From Cylindrotheca closterium (Eukaryota > Bacillariophyta > Bacillariophyceae > Bacillariales > Bacillariaceae): a DNA stretch of 64,000 bases. The notes beneath the pieces were generated by a model. The model was not told the DNA's origin and made no database searches. It saw only the letters and a program-made list of their open reading frames with translations. Location of the stretch: contig CAKOGP040001714.1 in assembly GCA_933822405.4 (NCBI GenBank), positions 62,001 through 126,000 of the forward strand, read 5' to 3'. The number at the start of each line of letters is the position of its first letter. The stretch's first letter is position 1. Below, piece by piece: positions 1 to 64,000 of this stretch. The translations under genes were made by a program, and so were the position numbers.

Positions 1-3000
1 AGGCCCAACAGCGCTACCATCACCTCTACCAACAGGAGAGCCAACGCTTTTGCCTACTGACCTACCAAGTCCTGTTCCATCGGCCATGCCCACTGAATGC
101 TCATACTTGATTGACAAATGTCCAACGGCGTGCTTCGAATCTGATCCGTTCATGAGGCCTCCATTGTGTCTTGATTTTGGTCGGCCAGATTGTGATGCCT
201 TACCATTTGACGAAGGCGGTTGTCCAGAGTGTTGTCCAACAGAGTGTCATGGAGCAAAGGACCGAGTAGATTGCAGCCCTACGCCGCTTCCGTCACCTGT
301 ACCGTCGTCAAAGCCATCAGATATGCCATCAAATTTCCCTTCCTCATCACCTACACTTGAACCAAGTGCTCTGCCAACCTCGTGCAGCCATTTGATCGAT
401 GAGTGTCCAATTTCGTGTTGGGAAATCAATCCAGATGACCGCCCAGTGAGCTGTGCTTCTGTTGGAAATAGGGTTTGCAATGCGTTGCCCCTGCCAATTG
501 GGGTGCCCTGTGCCTGTTGTCCGGATAAGTGTTTGAATCCCCAAGACAGAATCGACTGTAGTCCAACACCAATACCGTCACCTGTGCCATCAGCTGGCCC
601 ATCAGCTCTACCATCATCAATCCCATCTCTAACACCTACCAATTGGCCATCGCCTGTGCCATCACCAGATCCCACAGTGCTACCATCGCCTTTGCCGTCG
701 CCTGAGCCCAGTGCAATGCCAACATCATGCAGTCATCTCATCGACCAGTGCCCTCCAGCATGCTGGGAAAATGATCCTAGCGATCGGCCTATGAGTTGCG
801 CATCTATTGGAAGTACAGTCTGCAGAAATATTCCAACGCCAATTGGTGTCACCTGCAACTGTTGTCCAGATGAGTGCCTCAACCCTAAACATCGAGTAGA
901 TTGCAGCCCTACGCCGCTTCCGTCACCCGTACCAACCACAGAACCAACCATACCAAAAGTGATCATATTGGAGACTCAAAAGCCAAGTAATACCCCAAGT
1001 ATGATGCCATCAGAATGCGCCAATGTCATTGAGCGTTGCCCGTTTGATGTATGCTTCCTTCCATATTCAGACCCAAGCAGACCAGCTGACTGTACTGGAT
1101 CGGAAATAAAAAGACCAGATTGTGATGTATTGCCATTCCCTGATGGATGTCCCAGATGTTGTCCATTTGAATGTCGACCTGACAGCCCAATGTTTGATAT
1201 CCAGCCGGATGGGAGTCCTCCTATCTGCTCACCTACCATGATGCCATCACCCTCCCCTTCGTCCGAGCCATCAATCAATGCTTCCGTTGGTCCTTCTGCT
1301 ACACCGTCAGAGGCGCCCACGGCTTGCAGTCACTTGATCGACGAGTGCCCAGTGGCATGTTGGGAGACTGATTCCAGTGACCGTCCACCAAGTTGTGCAT
1401 CGACTGGAGATACATTATGTAATGCGTTGCCCCTTCCTATTGGGATACCCTGTGCGTGTTGTCCAGATAGATGTTTGGATCCTCAAGATCGAATCGACTG
1501 CAGTCCGACGCCGCTACCATCTCCTGTACCATCAGCAGCTCCATCGGCTTCACCATCTTTGGTTCCGTCTGTGGCACCTACAGACCGACCATCACCGATT
1601 CCATCACCAGGTCCAACAGTGCTACCATCGCCACTACCGTCTCCTGAACCAAGTGCAACGCCAACATCGTGCAGTCATTTGATCGACGAGTGTCCTATTG
1701 CATGCTGGGAGACTGACCCCAACGACCGTCCTTTGAGTTGTGCATCTATTGGAAGTACTCTTTGCAGAAACATTCCACTGCCACCGGGCATCGTTTGTGA
1801 CTGCTGTCCGGACGAGTGTCTCGATCCTCAAGAGAAACTCAATTGCAGCCCAACACCAGTACCATCACCAGTACCATCTTCAGAACCTACACTGGCGGCT
1901 GTCATTCTGATGGAGACAACGAAGCCGAGTAACAGCCCGAGCATGATGCCATCAGAATGTGCAGATGTCATTGATCGATGTCCATTTGACGCGTGCTTCC
2001 TTCCTTACACAGATGCCAGTAGACCTGGCGACTGTACTGGATCAGAAGTGAATAGACCAGACTGTGATATGCTACCATTCCCCGATGGATGTCCAAGGTG
2101 TTGTCCGTATGAATGTCGCCCCGATAGTCCAATGTTTGACATTCAACCAAACGGAGAACCTCCGGTATGCTTGCCTACCATGGTCCCATCGCCGTCGCCT
2201 TCATTGGAGCCATCCATCGAAGCTTCTGTTGGTCCATCGGCTACACCATCGGATACTCCCACAGCTTGCAGTCATCTGATTGACGAGTGTCCAGTGGCGT
2301 GTTGGGAGATCAACCCCAATGACCGTCCAGCAAGTTGTGCGTCGACTGGAAATACGATCTGCAATCTATTGCCACTACCAGCTGGAGTCAACTGCGACTG
2401 TTGTCCCGACCACTGCTTGAATCCTCAAGACAGAATTGACTGTAGTCCGACGCCATTGCCGTCACCGATTCCGTCACCTGGTCCAACAGACTTACCATCC
2501 TTGATTCCATCATCGAAGCCAACAGATCTACCTTCCCCGGTTCCATCCCCAGGCCCAACAGCGCTACCATCACCTCTACCAACAGGAGAGCCAACGCTTT
2601 TGCCTACTGACCTACCAAGTCCTGTTCCATCGGCCATGCCCACTGAATGCTCATACTTGATTGACAAATGTCCAACGGCGTGCTTCGAATCTGATCCGTT
2701 CATGAGGCCTCCATTGTGTCTTGATTTTGGTCGGCCAGATTGTGATGCCTTACCATTTGACGAAGGCGGTTGTCCAGAGTGTTGTCCAACAGAGTGTCAT
2801 GGAGCAAAGGACCGAGTAGATTGCAGCCCTACGCCGCTTCCGTCACCTGTACCGTCGTCAAAGCCATCAGATATGCCATCAAATTTCCCTTCCTCATCAC
2901 CTACACTTGAACCAAGTGCTCTGCCAACCTCGTGCAGCCATTTGATCGATGAGTGTCCAATTTCGTGTTGGGAAATCAATCCAGATGACCGCCCAGTGAG

Positions 3001-5100
3001 CTGTGCTTCTGTTGGAAATAGGGTTTGCAATGCGTTGCCCCTGCCAATTGGGGTGCCCTGTGCCTGTTGTCCGGATAAGTGTTTGAATCCCCAAGACAGA
3101 ATCGACTGTAGTCCAACACCAATACCGTCACCTGTGCCATCAGCTGGCCCATCAGCTCTACCATCATCAATCCCATCTCTAACACCTACCAATTGGCCAT
3201 CGCCTGTGCCATCACCAGATCCCACAGTGCTACCATCGCCTTTGCCGTCGCCTGAGCCCAGTGCAATGCCAACATCATGCAGTCATCTCATCGACCAGTG
3301 CCCTCCAGCATGCTGGGAAAATGATCCTAGCGATCGGCCTATGAGTTGCGCATCTATTGGAAGTACAGTCTGCAGAAATATTCCAACGCCAATTGGTGTC
3401 ACCTGCAACTGTTGTCCAGATGAGTGCCTCAACCCTAAACATCGAGTAGATTGCAGCCCTACGCCGCTTCCGTCACCCGTACCAACCACAGAACCAACCA
3501 TACCAAAAGTGATCATATTGGAGACTCAAAAGCCAAGTAATACCCCAAGTATGATGCCATCAGAATGCGCCAATGTCATTGAGCGTTGCCCGTTTGATGT
3601 ATGCTTCCTTCCATATTCAGACCCAAGCAGACCAGCTGACTGTACTGGATCGGAAATAAAAAGACCAGATTGTGATGTATTGCCATTCCCTGATGGATGT
3701 CCCAGATGTTGTCCATTTGAATGTCGACCTGACAGCCCAATGTTTGATATCCAGCCGGATGGGAGTCCTCCTATCTGCTCACCTACCATGATGCCATCAC
3801 CCTCCCCTTCGTCCGAGCCATCAATCAATGCTTCCGTTGGTCCTTCTGCTACACCGTCAGAGGCGCCCACGGCTTGCAGTCACTTGATCGACGAGTGCCC
3901 AGTGGCATGTTGGGAGACTGATTCCAGTGACCGTCCACCAAGTTGTGCATCGACTGGAGATACATTATGTAATGCATTGCCCCTTCCAATTGGGATACCC
4001 TGTGCGTGTTGTCCAGATAGATGTTTGGATCCTCAAGATCGAATCGACTGCAGTCCGACGCCGCTACCATCTCCTGTACCATCAGCAGCTCCATCGGCTT
4101 CACCATCTTTGGTTCCGTCTGTGGCACCTACAGACCGACCATCACCGATTCCATCACCAGGTCCAACAGTGCTACCATCGCCACTACCGTCTCCTGAACC
4201 AAGTGCAACGCCAACATCGTGCAGTCATTTGATCGACGAGTGTCCTATTGCATGCTGGGAGACTGACCCCAACGACCGTCCTTTGAGTTGTGCATCTATT
4301 GGAAGTACTCTTTGCAGAAACATTCCACTGCCACCGGGCATCGTTTGTGACTGCTGTCCGGACGAGTGTCTCGATCCTCAAGAGAAACTCAATTGCAGCC
4401 CAACACCAGTACCATCACCAGTACCATCTTCAGAACCTACACTGGCGGCTGTCATTCTGATGGAGACAACGAAGCCGAGTAACAGCCCGAGCATGATGCC
4501 ATCAGAATGTGCAGATGTCATTGATCGATGTCCATTTGACGCGTGCTTCCTTCCTTACACAGATGCCAGTAGACCTGGCGACTGTACTGGATCAGAAGTG
4601 AATAGACCAGACTGTGATATGCTACCATTCCCCGATGGATGTCCAAGGTGTTGTCCGTATGAATGTCGCCCCGATAGTCCAATGTTTGACATTCAACCAA
4701 ACGGAGAACCTCCGGTATGCTTGCCTACCATGGTCCCATCGCCGTCGCCTTCATTGGAGCCATCCATCGAAGCTTCTGTTGGTCCATCGGCTACACCATC
4801 GGATACTCCCACAGCTTGCAGTCATCTGATTGACGAGTGTCCAGTGGCGTGTTGGGAGATCAACCCCAATGACCGTCCAGCAAGTTGTGCGTCGACTGGA
4901 AATACGATCTGCAATCTATTGCCACTACCAGCTGGAGTCAACTGCGACTGTTGTCCCGACCACTGCTTGAATCCTCAAGACAGAATTGACTGTAGTCCGA
5001 CGCCATTGCCGTCACCGATTCCGTCACCTGGTCCAACAGACTTACCATCCTTGATTCCATCATCGAAGCCAACAGATCTACCTTCCCCGGTTCCATCCCC
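1..5100 (+). repeat. Two tandem 2550 bp coding units (eight Cys modules each)
   Basis: The sequence at position 1 recurs at 2551 and 5101, giving two in-frame 850-residue units. Each carries modules in the order A-B1-B2-C1-B3-B4-C2-B5. A begins CSYLIDKC, the B types begin CSHLID, and the C types begin CANVIERC or CADVIDRC. The units are almost identical in DNA. The differences I noticed near 1415-1440 versus 3965-3990 are synonymous (gcg to gca, cct to cca), which points to recent duplication or gene conversion. Confidence 0.93.
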
Positions 5101-8100
5101 AGGCCCAACAGCGCTACCATCACCTCTACCAACAGGAGAGCCAACGCTTTTGCCTACTGACCTACCAAGTCCTGTTCCATCGGCCATGCCCACTGAATGC
5201 TCATACTTGATTGACAAATGTCCAACGGCGTGCTTCGAATCTGATCCGTTCATGAGGCCTCCATTGTGTCTTGATTTTGGTCGGCCAGATTGTGATGCCT
5301 TACCATTTGACGAAGGCGGTTGTCCAGAGTGTTGTCCAACAGAGTGTCATGGAGCAAAGGACCGAGTAGATTGCAGCCCTACGCCGCTTCCGTCACCAGT
5401 TCCATCTAGTGATCCTACACCAATGCCTACAGCAGCGCCTACATTATTGGAAACCCAAAAGCCAAGTAATACCCCAAGTATGATGCCATCAGAATGCGCC
5501 AATGTCATTGAGCGTTGCCCGTTTGATGTATGCTTCCTTCCATATTCAGACCCAAGCAGACCAGCTGACTGTACTGGATCGGAAATAAAAAGACCAGATT
5601 GTGATGTATTGCCATTCCCTGATGGATGTCCCAGATGTTGTCCATTTGAATGTCGACCTGACAGCCCAATGTTTGATATCCAGCCGGATGGGAGTCCTCC
5701 TATCTGCTCACCTACCATGATGCCATCACCCTCCCCTTCGTCCGAGCCATCAATCAATGCTTCCGTTGGTCCTTCTGCTACACCGTCAGAGGCGCCCACG
5801 GCTTGCAGTCACTTGATCGACGAGTGCCCAGTGGCATGTTGGGAGACTGATTCCAGTGACCGTCCACCAAGTTGTGCATCGACTGGAGATACATTATGTA
5901 ATGCATTGCCCCTTCCAATTGGGATACCCTGTGCGTGTTGTCCAGATAGATGTTTGGATCCTCAAGATCGAATCGACTGCAGTCCGACGCCGCTACCATC
6001 TCCTGTACCATCAGCAGCTCCATCGGCTTCACCATCTTTGGTTCCGTCTGTGGCACCTACAGACCGACCATCACCGATTCCATCACCAGGTCCAACAGTG
6101 CTACCATCGCCACTACCGTCTCCTGAACCAAGTGCAACGCCAACATCGTGCAGTCATTTGATCGACGAGTGTCCTATTGCATGCTGGGAGACTGACCCCA
6201 ACGACCGTCCTTTGAGTTGTGCATCTATTGGAAGTACTCTTTGCAGAAACATTCCACTGCCACCGGGCATCGTTTGTGACTGCTGTCCGGACGAGTGTCT
6301 CGATCCTCAAGAGAAACTCAATTGCAGCCCAACACCAGTACCATCACCAGTACCATCTTCAGAACCTACACTGGCGGCTGTCATTCTGATGGAGACAACG
6401 AAGCCGAGTAACAGCCCGAGCATGATGCCATCAGAATGTGCAGATGTCATTGATCGATGTCCATTTGACGCGTGCTTCCTTCCTTACACAGATGCCAGTA
6501 GACCTGGCGACTGTACTGGATCAGAAGTGAATAGACCAGACTGTGATATGCTACCATTCCCCGATGGATGTCCAAGGTGTTGTCCGTATGAATGTCGCCC
6601 CGATAGTCCAATGTTTGACATTCAACCAAACGGAGAACCTCCGGTATGCTTGCCTACCATGGTCCCATCGCCGTCGCCTTCATTGGAGCCATCCATCGAA
6701 GCTTCTGTTGGTCCATCGGCTACACCATCGGATACTCCCACAGCTTGCAGTCATCTGATTGACGAGTGTCCAGTGGCGTGTTGGGAGATCAACCCCAATG
6801 ACCGTCCAGCAAGTTGTGCGTCGACTGGAAATACGATCTGCAATCTATTGCCACTACCAGCTGGAGTCAACTGCGACTGTTGTCCCGACCACTGCTTGAA
6901 TCCTCAAGACAGAATTGACTGTAGTCCGACGCCATTGCCGTCACCGATTCCGTCACCTGGTCCAACAGACTTACCATCCTTGATTCCATCATCGAAGCCA
7001 ACAGATCTACCTTCCCCGGTTCCATCCCCAGGCCCAACAGCGCTACCATCACCTCTACCAACAGGAGAGCCAACGCTTTTGCCTACTGACCTACCAAGTC
7101 CTGTTCCATCGGCCATGCCCACTGAATGCTCATACTTGATTGACAAATGTCCAACGGCGTGCTTCGAATCTGATCCGTTCATGAGGCCTCCATTGTGTCT
7201 TGATTTTGGTCGGCCAGATTGTGATGCCTTACCATTTGACGAAGGCGGTTGTCCAGAGTGTTGTCCAACAGAGTGTCATGGAGCAAAGGACCGAGTAGAT
7301 TGCAGCCCTACGCCGCTTCCGTCACCAGTTCCATCTAGTGATCCTACACCAATGCCTACAGCAGCGCCTACATTATTGGAAACCCAAAAGCCAAGTAATA
7401 CCCCAAGTATGATGCCATCAGAATGCGCCAATGTCATTGAGCGTTGCCCGTTTGATGTATGCTTCCTTCCATATTCAGACCCAAGCAGACCAGCTGACTG
7501 TACTGGATCGGAAATAAAAAGACCAGATTGTGATGTATTGCCATTCCCTGATGGATGTCCCAGATGTTGTCCATTTGAATGTCGACCTGACAGCCCAATG
7601 TTTGATATCCAGCCGGATGGGAGTCCTCCTATCTGCTCACCTACCATGATGCCATCACCCTCCCCTTCGTCCGAGCCATCAATCAATGCTTCCGTTGGTC
7701 CTTCTGCTACACCGTCAGAGGCGCCCACGGCTTGCAGTCACTTGATCGACGAGTGCCCAGTGGCATGTTGGGAGACTGATTCCAGTGACCGTCCACCAAG
7801 TTGTGCATCGACTGGAGATACATTATGTAATGCATTGCCCCTTCCAATTGGGATACCCTGTGCGTGTTGTCCAGATAGATGTTTGGATCCTCAAGATCGA
7901 ATCGACTGCAGTCCGACGCCGCTACCATCTCCTGTACCATCAGCAGCTCCATCGGCTTCACCATCTTTGGTTCCGTCTGTGGCACCTACAGACCGACCAT
8001 CACCGATTCCATCACCAGGTCCAACAGTGCTACCATCGCCACTACCGTCTCCTGAACCAAGTGCAACGCCAACATCGTGCAGTCATTTGATCGACGAGTG

Positions 8101-11100
8101 TCCTATTGCATGCTGGGAGACTGACCCCAACGACCGTCCTTTGAGTTGTGCATCTATTGGAAGTACTCTTTGCAGAAACATTCCACTGCCACCGGGCATC
8201 GTTTGTGACTGCTGTCCGGACGAGTGTCTCGATCCTCAAGAGAAACTCAATTGCAGCCCAACACCAGTACCATCACCAGTACCATCTTCAGAACCTACAC
8301 TGGCGGCTGTCATTCTGATGGAGACAACGAAGCCGAGTAACAGCCCGAGCATGATGCCATCAGAATGTGCAGATGTCATTGATCGATGTCCATTTGACGC
8401 GTGCTTCCTTCCTTACACAGATGCCAGTAGACCTGGCGACTGTACTGGATCAGAAGTGAATAGACCAGACTGTGATATGCTACCATTCCCCGATGGATGT
8501 CCAAGGTGTTGTCCGTATGAATGTCGCCCCGATAGTCCAATGTTTGACATTCAACCAAACGGAGAACCTCCGGTATGCTTGCCTACCATGGTCCCATCGC
8601 CGTCGCCTTCATTGGAGCCATCCATCGAAGCTTCTGTTGGTCCATCGGCTACACCATCGGATACTCCCACAGCTTGCAGTCATCTGATTGACGAGTGTCC
8701 AGTGGCGTGTTGGGAGATCAACCCCAATGACCGTCCAGCAAGTTGTGCGTCGACTGGAAATACGATCTGCAATCTATTGCCACTACCAGCTGGAGTCAAC
8801 TGCGACTGTTGTCCCGACCACTGCTTGAATCCTCAAGACAGAATTGACTGTAGTCCGACGCCATTGCCGTCACCGATTCCGTCACCTGGTCCAACAGACT
8901 TACCATCCTTGATTCCATCATCGAAGCCAACAGATCTACCTTCCCCGGTTCCATCCCCAGGCCCAACAGCGCTACCATCACCTCTACCAACAGGAGAGCC
9001 AACGCTTTTGCCTACTGACCTACCAAGTCCTGTTCCATCGGCCATGCCCACTGAATGCTCATACTTGATTGACAAATGTCCAACGGCGTGCTTCGAATCT
9101 GATCCGTTCATGAGGCCTCCATTGTGTCTTGATTTTGGTCGGCCAGATTGTGATGCCTTACCATTTGACGAAGGCGGTTGTCCAGAGTGTTGTCCAACAG
9201 AGTGTCATGGAGCAAAGGACCGAGTAGATTGCAGCCCTACGCCGCTTCCGTCACCCGTACCAACCACAGAACCAACCATACCAAAAGTGATCATATTGGA
9301 GACTCAAAAGCCAAGTAATACCCCAAGTATGATGCCATCAGAATGCGCCAATGTCATTGAGCGTTGCCCGTTTGATGTATGCTTCCTTCCATATTCAGAC
9401 CCAAGCAGACCAGCTGACTGTACTGGATCGGAAATAAAAAGACCAGATTGTGATGTATTGCCATTCCCTGATGGATGTCCCAGATGTTGTCCATTTGAAT
9501 GTCGACCTGACAGCCCAATGTTTGATATCCAGCCGGATGGGAGTCCTCCTATCTGCTCACCTACCATGATGCCATCACCCTCCCCTTCGTCCGAGCCATC
9601 AATCAATGCTTCCGTTGGTCCTTCTGCTACACCGTCAGAGGCGCCCACGGCTTGCAGTCACTTGATCGACGAGTGCCCAGTGGCATGTTGGGAGACTGAT
9701 TCCAGTGACCGTCCACCAAGTTGTGCATCAACTGGAGATACATTATGTAATGCATTGCCCCTTCCAATTGGGATACCCTGTGCGTGTTGTCCAGATAGAT
9801 GTTTGGATCCTCAAGATCGAATCGACTGCAGTCCGACGCCGCTACCATCTCCTGTACCATCAGCAGCTCCATCGGCTTCACCATCTTTGGTTCCGTCTGT
9901 GGCACCTACAGACCGACCATCACCGATTCCATCACCAGGTCCAACAGTGCTACCATCGCCACTACCGTCTCCTGAACCAAGTGCAACGCCAACATCGTGC
10001 AGTCATTTGATCGACGAGTGTCCTATTGCATGCTGGGAGACTGACCCCAACGACCGTCCTTTGAGTTGTGCATCTATTGGAAGTACTCTTTGCAGAAACA
10101 TTCCACTGCCACCGGGCATCGTTTGTGACTGCTGTCCGGACGAGTGTCTCGATCCTCAAGAGAAACTCAATTGCAGCCCAACACCAGTACCATCACCAGT
10201 ACCATCTTCAGAACCTACACTGGCGGCTGTCATTCTGATGGAGACAACGAAGCCGAGTAACAGCCCGAGCATGATGCCATCAGAATGTGCAGATGTCATT
10301 GATCGATGTCCATTTGACGCGTGCTTCCTTCCTTACACAGATGCCAGTAGACCTGGCGACTGTACTGGATCAGAAGTGAATAGACCAGACTGTGATATGC
10401 TACCATTCCCCGATGGATGTCCAAGGTGTTGTCCGTATGAATGTCGCCCCGATAGTCCAATGTTTGACATTCAACCAAACGGAGAACCTCCGGTATGCTT
10501 GCCTACCATGGTCCCATCGCCGTCGCCTTCATTGGAGCCATCCATCGAAGCTTCTGTTGGTCCATCGGCTATGCCATCACTGAATCCCTCGCTGGTACCT
10601 TCATTAGCTCCAACAGTCAATGAACTGCTTGCTTGTCAGCTGAATATTGATATCGATGATAGCTGCATAGTTGCATGCAATTTTGATGTATGCGTTGAGC
10701 GTCCCTTTCGAATGCAAATGCGGTATAGCGGAGGCGGATGTGAAGGTACATCATTCAAGCGTTGTCCACCTGATGATCCGGATTCATGTTCTTGTACAAA
10801 AGAAGATACCACATGCTCAACATTGAATGACAACAATTCCTGCGAAGATTTTGATGTAGAGGGGAACGTTTGCAATGATCTTCAGCAGGCTTGTGAAAGA
10901 GGTGTCACCTTAGCCTCGACTTCAGGGTGTGGACCACCACCTTCAGATGAAAACCACATGGTATACATTGAAGCTTTCGGTCGGGATGAGTTGTATTTTG
11001 CGGGTCCGGTCATTGTCAATTCCACTTGGGAAGCAGTGACAACGCAGGTTGAAGTTGAAGCTTACACCGATATTTTCACGTACAAGTGGGATGATAAGAC

Positions 11101-14100
11101 GGGAAAAGGGCGTCTAATGCAGCATGTGGTTTTTGATAGCTCTTGTACGGAAAAGCTAGTCCTTGGGGATCAGTTTGGGTGTCAGCAGCTACATGAAATG
11201 GATTCTTACTGCCAGCCTTCATGCAATGATGGAGGGTGTATAGATATTACTGAAGGAGGCTTGACTTTTGGAAGAAGAAGGATCTCCCTGCTCATGGAGA
11301 CGACTGCACAGATCCGCCTTGATAAACATATTGGCTCGATCGCGAGATCTGCAACAGAAAACAGTGTGCAGTTGGAACAGGTCCTTGGACTCTATACACC
11401 AGTGGACTTTAGCTCCCCAAGTGCTTTGTTGAACTTCAGTGATGCTATTGGGAAAATCGTGCCTCCTTCAATTGAGCTGACTCAGGATGGTCTCATCATT
11501 TCGCCACAAAGCAACTACAGTGTTGCTTCTATTGTTACGGGGTTCCTCAATTCTGACAGATCAAGGCCATGCCAACAAATTGCCGAAGCACAGATTGGAT
11601 GCCGCAGAGTTCCCCAGCTTCCGTGTCAATGCCCACCATGTCTTGCGAGCCAGCTATCTACTTTACCTCCAGTTTCTGGATCGCCGCCGTCAGGAGAGGG
11701 CCCACCACCATCGGGAACTCCTCCAAGCCCCTCTGCACGACCTCCAACACCTCAGCGAACCACTCATCCAACTCCTCAGCCAACGGCTGCGTCCATCATT
11801 TCATCTACATTGAGTCCAACACCTGTTCCACCTTCAAAGGGGGGCAAGGGGAAGGCAAAGAGTAAGGGAAAGAGTGGAAAGAGTAAATCAAAAGGCGAAG
11901 GAAAGAGCGGTAAAAGCAAATCAAAGGATGACGGTAAGAGTGGCAAGAGTAAATCGAAAGGCGAAGGAAAGAGTGGCAAGGGAAAAAGCGATTCTGGAAA
12001 GAGCGCCAACAAAAGTACCAAGGGCGACGGAAAGACAGGTCAATTTGGAAAAAGCGCTAACTCGAAGAGCACCAAGGGCAAGAGCGGCAAGAGCAACTTG
12101 GGCAAGAGTGATGATGAAGGCAAAAGTGACTTTGGCAAGAGCGCCACCAAGAGTACCAAGGGTGATGGCAAGAGTGGCAAGACCGACTTGGGCAAGAGTG
12201 ATGATAAAGGCAAAAGCGAATCAAACAAGAGCGTCACCAAGAGTGGCAAGAGCGATTCAGGTAAGGCTGATGATAAAGGAAAAAGTGACTCTGGCAAAAG
12301 CGCCACAAAGAGTGGCAAGAGCGACTCAGGCAAGGGCAACTCGGGAAAGAGTAATGATACAGGAAAAAGCGACTCAGGAAAGAGCGCCACCAAGAGTACC
12401 AAGGGTGTCAGCGGCAGTGCCAAGAGCAATTCCGGAAAGAGTGCAGATAAAGGAAAAACCGATTTGGGAAAAAGCGTCACCAAGAGTACAAAGGGTGACA
12501 GCAAGAGTAGCAAGAGCGATTCAGGTAAGAGTGCTGAGAAAGGAAAAAGCGGCTCGGGAAAGAGTGCCACCAAGAGTGCCAAGGGTGACAGCGGCAGTGC
12601 CAAGAGCGACTCGGGCAAGAATGATGCTACAGGCAAAAGCAAATCAGACAAGAGTGCCACCAAGAGTGGCAAGAGCGATTCAGGTAAGGCTGATGATAAA
12701 GGAAAAAGTGACTCTGGCAAAAGCGCCACAAAGAGTGGCAAGAGCGACTCAGGAAAGAGCAACTCGGGAAAGAGTAATGATACAGGAAAAAGCGACTCAG
12801 GAAAGAGCGCCACCAAGAGTACCAAGGGTGTCAGCGGCAGTGCCAAGAGCAATTCCGGAAAGAGTAATGATACAGGAAAAACCGATTTGGGAAAAAGCGT
12901 CACCAAGAGTACAAAGGGTGACAGCAAGAGTAGCAAGAGCGATTCAGGTAAGAGTGCTGATAAAGGAAAAAGCGACTCAGGTAAAAGCGTCACCAAGAGT
13001 ACAAAGGGTGACGGCAAGAGTAGCAAGAGCGATTCAGGCAAGAGTGCTGACAAAGGAAAAAATGACTCAGGAAAGAGTGTCAGCAAGAGTACAAAGAGTA
13101 GCAAGAGCGACTCAGGCAAGAGTGCAGACAAAGGAAAAAGCGACTTGGGAAAGAGCGTCACCAAGAGTACAAAGGGTGATGGCAAGAGTGCCACAAGCAA
13201 CTCAGGAAAGAGCACCGGAAAAAATGACTCTGGGAAGACCAACAAGGGTGACTCGACCAAAAATGATACTGGAAAGTCAAGCAAGGATGATGCTGGAAAG
13301 ACTGATACCGGCAAGATCGGGAAGTGGGGAGGAAAGACTGGACAAAGTGATACTGGAACAACCGATCCATTTGATCAATTTGGTGATAGTAATGCCGACT
13401 CTGGAAAGACAGGCAGTGGCCCCAAGGGCTCTGGAAAAAATCCAGTGTCACTACCCACATCCGCACCGCAGGATTCAGGAAAATCCAAAGACAAGGGTGA
13501 CGGCAACAGTAGTAGCAAGAGCGATTCAGGCAAGAGTGCAGACAAAGGAAAAAATGACTCAGGAAAGAGTGTCAGCAAGAGTACAAAGAGTAGCAAGAGC
13601 GACTCAGGCAAGAGTGCAGACAAAGGAAAGAGCGCCTTGGGAAAGAGCGTCACCAAGAGTACAAAGGGTGATGGCAAGAGTGCCACAAGCAACTCAGGAA
13701 AGAGCACCGGAAAAAATGACTCTGGGAAGACCAACAAGGGTGACTCGACCAAAAATGATACTGGAAAGTCAAGCAAGGATGATGCTGGAAAGACTGATAC
13801 CGGCAAGATCGGGAAGTGGGGAGGAAAGACTGGACAAAGTGATACTGGAACAACCGATCCATTTGATCAATTTGGTGATAGTAATGCCGACTCTGGAAAG
13901 ACAGGCAGTGGCCCCAAGGGCTCTGGAAAAAATCCAGTGTCACTACCCACATCCGCACCGCAGGATTCAGGAAAATCCAAAGACAAGGGTGACGGCAACA
14001 GTAGTAGCAAGAGCGATTCAGGCAAGAGTGCAGACAAAGGAAAAAATGACTCAGGAAAGAGTGTCAGCAAGAGTACAAAGAGTAGCAAGAGCGACTCAGG

Positions 14101-17100
14101 CAAGAGTGCAGACAAAGGAAAGAGCGCCTTGGGAAAGAGCGTCACCAAGAGTACAAAGGGTGATGGCAAGAGTGCCACAAGCAACTCAGGAAAGAGCACC
14201 GGAAAAAATGACTCTGGGAAGACCAACAAGGGTGACTCGACCAAAAATGATACTGGAAAGTCAAGCAAGGATGATGCTGGAAAGACTGATACCGGCAAGA
14301 TCGGGAAGTGGGGAGGAAAGACTGGACAAAGTGATACCGGAGCAACCGATCCATTTGATCAATTTGGTGATAGTAATGCCGACTCTGGAAAGACAGGCAG
14401 TGGCCCCAAGGGCTCTGGAAAAAATCCAGTGTCACTACCCACATCCGCACCGCAGGATTCAGGAAAATCCAAAGACAAGGGTGACGGCAACAGTAGTAGC
14501 AAGAGCGATTCAGGCAAGAGTTCAAAAAATGACTCAGGAAAGAGTGTCAGCAAGAGTACAAAGAGTAGCAAGAGCGACTCAGGCAAGAGTGCAGACAAAG
14601 GAAAAAGCGACTTGGGAAAGAGCGTCACCAAGAGTACAAAGGGTGATGGCAAGAGTGCCACAAGCAACTCAGGAAAGAGCACCGGAAAAAATGACTCTGG
14701 GAAGACCAACAAGGGTGACTCGACCAAAAATGATACTGGAAAGTCAAGCAAGGATGATGCTGGAAAGACTGATACCGGCAAGATCGGGAAGTGGGGAGGA
14801 AAGACTGGACAAAGTGATACCGGAGCAACCGATCCATTTGATCAATTTGGTGATAGTAATGCCGACTCTGGAAAGACAGGCAGTGGCCCCAAGGGCTCTG
14901 GAAAAAATCCAGTGTCACTACCCACATCCGCACCGCAGGATTCAGGAAAATCCAAAGACAAGGGTGACGGCAACAGTAGTAGCAAGAGCGATTCAGGCAA
15001 GAGTTCAAAAAATGACTCAGGAAAGAGTGTCAGCAAGAGTACAAAGAGTAGCAAGAGCGACTCAGGCAAGAGTGCAGACAAAGGAAAAAGCGACTTGGGA
15101 AAGAGCGTCACCAAGAGTACAAAGGGTGATGGCAAGAGTGCCACAAGCAACTCAGGAAAGAGCACCGGAAAAAATGACTCTGGGAAGACCAACAAGGGTG
15201 ACTCGACCAAAAATGATACTGGAAAGTCAAGCAAGGATGATGCTGGAAAGACTGATACCGGCAAGATCGGGAAGTGGGGAGGAAAGACTGGACAAAGTGA
15301 TACCGGAGCAACCGATCCATTTGATCAATTTGGTGATAGTAATACCGACTCCGGAAAGACAGGCAGTGGCCCCAAGGGCTCTGGAAAAAATCCAGTGTCA
15401 CTACCCACATCCGCACCGCAGGATTCAGGAAAATCCAAAGACAAGGGTGACAGCAACAGTAGTGGCAAGAGTGATTCAGGCAAGAGTGTAGACAAAGGGA
15501 AAAGCGACTTGGGAAAGAGCGTCACCAAAAGTACAAAGGGTGACGGCAAGAGTGCCACAAGCAACTCAGGAAAGAGCACCGGGATCAATGATTCCGGGAA
15601 GAACAATTCTGGAAAGACCAACAAAGGTGACTCAGCCAAAAATGATACTGGAAAGTCAAGCAAGGATGATGCTGGAAAGACTGATACCGGCAAGATCGGG
15701 AAGTGGGGAGGCAAGATTGGCCAAAGTGATACCGGAGCAACCGATCCATTTGATCAATTTGGTGATAATAATGCCGACTCCGGAAAGACTGGCAGTGGCC
15801 CTAAGGGCTCTGGAAAAAATCCAGTGTCTCTACCCACATCCGCACCAAAAGATTCAGGAAAATCCAAAGACAGTGACAACGGCAAGGCTGGAAAGAACAA
15901 TTCCGGCAAGGACGACGCTGGAAAGACCAGTAAGGATGATTCCGGCAAGACTGGTAAGCATGATACCGGGAAGAATAATGATGGTAAGACTGGCAAGGAT
16001 GACTTGGGCAAGACTGGAAAGATTGATGCTGGAAAGACTGATACCGGCAAGATCGGAAAGTGGGGAGGCAAGACTGGCCAAAGTGATACTGGTACGACAG
16101 ATCCATTGAATCAATTTGGTGAAAGTGATACTGACTCCGGAAAGACTGGCAGTGGCCCAAAGGGTTCTGGAAAGAATCTGGTCTCTCTACCCACATCTGC
16201 ACCAAAGGATTCAGGAAAATCCAAAGACAGTGACAACGGTAAGGCTGGAAAGAACAATTCCGGCAAGGACGACCCTGGAAAGACCAGTAAGGATGATTCC
16301 GGCAAGACAGATGCTGGGAAGACTGGCAAGAGTGATGATTCTGGAAAGACCAACGGCAAGGCTGGAAAGAACAATTCTGGCAAGGACGACGCTGGAAAGA
16401 CCAGTAAGGATGATTCTGGCAAGACAGATGCTGGTAAGACTGGCAAGAGTGATGATTCGGGAAAGACCGGTAAGACGGATGCTGGGAAGACTGGCAAGAA
16501 TGATTTGGGGAAGACCGATACTGGAAAGACTGGCAAGGATGACTCTGGAAAGACTAGTGCTGGGAAGACTGGCAAGAATGATGGTGGAAAGACAGGCAAG
16601 AATGATTCAACTAAGAATGAAGGTGGAAAGACGAGTGCTGGGAAGACTGGGAAGAATGATTCTGGAAAGAATGTTGTTGGAAAGAACCCAGTCTCCCCTC
16701 CCACACTCCAGGCTGTAACTTTTGAAAATCCAACATCCCCCCCTGATTCGGCGGCACAATTGATGAGCCAAACTCTGCCTTTGTGCGACTTGGACCTTAC
16801 CTTCTTGAACCAATGCAGCCATGAATGCCGCCATGAAGTATGCACTGAGACACCATACCGGATGCAAATGAGATACAATGGTGGAGGTTGCTATGGCACA
16901 AGTTTCAAGAGATGTCGGGGAAACAATGTTGATTACTGTTCCTGTGACAAACAAGAGCTTTCTTGTTCAGAATGGAATTCCGCCAACACATGCGAGGATT
17001 TCACCATGGATGGAAGAGTATGCAATTCGGATAATGCAGCCTGTGCTGACCAGAATAACAAGAACCCCACACCCGGATGCGGCCCGCCAGCGTCAACTGA

Positions 17101-18163
17101 AACCCACAATGTGTATATTGAAGCATTTGGAGGGAACGAACTATACTTCTCCGGACCAGTCAGTGCAGGCTCGACTTGGGAGTTGAGCACCGAGGGCGAG
17201 AAAGTGGCAGACAACACCGACATTTTCACATATGAATGGATTGATGGTATTGGCAAGGGCAGAATACTGCAGCACGTTGTCTTCCACAGCTCCTGCTCTG
17301 ATGATATGTCTGCCGGTGATCGATTTGGATCGCAACAACTTCTCGGATTTGATGCATTCTGTGATGTTTCATGCAGGGATGGAGGTTGCAAGGAAGTAAC
17401 AGAGAACGGGAACACATTTGGACGTCGGCGCACATCCTCGATCCTTGAAGATGTGTCGTCGCTTCGACTTGGCTTGGGCGCTGGCTCTATGCACAGCAGC
17501 GTACAACTGGAGCATGTCCTAACAATGTATACTCCGAGCGACTTCAGCTCACCACCACAAATCTTCAACTTCACCAAAGCGATGGGAGAGACAGTACGGT
17601 CAGCGGTACAACTTGATCTATCAGGCCTTCAATTGTCTTTTGGAAAGGATTACTCAGTCGCAGCAATTGTTACTGGTTTCTTGAATGGTGATAGATCTGC
17701 TCGATGTCAACAAGTTGCTCAATCGCAACTCAGTTGCGAGAAAAGAGCGACTCTGCAGTGCAGTTGTCCTCCATGTTTGGGGGAAAGCTTGGCAGGTCTT
17801 TCCGGTCCGGGCAAAGATGGCTCCAATGGCGGAGGTAGCCCAACGCCAAAGGCATCATCTAAGACCAAACCGTCGAACAAGTCCAGCAAGGACAAGGATA
17901 AGGACAAGGATAAGGACAAGGGAAAGAATCCACCTCAAGCACCAAAGCCGACGAATGCACCATTGATAAGTCCTCCTATTTCGAGGCCAACAAAACCACC
18001 AGGAAGGCCACCAGCTTTGAACAACCCCCCTCCGGTATCTAATAAAGGCAGCGGAAAGAATGACACGCCGGCCAATACCAAGGCTCCCAAAGATTCGGGC
18101 ACGGAGTCGAGTGGAAAGGAAACCAAGAAGATGACTGCCATCACCCGATCTGATGGCAAGTAG
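2..18163 (+). CDS. Giant modular secreted cell-wall protein, pleuralin-like Cys modules plus Lys/Ser/Gly block (5' partial)
   Basis: The frame is open from the left edge, so the true start and any signal peptide lie outside the window; the stop is TAG at 18161-18163. About 6050 residues are visible. Nucleotides 80-10570 encode 33 modules of roughly 60 residues, each with ten Cys. A typical spacing is C-x6-C-x3-C-x11-C-x7-C-x10-C-x-CC-x3-C-x8-C. The modules are joined by Pro/Ser/Thr linkers such as SPTPLPSPVPS. A Cys-rich globular domain follows (about 10620-11670), then a Lys/Ser/Gly/Asp block (about 11840-16680), a second copy of the globular domain (about 16770-17790) and a basic Lys/Pro tail. 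The composition and ten-Cys modules resemble the PSCD domains of diatom pleuralins, which are girdle-band proteins, and the basic block resembles silaffin-type polypeptides. A role in cell wall or adhesive is inference. No intron is needed anywhere. Module copy number depends on assembly quality. Confidence 0.85.
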   Translation, partial: GPTALPSPLPTGEPTLLPTDLPSPVPSAMPTECSYLIDKCPTACFESDPFMRPPLCLDFGRPDCDALPFDEGGCPECCPTECHGAKDRVDCSPTPLPSPVPSSKPSDMPSNFPSSSPTLEPSALPTSCSHLIDECPISCWEINPDDRPVSCASVGNRVCNALPLPIGVPCACCPDKCLNPQDRIDCSPTPIPSPVPSAGPSALPSSIPSLTPTNWPSPVPSPDPTVLPSPLPSPEPSAMPTSCSHLIDQCPPACWENDPSDRPMSCASIGSTVCRNIPTPIGVTCNCCPDECLNPKHRVDCSPTPLPSPVPTTEPTIPKVIILETQKPSNTPSMMPSECANVIERCPFDVCFLPYSDPSRPADCTGSEIKRPDCDVLPFPDGCPRCCPFECRPDSPMFDIQPDGSPPICSPTMMPSPSPSSEPSINASVGPSATPSEAPTACSHLIDECPVACWETDSSDRPPSCASTGDTLCNALPLPIGIPCACCPDRCLDPQDRIDCSPTPLPSPVPSAAPSASPSLVPSVAPTDRPSPIPSPGPTVLPSPLPSPEPSATPTSCSHLIDECPIACWETDPNDRPLSCASIGSTLCRNIPLPPGIVCDCCPDECLDPQEKLNCSPTPVPSPVPSSEPTLAAVILMETTKPSNSPSMMPSECADVIDRCPFDACFLPYTDASRPGDCTGSEVNRPDCDMLPFPDGCPRCCPYECRPDSPMFDIQPNGEPPVCLPTMVPSPSPSLEPSIEASVGPSATPSDTPTACSHLIDECPVACWEINPNDRPASCASTGNTICNLLPLPAGVNCDCCPDHCLNPQDRIDCSPTPLPSPIPSPGPTDLPSLIPSSKPTDLPSPVPSPGPTALPSPLPTGEPTLLPTDLPSPVPSAMPTECSYLIDKCPTACFESDPFMRPPLCLDFGRPDCDALPFDEGGCPECCPTECHGAKDRVDCSPTPLPSPVPSSKPSDMPSNFPSSSPTLEPSALPTSCSHLIDECPISCWEINPDDRPVSCASVGNRVCNALPLPIGVPCACCPDKCLNPQDRIDCSPTPIPSPVPSAGPSALPSSIPSLTPTNWPSPVPSPDPTVLPSPLPSPEPSAMPTSCSHLIDQCPPACWENDPSDRPMSCASIGSTVCRNIPTPIGVTCNCCPDECLNPKHRVDCSPTPLPSPVPTTEPTIPKVIILETQKPSNTPSMMPSECANVIERCPFDVCFLPYSDPSRPADCTGSEIKRPDCDVLPFPDGCPRCCPFECRPDSPMFDIQPDGSPPICSPTMMPSPSPSSEPSINASVGPSATPSEAPTACSHLIDECPVACWETDSSDRPPSCASTGDTLCNALPLPIGIPCACCPDRCLDPQDRIDCSPTPLPSPVPSAAPSASPSLVPSVAPTDRPSPIPSPGPTVLPSPLPSPEPSATPTSCSHLIDECPIACWETDPNDRPLSCASIGSTLCRNIPLPPGIVCDCCPDECLDPQEKLNCSPTPVPSPVPSSEPTLAAVILMETTKPSNSPSMMPSECADVIDRCPFDACFLPYTDASRPGDCTGSEVNRPDCDMLPFPDGCPRCCPYECRPDSPMFDIQPNGEPPVCLPTMVPSPSPSLEPSIEASVGPSATPSDTPTACSHLIDECPVACWEINPNDRPASCASTGNTICNLLPLPAGVNCDCCPDHCLNPQDRIDCSPTPLPSPIPSPGPTDLPSLIPSSKPTDLPSPVPSPGPTALPSPLPTGEPTLLPTDLPSPVPSAMPTECSYLIDKCPTACFESDPFMRPPLCLDFGRPDCDALPFDEGGCPECCPTECHGAKDRVDCSPTPLPSPVPSSDPTPMPTAAPTLLETQKPSNTPSMMPSECANVIERCPFDVCFLPYSDPSRPADCTGSEIKRPDCDVLPFPDGCPRCCPFECRPDSPMFDIQPDGSPPICSPTMMPSPSPSSEPSINASVGPSATPSEAPTACSHLIDECPVACWETDSSDRPPSCASTGDTLCNALPLPIGIPCACCPDRCLDPQDRIDCSPTPLPSPVPSAAPSASPSLVPSVAPTDRPSPIPSPGPTVLPSPLPSPEPSATPTSCSHLIDECPIACWETDPNDRPLSCASIGSTLCRNIPLPPGIVCDCCPDECLDPQEKLNCSPTPVPSPVPSSEPTLAAVILMETTKPSNSPSMMPSECADVIDRCPFDACFLPYTDASRPGDCTGSEVNRPDCDMLPFPDGCPRCCPYECRPDSPMFDIQPNGEPPVCLPTMVPSPSPSLEPSIEASVGPSATPSDTPTACSHLIDECPVACWEINPNDRPASCASTGNTICNLLPLPAGVNCDCCPDHCLNPQDRIDCSPTPLPSPIPSPGPTDLPSLIPSSKPTDLPSPVPSPGPTALPSPLPTGEPTLLPTDLPSPVPSAMPTECSYLIDKCPTACFESDPFMRPPLCLDFGRPDCDALPFDEGGCPECCPTECHGAKDRVDCSPTPLPSPVPSSDPTPMPTAAPTLLETQKPSNTPSMMPSECANVIERCPFDVCFLPYSDPSRPADCTGSEIKRPDCDVLPFPDGCPRCCPFECRPDSPMFDIQPDGSPPICSPTMMPSPSPSSEPSINASVGPSATPSEAPTACSHLIDECPVACWETDSSDRPPSCASTGDTLCNALPLPIGIPCACCPDRCLDPQDRIDCSPTPLPSPVPSAAPSASPSLVPSVAPTDRPSPIPSPGPTVLPSPLPSPEPSATPTSCSHLIDECPIACWETDPNDRPLSCASIGSTLCRNIPLPPGIVCDCCPDECLDPQEKLNCSPTPVPSPVPSSEPTLAAVILMETTKPSNSPSMMPSECADVIDRCPFDACFLPYTDASRPGDCTGSEVNRPDCDMLPFPDGCPRCCPYECRPDSPMFDIQPNGEPPVCLPTMVPSPSPSLEPSIEASVGPSATPSDTPTACSHLIDECPVACWEINPNDRPASCASTGNTICNLLPLPAGVNCDCCPDHCLNPQDRIDCSPTPLPSPIPSPGPTDLPSLIPSSKPTDLPSPVPSPGPTALPSPLPTGEPTLLPTDLPSPVPSAMPTECSYLIDKCPTACFESDPFMRPPLCLDFGRPDCDALPFDEGGCPECCPTECHGAKDRVDCSPTPLPSPVPTTEPTIPKVIILETQKPSNTPSMMPSECANVIERCPFDVCFLPYSDPSRPADCTGSEIKRPDCDVLPFPDGCPRCCPFECRPDSPMFDIQPDGSPPICSPTMMPSPSPSSEPSINASVGPSATPSEAPTACSHLIDECPVACWETDSSDRPPSCASTGDTLCNALPLPIGIPCACCPDRCLDPQDRIDCSPTPLPSPVPSAAPSASPSLVPSVAPTDRPSPIPSPGPTVLPSPLPSPEPSATPTSCSHLIDECPIACWETDPNDRPLSCASIGSTLCRNIPLPPGIVCDCCPDECLDPQEKLNCSPTPVPSPVPSSEPTLAAVILMETTKPSNSPSMMPSECADVIDRCPFDACFLPYTDASRPGDCTGSEVNRPDCDMLPFPDGCPRCCPYECRPDSPMFDIQPNGEPPVCLPTMVPSPSPSLEPSIEASVGPSAMPSLNPSLVPSLAPTVNELLACQLNIDIDDSCIVACNFDVCVERPFRMQMRYSGGGCEGTSFKRCPPDDPDSCSCTKEDTTCSTLNDNNSCEDFDVEGNVCNDLQQACERGVTLASTSGCGPPPSDENHMVYIEAFGRDELYFAGPVIVNSTWEAVTTQVEVEAYTDIFTYKWDDKTGKGRLMQHVVFDSSCTEKLVLGDQFGCQQLHEMDSYCQPSCNDGGCIDITEGGLTFGRRRISLLMETTAQIRLDKHIGSIARSATENSVQLEQVLGLYTPVDFSSPSALLNFSDAIGKIVPPSIELTQDGLIISPQSNYSVASIVTGFLNSDRSRPCQQIAEAQIGCRRVPQLPCQCPPCLASQLSTLPPVSGSPPSGEGPPPSGTPPSPSARPPTPQRTTHPTPQPTAASIISSTLSPTPVPPSKGGKGKAKSKGKSGKSKSKGEGKSGKSKSKDDGKSGKSKSKGEGKSGKGKSDSGKSANKSTKGDGKTGQFGKSANSKSTKGKSGKSNLGKSDDEGKSDFGKSATKSTKGDGKSGKTDLGKSDDKGKSESNKSVTKSGKSDSGKADDKGKSDSGKSATKSGKSDSGKGNSGKSNDTGKSDSGKSATKSTKGVSGSAKSNSGKSADKGKTDLGKSVTKSTKGDSKSSKSDSGKSAEKGKSGSGKSATKSAKGDSGSAKSDSGKNDATGKSKSDKSATKSGKSDSGKADDKGKSDSGKSATKSGKSDSGKSNSGKSNDTGKSDSGKSATKSTKGVSGSAKSNSGKSNDTGKTDLGKSVTKSTKGDSKSSKSDSGKSADKGKSDSGKSVTKSTKGDGKSSKSDSGKSADKGKNDSGKSVSKSTKSSKSDSGKSADKGKSDLGKSVTKSTKGDGKSATSNSGKSTGKNDSGKTNKGDSTKNDTGKSSKDDAGKTDTGKIGKWGGKTGQSDTGTTDPFDQFGDSNADSGKTGSGPKGSGKNPVSLPTSAPQDSGKSKDKGDGNSSSKSDSGKSADKGKNDSGKSVSKSTKSSKSDSGKSADKGKSALGKSVTKSTKGDGKSATSNSGKSTGKNDSGKTNKGDSTKNDTGKSSKDDAGKTDTGKIGKWGGKTGQSDTGTTDPFDQFGDSNADSGKTGSGPKGSGKNPVSLPTSAPQDSGKSKDKGDGNSSSKSDSGKSADKGKNDSGKSVSKSTKSSKSDSGKSADKGKSALGKSVTKSTKGDGKSATSNSGKSTGKNDSGKTNKGDSTKNDTGKSSKDDAGKTDTGKIGKWGGKTGQSDTGATDPFDQFGDSNADSGKTGSGPKGSGKNPVSLPTSAPQDSGKSKDKGDGNSSSKSDSGKSSKNDSGKSVSKSTKSSKSDSGKSADKGKSDLGKSVTKSTKGDGKSATSNSGKSTGKNDSGKTNKGDSTKNDTGKSSKDDAGKTDTGKIGKWGGKTGQSDTGATDPFDQFGDSNADSGKTGSGPKGSGKNPVSLPTSAPQDSGKSKDKGDGNSSSKSDSGKSSKNDSGKSVSKSTKSSKSDSGKSADKGKSDLGKSVTKSTKGDGKSATSNSGKSTGKNDSGKTNKGDSTKNDTGKSSKDDAGKTDTGKIGKWGGKTGQSDTGATDPFDQFGDSNTDSGKTGSGPKGSGKNPVSLPTSAPQDSGKSKDKGDSNSSGKSDSGKSVDKGKSDLGKSVTKSTKGDGKSATSNSGKSTGINDSGKNNSGKTNKGDSAKNDTGKSSKDDAGKTDTGKIGKWGGKIGQSDTGATDPFDQFGDNNADSGKTGSGPKGSGKNPVSLPTSAPKDSGKSKDSDNGKAGKNNSGKDDAGKTSKDDSGKTGKHDTGKNNDGKTGKDDLGKTGKIDAGKTDTGKIGKWGGKTGQSDTGTTDPLNQFGESDTDSGKTGSGPKGSGKNLVSLPTSAPKDSGKSKDSDNGKAGKNNSGKDDPGKTSKDDSGKTDAGKTGKSDDSGKTNGKAGKNNSGKDDAGKTSKDDSGKTDAGKTGKSDDSGKTGKTDAGKTGKNDLGKTDTGKTGKDDSGKTSAGKTGKNDGGKTGKNDSTKNEGGKTSAGKTGKNDSGKNVVGKNPVSPPTLQAVTFENPTSPPDSAAQLMSQTLPLCDLDLTFLNQCSHECRHEVCTETPYRMQMRYNGGGCYGTSFKRCRGNNVDYCSCDKQELSCSEWNSANTCEDFTMDGRVCNSDNAACADQNNKNPTPGCGPPASTETHNVYIEAFGGNELYFSGPVSAGSTWELSTEGEKVADNTDIFTYEWIDGIGKGRILQHVVFHSSCSDDMSAGDRFGSQQLLGFDAFCDVSCRDGGCKEVTENGNTFGRRRTSSILEDVSSLRLGLGAGSMHSSVQLEHVLTMYTPSDFSSPPQIFNFTKAMGETVRSAVQLDLSGLQLSFGKDYSVAAIVTGFLNGDRSARCQQVAQSQLSCEKRATLQCSCPPCLGESLAGLSGPGKDGSNGGGSPTPKASSKTKPSNKSSKDKDKDKDKDKGKNPPQAPKPTNAPLISPPISRPTKPPGRPPALNNPPPVSNKGSGKNDTPANTKAPKDSGTESSGKETKKMTAITRSDGK
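5101..8958 (+). repeat. Two tandem 1929 bp coding units (six Cys modules each)
   Basis: Units start at 5101 and 7030. They match the 2550 bp unit but lack modules B1 and B2, a 621 bp in-frame loss. A different short linker, containing DPTPMPTAAPT, joins module A directly to C1. All other modules keep their order and sequence. The two short units look identical to each other by eye. Confidence 0.92.
8959..10570 (+). repeat. Terminal partial unit (five Cys modules)
   Basis: This unit starts like the others, lacks B1 and B2, and ends after module C2 where the sequence changes into the C-terminal globular domain. Its A-C1 junction differs from that of the 1929 bp units: module A is followed by the linker normally found after B2 (TTEPTIPKV). 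The deletion relative to the long unit is exactly 630 bp. It falls in a stretch shared by the ends of A and B2 (about 263-300 and 893-930 in the first unit). Confidence 0.9.
13019..15460 (+). repeat. Five tandem 492/483 bp units in the Lys/Ser/Gly block
   Basis: An anchor (agtagcaagagcgattcagg) recurs at 13019, 13511, 14003, 14495 and 14978, giving three 492 bp and two 483 bp units (164 and 161 residues). Degenerate copies continue to about 16200. Each unit combines SDSGKS-type repeats with one less repetitive segment holding GKIGKWGGK and DPFDQFGD; this segment occurs seven times in the block overall. The units sit inside the giant coding region and stay in frame. Confidence 0.92.
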
Positions 18164-20471
18164 GAACTCTATGTACATTACATGTTAGAATAGAAATTAT
18201 ATGTTGAAATCAGCGTGTAGACACTGTGTTTGTTTTTCTTACTGTTCACCAATGATGTAGGCGGTGAATGACTCGCGAAAAGCAAGCTTGGCACTTGGCC
18301 GTACCCGAATTGTTGTGAATATGAAAAAGCCAAAAATCAGTGATGGTTCATCCATCCGTCCAGTTGCCAAGATAGTATTGTATCGTAATCTTGTTGGTTT
18401 TGACAAGTATGATATTCAAATGAATGGTGCGCCTGCAGGAAACGTCATGTGATGGAGGTGAGGTTTTGATCAGTGTACGTTATGATGTCCTACATTGGTA
18501 GCAGCATGTATGCATCTTCTCGTGATGAAACTATTTCCACATTGCCATTAACGTTTGTTTGAAAAATATCAGTGAGAGCCTGAAACCTGAAATCGATCTG
18601 AAGATGACAACTGAAAGCAACTGCGAGCTACAGTGCTGTGGAAACTCTGATGAATGAATCGATCAATGGATGGAGCAAGCAAAGTATGATAGACTTGATT
18701 TGATGTTTTTGGTAAAAGTATCTATCCATCTCGTTGTGATCCACATGGAGGTGTGATTGCGCCAACTGTGATGGTTTTGGTTGAAAATCAATAATAAACT
18801 CGTCAGATTGTGGAAAGAGAAAAAATGGTAAAAAGAAAGGAAAGGCTGCAAAAGAATACAACACCTGGGATTCCAACGTGGTCCCCCACCGTAGTACTAA
18901 CCAGGCCCGAACATGCTTAACTTCGCTGAGCGGACGGGAAGCGGTGCTGTCATGTTGGTATGGTCGTATCCGACAATTCACGTGATATTTGTGCACACAG
19001 AACTGGACATCTCTTTCATAGTCATCATTTTTCAAGTGGCGCAGGTGTGTGAACGGGTCGCTCTGCCTACTAATACTCAAAATATGTAGAGATGGAGCCT
19101 ATACCACAGTGGCAAACTCGATCTTTCTTCGGTACTCGGGCCGCTGCATGGATAGATCAACCATCGCGAGTCGTCTTTGGCTCATTGTAAACGATTATGT
19201 ACAATCTACCGACGCGGAAAGCTTAGCCTCTCGAAAATGGACAAAGGTGGAGTGTAGCGGCGCATTGCTTTTCATCTCTTTCATCCGGTAGGGCCTTCAC
19301 TCGCACATCTTGGGAGTGCTTAAGAGCAAGGACAAACGAGTTGAGCCGTAGGCGTGGGAAGAATCCGAGCGACCAGGGCGGTTTTCACCAGTCGCTCGCA
19401 TTGTACATACATGGATGGAGGTTACTGTTGTAATGAACTCGAACTCTTCTATTTTTTGGGCCCACCATCGCCCCTGTTGGGGTCCTCAAGCACACCAAAA
19501 CTGGTTCAAATTTCATGTTTGGGGCGAAATATCAGCAAGAACGTCAGAGCGAAATGGCCACTCACGGATCTCAAGTGACAATGAACCAATTGGAAGCTAA
19601 TGTTGGCGACAAATCCCAAAATATACTACTTCTTGTCAACGCCTGAGTCAGATAGTGACGAGTCTAAACCGTCATACATCAACCGTGAGAGTATGGAGAA
19701 CCAGTCATGGGCAGATGTTGTTCGAAAGATGAACGATTGAATTACAGTAGTTTAAAACTGTGTAGAGGGTTTTGGGATGACCGAAAGCATGAGTTTGCTT
19801 TGGCCATTCGAAAACTCTTATCCCAACTAAAGCAAGTTTTATTAACGACTTTAAGGTTCATAGTATTAGGACTACGTTACGCCGAACAACTGAAGACTGA
19901 TCGTCTCAGAGTATCGTAGGGTCTTTTATTATCTAACAGTTTGGAATGTTCAATTCTCAATACTAGACGATCAGAAATGAATCATTTGGGTCAGAATGCT
20001 TCGTAGAGTAACTCAGATGGAGACTATCCAACATTTCCAAGATACCATTAATCGTGGTATGAACCGATTTGGAGACAAGTCATTGTGCATCTTGAATTGG
20101 ATAATAAGTCATACTGTCCCACTTTCAGTGGATTTAGGTTGAGAATTCAGAATGGTGCATGAAGCCGGCTTGTTTGTGAAATACCACAGGCAAAAAATCT
20201 GATTCTTCGACACAGAGTGCTTTACAGATGTATAAGAGAGACGGTGCTTATGAGTTATCTCGCCTTCTTATAGGTTCTGAACCATCATTGTGCTTCAAAC
20301 TCTCTTACTTGTACCATTCGTGCCATTTTCAATTTCGACACCGCGATAAAAAGAAATCTGTGAGGTACTGCAAAAGCTTCCTTTTGGTTGAAGGAATCTA
20401 TGGATCATTAGACCAGCAATGAGAAAGGGTCGTCCATTGTTCCTACAGTAGTTAGATTGACTAGCATTAGA
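18164..20471. other. Intergenic region holding only the 5S rRNA gene
   Basis: Apart from the 5S rRNA gene I see no supported gene here. Short reading frames (for example 19707-19919) lack recognisable motifs and good start contexts. I found no snRNA-like boxes or tRNA. Confidence 0.5.
18854..18971 (-). rRNA. 5S ribosomal RNA
   Basis: On the minus strand the 118 nt segment carries the conserved internal control region of 5S rRNA, including the blocks GAAGTTAAGCATG and GGGCCTGGTTAGTACT. The ends were placed by helix I: GGATACGAC at the 5' end pairs over nine positions with GTTGTATTC at the 3' end, allowing G-U pairs. A short T run follows directly, as expected for a Pol III terminator. One copy is visible, not a tandem array. 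The gene lies between the giant cell-wall gene and the GST-like gene. Confidence 0.95.
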
Positions 20472-21836
20472 ATGTTGAAACAACACCTGAGACTCTTTCT
20501 GGCATTGGTGATATGGCTTTCAGCTACTCAGGGCTATCAGAACTGCGCAAACAGTCAACGTCAACGTCAACGTCAATCCACACCAACACAAATATTGGCT
20601 GCTTCTTCGTGGTCCAATCTGGAGGAAAGCTTAGCGATCCAATCCAAAAAGAAAACAGTCTCCATTGATTCCGCCTTGGATACTTCTACACCCAACTTTT
20701 CTACGGAACGTCCCACACTCTTTCGAGAACGCCATGGGTGGTGTCCTTACAGTGAACGAGTCTGGTTGGCCTTGGAATTGGCTGGAAGCAATACTCAAAC
20801 GACGATAGAGTATGATACGATCCGCATTGATAATACCGGTCACGGTCCACGACCATCTTACTTTGGTGGTCAAACACCCCAAATGAGATGGCCGGAAGGA
20901 CGAACTCAAGGGGAATCCATGGACTTGGTAGGCGAAATTGATCAACGCTATGCCAATGGCAGTTTGTTGTCGTCAGATCCGAAGGTACAAGAGTTCATCC
21001 GGCAATTCTCCAACATTTTTCCACGGGCTCGGCCCTCGTCTCGGGCAGCTTACTTGTTTCAATACAATGGTGACCCTATCTCGATGCCGACCTTTGAAGA
21101 AACCCTACAAAAGGCGAATGACCAACTCTTTGTTGAAGGTAGTTCTGGTCCATTCATGGCAGGCCATGATACTCCCACGGCTGCCGATATTGCCTATGCT
21201 CCCTTTCTAGAACGCTACCGATACCAACTTCCGTGTTTGCATCCCGGCTTGGATCCCACCGATGCTTCCAAGTATCCCCAATTGGCAAAATGGTATGACA
21301 CCATGGATCAAATCCCGGCCTATGCATGCAAGGTCAAGGGGGACGCCTCTTCCTGGCGTAAGGTTTTGACTATGGCAGGCTTTGGCAATGCCGGTCTTCC
21401 GCCCTCCATTCAGCAAAATATGCAAGAGCGAATCGTGTGGGAAGAAACTCAAGCCAAGGAATGCATCAACCAAGCCTTGTGGGAACGATACCATCAAGAC
21501 AATGAGGATGATGTTGCCAAGTCACCGTACTGGGATGTGGCCACCATTATTACCGAAAACAAGGAGGCCATTATAAAGGATGCCCAGAAACGAATGGACA
21601 CGGAGGCATCCGTTTTGAATGACGTACTTATGGGATTGGTCACACGGCTAGTCGAGTATGAGGAAGGGCAGGACTTTCCGCTTCATCTCGAGGAGGAAGA
21701 CATGAAAATTACAGTACAAGTAGCCAAGATGGCAACCTATCTGGATGATCGCATGTGCGTTCCAAGAGATATGGGTGCCATGAGCGCAAGTGTCCTCAAG
21801 ACAGTGTCAGTGGCCATGCGAGAGGTATTGCCATGA
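20472..21836 (+). CDS. Glutathione S-transferase-like protein with N-terminal signal peptide
   Basis: This 454-residue protein starts at the first ATG in the frame (20472); an upstream TTG at 20457 is not a convincing start. Residues 1-21 look like a signal peptide, followed by a Gln/Arg-rich stretch from a short caacgt repeat, so secretory or plastid delivery is possible. From about residue 82 there is a thioredoxin fold with a CPYS motif (residues 91-94) of the kind seen in omega- and lambda-class GSTs and glutaredoxins. A helical GST C-terminal half follows, with the segment MAGHDTPTAADIAYAPF. A further 150 residues at the C terminus are not typical of short GSTs. Substrates cannot be inferred. 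The single Cys of CPYS would suit thiol-transferase chemistry more than classical conjugation. Confidence 0.85.
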   Translation: MLKQHLRLFLALVIWLSATQGYQNCANSQRQRQRQSTPTQILAASSWSNLEESLAIQSKKKTVSIDSALDTSTPNFSTERPTLFRERHGWCPYSERVWLALELAGSNTQTTIEYDTIRIDNTGHGPRPSYFGGQTPQMRWPEGRTQGESMDLVGEIDQRYANGSLLSSDPKVQEFIRQFSNIFPRARPSSRAAYLFQYNGDPISMPTFEETLQKANDQLFVEGSSGPFMAGHDTPTAADIAYAPFLERYRYQLPCLHPGLDPTDASKYPQLAKWYDTMDQIPAYACKVKGDASSWRKVLTMAGFGNAGLPPSIQQNMQERIVWEETQAKECINQALWERYHQDNEDDVAKSPYWDVATIITENKEAIIKDAQKRMDTEASVLNDVLMGLVTRLVEYEEGQDFPLHLEEEDMKITVQVAKMATYLDDRMCVPRDMGAMSASVLKTVSVAMREVLP

Positions 21837-22093
21837 TGGACCTCCTCGACTCGCTGCAAATATGCTTTCGACTGAACCAATTGCACGAGCTAGCAAAACA
21901 GAATGGATTGGCAAGCAAGGCCGTATTTGAAATAATTCATCGGCTATATAGAACTTGTGGCTATAATCAAACATGTAATTTTTTATCTTATTGCAATACA
22001 ATTATGAAGGAATGGTATGGTGAAAATAGAATGGTGCCGTGGAAGAATATCAAAACGTCATCCATCTTTCTTGATCTATGGAACAACGTCTGC

Positions 22094-23890
22094 TTATGAA
22101 CTGGGGCAGCTGAAAAGAGATTCTTGAATACCAAAGCATTCTCGTCCATCCACAACTCCTCCGAAGGATGCAAGGATACGGTGATCTTCATCGGGAACGG
22201 TGACAAAGTCAGTAGTCAAGGTCTGGGTGGGTGGAACAGACACTCCAACGACATCTACATTACCCAATTGTGGACCAGAGAGTCTTCCAAAGTTTCCAGG
22301 AGAAAGAAGGACAATGTTGGCAGTACTGAGCTGCAATTGTGTAGCGTCAGAGCCGGCCGCGATTCCCAACGTGTACTGGACTGGAGTTGGCTGGAAGAGA
22401 GACCCCAAAGAGTTTTGATCTTGGAACTCCACAACACGAGATGCTCCAAACTTGTCAGTCAAGAACAAACTTTCTCCAGCGCAGGTGCTGGCCATGGTCA
22501 CAACTTGGAGAGCATCACCGGGTCCATTGTTTGCGGCATCGAATTCAAAGATGCGAATGGTGATGGTAGATCCGAGTGCCAATCCGTTTGGACTGGTGAC
22601 ATTGAAGGAGGTTCCCACGCGGACTTGTCCTTCGAAGTAAGTGGTACCGCCACCGAGAACTTCGATCCAGCTTCGTGCTTGGACTTGAGTAGGTGCTGGT
22701 GGACCTCCATTGAGGTCATTGCACGAGAATCCCGCAGGCCAGTTGGCTTGGTCGACAACAGATCTGGTGCAGGTGCATGGGTCGGAACCAGGAGCACATC
22801 GTTCAAATGCAGAAGACGAGCATGCACCACCTTGGAAGAGGAACTCAAATCGCAAGGGAGCTGAATCACAAGTGTCCCATCCGCAAGACAATGTTGGACA
22901 AGTGGGGGCGATTTGGATATCGACCTCACAATCCACGGGTGGACAAGCAATGCATTCGGCGGAACAGAGCGAGTTTGGAGTTGTCACGTCAGCGCAAGTG
23001 GAAGGACAGCCTGGTGGTGGAATACATTGGGTAGGTTCGAGGGAAGGTGGGATGGATGGGAGTGGCGTGGGACTGCAGTCACCCAATTCAGGAGCATCCA
23101 CACACTGAGATGGACAGCACGTTGGGCAGCCATCTGCTGGGAAAGGAAGGGTATCACAGTCGGGTCGGTTGAAGTCGACACAGAGGGGCAAACGGTCAAA
23201 AGGATCGACTTCCCAGCATCTTTCAGGACATAGAACAGTAAGATCTCTGCAAGGAGTTGGCACTGGAGATGGAGCTGGCGAAGGCTCAATAGTTGGGACG
23301 GGTGTGGTTACACATCCTGCAATCACGTCCATCATACAGAGCTCGGGACAACATAGAGGACAGCTCTCCAACGGTGGGAATGGAAGCTCGTTACAGTCGG
23401 GACGCTGAATGTCGTTATCTGTGCATTGCAACGGACGCTGGGATTGATTTGCCGAGAAACACGATTCTGGGCAGTTGTCAATGACAAAGTTGCAGCTGGT
23501 AGGTGCTTCGGTCGAAGGTCCGGCAAATGGCGCCTGTGTTGGAGCCTTAGTTGGATTCTTTGTCGGGGCCTTTGTTGACCTTGCCGTTGGCGATGGCGTT
23601 GCTGGAACTGGTGCTGGGGTGACAAGGTTACCTTGAGTAGAAGGCTGTGGTGTAGGCGGTGGTGTTTGTGGTGGTGTTGGCGGAGGTGTTTGTGGTGGTG
23701 TTGGCGGTGGTGTTGGCGGTGGTGTTTCCATTCTCGGCTGCGTTGGTGCAGCTGTGAGACTGGAAACTGCCTGTTGGAGCATCAAATCATAATACTCCTT
23801 CTCTTCTTCTTTGGCAATACCACGGAGCTTTGGATGAACTCTTGCTGAACATCCAGCAAGTAGGGATAAGGCAATCAAGGAGAGCTTCAT
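22094..23890 (-). CDS. Secreted protein with two pleuralin-like Cys modules and C-terminal domain
   Basis: The 598-residue protein is read from the ATG at 23890, which gives a clean signal peptide (MKLSLIALSLLAGCSA) matching the start of its downstream neighbour. The longer frame to 24028 has no such signal. After a short acidic pro-region come Pro/Thr-rich linkers (about residues 50-130), two ten-Cys modules (about 133-193 and 214-272), a smaller Cys cluster (289-321) and a C-terminal domain (321-598). That domain is the same type as the two in the giant gene at the left. Secretion to the cell wall or extracellular matrix is inferred. An AT-rich TATAAAATATA stretch on the minus strand near 24034-24044 could be a core promoter element, but that is weak. 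It forms a tandem pair with the gene at 24396-25928, same orientation. Confidence 0.9.
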   Translation of the reverse strand: MKLSLIALSLLAGCSARVHPKLRGIAKEEEKEYYDLMLQQAVSSLTAAPTQPRMETPPPTPPPTPPQTPPPTPPQTPPPTPQPSTQGNLVTPAPVPATPSPTARSTKAPTKNPTKAPTQAPFAGPSTEAPTSCNFVIDNCPESCFSANQSQRPLQCTDNDIQRPDCNELPFPPLESCPLCCPELCMMDVIAGCVTTPVPTIEPSPAPSPVPTPCRDLTVLCPERCWEVDPFDRLPLCVDFNRPDCDTLPFPADGCPTCCPSQCVDAPELGDCSPTPLPSIPPSLEPTQCIPPPGCPSTCADVTTPNSLCSAECIACPPVDCEVDIQIAPTCPTLSCGWDTCDSAPLRFEFLFQGGACSSSAFERCAPGSDPCTCTRSVVDQANWPAGFSCNDLNGGPPAPTQVQARSWIEVLGGGTTYFEGQVRVGTSFNVTSPNGLALGSTITIRIFEFDAANNGPGDALQVVTMASTCAGESLFLTDKFGASRVVEFQDQNSLGSLFQPTPVQYTLGIAAGSDATQLQLSTANIVLLSPGNFGRLSGPQLGNVDVVGVSVPPTQTLTTDFVTVPDEDHRILASFGGVVDGRECFGIQESLFSCPSS

Positions 23891-24395
23891 GTTTGTTTCC
23901 AGGAGCAGTAGAAATGTTGTGATTTGCTTCCATGAACAGGCAATCGCAAAAAAATGCAACGAGTTTAAAATTGGCGATGAGTTTTGACGCGAAACTATGC
24001 GCACGCGTGTCAAGATCGCCAAATACACGTACTATATTTTATAAAAGTAGTCATATTCAAAAGGAACTATAAAAGACCCAATCTGGTTCATGTACAGTAA
24101 ATCTATGATCTACTATACCGTATCCTTGACTAAACTTGTTGGTTGCTTATTTGGTTGAACGTGCGTATGCGCGTACAGCAACACTTTCCCAAACTGTTGG
24201 GAGCCATCCAGCAATAGGATTAGTAATATTTTAAACATGTATTTAGTGGTTATGAATTATTGACTTGACTGGAGTTGTCCATGTTATGGACAAAGATCCA
24301 AAGAACACCAGTTTGGACCCATCATCTCTCCTATGACATATATATGAAAGTATGAGTTGCCTTGTAAAAAGGCATGCATGCATATAGACATGCAT

Positions 24396-25928
24396 TTATC
24401 CTCGTGGGCAATTGAATGTGACTGATTCCAGTGCGTTGCAGACACTGCCATCCAAGAGGCCCGCAAAAGATGCGATTGCAGTATGATTTTGATCTGGAAC
24501 GATGACGAAATCCTCGATGACCGACAGAGGAGGAGGGATCTTGGCACCATTCACTGGAAGCGTCTTGAATTGCGGACTCAAGAAGTCAGCCGAGAGCAGA
24601 ACGACGTTGGCTTGATTCAACTCTAGCTCAGTGTTACCCAGATTCATCTCGAGTGACAAGTTGAAAGCGAAAGCCTGCGTTTGGAAGAGAGAAACAAGTG
24701 CATTTGGAGACTCGAACTCAACCAATTGACTCGCTCCAAAGGTATCAGTGAGGAATAGTTGTTGCGAGCAGGAACTATCGAACAGGACCTGCTGCAGAAG
24801 GAGGCCAGGTCCATCGTTCGCAGCGTCGTACTCATAAATGAAGATGTCCATATTGGTTGTCACTTGCCCTGATTCCGTAGTGGCATCGAATGACTCTCCA
24901 AGTCGGACCACACCTTCAAAGTAGACGACAGTTGACCCAGCTGGACTTGCTCGAATCCATGACCTGGTGCCGATTGCGTTTGTGGCAGGTGGCCCACCAT
25001 TGAAGTCCTGGCATGTGTAACCAATGGGCCAGTCCAATTGATCAATTGGTTGCTTGTCACAAGTGCAGTAGTCGGGGTTGTCTCCTGCGCATCTCAAGAA
25101 TTCTGTTTGAAGACAGCCACCTCCATTGTATGCAAACTGCAATCGGGAAGGGGTTTCTTGGCAAACATCCCATTCGCAAGGGAGTTTAGGACAGTCGGGA
25201 ATGATATTGATGCTCACGTCGCATCCTGCGGGTGGGCAGGCAATACATTCCTCCGAACACTGGTCGGCTGGTGGATTTGCTTCACCGCAGATAGAAGGAC
25301 AGTTTGGAGGAGGAATGCATTGAGTTGGCGAGGCAGACACTGGAACGGTAGGTGAAGCTGTGCCTGTTGGCATGGCAGAAGGCGATTCCGAAGGAAAGGT
25401 TGTTGGAACAGGAGTAGGACTGCAGTCACCCAATTCTGGAGCGTCGTTACAAATTGCAGGACAGCAAGGGGGACAGCTGTCTGCTGGAAATGGAATAGTA
25501 TCACAGTCTGGTCTATTGAAGTCGATACACAATGGGTTGCGATCAAAAGGATCGACCTCCCAGCATCGCTCTGGACATTCCACCGTAAGAACTTTACACG
25601 GACTTGGCATGGAAGATGGAGCATCGGTTCCTTGACCTGAAAACGTTGGTGATGGAGTAACAGGAGTAGTTGGCGACGGAGTAACAGCAGCAGCGGGAGG
25701 TAGAGTTTCTTCCCCCAGCTGCGTAGGTCTATCTGTAGGGGCTGCAGTCAGCACTCGAGGAATGGTGGGAGCTGCAGTGCCAATTGGTGCCGCCGTCATA
25801 CTAGCAACGTTGTCCTGGAGAAGTCGATCATAAAACTGCTGATCCTCTTCCACAGATCCACCGCGGAGACTCCTTGGGTCTGCTGCTTGTGCAGTGATCA
25901 CTAATAGCCCAATCAAGAATAGTTTCAT
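24396..25928 (-). CDS. Secreted protein with one pleuralin-like Cys module and C-terminal domain
   Basis: The 510-residue protein begins MKLFLIGLLVITAQA, a clear signal peptide, followed by DPRSLRGG and an acidic stretch. An RxL motif at this place is a known processing signal in some diatom biosilica proteins; its use here is inference. A Thr/Pro-rich linker leads to one ten-Cys module (about residues 111-169), a second short Cys cluster, and the C-terminal domain from about residue 238, which includes PSRLQFAYNGGGC and the CTCDK cluster. It is a close tandem paralogue of the gene at 22094-23890 and lacks that gene's first module. Both share this architecture with the giant protein, so the three probably act in the same structure. 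No enzyme motif is visible. Confidence 0.9.
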   Translation of the reverse strand: MKLFLIGLLVITAQAADPRSLRGGSVEEDQQFYDRLLQDNVASMTAAPIGTAAPTIPRVLTAAPTDRPTQLGEETLPPAAAVTPSPTTPVTPSPTFSGQGTDAPSSMPSPCKVLTVECPERCWEVDPFDRNPLCIDFNRPDCDTIPFPADSCPPCCPAICNDAPELGDCSPTPVPTTFPSESPSAMPTGTASPTVPVSASPTQCIPPPNCPSICGEANPPADQCSEECIACPPAGCDVSINIIPDCPKLPCEWDVCQETPSRLQFAYNGGGCLQTEFLRCAGDNPDYCTCDKQPIDQLDWPIGYTCQDFNGGPPATNAIGTRSWIRASPAGSTVVYFEGVVRLGESFDATTESGQVTTNMDIFIYEYDAANDGPGLLLQQVLFDSSCSQQLFLTDTFGASQLVEFESPNALVSLFQTQAFAFNLSLEMNLGNTELELNQANVVLLSADFLSPQFKTLPVNGAKIPPPLSVIEDFVIVPDQNHTAIASFAGLLDGSVCNALESVTFNCPRG

Positions 25929-26780
25929 GTCTTCGTTTCAACTTTGAAGGAAGTTTGAAACATACACTTGATTGTTTCGACGGTTGAGAAAGCGGTGGGA
26001 ATTGTGAAGGATGCGGCATGGAAGCATGCCTCGACGCTTGGCGATGATTTGGTCTAAGTATTTTCATTTCCAACGCAAAATTCAACGCCATTTAATTCAA
26101 AATGTCACGTGCCGAAACCTCATCGCGCCAATTAAAATCGGATCTGAGTAGATTGTTACACGTGTTCTTACAATACCAGTGGTTGTTTATCTCTTTTACC
26201 GCGTTAATTTTGCAAATCGATTTCATAGTATTTATTTACGCTATATTTTCATTAATTTTTAGCCAATTAATAGAGTTCGTCGGATAAAAAAATATGAATT
26301 TTATAAAAATATAAAAAATATAATTCTTTGACGATCACTCGACATTCCACCGACACAATATATCCGTGGATCACTCAAGCATGAAGAAACAATAAGGAAT
26401 CTCTCCAATACTGCTACACCGAAGAAGCTTCCGTCGAACCTGTAGTGGATTCCTTGTCAAAGGAACACCTAGGAGCTTTCTTTGCAGGTTGGCGGGCACT
26501 CAGAAGAAAAAACATGCTGATTCATTGTCAGACTAAATTTGTCATTCATGTCGCCAATCAATGGTATTTTGCTGTGACTTGGCGTGATGAAGATTATGCA
26601 TAATGCTGACCTCGGAAAGCCCAAAGAAACAAAAAGGCTGAGGGTTCCACGAAAAGGAACTATAGCAATAGGCTGCCAGTCGTCACAATTGAAAAGTAAT
26701 CATGTCCCTAGAGATCTCAAACCTTACTCTTGCTCAAACGTGCTTCAGAGAAGCATTGCAAGACAAATGTTCCTGATGAG
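25929..26780. other. AT-rich intergenic region
   Basis: The part from about 26150 to 26340 is strongly AT-rich. A 61-codon frame from ATG 26102 encodes a hydrophobic peptide but has no homologue I recognise and is probably chance. No RNA gene is seen. Confidence 0.4.
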
Positions 26781-29700
26781 TTACTTCTTGGCTGTCTGCC
26801 TACTTCTTGACTTCCAAGCTCCTCTATTCTTCTTCTTGTTCCCTCCTTGCTTGTTGCTATTTTTACCTTGCTGGGTATTTCTTGGTTTGGGTTTGGTTGA
26901 TTTCTTGATTGCTACCGTCTGTTTCGGCTCGAAGACCCCAGTTTTGCGCCAGTTCTCCAAGCTCTTCGATGTTGGAGACAGTTCCCGAGCAAATTCATTA
27001 ACTCGATCACGAGATAATGATTCGAAAAACTCTTGGTACCTTGACTCAAACCAATCCAGGTTTGTTTGAACACACTCGTCTTTCTCGAACACGCCCAATG
27101 CGATCTGCTTCACTTCTTCTTCCATCTTCTGTCGAATCGACGGCTTTACTAGGAGAGCAGGTGTTGCTTCGTTCGTTTCGTTGCCAAAGAGTGCAATGAG
27201 ATTTAGGCCAAGTGCAGTGGGTACCATGTAGCGGCCAATCTGTCGTGGAAGAGGCTTGCTTCCAGGTCTAGGAGGCCGCGGAGCACGAAGGGGTACTCCA
27301 GCCTCGTCACAAAGAATGACATATCCTCGATCAATGATATTGTTGACATGAACTGCCATGATGGCATCAGTTCCAATCCTATTTTCGTCCATCAATCGAA
27401 TCAATTCATGCTCTTGTAAGAACCTCGGGGGCCGTGTCTCTCGTTCTCTCACTGCAGCCTTTGTGATACTTAGCTCTTGCCCAATGGATAGTTCTGACAT
27501 TTCCGACTGTTCACGACTTGCACCAATGTCACGGAGGACCCAACGGCAAACGTCAGCGAATCCTAATGAGTCCACAGTGACGACTTCTAATTCGAAATCA
27601 GCCCCCGATTCTTGATCTGCAGAGCCTTCACCAACCAACTTGAGCGACGCTACCGTTCGCAAATAGTGCAGATCGTTATGCAATGAGCCGAGGAATGTAC
27701 GCACGATGAATTCGTATATTCTCCACGGTGGACCATTGCCGATCTCTTGTCTTGAAGCCGCCTTGAGTGGAGTGATTGGTGGATGATCTCCAACATCTCG
27801 TCCACGAGTCGGGGGGCTTCCGTGGTTGCTGTACTTTGTTCGCAAGAGATAGGATACGCTTTTCCCCCATTCGCCATGCTTCGAATGCTGCCTCAAGGTA
27901 GTTCGGACATCAAAACCAGTAGGATCGTAGCGCGTGGTCTCAGTCCTCGGGTATGAGATGTAACCATCGCTATAGAGCTTCTCTGCAACACTCATGACTT
28001 TCTTTGGTGACATGCCAAGTGCTTTTGAACCAGCCTCGAGGAGAGCAACCGTGTTTAGGCCCACTGGTGCACTGACTTTGCAATTTTCCTCTCGGATGGA
28101 TTCAACCACAACATGTGCACCAGATTTTGAAGCAATCTTGACAAGCTTCTCTGCAGTCACTTTGTTAGGGGTCGAATTGTCTCCCATTTCAGCAGATCCA
28201 TTGGAACCCGTCCACTTCAGTGGACGATTGTTCTTTTTATCAGAGTCTGGACTTGCTTCAATTTGTAGTTCCCAGAACGTGGTTGGAGCAAACTTTTGGA
28301 TCTCATGAGCGCGGTCGACGCAAAATGACAAGGCCGGGGTTTGACATGGTCCATAGGAAACAAATTTGGTTGCCGGAGAGAATCGTTTTCGCGCTGCACC
28401 AACACACTTCCATGTTAGCAGTCGTGTCAAAGCCACACCAATACGAAGATCAAGTTCTTGTCGTGCATCCACAGATCTGGAGAGATCCGCATCAGGTTTC
28501 TGAAGAGTCTTGAAGGCATCCTGAAGAGCCTTTGCTGTGATAGCCGAGAACTTTGCTCGGTGAATGCGATCGGCAGCCCCTCCTTCTTTTGCTTCAATCG
28601 CACGTCTAGTCACAGCGATGACTTCATGAGCAATGTTCTCTCCTTCAGGATCACAGTCCAACCACAAAACTAAGTGGTCCGAGTCAGCAGCTAGAGCACG
28701 AAGATGGTCCATGACTCGAAGTTTAGAAGTTGTCGACTCCTCTTGTTTCACGATTGGCAAGCGGAAAAAGTCAGAAGGATCGCTTTGCCGCTGGTCCTTA
28801 CTGTCAAACCCAAGCGAGAAAAGATGTCCAACGACTGATGTAACAGTCACCAGACACTTTGTAGGAGACCCGGATTCATTCAGGGGCTCAAAGGCTTCTG
28901 ATACAAATTCATAAACAGGCAGCGCTCGTGATATCCCAAAACGTTTTCGGGGCCCTCTTTTTCCACTGAGCGCCTCTGCAATTGCGAGGGCAATTGACGG
29001 TTTTTCAGCAACCATGAGTATCCGTGGCAATGATGAGTGCGCTGTATTTCGGTAGTCTCGTTTTGTGGATCGAAGCAGCGGCAAAACTTCGTCAAATGGA
29101 AAATTACCGAGGTATTCAAATGGTAGTTTTTGGTTTCGGTTTCTGGAAAGTGTTGTATAGATCTTAGCATCGGGCTTGCTGCCGAATCCCTTTCCTTGAT
29201 TCATTTCCTCAAGGGCTTCCGCAAGCTGCCGGCTCGGCTTGGATTCGATGAGCTTGGGCATTGAAACTGAAGGAGCAACTGTATCGGTGTCACCTGAAGT
29301 ATCCATCTCGGTAGAAAAAGAGTTCTCTGCTTTCGGAATTGGTGATTGGTCTCCTACCAAGTCTACTTGCACACTGGGACTGTAGGCTTCATCATCGAAT
29401 GACCGATAGGACGTATCCCGCCCAGCACCGTAGGAACCTTCCACTGCGTGACGCCGAAAATCCTGCCCTGAAAACTCGTCATTGACTACATTTTCTTGCT
29501 CTTCCTTTTCGCTCTCCGTCAGTGTCCCTGCCGATATTTGTGCCTCCTCTTGCATGGCGTGTGCTTTGGAAGAATAAGCCATGCCGACAAGCCAAGCCGG
29601 CACTGGTTGGTCAGCTTCGTACAATAGTTCCAGCAATTCACCAGCAACTCTGAGGTTCTTATTGTTCAAAAATGTTACTGCCTCTCCTTTGGCACCCGCC

Positions 29701-30983
29701 CGGCCCGTTCTTCCGACACGATGCGTGTAGGAATCAACATTGCTGGGGGCATCCGCTTGAATAACCAAACCGATGTGTGAAACGTCCAATCCCCGTGCTG
29801 CCACGTCGGTTGCCACCAAGACTTGTGCCTTTTTATTCGAAAAGTCCCTCAAGGCTTGATTCCGATCGCTCTGCTCCTTGTCCCCATGAATGATCCGGCA
29901 CTTGATTCCACTGCTGGCCAATGCTTTGCCATACTGGTCAACGTCTTGTTTCATGTTGGCAAAGACAATAATACTGTTGTTCTTGTTTCCGTTGGATCGT
30001 TTCAAGAATTGTGTGACATGACGAGTGACTGCCTTTACCTTGCCCGCATCATTGCCCATCCATTCAAAGCGTTGCTTGATTCGAGCATGAGTAGAACCTA
30101 CCCTTCCCACACTCACAAAGTAATACTCCGGCCGCAAAAAGTCAGCAGCAATCCGTTGTACCGAAGTAGGGAAAGTAGCAGAACACAAAACACTTTGATG
30201 CTGCCTCTTAGTTTTGAGAAGCCTCGCAATTCGGGTCAGCTGTGGTTCAAAACCGAGATCCATCAGTCGATCGGCTTCATCAATTACCAAGAACTTTAGA
30301 TTTTGTAAGGACAAGTTTCGCTCATCGGTAAACTGCAATATTCGCCCCGGAGTACCAACAACAATACTCGCCGAAGCCAATTCTTGTCGTTGTTGCTTGG
30401 TATTTCCACCCCCCGTCGCAAGCGAAACTTTCAGGTGCGGATAATTTTTGGTCAGTGTCTTTAACACTCCAGCCGTCTGAATGGCAAGTTCTCTTGTGGG
30501 AGAAATCACCATACCCATGACTCGATTATTCTTTGTATTTGAAGACTCGAGTACAATACGTTCCACCATGGGCAGTGAAAACATGAGTGACTTTCCCGAT
30601 CCTGTCTGAGAGGATGCCATGACATCAAACTCTTTGCGCAGCAGTGGAATGGCATTTGCCTGAATGGTCGTTGGCCGTGTCCATCCTTCTTGTTTCAAGA
30701 CAGCGCTTAATTTTTCATTCATCGTTTCGTTGGACTGCACAAAGGAATTACCAGTCAATGGCAGAGTTCCGTGGGTGGATGGGGAGATTTCCACAGGTGG
30801 TACTTCTGGTGACGATACATCATTGGACGAAGCCGCCATGTAGTGCCGAGAAAATAGTCGGTGATGCTCTGATTTCTGAATATCATGAATACGAATACCA
30901 GACGTCATCCTTGTGGAAGTGAATGCAAAGGATAGACATCCTCTGGACTTTGTCAAGGCCAGGAGCAGTGGAAGATGAACCAT
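26781..30983 (-). CDS. DEAD-box RNA helicase fused to type IA DNA topoisomerase III (TOP3-beta-like)
   Basis: A single uninterrupted frame. Starting at ATG 30983 gives 1400 residues with a signal-like stretch and a LSFAF motif resembling a diatom plastid presequence. In-frame ATGs at 31028 and 31118 are alternatives (1445 residues from 31118, the numbering used here). Helicase: Q motif near 145-153, SSQTGSGKS 169-177, PTRELA 207-212, DEAD 280-283, SAT 313-315, ATDVAARGLD 436-445, HRVGRTGR 466-473. A linker of about 180 residues follows. Topoisomerase: Toprim AEKPS 704-708 and DCDPEGE 821-827, then the active-site YPRTET with Tyr 1056, and RIGTDA 1247-1252. The segment HVNNI and the region after PTALG resemble TOP3-beta more than TOP3-alpha. 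The usual C-terminal zinc fingers are absent; the tail is Lys/Arg-rich. All catalytic residues of both enzymes look intact. Relaxation or unwinding of RNA or DNA is the expected activity; compartment is uncertain. Confidence 0.92.
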   Translation of the reverse strand: MVHLPLLLALTKSRGCLSFAFTSTRMTSGIRIHDIQKSEHHRLFSRHYMAASSNDVSSPEVPPVEISPSTHGTLPLTGNSFVQSNETMNEKLSAVLKQEGWTRPTTIQANAIPLLRKEFDVMASSQTGSGKSLMFSLPMVERIVLESSNTKNNRVMGMVISPTRELAIQTAGVLKTLTKNYPHLKVSLATGGGNTKQQRQELASASIVVGTPGRILQFTDERNLSLQNLKFLVIDEADRLMDLGFEPQLTRIARLLKTKRQHQSVLCSATFPTSVQRIAADFLRPEYYFVSVGRVGSTHARIKQRFEWMGNDAGKVKAVTRHVTQFLKRSNGNKNNSIIVFANMKQDVDQYGKALASSGIKCRIIHGDKEQSDRNQALRDFSNKKAQVLVATDVAARGLDVSHIGLVIQADAPSNVDSYTHRVGRTGRAGAKGEAVTFLNNKNLRVAGELLELLYEADQPVPAWLVGMAYSSKAHAMQEEAQISAGTLTESEKEEQENVVNDEFSGQDFRRHAVEGSYGAGRDTSYRSFDDEAYSPSVQVDLVGDQSPIPKAENSFSTEMDTSGDTDTVAPSVSMPKLIESKPSRQLAEALEEMNQGKGFGSKPDAKIYTTLSRNRNQKLPFEYLGNFPFDEVLPLLRSTKRDYRNTAHSSLPRILMVAEKPSIALAIAEALSGKRGPRKRFGISRALPVYEFVSEAFEPLNESGSPTKCLVTVTSVVGHLFSLGFDSKDQRQSDPSDFFRLPIVKQEESTTSKLRVMDHLRALAADSDHLVLWLDCDPEGENIAHEVIAVTRRAIEAKEGGAADRIHRAKFSAITAKALQDAFKTLQKPDADLSRSVDARQELDLRIGVALTRLLTWKCVGAARKRFSPATKFVSYGPCQTPALSFCVDRAHEIQKFAPTTFWELQIEASPDSDKKNNRPLKWTGSNGSAEMGDNSTPNKVTAEKLVKIASKSGAHVVVESIREENCKVSAPVGLNTVALLEAGSKALGMSPKKVMSVAEKLYSDGYISYPRTETTRYDPTGFDVRTTLRQHSKHGEWGKSVSYLLRTKYSNHGSPPTRGRDVGDHPPITPLKAASRQEIGNGPPWRIYEFIVRTFLGSLHNDLHYLRTVASLKLVGEGSADQESGADFELEVVTVDSLGFADVCRWVLRDIGASREQSEMSELSIGQELSITKAAVRERETRPPRFLQEHELIRLMDENRIGTDAIMAVHVNNIIDRGYVILCDEAGVPLRAPRPPRPGSKPLPRQIGRYMVPTALGLNLIALFGNETNEATPALLVKPSIRQKMEEEVKQIALGVFEKDECVQTNLDWFESRYQEFFESLSRDRVNEFARELSPTSKSLENWRKTGVFEPKQTVAIKKSTKPKPRNTQQGKNSNKQGGNKKKNRGAWKSRSRQTAKK

Positions 30984-31118
30984 TTTGATGGGTCCTCTGC
31001 GCAACACATTTATTCCCAAGGACAGCATTATGAAAATGATGTTGAAGGCATACCCATTTATAACTCGTGTTGTTGGATTTATGCTATGGAGAGACTTTGA
31101 GTCCCTAGGTGTAGGCAT

Positions 31119-31609
31119 GAACAGGAGGAGTGAAATACCGGTAGAATGGATGGGGAGGATTATGAGGATATTTATTAATGTTCAAAATGTGTGGAAGATG
31201 AATTTTTTGGACAACGATGGTCGATGAGGTCATCCCCAGTCAGGATGAGGAGTGAAGGACAGACGGCGGGAATGAGACATCAATACTATGTGATATGATA
31301 CTGTAGCTGATAGACATGTATCATACCAATTGAATGTACTACCTGGTACCGGTATGTCGTCAATCGGATATCTTTCACGCATAGACTCACACAACATTAT
31401 TATCATATTTCACCTTCATCCATCACGCAAAATCTTCACCCATCGAGCAAAAGAGCACACAGAACCCCTACTCTACTACCTAGTCTCTCATCGGATCTCC
31501 TTGCCCCATTGGAGCTATTTTAAGCCGTCACTTCTCCATTTTTTGTAGTTGCTACAATAAGAATGAAGACAAGTGAAGGGGACTACTATTCTAAATGTAA
31601 ACCATTGAT
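31119..31609. other. Intergenic region, no gene seen
   Basis: This lies between the 5' end of the helicase-topoisomerase gene and the 3' end of the LRR gene, both on the minus strand. Short open stretches exist but none has support. A palindromic accggt motif occurs near 31348. Confidence 0.4.
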
Positions 31610-34600
31610 CTAGAGGCAATTATTGGTGATATCACAAATGCCAGCATTTGAGGTATTGGTAAAGCAGTTTGCTTCTGGCCGATTAAACGATGTGGCTGCG
31701 ATGTATAATACCATCAAAACGAACAAGAAGCCATGGCATTGTTAGAGGAGTTATTCATACTCGAAGGAATTGCTCAAACATTCTCAACACTTACCTAAGT
31801 AGCATTCTGTCAATGACGTTGGAAGAGGTGGAATCGAACCAGTCAAAAAATTGGTTGCTGTGACGACCGAGCGCGAGAGTGCGACGACGACGAATGAATG
31901 AATGAAAATCGAACGACAATAAATTGAGATGTGAGTTTGAATCATACTGTAGCTGCACCTTTAAAAAGGGTTCTCAGTGACGATGCTCTTACACATATCG
32001 AATAAGGTTAGGGGCAGAGAGAAAAGAGTTGCAGGGATGGTACCTGTCAATGAGTTTTCCCACACCTCAAATTCCCTCAAACTTGACATATTTCCCTACA
32101 CGTACAACATCAAGTAGTTGAGTGATATTTTTGAGTCGTTTCGAGAAATCTATTGCAGCGATGATACTTACGATTTCTGACGGCAAAGGTCCACTGAGTA
32201 CATTCTTATACAAGTCCAAAAGCCAAACGTTTGCAAGATTACCAAACTCGGTAGGGATGGTACTGTGATGGGTTGGAAGAGTTGAGAAATGATGAGTGCG
32301 AGTTAGCAAAAAAATTGACCAAGAAAGCTTTCTCTCAGTGCCCAGTACTTCTTACCCAATCAGCGAATTACTATCCAGGTACAACTGCTCTAGTTGCGAC
32401 GATAATCTCCCTGCACAAAACATAGAGAAGCAATGCAAATGCTGTTAGATGCAATCTGCGCGGTATATAGGAACAACAAGAGGGGTACCGGTAAATACTA
32501 CAGGAAGATCTCTTCCGGTACGACAGACAGGAGGTGAACAGACAGAGACTGCATGTCTTTGTCTCCGCTTTGACTTTCACATTTCCACATCATTCGATCA
32601 TCGCAAACTCAACATTCATGCACAACACAATGCGCAACGGCGAAGGCAACAACAACGGTACGCACCCAATTCCGTGGGGATGGATCCGCGAAGGTTGTTC
32701 GAGTCCAACTCCAATTTGGTCAGTGATGTCAACAACTATAATGCATGGACAAGCATGGGCACGTGCGTGAGGGTTGCATTGGTCGCAATGTTGACGCACT
32801 TTGGAACGATAGTTTGTTCGCATTGAAATCTACTTACGCCGACCGTGGTAGGAATGGTACCTGAAAAGATGATACAACAGCGTTGGAACAAGAGTAAATT
32901 GTAAGAAGCTTAATCCAAGAACAAGTACTGGTACAAACAACCAGCATTCAAACGTACCTGCCAATCCGTTGCTGAAAAGATTTAAGTATGTCATCATAGT
33001 CAGTGCTCCAATCTCATTGGGGATTTCGTTTCTTAATTCGTTTTCATCTGTAGGATGGCCGGCAGACCGCGCAAACGTTTAGCATACAATCGTTCCAATT
33101 CGTTAAGCTATCTTCATGCCGTAGCAATGAAGGTGCACTCACCCAACCGGACCTCACGCAAGCTCGTCATACGACCAATTTCCGAGGGTATTGGGCCAAA
33201 GATGTCATTTCCATCTATAATGGTATTCAACGTGGCAGTAGGTTAGTATTCTCTCGTTCATCACTGTTGCAATAATGAGTTGCTGACTTGGTACTTCTTA
33301 CCCATGAGTAAATCCTCAAGTAGAGATAATCGCCCGAACTCCGACGGAAAGGAGCTAGTAGTTACAAGAAGAGCAGTAAGACAATCGACTCATACATAAT
33401 ACACTTGAAACAGCAATTGCAGCCTACCCGACAAACCCATTTAGTTCGAGTGACAAGTACGTCAATTGAGAGAGCATTCCCTGCCAAGATGAAACATAAG
33501 TGGTATAAGAAGCAAAGCCAACAACAAATACTAATAAGCCACCATTCAAACACGTACAATTTCTGTTGGGAGAGTTCCTGAAAAGATGAATAGACAGCCG
33601 GTTGTTGTAAGAAGCTGCTCCAAGTACAAATTGAAGCAAGAGGACACCCAAGAACGTACCAGCAAAGCTGTTTTCAGAAAGATTCAGATATCTCAGCTGT
33701 GTTAATTCTCCCATCTCCGTAGGTATGATGCCGGCTAAACCATTGAGTTCTAAGAAGTGAAACCAGATTGCAAGCGTGTGAGCTGCCAAGCTGCCATCAA
33801 ATCCGTCGCAACAGTTTAGTTCTTACCAAAATTAATGCTTGTCAAATGTGACAAGATTCCCTTGGAGCAGTGAAACGAAACGCAGACAGCTTAGCATTGG
33901 ATCGATGTATTGCAAGTGAAGATAACAAGTACTTACGAATTCTGTTGGGAAGGTACCAATGAGCTCATCGTCTTCAATATTCATATCGATGACTCTTCTG
34001 GCTCCGTCACAATCATGAGTGAAAGACCAATCGCAGTGATGCTCGTTTGTTTGCATCCAACTAGATTGATACATAAAGTCAGTTTCGAGGAACGAATAAT
34101 AGAGAGCCGCCATTGCATAGCGTTCCAGACATTGTTCATCTGGGTTGCTTGCGAAAGGATCTGGTTCCCAAGTGTCTGTAGTCGTAACCCATTCATAGGC
34201 CCGAGCGTGATAGGGTTGGTACCCTCCCAGAATCCGATCCCATTTGGAGGTTGGCGATGATGTGGGCACTGGCGTTGCGAGTGTCGGTTGTGGTGTGGCC
34301 GGAGTTGGCGGTGGCGTTGGACCCGGAGTTGCTTGAGTGGGCGGTGGCGTCGGGCCTGGTGTTGGCGGTGGAGTCGGAGGTGGGGTTGGACCTGGTGTCG
34401 GTGGCGGCGTGGGTCCTGGTGTTGCAGGAATAGTTGGAGTGCTTGACCCAGTCGATGTGGGTGCAATACTGGGCATTCTGGATGGTTGTGCTGATGGATT
34501 CATTGAAGGTGAACCGCTTTCCATAATCGTGGGAACAGGAGTTGGCGCTTCCGTTAGTGTGCCTGTGACAATATCACCAAACTCCAAAGACGTTGCAAGA

Positions 34601-36186
34601 CCATCCAACCCAAAAAAGTCCACCAAGCTTTCTTGGTCAAGGATTGTTAACGTCTTGGTCTGCAATAAGTAGCCCCTCACGTCCTCATCCTTTAGAAAGA
34701 GTTCAAGCCCCATCTGACAAGAGTAGCACAACTCTGGTGCAACGTCACAGTCATTTCCTTGTGCGCAATCCACCTCAATTGCAGCATTTCCAATGACGTA
34801 GACGGGTAGCCCATCGATTTGCAGATGTCGCGCATTGTCAGGCAGTCCAGCGATCGCTGCAGTTGTGGCTGTATTTGGGCAATCTGCCAATGCAGGACCA
34901 AGGATTGACTGCACCACAACGTCTAGGAGTGCTGAAACTTCCGACGGTGGTGATGTCTCTACCATCTCGGCCTTGAAGGGAAGTATGAAGCTCTTGCTTG
35001 ACATATCTTCTTGTCCTGGAACAGGCTCGCCTCGCGCGATTAACTCGCAGATAGAATCACCAGGTGGTTCGTAGAGTAGTCCATCAGTTGGAGCCAGGGA
35101 AGGTGAAGTAGAAGGCGATGCGGTAGGCGATACAATACCGATTGGGGCATCTGTAGTGAAATCGGCGCTGAGTGGAGCATTTGTAGGGTCGGCAATGCTT
35201 TCTTTGGCCGGACTTGCGGCTGGCTCGTCGTTCTTGCCGGTTAACCACACAACCACACCGACAATGATTGCCGCAAGAATAGCCAATCCAACACATATTT
35301 TGATCATGAGCGCTTTTTTCTTTTTCTTTCTTTCTTCGTCATCATTTTCTTCTACGACTTCTCCCTTGTCCGAATCAGCTTCATCGTCTGGACTCGCGGC
35401 AACAGCAACCGTCATAGCTTTTAATCTGTCTTGAACCAACTGTTCCACATTTACTTCCGGTGCCGGTGCCGCTCCCACGATCTGGGCATCGTCAATTGCC
35501 ATAGCACTCGGAGTATCCGCATCAGCCCCCGGAGCTGCAGCGTTGCTTACTGGTGCGGATGCAGGGGCTGACCGAAGCCCAGCGGAGGCCGCCTTTGCCT
35601 TTTCTCTCGCTGCTCGATTGCGCGGGGACATGGGAGTAGCCGCACCTCTATCGGCAAGACGACGTTTTTCCACTCGTTTCCCATTCCTTGCCTTGTTGTC
35701 CGAGGCGATCTTATCCCTGACCCTATCTCTGCCTTTGCCAGAACCCCCCTTCTCTCGACGAGCCTTGCGAGACTCCCTTGATTCCCCTCCTCCAGAAACC
35801 GATACAACGCCAGCAACTGCAGCAGGACGATTACGCCGGGACTTTTCATCTCTCTTAGATTTCTTGTCCTCTTCACCACGTGAAGGCTTTGTCAGTGGTG
35901 GTTCTGGAGGTGCTCCGCTCGTCTTAGATGATTTAGGAGATCTATCCCTTCGCTTGGAGCGATCAGATGATCTACTCGAAGGCTCTGGTGTTCGGTGGCT
36001 ACGCCCTGGGGATCTGTGACGTTTCGGAGACCTGGACTTGTGATCACCACTTCTTGAAGATCTCGAGGATCTTGTTGACCTTCTTTTGGAGTGATGATCA
36101 GAAGGAGTCTTAGGTGTATCTACATCACCAACGGGATTATCAGCGTTATTGTGAGACGACGAATGGTCTGCGTTTTCACTGCTCAT
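31610..36186 (-). CDS. LRR receptor-like membrane protein, 15 exons
   Basis: My splice model, on the minus strand, is 36186-33937, 33860-33827, 33749-33660, 33577-33558, 33480-33428, 33354-33302, 33214-33143, 33047-32958, 32860-32838, 32735-32666, 32410-32356, 32262-32172, 32095-31993, 31857-31795, 31695-31610. Every intron is GT-AG and the frame closes at TAG, giving 1050 residues. The N terminus is Ser/Arg- and Lys-rich. A membrane segment lies at about 293-316, suggesting type II topology. Next come a Cys-containing region, Pro/Thr repeats, an LRR N-cap ending GTFPTEF, plant-type LRRs such as NGLAGIIPTEMGELTQL and NVLSGPLPSEIG, and a Cys-rich C-cap ending ICDITNNCL. No kinase domain is present. 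Ligand and role are unknown; cell-surface recognition or adhesion is inference. Exon ends fit the LRR consensus, which is the main evidence for the model. Confidence 0.87.
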
Positions 36187-36569
36187 AGTGCTATTTGATG
36201 ATAAACGAGCAATATGCCTCTAAGGTCAAGAGGATGATGATGGCGTAATAATGCAAAGACTATAACGCGAAATAGTAGTTTGCTGATGCTTCTGCGTGCC
36301 GGTATTTTACAACATGGCCCGCAGCAAGTCAATTTCCCGAGCGCGTGTGTTGAGGTTGATAAGAATCATGTTGTACTTTGTTTCCTACACATGGTTTTGG
36401 TAGGTTTTCGAGGTCGCGCCGAATTGAAATTGTGCATTTTTTAAAAACGGTGCGCGACCATTACGCAGAATTCAAAGCGATATTATAGGTGCTTTTGTAC
36501 AACTGTGTTAAATAGAAAAATAAGTAGCGCATAGGCAATATCAAACGTGTCGGTTGCATAGAATTTACG
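36187..36569. other. Intergenic region, no gene seen
   Basis: This separates the start of the LRR gene from the stop of the NFACT-R gene, both on the minus strand. It presumably holds the LRR gene's promoter. No motif stands out. Confidence 0.4.
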
Positions 36570-37724
36570 CTATGACTTCCTGCACCAATACACTTCAAAA
36601 TCATGACGTTTCATCACTTTTCTAGTCAAATCTTCCACTGCGTTGGGATCACCATACATTCGTCCTAGCTTTTTGCGATGATTCATTTTACCCACCCCAC
36701 TCCCTCGTTTGGCGACTTTGCGGCTGTCACAATACATAATGGGAATGCGTTGTTTTGTTTTCCTGTCAGTATGTTGAGCCTTCTTGTGGTTGTCGTCAAA
36801 GCTGTAGTAGCAGCTGTCGCTGAATCGTGCCGCGAGATTGGCTGCCATTTGTTTGCATTCTTTGCTATCCTTCAAGCCACGCTGCAGCGAGCTTCGCAAT
36901 AAGACGCGGGACCCCTGATAGTCTTCCACTTGAAACCACAAGTCAGCCCCCTGGGCAATCCGTCTAAGCGTCTCGTCCTTGTGGGCTTTCGGGCGTCCTA
37001 CTAAAATGGGAACACCTCGTGCAGTGTAGAATACAAGCCCATCAAAACCATCTGGTCGGCCATAGTCTTTTCTTTGCAGTCGAATCTTCCAGGTATCTGG
37101 ATTGTGTTCCAAGATGGACACAAATCCAAGTGTCACAAAGTCATTCTTGAACGATTGCAAAGTTTCCATTGCCAAGGCGTTATCATTTTGTTGGGATAGT
37201 TTCTGCTTCAGAATTTTCAGCTGATCCATCTTTTGCAATATTTCCAACCGTCGTCCATCAATGGAATCCAGCTTCTGTTGAGGACTTCGGTTGTTGTCAG
37301 CATTTTCATTCTTTTGGTTTTCTTCTGTATGTGATGGAATTTGACTATTTTCTTCTGCTCCTTGGTCTTGTGCCTTCGAAATATTCTCGTACTTTCCTCT
37401 CTCTTTGTCCAATGCATCTAGGATCAGCTCTTGTCGCAATTTCGCCTCATCCATGGCGTCCATCAGAAACCTCTTGGAAATGGGCGGAAGTGGAGTTTTG
37501 ACACCATTGCTGGCCTTCATCTTCCGACAATTCTTGGCTTTACTGTTACTCATAATGACACTTCTAGAAAGGACTCCCGGTAACTGAGTGGACTGACTCG
37601 AATCATAATTCCCTCGTAACGTTTGGATGCTTCCGCTTCTGCTTGGTGATACTGAAGATGTGAAGGCGATGGTCCATTGAAACAAGAATAGTGAGACAAT
37701 GAGGATTTTCCATAGAAAGATCAT
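36570..37724 (-). CDS. NFACT-R domain protein, probably plastid-targeted
   Basis: I chose ATG 37724 because it gives a signal peptide directly followed by IAFTSSV, an ASAFAP-like motif of diatom plastid presequences; a longer frame begins at 37817. The 384-residue product has a charged coiled-coil middle (about residues 85-190) and a C-terminal NFACT-R (DUF814) RNA-binding domain (about 225-350). The hallmark is GADLWFQVEDYQGSRVLLR, matching the family pattern with WF at 263-264. Full NFACT proteins (Tae2/NEMF, RqcH) act on stalled large ribosomal subunits and also have an NFACT-N domain, which is missing here. A part in plastid ribosome quality control is therefore inference. The basic C terminus would suit RNA binding. 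A divergent coiled-coil gene starts 638 bp away. Confidence 0.8.
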   Translation of the reverse strand: MIFLWKILIVSLFLFQWTIAFTSSVSPSRSGSIQTLRGNYDSSQSTQLPGVLSRSVIMSNSKAKNCRKMKASNGVKTPLPPISKRFLMDAMDEAKLRQELILDALDKERGKYENISKAQDQGAEENSQIPSHTEENQKNENADNNRSPQQKLDSIDGRRLEILQKMDQLKILKQKLSQQNDNALAMETLQSFKNDFVTLGFVSILEHNPDTWKIRLQRKDYGRPDGFDGLVFYTARGVPILVGRPKAHKDETLRRIAQGADLWFQVEDYQGSRVLLRSSLQRGLKDSKECKQMAANLAARFSDSCYYSFDDNHKKAQHTDRKTKQRIPIMYCDSRKVAKRGSGVGKMNHRKKLGRMYGDPNAVEDLTRKVMKRHDFEVYWCRKS

Positions 37725-38362
37725 TTTCAGCAAGCATCCATTGCTGAAGGAAAGTTCAGTGGTATCTAAGACCAAAAGTCGTGCCGAAACATCCAACTCC
37801 GTAGATGCTTCAAACAATCTGCGAGACGAACATAAAAGTTTTCACTGAAGTGGCTTTGAAGAATGGCAAAGGTCGAACGGGTCGATTGAGCCATTTTGAC
37901 TCTTCCGAATGCCAAATCAGGCGAAACGAAGAATGTCATACTACGACAAATGAAATTTCCTATATCGCTAAGTAAACATATGACCACATAAATACGTGGA
38001 AGGGAGGCCGGTGCACGTTGGTCTAAGTAGGATTGTACGCAACGAAGACACTTGACTTCCGTTTTAGGTCACAAGCCAAAATCTAAGGCACAGTCATTCT
38101 CCTCACGTTTTTGCCTGAGTGTCAACCCAGCTGCCCGTAGCACCGCAAGATATTGTAACTGCCAACAAGGAAAGTTGTTTTGTGTTGTCCTTATAACTAC
38201 ACAAGCACCATCAACAGTACAAACTCGTACTTATAACCACAGTGTCGCATCAGTTTGATATCAGCTGTGACCTTTTCTTGGTGAAATCTTCAGAAAGATT
38301 CACGTCAACAACATCATCATCGAAAGTACACTATCACAAATTAGTCACACAAAATAACTATC
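37725..38362. other. Divergent promoter region
   Basis: This 638 bp segment separates the divergent NFACT-R and coiled-coil genes and must contain both 5' regions. No coding potential or clear core element is seen. Confidence 0.4.
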
Positions 38363-40834
38363 ATGACGGATGGAGAAACTGGAGGAGGCAGTCGCCTAGA
38401 GCGCTTGCGACAAAAGCACAAGGCTCTTCTTTCTACGAGTAGCCGAAAGATTGCTGCATCGCGCGGTCAATTGGGTGAAGGGTTTGAAGGATCTGGGCGT
38501 AAGTTTTTCTTAGACCCAAAGAAACCTGAGCTTGACGCCACTGCTGAAGGAGAGGACGAAGGACGAGAAGGAACCAAGCCCAGACACCCCCACACGACCA
38601 CTCAGGCGCTGAAGGAAGAAAACAAGAAACTCAAGGAAGAATTGAAAGAAAGTCAAGCAGAACGAGAAAAGTTGCGTAAGAATCTTTCCAATGTTGCTGT
38701 TCAGGTGCAAAACGCTTCCAAAGCCATTCTTTCAACCAAGGTTCACGAGGCGAATGCCAAACTTTCTGCCATGGAGATTGACCTGAAGGAAACCCAAGAG
38801 CGATTGGAAGCGAAGGAGGCATCTCAGAGCGAATTGCTCACTCAGATGCAAAAGTTACGCAAGGAGAACGCAAAGTTGGGATCTCAAGTGCGACTACACT
38901 CCCACAGTATGACTGGCACCAAGAACAACAAGATAAAAGAACTCTCAGAGCGTATTGGTGAGCTTGAAGAGATCAATCGGGATCTCACACTGGACAAGGT
39001 CAAGCTGGAGGCTCAATTGAAGATTGAAGAAGAAGATGGATACGAGGGCATGAAAAAGGCCAAGAAACGAGGTGACAGGCAGTCATCTAAAGAGGACAAG
39101 GGCCTTGCGCGTATCAGACAGAGTAACATGACCATGATTCAAACCCAACTGGCAGTCTCATCTGCCCAACTCACATCGGCCGAGATGGAACTAGCCGATA
39201 AGGAGCACGAAATCGCGGAACTCCAACGAAGTGTTGATGAGCTGCAAAAAGACAACTCAAGACTTCGCAAGGCCAAGGGAGAGATGGTTGATCCAAGCAA
39301 AGTGAACGAACTTGAAAAGGAAGTCAAGGAGTTGGAGTCTGTCAACCAACAGCTTGTGCAAGAAAAGATGGAGATGTCCTTGGGCTCAATCCAAGAGGAT
39401 CTTGAACTGGAGGACGACGGTGCATCGGCAACCGGTTCTTTAGGCAGCTCGGTCGTCCCTAAGCCCAAGACAGAAAAACGAGTCAGAGATTCAAACGTCA
39501 CTATGATGAAAACTCAATTGGCGCTCGCCAATGCTCAAGTTTCATCCACGGAACAAGAAATGGCCGAGATGGAACATGAGCTCATGGACACTCAAATGCG
39601 ATTGTCGGAGGCCAACAAGGCACTCGATACTGCTATCAAGCAAAAGCGAGAGGCCGAAAAGAAGTTGCAAGAGGAGATCAACAAGGCTCACGCTCTGGAA
39701 AAGGAGCAAGAGAAGGCGGTCACCTTGTCCAAGGCGGCCCCAACGCAGGTTCCTACCAACATTAATCTCGGTGTTGGCAACGGAGAAATTGGTGGTACCT
39801 TTGACTTTGGCCAAATTGCCGCCGAAGCTGACGCTTCCGTCAAGATCATTCACTTTGGTGGCAACGATGACCAAACAGCCAAATCAGCCATGACGGGGTA
39901 CACAGATGCTTCGTCCATGGCACAAACCTACGCTGTCACTATCGTCCAAACCAAATTGGCCGATTCTCACGCCAAGTATGCTGATCTCGAAATCAAGTAC
40001 AGCGAACTCCAATCTGCCATGGATAGTGCCATTGTGGAGATTGGTAGTAAGGAAACATCGGCCGAGCAACAGGCAACAGACTTGGCCCAAGCTCGTGACA
40101 AGAATGCCGCGTTCAAGGCAGAGATGGAAAGCCTCAAGGCACAAATTGCCGTCCTTGAGGATAAGCAAATCAAAGCCATGAAGCGAAAAATGCGCAAAGC
40201 CCGACGCGCCGAGGAGGATGCAGAGGATGAGGAAGAAGAGGAAGAAGAAGTTATTCCACTCATCGAGCACCGAAGTACGGTGGCCATTCTCAACACCAAG
40301 CTACAAGAAGCCAATGTCAAGATGACTGCCATGGAGCGAGAAATGGACGAATTGGCCGACATGCTGGAGTCCACGCTCATTGATGGTGAGGGCAAGCGGG
40401 CCATAATATCCGGATTGAACGAAGAGATTTCGGAAACACGCAAGGAAAACGCCGAGCTGTACACTCAAGTGCAAGAATTTGAGGCCATGAACGAGGTCTT
40501 TGAGGGCGCCCGCATTTTGGAATTGGAAACTAAAATGATGGGACTCGAGATGATGAACCAACAACTCATGTTGCAACAATTGGAAGATGAGGATGCTGCC
40601 AACTCGGCGGTGTCATACGGCCTCATGGAGGAAGAAGGAGATGGAGAAGAAGCAGCCGGAGGCACCAAAGTCGAGAAACTTGAACGAAAGATTAAAGGAT
40701 TGGAGCAAATGAACAAGACTCTTTCGAATCGCAACTTGATGGGAGGCAGTGCCCACAAGGCTTCAAGTGCACCTGATGCTGAAGCAATCAGTGAAGCAGC
40801 TAATAGCGACGATGACGCATCGGACTCTTCGTAA
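38363..40834 (+). CDS. Long coiled-coil protein of unknown function
   Basis: The 823-residue protein starts at ATG 38363, preceded by an A-rich leader. Nearly the whole chain is heptad-like and rich in Glu, Lys, Gln and Leu, so it should form long coiled coils. A motif of about 35 residues recurs roughly five times, near residues 113, 252, 375, 524 and 636. Examples are NMTMIQTQLAVSSAQL, NVTMMKTQLALANAQ and STVAILNTKLQEANVKM. Each copy ends in Glu-rich MELADKEHE-type sequence. Acidic breaks (such as EDAEDEEEEEEE) separate the copies. There is no signal peptide, membrane segment or motor domain. Cytoskeletal or scaffold roles are possible but unsupported, and I do not recognise the family. Confidence 0.85.
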   Translation: MTDGETGGGSRLERLRQKHKALLSTSSRKIAASRGQLGEGFEGSGRKFFLDPKKPELDATAEGEDEGREGTKPRHPHTTTQALKEENKKLKEELKESQAEREKLRKNLSNVAVQVQNASKAILSTKVHEANAKLSAMEIDLKETQERLEAKEASQSELLTQMQKLRKENAKLGSQVRLHSHSMTGTKNNKIKELSERIGELEEINRDLTLDKVKLEAQLKIEEEDGYEGMKKAKKRGDRQSSKEDKGLARIRQSNMTMIQTQLAVSSAQLTSAEMELADKEHEIAELQRSVDELQKDNSRLRKAKGEMVDPSKVNELEKEVKELESVNQQLVQEKMEMSLGSIQEDLELEDDGASATGSLGSSVVPKPKTEKRVRDSNVTMMKTQLALANAQVSSTEQEMAEMEHELMDTQMRLSEANKALDTAIKQKREAEKKLQEEINKAHALEKEQEKAVTLSKAAPTQVPTNINLGVGNGEIGGTFDFGQIAAEADASVKIIHFGGNDDQTAKSAMTGYTDASSMAQTYAVTIVQTKLADSHAKYADLEIKYSELQSAMDSAIVEIGSKETSAEQQATDLAQARDKNAAFKAEMESLKAQIAVLEDKQIKAMKRKMRKARRAEEDAEDEEEEEEEVIPLIEHRSTVAILNTKLQEANVKMTAMEREMDELADMLESTLIDGEGKRAIISGLNEEISETRKENAELYTQVQEFEAMNEVFEGARILELETKMMGLEMMNQQLMLQQLEDEDAANSAVSYGLMEEEGDGEEAAGGTKVEKLERKIKGLEQMNKTLSNRNLMGGSAHKASSAPDAEAISEAANSDDDASDSS

Positions 40835-40899
40835 AGAAAAGCGTTGAATTTTGGGGCATTCAAAAAAGAAAAAAGAAAAAAAAGATAGTTGTGTTGATA

Positions 40900-40953
40900 G
40901 TAGATGGTTTTCGATAAAGACTTATTGTAGATGGTTTTCGATAAAGTCTCATT
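40900..40953 (+). repeat. 27 bp tandem duplication
   Basis: Two copies of a unit starting gtagatggttttcgataaag lie just past the stop of the coiled-coil gene, probably in its 3' UTR. They differ at a few positions, and a third copy is begun at 40954. Confidence 0.85.
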
Positions 40954-41298
40954 GTAGCATGTGAACAGTCAAATCAATCATCACCACCGATTAGGTTCAT
41001 GATTATTTGCCAGAAGTTCTATTGCCTTGACGATGGGTTGGGTCTATGAATTTGATATGAACACATGTCCAAGGAGCGGTCATGATTTCCAATTTTCGCA
41101 ACTTGCCAGTCACTTTAAAAAAAATATATAATGCCTTTTGAAAAGAAGTAAAGGAACCGTCGATACAGTCGATGGCGTAATTGGGAACATGATTCGGCAA
41201 GCCTGAACCCCGTTGGTGGTTGTTATGATGTAACTGCTTTTTTCTTTCTTTTTGACAATTCTTTTCCCGTCAGGGTTTGGGATTCCCCTTTATCTTTA
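40954..41298. other. Convergent 3' intergenic region
   Basis: The segment lies between the 3' ends of the coiled-coil gene and the DUF4239-like gene. No gene is seen. Confidence 0.4.
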
Positions 41299-43187
41299 TT
41301 ATGACTGCTGCTTTTGTTGCGCCATCTGTTCCATTTTCAGAGGATCCTGCCACAGAATTTCATGCCCGACCTCCCCTTCAAAGTTGACTTCGCACGCCAA
41401 GGTCGGATCCTTTTGAATGATCCACTTGATGGCTAATAGGTTGGCAGCGATTCCAGATCGTCGAATTTGGTAAACACCGTTAAATGGATTGTTCAAGTCG
41501 CCTGTGCGAGGAGTGGAAATGGGAAAGGCGGCATTTAGACTAGTGTATTGCTGTTGGAACCAAACAAATGATAGTTCCACCAAGCAAGGACTTACTGATA
41601 ATGGTGGAAAAGAACAAATACACTGTGCTCAAGACGGCAAAAAATGCAGAACTGGCGACTGGTGGGTATCCATCAGCATCTACAAAGGTCACTGTGGCAA
41701 CGGTATACCCAATGATAATCAAGGCTGCCAGTACACGTGCCACGATAAAGTGAGCCGGTGGCAAAAAGGTGGATTCATTCGACAATCGCTCCGATCGGAC
41801 CACCACCATGTTGGACACTACATCGCTACAGGTACCAATCAAGTTCTGTCGTCGGAGCGTGATAGGGAAGGTTGAGTTGTGAGTCAATTGTCTTGGACCA
41901 CCACTCTGGATCAGTAGAGTGACAAATACTAGAGTCGGTCATCGTTCAATAGATACATACCAAAGAATTGGAAACATCCACCATTATACCACCGGCTTCT
42001 TTGGTATTCTTCATGGCGACCAGTTCGTCACGGTATTCATTGAGCACCTCGTCAATACCTTCGTACGGATCCGAGTAGACAATTTTCATCAGCTCTCGTC
42101 CCCGACTTGCCTTGACCAATACCCGCACTTGATCGGCAATGTATTCGGCCACAGATATCTTGAACTTGGATTTCTCAGAGGCTGGTATATCCGCTTTCCC
42201 TTTCATCGTATTGGTCTCGTCGAGTAGATGAAATATTCGTCGTGTCAATTGCAACAGTTGCGAAGTTTCCTTGGCACAGAAATCTGTAATCTTTTGTTGT
42301 CTTTGGTATAGAATATTGAGTGTCAACGATAGATAAGTACCATAGACAATCGAGATCCCCGGTACAAAGTTACTTTCCGATAGAGACTCCAACTTTTCTA
42401 CGGCTGGCAAGTGCGTGTAGAGGAAATTGACCATTGGTCCAAAGGAAAAGAAGAAAAATATTAATAATCCCAGCCGAAATGGCGTCGTCCGAAACAGAAG
42501 GGCACCATTGTTGCTCCACAAGTTGTCACCGACGTATTCTGGATTGGGTGGAGATGCCAAGTCTTGCAAATCGGGCAATTCGTACAATTGGTCCAACTCA
42601 AAGGCATTGGGTCTGGCATATGATCTACCCCGCACCAGCAGCGTCGCCCGAAAGTAATCGTCCCCATTTCCAACCTGTTTGGTAGCTTTAGCGTCGTCTT
42701 GGCCAGAGGTTCCGCCATCGGCCCACATGGTTTGCGCATCGGGTGGGAGTGGATCAATGTTGTAGACTTCCGGAGGAAAATCTTGTTGTTGGGAGGTCCA
42801 TTTGTTGCATTTGGGTCGTGGAGCGTAAAACTCAAAAGACTGTGTTGAACTGCGTTTCGTCTTGGTGCTGGTGGAAGAAGAAGACGAGCCGTCATTATTA
42901 TATAAGGTGGTTTGAAATGTCTCGTCCACGAAGAGATCCTTCTGATTATTTTCATCATCACCATTGATCTTGTTGCCTTTATCCGAGTTAGTCTTCCCGC
43001 TGTACAATGGTGAACTGGATATTATATTACTTCTCGTCCTTCTTTTAGATGGCGATGAAAAGCCAAGGCAAAAAGGCGTCGATAAGGCATTGAATGACAG
43101 TAGTACCAAGACCAGCAAGACGAAGGATGATGTGCATGACTGTGACGCAGCACTGAGACACCGCTTCATGCTTGACTTTCTCCTCAT
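41299..43187 (-). CDS. DUF4239-like multi-pass membrane protein, probably plastid, 3 exons
   Basis: Splice model on the minus strand: exon 1 43187-41961, exon 2 41905-41596, exon 3 41501-41299. Both introns (55 and 94 nt) are GT-AG, and the joined frame of 579 residues ends in TAA. The N terminus has a hydrophobic signal followed by LGFSSP, a likely plastid presequence. Four further membrane segments are visible: two flanking the middle of exon 1, and two in exon 2 (around VARVLAALIIIGYTVATV and AVLSTVYLFFSTI). The join of exons 2 and 3 restores DLNNPFNGVYQIRRS, resembling the conserved D-x-NPF-G end of DUF4239 proteins. That family name is from memory of the motif and should be treated as tentative. 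Function is unknown; a channel-like or stress-related membrane role has no direct support here. Confidence 0.72.
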
Positions 43188-44565
43188 TTTTTCTTGTGTG
43201 TACGCTGGCAGATAGGTGAATGAAACGAATCAATGTATCAATGCGAGAAAGACATAAACCTTCAGCTTTAGCTGTTCGATAACACTTCGGCGATTGGATG
43301 ATGATGTGGACCTATTGTATTCAGAACTTGTCAGAACGTACATTAGTACTCCAACGAGTCGTCCATTTTTGATGCAAGGACGCACGCACGGACATTTCAC
43401 ATTGGCAGACAGACACCACACTCAACACACACCGCTGGAGCTTTGTGGCTGGTAACTGGTGCTGTAGCTATATACATGGTGCCCACAACTGTGCTGATTT
43501 GAACAAATCATTACGAAGATATGAATTGTGTCTCTCGTACATTTACTCGTTTGATTTCTTTTTGCTTTGCTGACATCTGGCTCGTCCTCTTAGTATGCCA
43601 GCCACTTCTTGGTGTTCTTGCTGCCTGATGGTGGAGGGGGAGCAGGAGGGCATTGTTTTTCTTGCAATATCATATCTTGTTCGACAATGCAAGGTACAAT
43701 AATCCCACAGGGTGAGGGGATTCAAATACACCAAACTCAGCAAACATTGGAAGCAAAGTAGAAAAGAAGATGGTTCCATTATGTGATATAGACACATGAG
43801 GAGTAGTATGCTCCTTGCTGCTCCTTGTTGCTGCTGCTGGCTGGTAGTAGGGGCCAGTGCAGGTACAGCCAGGCAGCATGCATGATATCAGCTAGTAGTG
43901 ACGGACTCGCATCACAACCTTGAAATTGAATTAGATTAGGACGTGCAACTACCATTGGCTCGTAACATGAAACTCCTCTGTCTATCAACCATTTTTCACA
44001 TCTTACAATTGTGTGTAATGGCCGGACATGGTATGTCCAAAATGACACTTTGCCAGTTCCGATATGGTCACAAAAGAGAAACCTTCGAACTCGCCGGTCA
44101 CGTGAAGCACATTCCCACCAACGACATATTCATGTCTCAACAGTTGCTCTCCAATAAATATTTTAATCCTAAAAGTACGCCGGCCGGCATCAGATATTGG
44201 ATGTCTCTTTGGTACTTCAAACTACGGGACATATCCGCAACTTGCTTTGGCTCTCAGGGTTGTTTTGCTTCTGGGTTGGCTTCTTGTGGTTCCTCCTCTC
44301 TTGCCTGTTCTAAAAGTGGATTGTGTAGGGTTGCGAGTCAAGCTAAAGGTCTCTCACAAGTCATCTAAAGGCCTCATAGTCTTCGGAAGGCACATTCGAT
44401 CTTCTTTGCTGAAAACTAAAGCTCAGACGGTTTGGTTTCCAAAGTCTTAAGTTTCAGGCATTTTAGGCACAAAGTCAGAGCCTACTGTAGTCATTCCTAT
44501 ATTTCGGAAGACAACAGCCACAACAACAGCCTCAAAACTCCTTTACACCATACGCAAAATACAGC
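43188..44565. other. Divergent intergenic region of 1.4 kb
   Basis: Between the DUF4239-like gene and the cation exchanger I see only short frames (for example 43943-44368) with no motifs. It probably holds the two divergent promoters and 5' leaders. No RNA gene was recognised. Confidence 0.4.
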
Positions 44566-47118
44566 ATGGCTTCTTCACTGACGGAAGAAGAACTGCCAAT
44601 CACCACCACACGGAGAATGGACAAACGCACAGCCAGAAGAATCAAACGAAAAAAGACATACGTCAAATATGCAATCAAAGCTGGCCTTTTGGTGGCAGTC
44701 TCCTTGGGCTTTTTGATTTATTATGCTGCTACTTCCCCATCTTCGTCCACAACAGCAATAGAAGAAGCATCAGCATCATCGTTTAATACGCTCAATACCA
44801 GTCCTATTGCCTATGTGGAGAGCCCCATCTTGCTTCATCGAAGATTACAAGAGGTGGGGGAGATTGTGGACGTTGAGTGCGGACAATTGGAAAAGGCGGA
44901 TCCAGAATGGTTTGCTGCCATTTACTTTTTGGGTGTCCTGTATACTTTTATTGCCATTGCCATTGTCTGCGATGAACTCTTTGTGCCTGCCCTGGAAGAA
45001 ATTGCGTCCGAGGATCACATGAACCTGAGTATGGATGTGGCGGGTGCCACACTCATGGCGGCGGGAGGGTCGGCACCGGAATTATTTACCAGTATCTTTG
45101 GAACCTTTGTGCAAGAATCCGAAGTGGGCATTGGAACCGTCGTGGGATCGGCTGTCTTTAATGTCCTATTTGTGATTGCCATGTGTGCCTTGCTCACTAA
45201 GGAAACCTTGAATCTTACCTGGTGGCCACTCTTTCGAGACTCCTTTTGTTATTCGGTTGGATTGATCATGTTGGGACTCTTTGTGGGAGTCATCTCACCT
45301 GCCAAGATTGAACTATGGGAAGCCATTGTTCTCTTTTGCCTCTATATATGCTATGTTATTATCATGTATTTCAATAAGAGAATCTATGGTATTTTGACTG
45401 GCAACAGGGGGGTCCCGGCTCCAGGAAGCGAAGAAGCGATACACGCGGCGGAAGAGAATGGTGAAACGGCTATGGTTGAATCGGCCGAGAATGGTATTGC
45501 TACTGCCCAAGAGAACCATACTAACAATGGCGAGGAGAAACACGATCCTGCAGAGGAGGGTTCGGGGTTCCTTAACAAGCACAGCGATAATCAGTCCCAT
45601 TCCGATTCGTCCCAACTTATTGTCGGTGACGATGGGACGAAGCATGCAATGCATTCCAATCGTTCACACAAGAGTCACCACTCCACTGGAAGCACTCCGA
45701 GTCGTCGTTCCATGCGACGTGGGCCCAGCCTTCATTCGCTGGATTCGGGCAGTGTCGATTTGTTGGCTGTCATCCATCAGGCTGGCGATGGGGGCTCCAT
45801 GAAATCCATCCACGAAGACGAGTCTTTGACTGATCTTACACCCTGGCCAGGAACCTTCCGATCAGGTGTCTTGAAGATTCTCAGGAATCCAGAATCTTGG
45901 AAGGACACTGCTGGTATTGGACTAGTAGCCGTCATGGCTGGAGACGTGCACCACGTCTTCAAGCAAGTGGATGTAGATGACAGCGGTCACATTGATAAAG
46001 AGGAACTCGCTCAACTCTTTGCCAAGTTGGAGTGCAAAATTCCTGCGGAAGAATTGGATATGGTAATGGAAGAGTTGGACGAAAACAAGGACGGACAAAT
46101 TGATGAAGAAGACTTTGTCAAGTGGTATGTCCACTCAGAAAAGAGAATTTCCATGCGCACAAAGTTGGTTTTTGACTTTTTTGATACTGACAATAGCGGC
46201 AAGATTACAAGACCCAACTTGAAGAAACTCCTCAAGACGGTGGAACCAACCGTGACGGACGAAGATGTGGATCAAGCCATGGCAGCCATGTACATGACCG
46301 GCTCCAAAGACGAAATCAGCTTTGAGGAATTCTCCAATTGGTACGTCCACTCGATGATTTACCAAAAGAGAACCAAACGTATTGAAGAAGATGAAGGAAT
46401 CTTGATGGATTCGATTTATCCACCGGAAATTGAAGATGGGTCTTCCTGTGGAACCATCATCATGACCTACATCAAGTACATTGTTGTCTTGCCCATTGTG
46501 GTCATCTTGGCCTTTACGGTACCGGACGTGAGAAAGCCAGGTTCCGCCAAGTACTGTTACATATCGTTCTTGCTAAGTATCGGATGGATTGGTGTGTTTT
46601 CGTACTACATGGTCGACTGGGCGGAAGTCATTGGGCATACCATTGGTATTCCTTCTGTCATTATGGGATTGACGCTTTTGGCTGCAGGGACTTCGGTACC
46701 CGATTTATTGACATCAGTGATTGTGGCTCGTATGGGTGAAGGAGACATGGCACTGTCGTCTAGTATCGGAAGCAATATTTTTGACATTTTGGTGGGACTT
46801 CCCATTCCGTGGATTGCCTACACGGCATTGTACGAACCAATAACGGTGAGTCGAAGGAAGGAGCGAATGAAACAAATGAACGAATGGAATCGATACCATC
46901 ATCTCACAATATTTACCATCCTCTTGCTATTACAGATTGGGTCAAAAAATGTATGGGTATACATATTTACCCTCTTGGGGATGTTGGTGTTTGTGGTAGT
47001 CACCACACACTTGCAGGGATGGAAATTGACAAAAACGCTAGCCTTTCTGATGCTCATGTTCTACTTCGGATTTTTGGCCCTAGCAATCTTGCTCGAACTT
47101 CCCTTTCCATGTGCATAG
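44566..47118 (+). CDS. NCKX-type cation/Ca2+ exchanger with EF-hands, 2 exons
   Basis: The ATG at 44566 is used. The frame is open throughout, but 46846-46935 has a strong GT donor (GTGAGT) and a TTACAG acceptor. Removing this 90 nt intron gives 820 residues and a better fit to the family. The N terminus is basic with one membrane helix (about 36-53). Alpha-1 repeat GATLMAAGGSAPELFTS (160-176) and alpha-2 repeat GLTLLAAGTSVPDLLTS (701-717) carry the ion-binding acidic residues of SLC24/NCX exchangers. Between them is a long cytosolic loop with three EF-hand-like segments, DVDDSGHIDKEE (469-480), DENKDGQIDEED (505-516) and DTDNSGKITRPN (540-551). Ca2+ regulation of the loop is likely. Membrane location and K+ dependence cannot be settled from sequence. 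Confidence 0.9.
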   Translation: MASSLTEEELPITTTRRMDKRTARRIKRKKTYVKYAIKAGLLVAVSLGFLIYYAATSPSSSTTAIEEASASSFNTLNTSPIAYVESPILLHRRLQEVGEIVDVECGQLEKADPEWFAAIYFLGVLYTFIAIAIVCDELFVPALEEIASEDHMNLSMDVAGATLMAAGGSAPELFTSIFGTFVQESEVGIGTVVGSAVFNVLFVIAMCALLTKETLNLTWWPLFRDSFCYSVGLIMLGLFVGVISPAKIELWEAIVLFCLYICYVIIMYFNKRIYGILTGNRGVPAPGSEEAIHAAEENGETAMVESAENGIATAQENHTNNGEEKHDPAEEGSGFLNKHSDNQSHSDSSQLIVGDDGTKHAMHSNRSHKSHHSTGSTPSRRSMRRGPSLHSLDSGSVDLLAVIHQAGDGGSMKSIHEDESLTDLTPWPGTFRSGVLKILRNPESWKDTAGIGLVAVMAGDVHHVFKQVDVDDSGHIDKEELAQLFAKLECKIPAEELDMVMEELDENKDGQIDEEDFVKWYVHSEKRISMRTKLVFDFFDTDNSGKITRPNLKKLLKTVEPTVTDEDVDQAMAAMYMTGSKDEISFEEFSNWYVHSMIYQKRTKRIEEDEGILMDSIYPPEIEDGSSCGTIIMTYIKYIVVLPIVVILAFTVPDVRKPGSAKYCYISFLLSIGWIGVFSYYMVDWAEVIGHTIGIPSVIMGLTLLAAGTSVPDLLTSVIVARMGEGDMALSSSIGSNIFDILVGLPIPWIAYTALYEPITVSRRKERMKQMNEWNRYHHLTIFTILLLLQIGSKNVWVYIFTLLGMLVFVVVTTHLQGWKLTKTLAFLMLMFYFGFLALAILLELPFPCA

Positions 47119-47581
47119 AAGAATGAATAAATTTGGGCTGCTCAGTAATATAAAAAGATGAGTAGGAAGAAAAGGAAAAACATACTACACAGCTGTCTCG
47201 GCACAGTTACAGTGATCTAAATAAATGATAAACAAAAGAGATAACTCAATAGCAGGGTACTGGCACAACCTTGTACTATTCTGAACGGATTAGGAAGCGA
47301 TGGAGAAAAGTGGGCAGAGACTATGGCCGCAACGAATCAGTTGTCACTGGGTACCCGGTGCCAGGTCCTTCACGACTTACATCTAATAAGGTAATAGGTA
47401 ATCCTAATCGATTGTACCTGGGACCATGCATACCTGGTGGTAGTACGTGGGAAAACGAAGCCCAGAAGCGATCAGGAAGCCTTCGGCTTGAGGATACCTA
47501 CATTCAACATAGGAGAGTGACAAGGCGAAAAGAATTTGTGAATTCTCCAGAGTTCGTGGGGCGTAAATGTTGGATCTGAAA
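47119..47581. other. Intergenic region, no gene seen
   Basis: Downstream of the exchanger gene. Short frames only; nothing supported. Confidence 0.35.
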
Positions 47582-47614
47582 AGGTCTTTTAGGCGTCACC
47601 TCAACCGTCTGGCC
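47582..47614 (+). repeat. Left arm of a 33 bp inverted repeat
   Basis: This arm matches the reverse complement of 48915-48947 at 30 of 33 positions, sharing aggtcttttagg and tcacctcaaccgtct. The pair bounds 1.37 kb, as terminal inverted repeats of a non-autonomous DNA element would. No target-site duplication was evident. Confidence 0.7.
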
Positions 47615-47937
47615 CTCTCCCGTCACGCGGACAATTAACGGAAAATTCAAAAAGAAGTGAGACACAAGTCGGGCAAAAAGAACGCGCGCAAAGTGTCACA
47701 CATGGACTTACAGTTTTGAATTCAAGGCTTGCCGGCTCATTTTGCCTCCACAAAAGGCAGTCCCGTGAGGAAAAGACTCACAAAAGAGTACCCAGAGCGT
47801 GTAAAATTGTGGATCTCCAAAATAATGATTGCTGTTGAGAATCGACTTGTTGCAAGTCGGAACGAAACCAGCGCATACGTAAGCAGAATTCTATTACACC
47901 TAGCCAATGAGATCCTTTTTATTTGCATTGGCTTTGA

Positions 47938-47997
47938 CACCTTTTCCCAAGAGGTCCCTTTCATTGGCACCTTTTCCCAAGAGGTCCTTTTATTAGA
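47938..47997 (+). repeat. 30 bp tandem duplication
   Basis: Two copies of a unit starting caccttttcccaagaggtcc lie inside the inverted-repeat-bounded segment. Confidence 0.8.
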
Positions 47998-48183
47998 GTT
48001 CCCAAAGACTGGATCCCGATGACCAATTTTGCCCTACTTGGCGCTTGGAAGAAATGACAAGGATTGCTTCTTGTTGGCAACGACTTGTGGCGACAAACGC
48101 TTGTGACTTGCAGTACTTGTCTTTCCCTGTAAAATCAATCTTTGAATAAGACTATAGACACACAATCATTGTGGTATTCTCAT

Positions 48184-48762
48184 CTATTTTAAAATATGTA
48201 GGATTCGCGGGCATGGTGTCTGCATATAAAATCTTTGATGCGACGGAGCCAAGTTGTATTTCGTCCAAGACTGTTGAAAAATATATTTATTGCGCCTCTT
48301 TCTATTGTAGACTTCATTTGGTTGGTGGCAATGACACCTCCAGAAAGATCCAAGAAAAAGAGGTTCTGCTTGTAGGAACGAATACCCGTATCTCGTAGCG
48401 AATTCTTGTTGATTGATGCGTTTCATTCCAATCATTATCTTGCCAACGTAGAATGGCAGAACTTCAGTCAATACTTCGCAAACAGAAAGACGCAAAAGTA
48501 GCTCATTCTTAGTAGAACAGATCGATGACTTGATTCGGCAGGGTCTTGTTTGCAACGTAGAGCATTTGGCTTGTTGACGGGTTGGCATCTGAATATTATT
48601 TTGGCAACAGCAGAATGACAAAATCTTGGTCAAAGCTTCGCGGAAATACCAGTCAAATAGACGCAGAAGTGCAACTGCATTCATTCGATCCGTCTCATCA
48701 CTGCGCATAGAGCGATAATAGAGTTGCGTGAGAAAATTGTATGGAGGAGATGCAACGCCCAT
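48184..48762 (-). CDS. Hypothetical protein, doubtful
   Basis: A 192-codon frame from ATG 48762. I do not recognise it. It contains two loosely similar stretches, LLRLFDWYFREALTKILSF and LLRLSVCEVLTEVLPFYVG, so it may be a decayed coding repeat. It sits inside a segment bounded by inverted repeats, which makes a mobile-element remnant as likely as a host gene. Confidence 0.25.
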   Translation of the reverse strand: MGVASPPYNFLTQLYYRSMRSDETDRMNAVALLRLFDWYFREALTKILSFCCCQNNIQMPTRQQAKCSTLQTRPCRIKSSICSTKNELLLRLSVCEVLTEVLPFYVGKIMIGMKRINQQEFATRYGYSFLQAEPLFLGSFWRCHCHQPNEVYNRKRRNKYIFQQSWTKYNLAPSHQRFYMQTPCPRILHILK

Positions 48763-48914
48763 CCGAAACTTACCTTCATTTTCATTGCGATTTTGATGCA
48801 ACCGTGAGTAAATGAATGATTGATGAATTCAAATCTAACGGATAGAAGGCCGGCGAGCGGGTATGCCTGCGCGCGGATTTGAATCTCGGCGGGAAATGGA
48901 TGTTCACCTACGAT

Positions 48915-48947
48915 GGCAAGACGGTTGAGGTGATTCCTAAAAGACCT
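48915..48947 (-). repeat. Right arm of a 33 bp inverted repeat
   Basis: Partner of 47582-47614, in opposite orientation, with three mismatches. Confidence 0.7.
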
Positions 48948-48969
48948 ATTTGTTCACATTTACCTATTC

Positions 48970-48991
48970 AAAGTCATTTTTAAATGACTTT
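48970..48991. repeat. Perfect 10 bp hairpin
   Basis: AAAGTCATTT and AAATGACTTT are separated by TT, a perfect inverted repeat just outside the right arm of the larger inverted repeat. Confidence 0.75.
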
Positions 48992-49386
48992 TTGATTAGG
49001 GTGGGAATGGGTTGACGAATGGCAGTTAGGAAAACCCTAAGTACGTTGATTAAAGGGTTCAGAAAAGGGCACGCATTATATAAAAGGCTTCATCGACAGT
49101 TCGTTACACATGCAAAACTGAGCAATACACGACACACACGTTTCGCCAGCGAAAATTATCGATGTTGTTGTTGCTGTACCGGTACTGTTAGAGTAGAAGA
49201 CAAATCAAGACAAGCGTGTTAAAGCAGCAAGAACGAGGGATCATATTCGTCATTTCAACATTGAGGAAAGCGTCCAATTGTATCGCACAATCACATCACT
49301 CAATTCGTAGTCTGAAACCTGAACAAAAGTGAAAACAAGTTATCTCCATCAGAATTCTTGTCAGATCGTTGGAACAAGGCTGCATA

Positions 49387-51423
49387 ATGGCGGACGGCGA
49401 AGCTCTCCTAGCACAAGCGGCTTCGGCTCCTGAAACTCCGCGACGCAAGCTGAAAAAGAAATCTGAAGGGAAGGGGGCAAACAAATTGGGGAGATCATCA
49501 TCACAGAGTAAGAAGCGGGAACTTAAGCGAAGCAACAGTGGGGGCATCGCGGCTAACAAGACCAAGGGAAGAGTCCATCGAAGCCTAAGTGAAGATGACG
49601 GGGAATCTAAGCCAAACCAGAAGCTGAAAAATACGAGTAAGGCGACTGAAACATCATCACTTTCTTCATCAAAACGGCACAAAAGGAAAGCAAAAAAAGA
49701 AGCTTCTGGAGCGTCTGAAACAAGAACAAGATCTCCAAGGACTTCAAAATCACCGACAAGGAGATCCATGTCACCACTAAATTTGATATCTCCAAGAAGC
49801 CGTCGCGAAGAGAGCAGCAAGAGTCCTAAGAGCCCTAAGAGCCCACTCGCCGAAGGTGGTCAATTGACCAAACTTTATTCTTGGTGGGACATAGCCCCCA
49901 AGCATGCCAAGCTGGAATCAGACGATGGCCGAGATAGAACCCCGTCACCGCCGCCACCACCGCCAACTTCAAGGCATCCAGCATCTGCACGATCGACGAA
50001 CACTCGAACAATGATGCGAAAAACATCGGATAGGGAACTCCCTCCTGTTCCGAAGTCAGCTGTTGTCACCAAACGCAAGATATCCAGAAGGCCGCGCAAG
50101 GGTAGCTTTGACTCGATTGAAGAGCATGATGGTCTCGAAGCTACCAAGACTTGGCTGTCAGCGGATGTAGGGGGGAATGATAACGACGACGACAGTAGCA
50201 AGAAATCGAAATCGAAATCGAAAAAGAAACGTCCAACGCATCAAAAACAAAAGTCGGAGAAGGTTTCCAGCAATTATGCCACGTTGTTGGATTCACCATC
50301 CACCTCTTCCATGACATCAACAACTTCGGGTGAATCACTAAAGGACCGCCTAAAAGACGCTAGACCAATACCGCAAGTGGCATCTCTGGGGCAACTATTT
50401 GACATTGCCCAAGGGGACACAGGGGCAGCGAATGATACTGATTCGGAAGATGATAGCGTAGGTACTTTTGCGTCAGAACAACAAGTCAAGTGGTTCGAAC
50501 TAGAACTAAATAATCCGGCCGATATTGTCATCAAGGCGATGGGTGAGGATGGTTCCCTAGAAACTACCACCGTACCAGCTGACAGTGCCATGATGAATAC
50601 CTTGTCAGATGATATTAGCGATTCCTTCCGCAGCACAAATTCGAAACACAAGCATTCTACGAAACGTTCCAAGACTCCCTCCTTGGATGAAACGATTGCC
50701 AGAGATCAGAGATTTTTGCAAAATAGACCATCTGACGAACGAACGAGTTGTACGCTGGGAACGGGGGGAACGGCCGAGTCGGAACAGACAGCAAAGGCTG
50801 CGAATCATGATGCAAGAGTAAGCGACACGGTCCCTACATTTGGTTCTCAGGATCTCAAGACAGAGGAGGAGGAGGATGATAACGACAATGATGACGATGG
50901 TGATGATGGCAATGACAAACTAGACGACGCGAGTAGTCATTCTCGATCGTCCGGTAGATCCACCAAGTCTTCCAAGTCTTCTAAATCCAACAAGTCGTCT
51001 AAGTCTTCTAAGTCACTTCCCACAAGACGTGGCGGTAAAAAGAAGAAGAAAGACGCAAATCTAGCTTCCTCCAATCATGAGCCCCGCCGAACAGTCCGAC
51101 GAAGTAAATCCAATCGACGGCAGGCACGACCCAAGTCAGAGGGTGGTCCTCGTTCCCGCAGCCGTTCCGGTCGGGCAACTCGCAAAGGTTCCAGTCATCC
51201 CACGAAACCAGAGAAGCCGTCCTCGTCCTCGTCGGAGATTGACGAGTTTATGGCCATGACCAAAGAAAAATCAAATACCGCTGAAATCAAGGAGAACACG
51301 GATGGTACCATGAGCACCGCAACGGAGAGTACCATGACTCCGGACACGACGACGAGATCTCGTCGCGGTTCTGTGGGGGCTATAAACCAAACTCTGATAC
51401 AGAACTTTCAGTTAACATTTTAG
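49387..51423 (+). CDS. Ser/Lys-rich, mostly disordered protein of unknown function
   Basis: The first ATG in the frame is 49387; the upstream TTG is not a likely start. The 678-residue product is low in hydrophobic residues and rich in Ser, Lys, Arg and Asp. It has basic clusters (RRKLKKKSEGKG near the N terminus, TRRGGKKKKKD near the C terminus), SKSSKSSKS-type runs, an acidic run (EEEEDDNDNDDDGDD) and many Ser-Pro sites. This suggests a nuclear or phosphorylated disordered protein. No folded domain is visible, except that a short segment around QQVKWFELELNNP might be ordered. I do not recognise a family. Confidence 0.75.
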   Translation: MADGEALLAQAASAPETPRRKLKKKSEGKGANKLGRSSSQSKKRELKRSNSGGIAANKTKGRVHRSLSEDDGESKPNQKLKNTSKATETSSLSSSKRHKRKAKKEASGASETRTRSPRTSKSPTRRSMSPLNLISPRSRREESSKSPKSPKSPLAEGGQLTKLYSWWDIAPKHAKLESDDGRDRTPSPPPPPPTSRHPASARSTNTRTMMRKTSDRELPPVPKSAVVTKRKISRRPRKGSFDSIEEHDGLEATKTWLSADVGGNDNDDDSSKKSKSKSKKKRPTHQKQKSEKVSSNYATLLDSPSTSSMTSTTSGESLKDRLKDARPIPQVASLGQLFDIAQGDTGAANDTDSEDDSVGTFASEQQVKWFELELNNPADIVIKAMGEDGSLETTTVPADSAMMNTLSDDISDSFRSTNSKHKHSTKRSKTPSLDETIARDQRFLQNRPSDERTSCTLGTGGTAESEQTAKAANHDARVSDTVPTFGSQDLKTEEEEDDNDNDDDGDDGNDKLDDASSHSRSSGRSTKSSKSSKSNKSSKSSKSLPTRRGGKKKKKDANLASSNHEPRRTVRRSKSNRRQARPKSEGGPRSRSRSGRATRKGSSHPTKPEKPSSSSSEIDEFMAMTKEKSNTAEIKENTDGTMSTATESTMTPDTTTRSRRGSVGAINQTLIQNFQLTF

Positions 51424-51686
51424 CTCCTTTTTTCGTTGTCTACCTTATGTCTGATTATGATCTAATCATAAGTATCAAATACACCTACCTTTCCAATATG
51501 CTGGACAGGTCCCCTACTACTTCGTCCAAATCGATATCTATTACAGTATGAATGAATGAATCGATTCAGCGAATGAATGAATGAATGATCCTCTGCATCG
51601 GATAGATTCATGTTTGTTCAGCAAGTGTATGGAGCTCCGCTACAACATTCAGCCCTGGTCCCAGCCTTCATGGTATGTTGCCTTTT

Positions 51687-52736
51687 TCATTTTCTTCTAG
51701 TCCGCTGATGATTCCTTGGTTCGGACAGTTCGGCAAAGTTCTTCATTTCTGTCTGTGGTTCGTTTGGTATCTTACTTCCAAGACACTGTGGGTGCCTTAG
51801 TGGAAAACCATTTGTTGGCCTCACCATTGGAGCCTGTCTACTAGTAGGACTAGTAGTAGTTTTGTTCAGGTCTTTTTCGTAAATCATGGCTGGTTGTTCC
51901 TGTGAACGTTGTCGTGACTGCTTCAAAGGCTGTTGCTGATAATTGTTTTGAATGACAGATAATTCTGCAAAGTTTCTCATTTCTGTTTGCGGTTCTTTTG
52001 GTACCTTGCATCCAAGACACTGTGGTGGTTGATTCAGTGAAAACCCATTCGGCATCATTGAAAACTTCTTTGTCTTTTTCTCTCCTTTTTCGCGACTGGC
52101 GTTGGCTGGTACGACCAGTGAACGCTGTCGTCGCGATAGTTCCAAACTCTTCTGACGATTTTCCTCGAGTTTCAGTTTGAGCTGTCGTATACGTTGCTGA
52201 CGCCGCACCCTCTCCATTCTTGCCTGAAGTTCTTCTTTGGTCTCGAGCTCTTCCGAAATGGCATCCAAAACGCCTTCAAAGGCATCCCACCAAGAGGTCT
52301 CTTCTTGGTCGTATTTTTTCTTCCTCTCCAGTTGGCTCCCAAGTCGTTCGAGTTCCATCTGCTCTTCTTCTTCCTGGAGTTCCATTTGTTCTTTCAGGTC
52401 GAGTTCCATTTGTTCTTTCAGGTCGACTTCCATTTGCGCTGCCTGTTGCTGCAATTGTTGTTCCTTCTCCTGCTTTCTCTGTTCTACTTCTTCCTTTGTT
52501 TCTTCTGGTACTCCTATAAAGGTGTCCAAGACTCCTTCGAGGGGATTCCACCAAGAGGATTTGGTTTGAGATGATTGCCGCAGCCTTCCTCTGTGATCCC
52601 GAATTTCGTCATTTTTCAGTTCGTCGTCCTCGTCGTCGCCGTGTTGTTGTTGTTGGGATGGTCTCGTATTTATTTGCGGTATCATCACAGAGGGTGTGCA
52701 AGTTAAGCTGCTGCCGGGTATGCATTGCTCACCCAT
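51687..52736 (-). CDS. Gln/Glu-rich coiled-coil protein with internal duplications
   Basis: The longest frame begins with TTG at 52790; the first ATG is 52736, giving 349 residues. Two motifs are each present twice. One is a Trp motif (SSWWNPLEGVLD and TSWWDAFEGVLD) followed by a Glu/Gln-rich helical stretch. The other is a C-terminal motif (PKEPQTEMRNFAEL and PNEPQTEMKNFAEL) preceded by QCLG. Between them is a long charged coiled-coil region with repeated KEQMEL units. There is no signal peptide or membrane helix. The family is unknown to me. The repeated WW-x-x-EGVLD motif could be a short binding motif, which is inference. An upstream exon is possible because the frame is open beyond the ATG. 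Confidence 0.65.
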   Translation of the reverse strand: MGEQCIPGSSLTCTPSVMIPQINTRPSQQQQHGDDEDDELKNDEIRDHRGRLRQSSQTKSSWWNPLEGVLDTFIGVPEETKEEVEQRKQEKEQQLQQQAAQMEVDLKEQMELDLKEQMELQEEEEQMELERLGSQLERKKKYDQEETSWWDAFEGVLDAISEELETKEELQARMERVRRQQRIRQLKLKLEENRQKSLELSRRQRSLVVPANASREKGEKKTKKFSMMPNGFSLNQPPQCLGCKVPKEPQTEMRNFAELSVIQNNYQQQPLKQSRQRSQEQPAMIYEKDLNKTTTSPTSRQAPMVRPTNGFPLRHPQCLGSKIPNEPQTEMKNFAELSEPRNHQRTRRK

Positions 52737-53079
52737 TATTATTCTGTTACAGCAGTGCGGTCTTGATGATGTTGAATGATTGATTGCCAATGGAAGGGAG
52801 TTTAGGCATTTACCTTAAATTCTTACTCCGTCCAAAATTTCATCGGCTTCCAGGAGACTATACCGGTACGTGTACGTGTACCGGTATGTGCGGCACACGT
52901 ACCAGTTACGGTTCATAAAAATCTTGGTTTATCGCCTGCACGACATTTCCCTCCTTTTTTGCATGTGTAAACCAAGCACAGAAATAGTCCCAATAAAACT
53001 GCCGACAACATAACGATATTTTAAAATGTCTATATAATTGCGTGTTCCTTTCAAGAATTGTAACATTGCACGTATTATA
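52737..53079. other. Divergent intergenic region with half of a dispersed repeat
   Basis: It lies between two divergent genes. It contains accggta and acgtgta motifs near 52862-52890 and one copy of a repeat shared with 54651-54750. No gene is seen. Confidence 0.4.
52901..52995 (+). repeat. Dispersed direct repeat, copy 1
   Basis: It shares tttttgcatgtgt and agcacagaaatagtccc, plus flanking similarity including acggttcat and atcttgg, with 54651-54750. Both copies lie near small genes and have the same orientation. Confidence 0.7.
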
Positions 53080-53809
53080 ATGACAACGACGACGACTCTG
53101 CAAGCGCATCAGTTAATTTGGAGTGCGGCTGCCATGGTTGTAGCAACGAGCTGCACCTACTTTCTTGTTTGCTCCAAGAAAGAAGAAACAACAATAATGA
53201 GTGGGAAACGAACAACATTACTATTACACTCTGGCAATAATAATAACGAAACCAAAGTAGTTCGAGTTGGCGTTGGAGTTTTGGTCAAGGATGCTCGAGC
53301 TCCTGATCGAGTGTATTGTGGTATTCGAAAAGGCTCTCATGGAGCTGGATCATTGGTACGTTCTTTCGAGTGATATGATAATGTCAAATGTGTGTCCAAA
53401 GGATGATATCAACATAATTTTGTTGCGGTCCGTCGATCTCTCGGTGGAAGCGCAGGCATTACCGGGAGGTCATTTGGAAATGTTTGAATCCTGGGAAGAG
53501 TGCGCCATTCGAGAAGTGAAAGAAGAAACCAATTTAGATTTGGGAGAAGTTTCTTTTGGTCACGTCACAAATGATGCAATGGAAAGGGAAAACAAACATT
53601 ACGTTACTATCTTCATGCTCGCGAAATGCAAGGCGCCTGATCAACGGCCGAAAACGATGGAACCGAACAAATGTGAAGGATGGAACTCTTATTCTTGGAG
53701 TGAATTGGAAAAGGAGCATTTGGAAGGAAATTTGTTTGGTCCTTTGGGTCGACTAGTCAAGGATCGTCCAAGCAAAGTAATGGAGTTCTTAGGGTTGGAT
53801 TTGAGTTAA
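53080..53809 (+). CDS. NUDT15/MTH2-like Nudix hydrolase, 2 exons
   Basis: Exons 53080-53355 and 53456-53809 are joined across a 100 nt intron with donor GTACGT and acceptor GCGCAG. The result is a 209-residue protein in which IRKGSHGAGSL runs directly into ALPGGHLEMFESWEECA, exactly the order of NUDT15-type enzymes. The Nudix box spans residues 97-119: Gly 97, Glu 103, Arg 111, Glu 112, Glu 115 and Glu 116 are all present, and the usual late Gly is replaced by Asn. Such enzymes hydrolyse modified or surplus nucleoside triphosphates. The N-terminal 60 residues include a hydrophobic stretch (SAAAMVVATSCTYFLV), which may be a membrane anchor or targeting signal and is unusual for this family. 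Without splicing the frame stops soon after the donor, which supports the intron. Confidence 0.9.
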
Positions 53810-54028
53810 GGGTTAAGGCCTCCTTACGATTGACTGTCGCCATGTACACGTGTACAAGCAAACTTGACGAATACATCATCTTCTTGCTCTCTCCGTGTCT
53901 CCGTATAGAGCGTATTTCTCTAAGTCCTGCTATAGTATAGTTTTATTCCATATTCGATACTTTGGAAACCTTCAATTACAACCACAAGCTACTGTACACT
54001 CCTGCAATATAATCGGGCTTTTTGTGTG

Positions 54029-54490
54029 CTATACTACCAAGTTTTTTGTTGTAGTTGTTGTTGTTGGGATTTCTGAGTACGTGCGCTTTTTGCGGCAACG
54101 TTTGATGCCTGTAGCGGCAAATAATCCCAGGGCACCGAGCAAGAAAAAAAGAATAACTTCTCCAGCCCACTCTTTTGGTTGCTCCTTTTCCGGAGGAATG
54201 AAACTGCTAGTGACATTTTGAATCGAATCATCGTCCAAGAGTGATATGAGTTCTTCGACAGACAATGTCGGCGTTTCGGTCGGCTGCTCGTCGAGTGCTG
54301 TGCCGGTCGTTTCATCGGATGTCGATATAGCGACAGATGTTGCATTAGTGCTATTGCTGGTACCCTTAGTGGTGTTGGCAGTTGTCGTGCTATTCGATGT
54401 ACCGGTAGTCGTCGTGTTGGTTGTCATCGTGGCGATACTTATTATTATTGGCTTTGTTATTGGCTTTACTCGAGAAATAAATGTCGTCAT
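54029..54490 (-). CDS. Small Thr/Ser-rich single-pass membrane protein
   Basis: The 153-residue protein read from ATG 54490 has a weakly hydrophobic N terminus and a Thr/Asn/Ser-rich region with many N-glycosylation-type N-x-S/T sites. A short acidic stretch (SVEELISLLDDDS) is followed by one membrane helix (about VILFFLLGALGLFAAT) and a basic tail (KRCRKKR). Topology by the positive-inside rule places the tail in the cytosol. Other in-frame starts lie at 54577 and 54427. I recognise no family. The opposite strand also has an open frame (54246-54743), which I regard as a shadow. Confidence 0.5.
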   Translation of the reverse strand: MTTFISRVKPITKPIIISIATMTTNTTTTGTSNSTTTANTTKGTSNSTNATSVAISTSDETTGTALDEQPTETPTLSVEELISLLDDDSIQNVTSSFIPPEKEQPKEWAGEVILFFLLGALGLFAATGIKRCRKKRTYSEIPTTTTTTKNLVV

Positions 54491-54650
54491 CGTTCGAGAG
54501 TTATTATATAAACCGCGGTATATGCCGGTACGATACGCAATAATCCCCCTGACGCATTTCGTTATTTCGCAAGGCATCAATCGGAATGCAGAACAGAGTT
54601 ACGACGCGTCACAAGCATGTTACGCAAACTTTGAAACTTCAACCTGCCCG

Positions 54651-54750
54651 CAACGGTTCATCATCTTGGGTTCATCGCCGCCTGCACCACATTCAACATT
54701 TCCCCCTCCCTTTTTGCATGTGTTTCAAAAAGCACAGAAATAGTCCCGTA
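54651..54750 (+). repeat. Dispersed direct repeat, copy 2
   Basis: Second copy of the repeat at 52901-52995; it carries a small insertion (attcaac) relative to the first copy. Confidence 0.7.
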
Positions 54751-54858
54751 AACACACTTCACTCTTGCAGTCATCGCGGTGATCTACCCAGTATTATTGT
54801 TGCCGATAATGCTTGTTGGGACGATGTAACAGGTTCAGACTGCTCCATCGTCATTCAT

Positions 54859-54965
54859 TGACGCTGTCAAATACGCAACCAGAAAGTCGCCACTGGTCTG
54901 CTCTGTTGCCGTCCTAAAGTCTGGCCTTTCCCGCACAAGAACACACAGTCTGTTGTCGACACTGC
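54859..54965 (+). repeat. Left long inverted repeat flanking the BspA-like gene
   Basis: Positions 54881-54965 match the reverse complement of 57774-57858 at 84 of 85 positions. Weaker similarity extends outward to 54859 through a gacgctg...cgcaa motif, which recurs at 55021-55043. Confidence 0.92.
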
Positions 54966-55554
54966 TTTTATCAAGAGGACAGACGCTTTCGTTGCCACTA
55001 CTGAATGCATTGGCATGAATTGACGCTGCCTAATCCGCAATCAGCCTTAATGCCTAAGGTCTGTTTTGGTGTGCTCCTTCTGCTGGTCTTTTTTTCCCCG
55101 GTAAAAGATGCAACAAACGGCACACGTTCGAGTTTCTTGCCCCCAATAATACTAGGTACTGTTTGTGCTGGCTGTTGGCATAATAATGCTGATTATGTCG
55201 TCCAATGTCCAGTGAAAATGGAGATGACGATTGATTCTACAGCTGTTCAAAGGTGCTACTACTGTATGGATAGGGAGTAATTCAATAACTATTCAAGAAA
55301 CAACGATGCGATCTTCACGCTCCTGTCTGCAGGGAATTAATCTGAACCAATACCTGGTAATGAAGTTATGGTTACCCTTTGAAATCATAGGTACTTCTTC
55401 ATGTGCCGTCAACTCGTTCGTTATGAATGTGGAGGGTTGTGGAGGATAGCACAGTTGAACTTTCTTTGACTCAATCCTGTCTTTCACTAGAATCGTCATC
55501 TCCATTTTCACTGAACGAAGAATCATCATCTGCGTTTTCGCTGGACGAAGAATC
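54966..55554. other. Non-coding flank inside the inverted-repeat unit
   Basis: Contains a further copy of the gacgctgcctaatccgcaat motif near 55021 but no supported gene. Short frames here show no motifs. Confidence 0.4.
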
Positions 55555-57468
55555 CTAAGTACTGTCACTACTGTCATCATCTGGTGAACGCCATCTCGCA
55601 CGCTTATACAATGGATCATTCGAACCATCAGGGGAGTCGTTAATATAGCCATCGCTTCTAATACTGCAGTCGTCAAAGACATCATCTGTTTCCGGTAGAA
55701 AGGATAGGACAATCGGGATGACAAAGGAGGCGCCGCACCGATTCCGACTGCTGTCTCGGTCCAAGAGAATACGTTTGCCGTCTTTTCGACTAGATCGTAA
55801 ATCCATTTTCCACAACCATAGTTCCAAAAACTGTTCACACAATCCATCCAAGTTTGGATGGGTCCGCTCAGGTTCCATGAACTTGTTCAGTCTGCTTGAA
55901 ATATTTTCTTTCCATGTTGGCAAGCCCCAAGTCTCCATCGGATCAATCATCCATTTCTGTACAATCATCTTTGCCATTTCCCTGGCGTCTCCATTCCAGT
56001 TTCCAGCCAAGAATTCCAAAGGCCGATTACCCCACATGTCTTTCCATTATCCGAGCATGCGTGCAAAGGAAACTTGTCCAACAGTACCTCTAGCAAATCC
56101 GTTCTCCGTTTGGCAGCAGAAAGCAGGACATGGAATGGAGTCAAATTAAATGATGCGTCTAATGCGGGGTCTCCAAAAGAGACATCAGAGGCATCAGACC
56201 CATCGTCAGGATCGGATCCAAAGGAAGAATATCCAAGGTCAGGTTTCACTGTAGCCTTGCATTCGATCGCAGCCTTCCGGAGTTCAACAACTGTTGTGGT
56301 AGATGCATGGTAGCACAACTTGGGCCTGTGAACAGGATACCCGAAGTACCGAGATTCCCAACACTTTAGCTTTAGATACGCTTCTTCCGAATCCCAAGAA
56401 TACTCGGATGTAGAGCGGAGTGCGTTTTTATTGATCCTTGCACTAGGACTGTTCTGCGACGAAATATTGCAAAGCTGCTTGTTATCACCAAAGGCATGAG
56501 CTTCAATCTCTATGTCAGCATCTGGATGCAACTCCACGCTTCTGAGATTGCAATGGGTGAATGCGCCCTTTTGGATTTTCTCGATCGTAGACGGAATGGA
56601 AATTGATTCCAACTTACTGCAGTAGCCAAATGCGCCATATGCTAGGCATTTCAATCTTCCAGGTTTCAAAACAACTTCTTCCAAGTGACTGCAACTATTG
56701 AAAGCCTCATCTTCAATTGTTTTCGCTGTGGAAGGAATTGCAATTCTCAACAGTGAAAAGCATGTGTAGAACGAGTAGCTCTCAACTATCTTCAATCCTT
56801 CGTGTAGCTTCACTTTTTCCAACCTTACGCAATTTTCAAACGCATTGTGTCGGATGATTTTGAGTTGGTGAGAAAGATCGATTGATTTCAAATTTCTGCA
56901 TTCCTTGAAGGATTCGGTCCCGATTTCTTTGATTGTTTGTGGGAGGTTAATGTCTGATAACCAAGTGCAGCCCGAAAATACCAGCTTATCAATTTGCTTC
57001 AGCTTGCTTTCAGCGGCGAAGTTTATTTCCTCCAAGTTGATACAATCGCCAAAAGCGAGTTTACCAATGGTCTCGACGGTTGAAGGAATCCTAATCTTGG
57101 GCAAGGACGAGCAAATGCCAAACGCATTCGCTCCAATCACTTTCATGGTCTCCAATGATTTCTACAGAGGAAGGAATATGCAATTTTTTAAGGGCTCCAA
57201 AGCGCCGCCTGACACTGTCTTCAGCATAACAATCATCAGTATTGTCGACATCAAAATCGTCATCCGTTGCTTGAAACCAGAAACCGTAAATTTGACGAAG
57301 ATTGCACTTTCCTTCCGACGGAAAGATAATCTCTTGCAAGGTATTGGCACAGTCTTTACATATGATCATGGGGAGTACTTGTACGGATGGAGCGATGATC
57401 AGCCGCTCTGTACCTTCAGGAACTCTTGTCGCTTCATTCATTCCTCCCTTAAACGTAAAGGATTTCAT
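55555..57468 (-). pseudogene. BspA-like leucine-rich repeat protein, two frameshifts
   Basis: The gene starts at ATG 57468 and reads to about 57150, where the frame is lost inside an LRR (IPSSVEIIGD). The expected continuation, KVIGANAFGICSSLPKIRIP, is in another frame down to about 56040. There a second shift occurs after DNGK, and the original frame resumes with NRPLEFLAGNW and runs to TAG at 55555-55557. The middle has at least eight LRR_5/BspA-type repeats with the pattern LKxIxIPSTVExIGxxAFxxC. The tail has the helical TPFHVLLSAAKRR and WMIDPMETWG segments that I associate with a large diatom LRR family. No GT-AG intron of plausible size repairs either break, so single-base indels are likely, either genuine decay or assembly errors. 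Role unknown. Confidence 0.75.
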
Positions 57469-57773
57469 TGTGAGCTCGGCTATATCGCTTGATTGATTGC
57501 TTGCTTGATTGATTCAAAATGGGATATATGTGCGTCAGAGTACGAACGAAGCAAAGAAGCTTTGTTGGTAGAGATGATGCAATAGCAACCAGGCTGCGGT
57601 CAAACCGAAGCTTGGCTGAACTTGACGGCAACACTGATTGACGGCATCCGACCAGACTTATTGCTACTTTCTGATTGCGGATTGGGCAGCGCCAACCACT
57701 AACGAAGCAGTCTGCCCTATATTTTAGATTGAAATATCGTCGCAACAAACAGTGTCGACAACAGACCAAAGTC
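57469..57773. other. Promoter-side flank of the BspA-like gene
   Basis: No coding sequence is supported. An inverted copy of the gacgctgcc/aatccgcaatcag motif lies near 57667-57695, and agtgtcgacaacagac-like sequence is repeated at 57751 and 57776. Confidence 0.45.
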
Positions 57774-57880
57774 GCAGTATCGACAACAGACTGTGTGTTC
57801 TTGTGCGGGAAAGGCCAGACTTTAGGACGGCAACAGAGCAGACCAGTGGCGACTTTCTGATTGCGGATCAGGCAGCGTCA
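57774..57880 (-). repeat. Right long inverted repeat flanking the BspA-like gene
   Basis: Reverse-complement partner of 54859-54965, with one mismatch in the 85 bp core. Confidence 0.92.
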
Positions 57881-59435
57881 ACTAACCGCAACGAAACAGC
57901 CTGAACCTGTTGTATTGTCGCAATACGCAGTAAGACTATATGCTATAATTCTGTTGCGAATTGGGATATCGGTATACCGTACACAATATGCGACATGTGA
58001 TTTATTTCAGGATTTGGAGGAACGTCAGCCGCATTGGGACTATTTCTGTCGTTTGATAGCTCACTACACTGGTGACGAGAAGTTCGGGAGCGAGGGCGGA
58101 AACAAGGGAAGAAACAAGGCGCACCCTCGCTCCCTTTTTACGAAACGAAACCAAACGATGCGCACAATCTGCGCGAAAAAGGTCGAAAACGAGGGAACGA
58201 GTGGATAAACGAGGGTAATCGGTACCAATCCTGGCGCAAACAAGGGAGCCCTGGCGCAAACAAGGGAGCCCTCCCTCGAACACTCCCTCGTTCCCTCATC
58301 TCATATTCATTTTAGCAATCCCTCGTTCCCTCGTTTACCACCATGTTCCCGTCCTCCCTTGTTAACCACCTTCCAGTTTAACGGTTCTCATATAGTCCGC
58401 AACTAAGAAGCACTGGCCATCCTATTTCTACGGTTCCATTTGAATTCAAACCTTTTGCTATGTAGTGCGTGCAATATTACAACAATGATAAAGGAAAATT
58501 AATTTACATTCGCTGTTACTAGTAGTACACATCTCATTTCAGTTCAACAGCAGATCATCACACTGTGTGTATGTTTCGCCTTGAATGCCTGGTTTCCATT
58601 CATGCTTGCGCCGCCAGTAAAGTGTTCAGTTGCGCTTGTGTGTTCATCAATCAAACAGTCTTGTTTGATCACACGTCGGAAGCCCTTCGAGTGCAATCAA
58701 AGTTTTTGACTAAAGTCTGGTTCGACAGTTGGACACTCAGCTTTCCCCCTAGTTCTCTGGCCAACGATGACACATCGAAACAAACATTATAAAATAACTG
58801 GCATCCTACCTGTGCAGTAATGTGAAATGATTGCGGTTAGTGCAATCCAGGAGATAGTCACTGCAAGCATCCTTGACTTACCGTCTCATGTACCAGACAT
58901 CGACCTTTCCTGCGCCGCCGAAAACAACATTTTTCATTAGAAACGCCCTACGATGATCACTCACAAACCAAACTGTCACTTACACTGCGTCTTCATCCTG
59001 CGAAAGTTTCGAGTTATTGTGGCAAATTGTCAAGTTGCTTTGCGCTTGACGCGGGATATGACGAGTTTTTGTCTGTAGAATCTACGTCGACAGTTCATAA
59101 GTACCACTGTATCAGTAGCTATTATTTTCAAACAAGAATGTCCCGCTCAGACACTGAGTGGCAGGACATTTCATCTGTACGTGGACTTCGTGGGTTGGAC
59201 ACAATCGAGGATGCCAGCTTTTTTGAACTTTGTCAGGTTCAGATTTGCTGGCATGCTTATACAGTTATGCAAGCGTTATTTTACATAGAATATTGCGCGC
59301 GTAACGAAACAATAATTGGCGAAGAATCTATTCGATTCCTCTATACAATATTCACACATCCCATTTGTTCTACACTTGTCATCATCAGCATCACACCACA
59401 TCGTCAGCAAACACAATAATCATCAGGGCCCATAT
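57881..59435. other. Intergenic region with short repeats
   Basis: Apart from the repeat cluster at 58082-58345 I see no gene. A frame at 59027-59419 starts from TTG, has no motifs and is probably chance. It may include the left end of the transposon-like unit that follows. Confidence 0.4.
58082..58345. repeat. Cluster of direct and inverted gagggaacgag motifs
   Basis: The unit ctggcgcaaacaagggagcc occurs twice in tandem at 58229-58268. Copies of gagggaacga on the left (about 58190) face ctcgttccctc copies on the right (about 58290-58340), so the stretch can fold into a hairpin. Confidence 0.7.
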
Positions 59436-62400
59436 ATGGCGTGTTTGACAAAGGACGACTTTAACCAGTTTACAGCAGACAATTTCTTTGCCTGCAATGA
59501 ATGTTCTCAGGATACGAAAGCCATCGTCCGTGATAAAAAGAGGAAATACCTTGCTGTATTCAAGTGCAGCAATATCAATTGCACCCGTGCTCCCGACCTA
59601 GTTTGGTACAAGTGTCGCGTATGCACCCACCAGAACCAACAACTTTCTAAAAGATTGGAGCAGCATCTGGGGAATAGAGGGCACCAATTGCAAGTTGCCG
59701 CCTTCGAGCGCCGCAAATCCAAAGCCTATGTGGAGAATGAATCAATCTGTGCTGAACCCGAACATTACTCCCAAAGTGGAGAGAAAATGGTGACAAGTAC
59801 AGATTCTGGCTTAGCGCACCCAGCCGATGATAGCTATATGGAAAATGAAGCCCCCTTTTCTCATCTTCACGAGGATACGAGTCTGTCCCCATTTCTTGAA
59901 GATCAGATTTCAACTGTACAAGATTGGAGAAGACAAGTCATCTTAAGGAGTCCGCAACCAAATCTTGACCTTTCAGTCTACTTCCCCAACCGGGATGAAG
60001 CTACTCCAACAGAGGGACGCATTAGAAATCCTGAAAATGCTCAATACTACCAATGTAATCGGCAGAACTCTGGATATGGGCCGAGGCTTCTCACACTACT
60101 TGCCACCAAAGGCAGTGCTTCGGCGTCTGAACTCAAAGAGACTCCTGCTACCACTGCTCTATGGTGCATGCTTCTTGCAAAACTGTCAGATCGCCTTCCA
60201 ATTTGTGATCAGCAGATTCTCGTTGTACTTTTGGCACACTTGTCAGCACAGAATCCTCTGCCCAAGTTGTTGCCAGTTCCAAAGGATTATGCGGAGCTGA
60301 GAAGGCAATTTATTTCCGGACGGTCTTCCATTCCCAACCTACTACCACGACCTATCATCCATAGCATGGACCACGGTTTTGCCTATGTGCCAATCCGCGA
60401 CATTCTCCAGTTCCACCTAGCAAATGGTCAGCCCTTGGATCCATTGGTTGACTTACCCTATTGTTTTGGCAGGCTGAAGGCCCGAGCACTTCATGGCTCT
60501 TCCCCAAGAGGGAAGGCTCTTCTTGCAATTTCAATTGACCATACTAATAATCCGCAAGCTGGTACCAATGCACAATCAATGGTCAACTTTCCAACTGAAG
60601 TTGTAATTTGGTCAGATGGATTTGAAGCCAACAACACAAAGAAAAACAGGGGTTCTGCACATATTGTTCTGGTTTCTATTGGCACACCCGAACACGATTA
60701 CCATTCGGGGTGCAACACTTATCCCGTGTCCCTTGGACCTTCCTCCAGTGACAAGTCACAAGTTCTTGACTTGATGGTTCGGGACTTGACCCAGTTGTTC
60801 TACAACCAGTCCGATGAAACAAACAAATTCTATGATGGGGCATCGGAAAGAGAGCTTTCAATTCTCCTGCGGGTATTTTGCTTTCTACAAGATCGGCCCG
60901 AACGTTGCCAATGGCTGTGTCTTGCCCACTGCAATGGAAAATACGCAGCTCGATTTGGTTGGACTGGCGACCTGTCCCAACCCGCTGCATACACCTATCT
61001 CCCATCATGTTCAGTGTGTCATGAATTAAGAATGGCAAGACTACAGGAGCAAGAATGTGACCATTGTGCCAATTGGTGTATGGATGGGCTGTATTTTGAA
61101 GCTCCAGCTGACTACCCTACCACTTTCAAGGATTGCTTTGATGAGGAAAACGCAGTTGGCGACATACCAATTAGTGCACCCAGCGACCCACGCTTATTGT
61201 TCCGTAACTCCAGTGTCCACTTACCATTCCGAAAGATCTCTTTCAAGGATTTGATGGCTGCTTCTGATGCGGCTTTTGATATGGTTCGCAATGGAAAGTG
61301 GAAGAAAAAGGAAGGCAACGCATACCTGGATACCTTTGCACTTTCCCCAGACTATAGTTCCAACATTTGCCAAGCTGCTGAGGAGGGTGTTGGAGAGAAA
61401 CCTTTGTATCCGGCCACCTGGAATCTACCGGGAGTGGACATCTGTCACCACATTGACGTGGTAATGCATTTATGCTTTCTAGGGATCACAAAGGCAAACT
61501 CAATAGACCTAGTGAGTGGTTGGCTAAAGGTACAACGGAAGTCGACGTCATTCTACAACAAGAGCCGTCCACTGTTAAAGCGCATCAAAGCTCAAAGTCT
61601 GTCATGGTGTAAAGCAGAGACAAGGTTTGGTGGATATGTATCTGAGAACTGGGTCGCATACTGTCTGATCTCTAAATTTCTTCATCAACTACTTTCAAAT
61701 CTTGCACCCATAGATGTGGAGTACACCGATCCACCAGGAGTGCCCTTATCTCAATACAATTTGAAACAGAAGAAAGCCTGGCTTTTGGCAAGGGAGATAG
61801 AGGGGATTGATGGCAAATCAAGCAAACTTATGGTGGACACGACATTCCTTTGCTTCAAGTCAAAGCCTGAAGAACAGTGGCCAGATATTGTCAAACCAAT
61901 TGCCTCCAAGGCCAGCCTGATTCAAGTGAATCATATGATAATATGTTGGCAGGTTTGTATGGCACGAGTAATGTCTCTTGATCAGAATCCAACAGAAGGA
62001 CAAGTGATGGATATTGATAGGCACATCAAGTTGTTCTTGAGTGCCGTAGATGAATTTGATTCCACGAGGCGCCAACAAGCTACAACTAAGGACAAGAAAG
62101 TACCTGTATGGCGTCGCAAACCCAACTATATTGGTCTTCTCAACTACCAGGACACAATCCGACAGATGGGCCCTCTTAGTCAACTCTCTGAGTTGGACTA
62201 CAAGGGTGAAGCCTCCATCAAAGACATCAAGAGACAGATCAAGAATGGGCTGAGTGGAAACTGGTCTTACAATGCAATGCGCGGGTACTACTGTGACAAG
62301 TCATACCAGTATGTCATGAAGGACTCTGCAATTGATGTTGCTGCCCAACTACAAGCAACAAAACCTGGAGAAACAAAACCTGCCGTGCTTGATTCAGCTT

Positions 62401-62912
62401 CCGCCATGCTTGATGTCGCAACTCACATTGCTGGAAAATCACTTGGTGGTGGAACAAACAACACTGAGACCAAAACCACATTTGTTCCCCGACAAAAGAA
62501 CTACACAAGGTTCAAGGATGAATTTACCGCACTTGAAAGACTTAATGGTATTGGTGACACAATTTTGGTTTCGGGATTAGTCTTGGACAATCATTTTTAT
62601 TTGATACTGAGGGAGGGCATCAGAAATTGTATTGAAATAAAGCCAATTGCCTTCCAAAAGGAAGTGTGTGGAGCTTGCTACTTTTCTTATGGCAAGGTGG
62701 ACAACGCCCCAACTTATGATGTGCCCCCAGTGTCCAAATCGTCTGAGTTCTTTTTGCTTCTACCCTTTCTTCGTGACAATGGGAAAATACCAGAGGATGA
62801 CAGCAATAAATTCTACCTAGTCACATCTAAATGGAGGGAGGTGACACTAGCAGATGGAGACGGCTATAGGCTGCAGTTGCCAATAGTTCCTGGTGCTACA
62901 TATGGGGAATAG
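59436..62912 (+). CDS. Large transposase-like protein with N-terminal zinc-binding region
   Basis: The first ATG of the frame is 59436, giving 1158 residues. Near the N terminus, spaced CxxC pairs (CNEC, CRVC) and a later H-x5-H suggest a zinc finger. The middle holds VVIWSDGFEANNTKKNRGS and, about 280 residues on, HIDVVMHLCFLGITKAN. The latter resembles the acidic and D-x-x-MH segments of tnp2/CACTA- or Plavaka-type transposases. A third acidic catalytic residue cannot be placed with confidence. There is no signal peptide and no frame damage, so the element may be recent. A convergent gene ends only 38 bp away. Transposase identity is an inference; a large host protein of unknown function remains possible. 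Confidence 0.6.
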   Translation: MACLTKDDFNQFTADNFFACNECSQDTKAIVRDKKRKYLAVFKCSNINCTRAPDLVWYKCRVCTHQNQQLSKRLEQHLGNRGHQLQVAAFERRKSKAYVENESICAEPEHYSQSGEKMVTSTDSGLAHPADDSYMENEAPFSHLHEDTSLSPFLEDQISTVQDWRRQVILRSPQPNLDLSVYFPNRDEATPTEGRIRNPENAQYYQCNRQNSGYGPRLLTLLATKGSASASELKETPATTALWCMLLAKLSDRLPICDQQILVVLLAHLSAQNPLPKLLPVPKDYAELRRQFISGRSSIPNLLPRPIIHSMDHGFAYVPIRDILQFHLANGQPLDPLVDLPYCFGRLKARALHGSSPRGKALLAISIDHTNNPQAGTNAQSMVNFPTEVVIWSDGFEANNTKKNRGSAHIVLVSIGTPEHDYHSGCNTYPVSLGPSSSDKSQVLDLMVRDLTQLFYNQSDETNKFYDGASERELSILLRVFCFLQDRPERCQWLCLAHCNGKYAARFGWTGDLSQPAAYTYLPSCSVCHELRMARLQEQECDHCANWCMDGLYFEAPADYPTTFKDCFDEENAVGDIPISAPSDPRLLFRNSSVHLPFRKISFKDLMAASDAAFDMVRNGKWKKKEGNAYLDTFALSPDYSSNICQAAEEGVGEKPLYPATWNLPGVDICHHIDVVMHLCFLGITKANSIDLVSGWLKVQRKSTSFYNKSRPLLKRIKAQSLSWCKAETRFGGYVSENWVAYCLISKFLHQLLSNLAPIDVEYTDPPGVPLSQYNLKQKKAWLLAREIEGIDGKSSKLMVDTTFLCFKSKPEEQWPDIVKPIASKASLIQVNHMIICWQVCMARVMSLDQNPTEGQVMDIDRHIKLFLSAVDEFDSTRRQQATTKDKKVPVWRRKPNYIGLLNYQDTIRQMGPLSQLSELDYKGEASIKDIKRQIKNGLSGNWSYNAMRGYYCDKSYQYVMKDSAIDVAAQLQATKPGETKPAVLDSASAMLDVATHIAGKSLGGGTNNTETKTTFVPRQKNYTRFKDEFTALERLNGIGDTILVSGLVLDNHFYLILREGIRNCIEIKPIAFQKEVCGACYFSYGKVDNAPTYDVPPVSKSSEFFLLLPFLRDNGKIPEDDSNKFYLVTSKWREVTLADGDGYRLQLPIVPGATYGE

Positions 62913-62950
62913 TGCTTTTGTTATTAATAGCAGTTCTTGTTATTGTACAA

Positions 62951-64000
62951 CTAATGATTCAAACTCTTATGTTTGGCACTGGGAACGCGACGGCGAGAAG
63001 AAGTGGGTGCATTTTTGTTCTTTGTACTGTAACAGGAAGAACAATACCACGAAAGTGACAACTGGTGGGGTTGCCCTTCTGGCTTGCCTCCAGATTCACT
63101 CACACAAGCCAGGCAATAGTGGACCTGGGTCGACAAAGACTTTCCGTAAGATTGGCATACCCCTTTGCACCTGGAATGTTGGAGAAGCTTGCTCAAGGGC
63201 AAAACGGACGTTTCCTTTGTGTAGTACTGGACATCCCCTGCTTCCATGACATGTAAATCTATCAATTGTTTGCGGTGACAATGACAGCCGTCATGGTTAA
63301 TTGGTACAGTCGCCTTGCCTGCTGGTGCCTTCTTTGTGACTGTGACCTTCTCCTTTTTCTTCTTGACCGCTGCCACCTTCATCTTTTTGCTTGCGGCATT
63401 GTTGTTACTGCTCAGGTGTGCTGCCAGTTGCTGCCCCAGCATCTGCTGTGCCTTCTTTGTTTGCTCTTGAATCTTTGCTTGAGCCTCTGCAGCCCCAGCA
63501 GCCAGTTGATCTTGTTCGGCCAAGTGGTTCTTTGCCGCTGTGGCAAGTTGCTCCTGCTCGAGCACCAATCGAGTCTTTGCTTCCTCCTTGTTCCGTTCCT
63601 CTTCTTCCGTCTTCTCTTGGGCTGCAGCAGCCAGTTGATCTTGTTCGGCCAAGTGGTTCTTTGCCGCTGTGGCAAGTTGCTCCTGCTCGAGCACCAATCG
63701 AGTCTTTGCTTCCTCCTTGTTCCGTTCCTCTTCTTCCGTCTTCTCTTGGGCTGCAGCAGCCAGTTGATCTTGTTCGGCCAAGTGGTTCTTTGCCGCTGTG
63801 GCAAGTTGCTCCTGCTCGAGCACCAATCGAGTCTTTGCTTCCTCCTTGTTCCGTTCCTCTTCTTCCGTCTTCTCTTGGGCTGCAGCAGCCAGTTGATCTT
63901 GTTCGGCCAAGTGGTTCTTTGCCGCTGTGGCAAGTTGCTCCTGCTCGAGCACCAATCGAGTCTTTGCTTCCTCCTTGTTCCGTTTCTTCCATTCCTTCTT
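62951..64000 (-). CDS. Repeat-containing coiled-coil protein with Cys-rich C terminus (5' partial)
   Basis: The frame is open to the right edge, so the start lies outside the window; the stop is at 62951. The visible N-terminal part is built from a 43-residue repeat (units with VLEQEQLATAAKNHLAEQD) that should form a long helix. A basic Lys-rich segment (KKMKVAAVKKKKEKV) follows. The C-terminal portion is Cys/His-rich, with HCHRK, CKGVC, YCLAC and WYCSSCYS, and is likely to bind zinc. Its close convergent placement with the transposase-like gene suggests the two belong to one mobile element, as an accessory DNA-binding protein. That is inference. Confidence 0.6.
   Translation of the reverse strand, partial: KKEWKKRNKEEAKTRLVLEQEQLATAAKNHLAEQDQLAAAAQEKTEEEERNKEEAKTRLVLEQEQLATAAKNHLAEQDQLAAAAQEKTEEEERNKEEAKTRLVLEQEQLATAAKNHLAEQDQLAAAAQEKTEEEERNKEEAKTRLVLEQEQLATAAKNHLAEQDQLAAGAAEAQAKIQEQTKKAQQMLGQQLAAHLSSNNNAASKKMKVAAVKKKKEKVTVTKKAPAGKATVPINHDGCHCHRKQLIDLHVMEAGDVQYYTKETSVLPLSKLLQHSRCKGVCQSYGKSLSTQVHYCLACVSESGGKPEGQPHQLSLSWYCSSCYSTKNKNAPTSSRRRVPSAKHKSLNH
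63504..63990 (-). repeat. 129 bp tandem coding repeat
   Basis: The anchor ctcctgctcg recurs at 63551, 63680, 63809 and 63938, exactly 129 bp apart. The units appear identical in DNA except at the outermost ends. They are in frame with the minus-strand gene and may continue beyond the window. Confidence 0.93.

Follow-up and report, generated by a model that had tools for sequence, protein, structure and literature searches.

How a DEAD-box RNA helicase and a topoisomerase come to share one polypeptide, and what such a protein would do, are questions raised by a single gene of the diatom Cylindrotheca closterium. The gene lies in a 64,000-nucleotide stretch of genomic DNA (the window), and the initial annotation read it as a natural fusion in which the helicase stands N-terminal to a TOP3-beta-like topoisomerase.

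The fusion gene

On the minus strand, which carries all features described here, an open reading frame runs from 31118 to 26781 (1445 codons plus stop). The database model of the gene, P0002, is placed on a contig of 456,497 bases and starts at Met46 of this frame, at position 30983, as the initial annotation had proposed; the coding sequence spans 26781..30983 (1400 amino acids plus stop). Residue numbers below are those of P0001, which begins at the upstream Met. The gene is intronless, with both halves complete in one frame. Pfam places DEAD (150–322), Helicase_C (369–475), Toprim (701–845) and Topoisom_bac (875–1270) along P0001, all over their cut-offs, and the order of these domains agrees with the arrangement first described. 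The topoisomerase motifs reported earlier (AEKPS, DCDPEGE and YPRTET) are likewise all in the frame.

The one-frame fusion of helicase and topoisomerase is real. The E-values rule out chance, as do 45 further proteins with the same layout. The idea that the fusion is an artefact of gene modelling or assembly, or that the halves are expressed separately, draws on the few relatives that are split or partial models: Cylindrotheca P0042 and the pairs P0122/P0044 and P0127/P0045, in each of which the two contigs have the same length. However, the gene is an intronless single frame, its contig is 456 kb long, and 45 other proteins, drawn from separate assemblies or transcriptomes, have their parts in this order; among them, Porphyridium P0241 and Thalassiosira profunda P0047 lie on contigs of 0.9 Mb and 2.0 Mb, respectively. 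For some of these fusions, transcriptome records contain both halves. We therefore set misassembly aside: it is hardly credible for this gene and very unlikely for the fusion family as a whole.

The helicase half

The two helicase lobes are the DEAD domain (lobe 1; 30153..30671) and the Helicase_C domain (lobe 2; 29694..30014). In the helicase tree, this half falls in the DDX3/Ded1 clade (100/98), which also takes in the genome's own DDX3 and plant helicases of the RH37/11/52 type. The tree holds 16 rows of DDX3-type fusions, including the helicase-only fragments P0123 and P0154, taken as fusion pieces; eleven distant or long-branched rows were left out. The full set of DEAD-box motifs noted in the initial annotation is borne out by both Pfam domains and by the motifs themselves. 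Among 37 rows of DDX3-type fusions, which count this gene twice, motif I, PTREL, TPGR, SAT and motif VI are each found in 37 of 37; as the rows were picked by an N-terminal motif plus RTGR, the figure for motif VI is in part a product of the selection. In the same rows, the Q motif is present in 34, DEAD in 34 and DESD in the other 3, and motif V was recovered in 29 of the 37 by a narrow pattern. A degenerate helicase is ruled out by this retention of motifs. The helicase half is thus predicted to be a complete, RNA-unwinding enzyme of the DDX3/Ded1 type. Compared with the DDX3X/Ded1 helicases in whose clade it sits, and with some unfused members of which it has a tail in common, the fusion protein adds a topoisomerase and an organelle-type N-terminus.

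The linker

Motif VI and the Toprim motif are 228 residues apart, and the DDX3X match, ending at 517, and the TOP3B match, starting at 699, leave about 180 residues between them. The linker therefore has the length of about 180 residues first given for it, but it is not blank: much of it is conserved, in two modules that flank a variable spacer. Module A (residues 506–579; 29382..29603) is a conserved tail of DDX3-type helicases (F..QDFR..A..GS.G..RDTSY..FD..AY) that is present too in the unfused helicases P0156, P0165 and P0155. In the AF2 model, pLDDT is <50 at residues 536–567 within this module and at 586–619 within the spacer (residues 580–626; 29241..29381), which is probably disordered. 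Module B (residues 627–700; 29019..29240), directly before Toprim, is a small helical module (PS..L ... FEYLGxFPF) that matched no Pfam family. The AF2 output came without between-domain error, so how the halves meet is not firmly readable from it.

The topoisomerase half and its subfamily

The Toprim domain (28584..29018) contains the catalytic E, K and DxDxE, and the type IA core (27309..28496) contains the active-site Tyr at residue 1056 (27951..27953), within SYPRTET; the full type IA set (E, K, DxD, Y, R) is present. Across rows of both fusion types described below, with this gene counted twice, SYPRTET and EKPS are each found in 64/64 and LDCDxEGE in 61/64.

The closest solved topoisomerase to this half is human TOP3B, with which the fusion protein has in common its catalytic residues and its pairing with a DEAD-box helicase. 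Unlike human TOP3B, whose partners are TDRD3 and DDX5/p68, it carries its helicase covalently, belongs to a clade of its own, has a subfamily insertion, and has neither the zinc domain nor the residues that contact TDRD3. In the topoisomerase tree, the fused and some unfused topoisomerases form a clade (100/98) outside canonical TOP3B, and a single clade of DDX3-type fusions and canonical TOP3B is rejected (AU p 0.0023). This TOP3B-like subfamily takes in both fused types as well as unfused euglenozoan and Amoebophrya relatives, which have in common an insertion (27231..27305 in this gene) not seen in any compared row of canonical TOP3B or TOP3A. Measurement of the insertion gave no value for P0002 (GTDAI) or P0073 (an odd gene model); that of P0002 was seen in a separate alignment. 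The diatom genome also holds separate TOP3B, TOP3A and TopA genes.

Where zinc fingers would be, the protein ends in a basic tail of 58 residues (26784..26957) with 19 K/R, 2 D/E and no Cys. The TOP3B zinc domain PF23546 has no Pfam match in the protein, in keeping with the earlier remark that the C-terminal zinc fingers of TOP3 are missing. The part of PMC9363430 used here reports that C-terminal domains stimulate human TOP3B; counterparts of the domains described there are missing from the fusion protein. In an alignment of 17 rows at human positions 262–273, the TDRD3-contact positions given in the part of PMC5296760 used here, the hydrophobic TDRD3-binding residues of domain II are not kept.

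Two kinds of fusion

The DDX3-type layout was retrieved in 46 proteins, including this one, from diatoms to red algae. The initial annotation had suggested looking for the fusion in relatives; the layout is conserved, and it extends beyond diatoms: two red algae carry it. One of the records, Amphiprora P0040, is listed in NCBI as Entomoneis paludosa. In a second fusion, a DDX5-type helicase stands ahead of a topoisomerase that also belongs to the TOP3B-like subfamily. This fusion was found in 20 proteins, from dinoflagellates (Durusdinium, Symbiodinium, Effrenium), Hydra (LOC100215195) and others. These proteins differ from the DDX3-type in their helicase, which is of the DDX5/DBP2 line, in the gap between motif VI and the Toprim motif (67–68 residues in 20/20), and in their N-termini, none of 12 being of plastid type.

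Grouping both fusion types in a single clade is rejected by the helicase tree (AU p 0.0012) and by the topoisomerase tree (AU p 7.7e-5), with p-values that are somewhat flattering because the groups were defined with quick trees already in view. One quick tree was built without P0062, P0067, P0254, P0259 and P0268, in which a required motif is absent, and the other without P0009, P0156 and P0165, for which the pattern was too narrow; P0156 and P0165 were later restored. P0258 bears a helicase motif and was not used in the topoisomerase tree. We favour a separate fusion event for the DDX5-type, and the trees indicate at least two origins of the join, in the diatom/red-algal line and in a line that includes dinoflagellates and Hydra. 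Less probably, one old fusion was followed by losses and a helicase swap.

Predicted location

The plastid motif of diatoms follows the ASAFAP rule. Starting from Met46, the predicted targeting presequence (30930..30983) has a hydrophobic core followed by a plastid-type S|FAF motif. By a crude test (a hydrophobic core, then [ASGV]F), P0002 passes and P0001, with its upstream Met, fails; the plastid-like N-terminus of the initial annotation is upheld from Met46. The test is passed by 15 of 34 DDX3-type N-termini (the 37 rows minus P0010, P0023 and P0024, with N-termini of <30 residues; this gene is counted twice, and three passers, P0002–P0004, are near-copies). Among the other sets, 0/12 DDX5-type fusions, 4/40 canonical TOP3B and 1/84 of rows P0157–P0240 pass. 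The fusion protein likely acts in the chloroplast, judging from these N-termini. Service in mitochondria, or in both organelles, is rather unlikely: many N-termini are rich in R/K, poor in D/E and without a clear signal peptide, and that of Porphyridium has no plastid motif, but the plastid pattern, rare in the other sets, is found in this protein (from Met46) and 14 others. A strong hydrophobic core is lacking in P0016, P0027, P0032 and P0047, whose N-termini may be mitochondrial or may reflect a misplaced start. Because the genome also encodes a bacterial-type TopA whose N-terminus is organelle-like, relaxation in the plastid may not require the fusion gene.

Possible functions

The sequences establish that the halves are fused, that each retains its catalytic motifs, that the layout extends from red algae to diatoms, and in which clade each half falls; we infer that the protein enters the plastid, that its two activities are coupled and that its substrate is R-loops or structured RNA. 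We give about an even chance to a one-chain plastid machine, DDX3-type and TOP3-beta-like, that combines ATP-dependent melting with strand passage to clear R-loops and tangled RNA. After import into the plastid, the helicase half would locally melt short RNA or RNA:DNA duplexes with ATP, the topoisomerase half would cut, pass and reseal the freed strand, and their coupled action would clear R-loops and tangled RNA. The spacer, which is probably disordered, would tether the halves instead of latching them rigidly, and the helicase would accordingly load substrate locally, without driving directional supercoiling.

A partnership between helicase and TOP3B is supported by the natural fusions and by the link of animal TOP3B to DDX5/p68, which is there a separate protein. 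In flies, the part of PMC6251927 used here describes p68 peptides as mostly gone after RNase treatment, and the behaviour of a Top3-beta/p68 double mutant as contrary to the prediction from coupling. The enzyme may instead be chiefly an organelle RNA topoisomerase for the folding of ribosomal or messenger RNA, its helicase opening RNA structure and its topoisomerase undoing RNA knots and links. The helicase half comes from a line of known RNA helicases, human TOP3B cut RNA where TOP3A did not detectably do so (in the part of PMC9363430 used here), and the basic tail would suit RNA. Yet the sequence data do not separate RNA from an RNA:DNA hybrid, and the C-terminal parts of the subfamily are unlike those of TOP3B, its RNA activity being putative; we consider this alternative unlikely, if less so than a mitochondrial role.

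Reverse gyrase, from archaea and thermophilic bacteria, has the same order of parts, an SF2 helicase fused ahead of a type IA core, and reverse gyrase 1gku aligns along the whole model (Foldseek, E 2.8e-35). A eukaryotic counterpart with ATP-driven supercoiling is nevertheless very improbable. With an rmsd of 28, the halves do not superpose together, and their placement is a matter of the model only. The NCBIfam profile rgy (TIGR01054) reaches 90.9 bits, far short of its 471.7 cut-off, and aligns only over its own positions 699–1110, with the topoisomerase half; this rejects identity with reverse gyrase. The fusion has instead a DDX3/Ded1 helicase, a TOP3B-like topoisomerase and a long linker with a low-confidence spacer rather than a compact contact. 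The profile score and the DDX3 placement bear out the suggestion that the fusion is independent of reverse gyrase.

Implications

That one topoisomerase subfamily has been fused to two different types of DEAD-box helicase is strong natural evidence for a joint job of the two activities, a link drawn until now from interaction studies and genetics in animals. With both on one chain, strand feeding and the choice between RNA and RNA:DNA hybrid, which are hard to approach in animals, become testable in one protein. Tentatively, and with somewhat less than even confidence, we suggest that a further eukaryotic TOP3 subfamily, beside TOP3A and TOP3B, captured DEAD-box helicases at least twice, and that its red-algal and diatom form may be a one-chain plastid counterpart of reverse gyrase for RNA and R-loops. 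If plastid import is true, red-lineage plastids would use a eukaryote-type topoisomerase, perhaps beside the bacterial-type TopA.

The fusion gene and its domains

The gene occupies an intact, intron-free frame of 1445 codons on the minus strand (31118 to 26781), in which the database model, P0002, begins at Met46 (30983). Pfam places DEAD (residues 150–322, 156 bits) and Helicase_C (369–475, 103 bits) ahead of Toprim (701–845, 43 bits) and Topoisom_bac (875–1270, 268 bits), bearing out the initial annotation of a helicase and a topoisomerase fused in one frame. The window is part of contig C179 in a genome of 47.6 Mb. Among the matches listed in the full-length search, the nearest organism-named relative is a Bacillariaceae record (82% identity); 66 light-harvesting matches would agree with a photosynthetic diatom. 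Elsewhere in the window, 22094–25928 (minus strand) encodes two adjoining Cys-rich, secreted-looking proteins with T/P-rich repeats and, in both, DUF7467; they are probably tandem duplicates.

Distribution of the fusion

The full-length search with the fusion protein gave the best 120 of 390 matches, and a second search, with the red alga Rhodosorus protein, the best 120 of 790; both scored only the ~8,000 candidates with most words in common. Layout was counted in 289 retrieved proteins, excluding P0001, the same gene as P0002. Motif VI, EKPS and the active-site YPRTE occur in that order, with 215–284 residues (median 245) between motif VI and EKPS, in at least 46 of them, P0002 counted. This first set includes the diatoms Seminavis, Pseudo-nitzschia (label Psemu1), Amphora, Thalassiosira and Entomoneis paludosa (labelled Amphiprora), and the red algae Rhodosorus marinus and Porphyridium purpureum (P0241, 1481 aa). 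Conservation among relatives, proposed earlier as a check, was thus found in further diatoms and two red algae. At least 20 further proteins have the same motif order with 67–68 residues; this second set includes Durusdinium, Symbiodinium, Effrenium and Hydra vulgaris P0249, which sits on a 52.8 Mb contig. According to source labels, both halves are present in transcriptome records of the first set (P0013, ORF type complete; P0040; P0054, which begins within the DEAD domain and so lacks its 5′ end) and of the second (P0060, P0251).

P0249 (LOC100215195) is an animal record of a DDX5-type helicase/TOP3B-like fusion, and in the trees it groups with environmental proteins next to dinoflagellates; the Hydra fusion may be either ancient or acquired. 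Two other proteins, P0011 (residues 1634–1726) and P0020 (1603–1696), have a C-terminal domain that scores near the cut-off (29.8) of NFACT-R, a ribosome quality control profile (28.9 and 31.1 bits, respectively), and that follows an organelle-presequence-like stretch. These ends are either a run-on neighboring gene or a further fusion.

Some models are split or partial, which counts against universality of the fusion. The contigs of helicase P0122 and topoisomerase P0044 have the same length (6600), and so do those of P0127 and P0045 (648456); P0122 ends within module A of the linker, apparently in a different frame, and Cylindrotheca P0042 begins shortly upstream of module B. A frameshift, an intron or real fission could each account for such models. 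Separately, eight fusion models of 646–706 residues (P0128, P0129, P0131–P0135, P0137) start in or before the helicase, and seven of the eight share an end point after LRIGVxLTR, which in other diatoms may be an intron border.

Two probable origins

The helicase halves of the two sets have different best PDB matches. DDX3X leads for the gene under study (264 bits; Vasa, 241; DBP2, 218) and for Rhodosorus (289; DBP2, 240), and DBP2 leads for Durusdinium P0056 (343; DDX17, 327; DDX3X, 260) and P0059 (357; DDX17, 351; DDX3X, 267). In a helicase tree of 42 rows, the first set groups with RH37/11/52-type plant helicases, which we take to be DDX3 relatives, and the diatom's own DDX3 (support 100/98), and the second with its own DDX5/DBP2 gene and another own DEAD-box gene (97/93). 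The AU test rejects uniting the two fusion sets in a single clade (p 0.0012).

The root of the topoisomerase tree (38 rows), the diatom's own TOP3A, is a long branch. One group holds the canonical TOP3B sequences of animals, plants, a fungus and the diatom itself (contig C90). The other (100/98), which we name the TOP3B-like subfamily, unites both fusion sets with helicase-less records: Diplonema P0071, Amoebophrya P0073 and P0260, Cymbomonas P0265, P0068, P0069, P0257, and P0252 and P0256 (Euglena, going by labels). Here too the test rejects an arrangement in which the two fusion sets form a clade of their own (AU p 7.7e-5). A rare change agrees with the grouping: from GTDAS to the next conserved motif there are 21–22 residues in 13 canonical rows, the diatom's own TOP3B and TOP3A, and the canonical-type P0072, P0271 and P0281. 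In the other group, 41 of 43 rows have 37–77 and the remaining two were not scored. Judged from these sequences, the simplest reading is that the fusion arose twice; a single old fusion, with later losses and an exchange of the helicase, is less likely.

The linker

Module A (residues 506–579) looks like the helicase's own tail. Its profile, built like that of module B from the fusions, matches the unfused DDX3-type helicases P0156 (E 4.9e-7), P0165 (1.2e-6) and P0155 (0.0056), with zero matches among shuffled and reversed decoys. Grouping these three with the fused half is allowed (p 0.56), and the DDX3 set without them is rejected (p 0.03); they may be sisters of the fused half. Sharing a C-terminal tail with module A, they are possible relatives of the pre-fusion helicase. 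Module B (627–700, FEYLGMFPF) has weak matches in the unfused P0252 (5.8e-6) and P0256 (0.006; best decoy, 0.15), hinting that the topoisomerase already had this module when it was fused.

An AF2 model (residues 125–1324, 55 rows, mean pLDDT 83.8, pTM 0.73) has both enzymes folded and module B as helices, and as a whole matches human TOP3B (E 3e-50) and DDX3. Modeled alone, module B forms four helices (mean pLDDT 81). pLDDT falls below 50 at 586–619, in the spacer, and at 536–567, within module A, so the conserved tail, as modeled, need not be folded.

Absent features and predicted location

As the initial annotation had it, C-terminal zinc fingers are lacking: Pfam found no TOP3B zinc domain in the fusion protein, and the 58-residue tail has 19 K/R, 2 D/E and no Cys. 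The hydrophobic TDRD3-binding residues, at positions given in PMC5296760, are not kept in the aligned fusions and unfused subfamily members. In animals, TOP3B has DDX5/p68 as a linked but separate protein. The covalent join might take over the role that a scaffold or contact has in animals. Against this simple reading stand two fly results in PMC6251927: RNase mostly abolished p68 association, and the Top3-beta/p68 double mutant differed, per its authors, from the coupling prediction.

The rule that [ASGV]F should follow a hydrophobic core, a crude stand-in for the diatom ASAFAP signal, fits 15 of 34 first-set N-terminal rows, which share kinship and are not 34 independent trials (500 shuffles: mean 2.9, maximum 8). 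By this measure the suggested plastid-presequence-like N-terminus holds up. The rule is passed by 0/12 DDX5-type fusions, 4/40 canonical TOP3B and 1/84 of rows P0157–P0240 (mostly plant DDX3-type helicases).

The diatom also has canonical TOP3B (on C90, at most 57% identical to the fish protein), TOP3A (C112; best PDB match, TOP3A) and a bacterial-type TopA (331–3534 of locus L001, minus strand, on contig C435; 542 bits, cut-off 456), making the fusion an extra enzyme. TopA, whose N-terminus is hydrophobic and then reads VFSFRF, is likely an organelle enzyme. The canonical TOP3B locus (L015) has a long RGG-rich stretch upstream of Toprim in the same open frame.

Possible mechanism and novelty

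From red algae to diatoms, a single chain bears two complete catalytic motif sets, retained together in the sequences. Having bound RNA, the DEAD-box half would open short duplexes or hybrids and release a strand that, held close by the tether, would pass into the topoisomerase, which would cut it, pass a strand and reseal. The title of structure 7liu describes DDX3X with a remodeled RNA:DNA hybrid. By analogy, a TOP3B-like enzyme could plausibly act on RNA, since PMC9363430 describes RNA cleavage by TOP3B and none detectable by TOP3A. The long spacer suggests a tether in the gene under study, and the 67–68 residues in 20/20 DDX5-type fusions suggest fixed geometry.

Public protein sets already contain the layout, annotated by some sources as DNA topoisomerase or RNA helicase; our literature searches found no paper describing it. 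Reverse gyrase is the already-known example of a helicase–type IA topoisomerase fusion; the DEAD-box/TOP3 fusion, apparently evolved twice, is, as far as these searches show, a new form of it.
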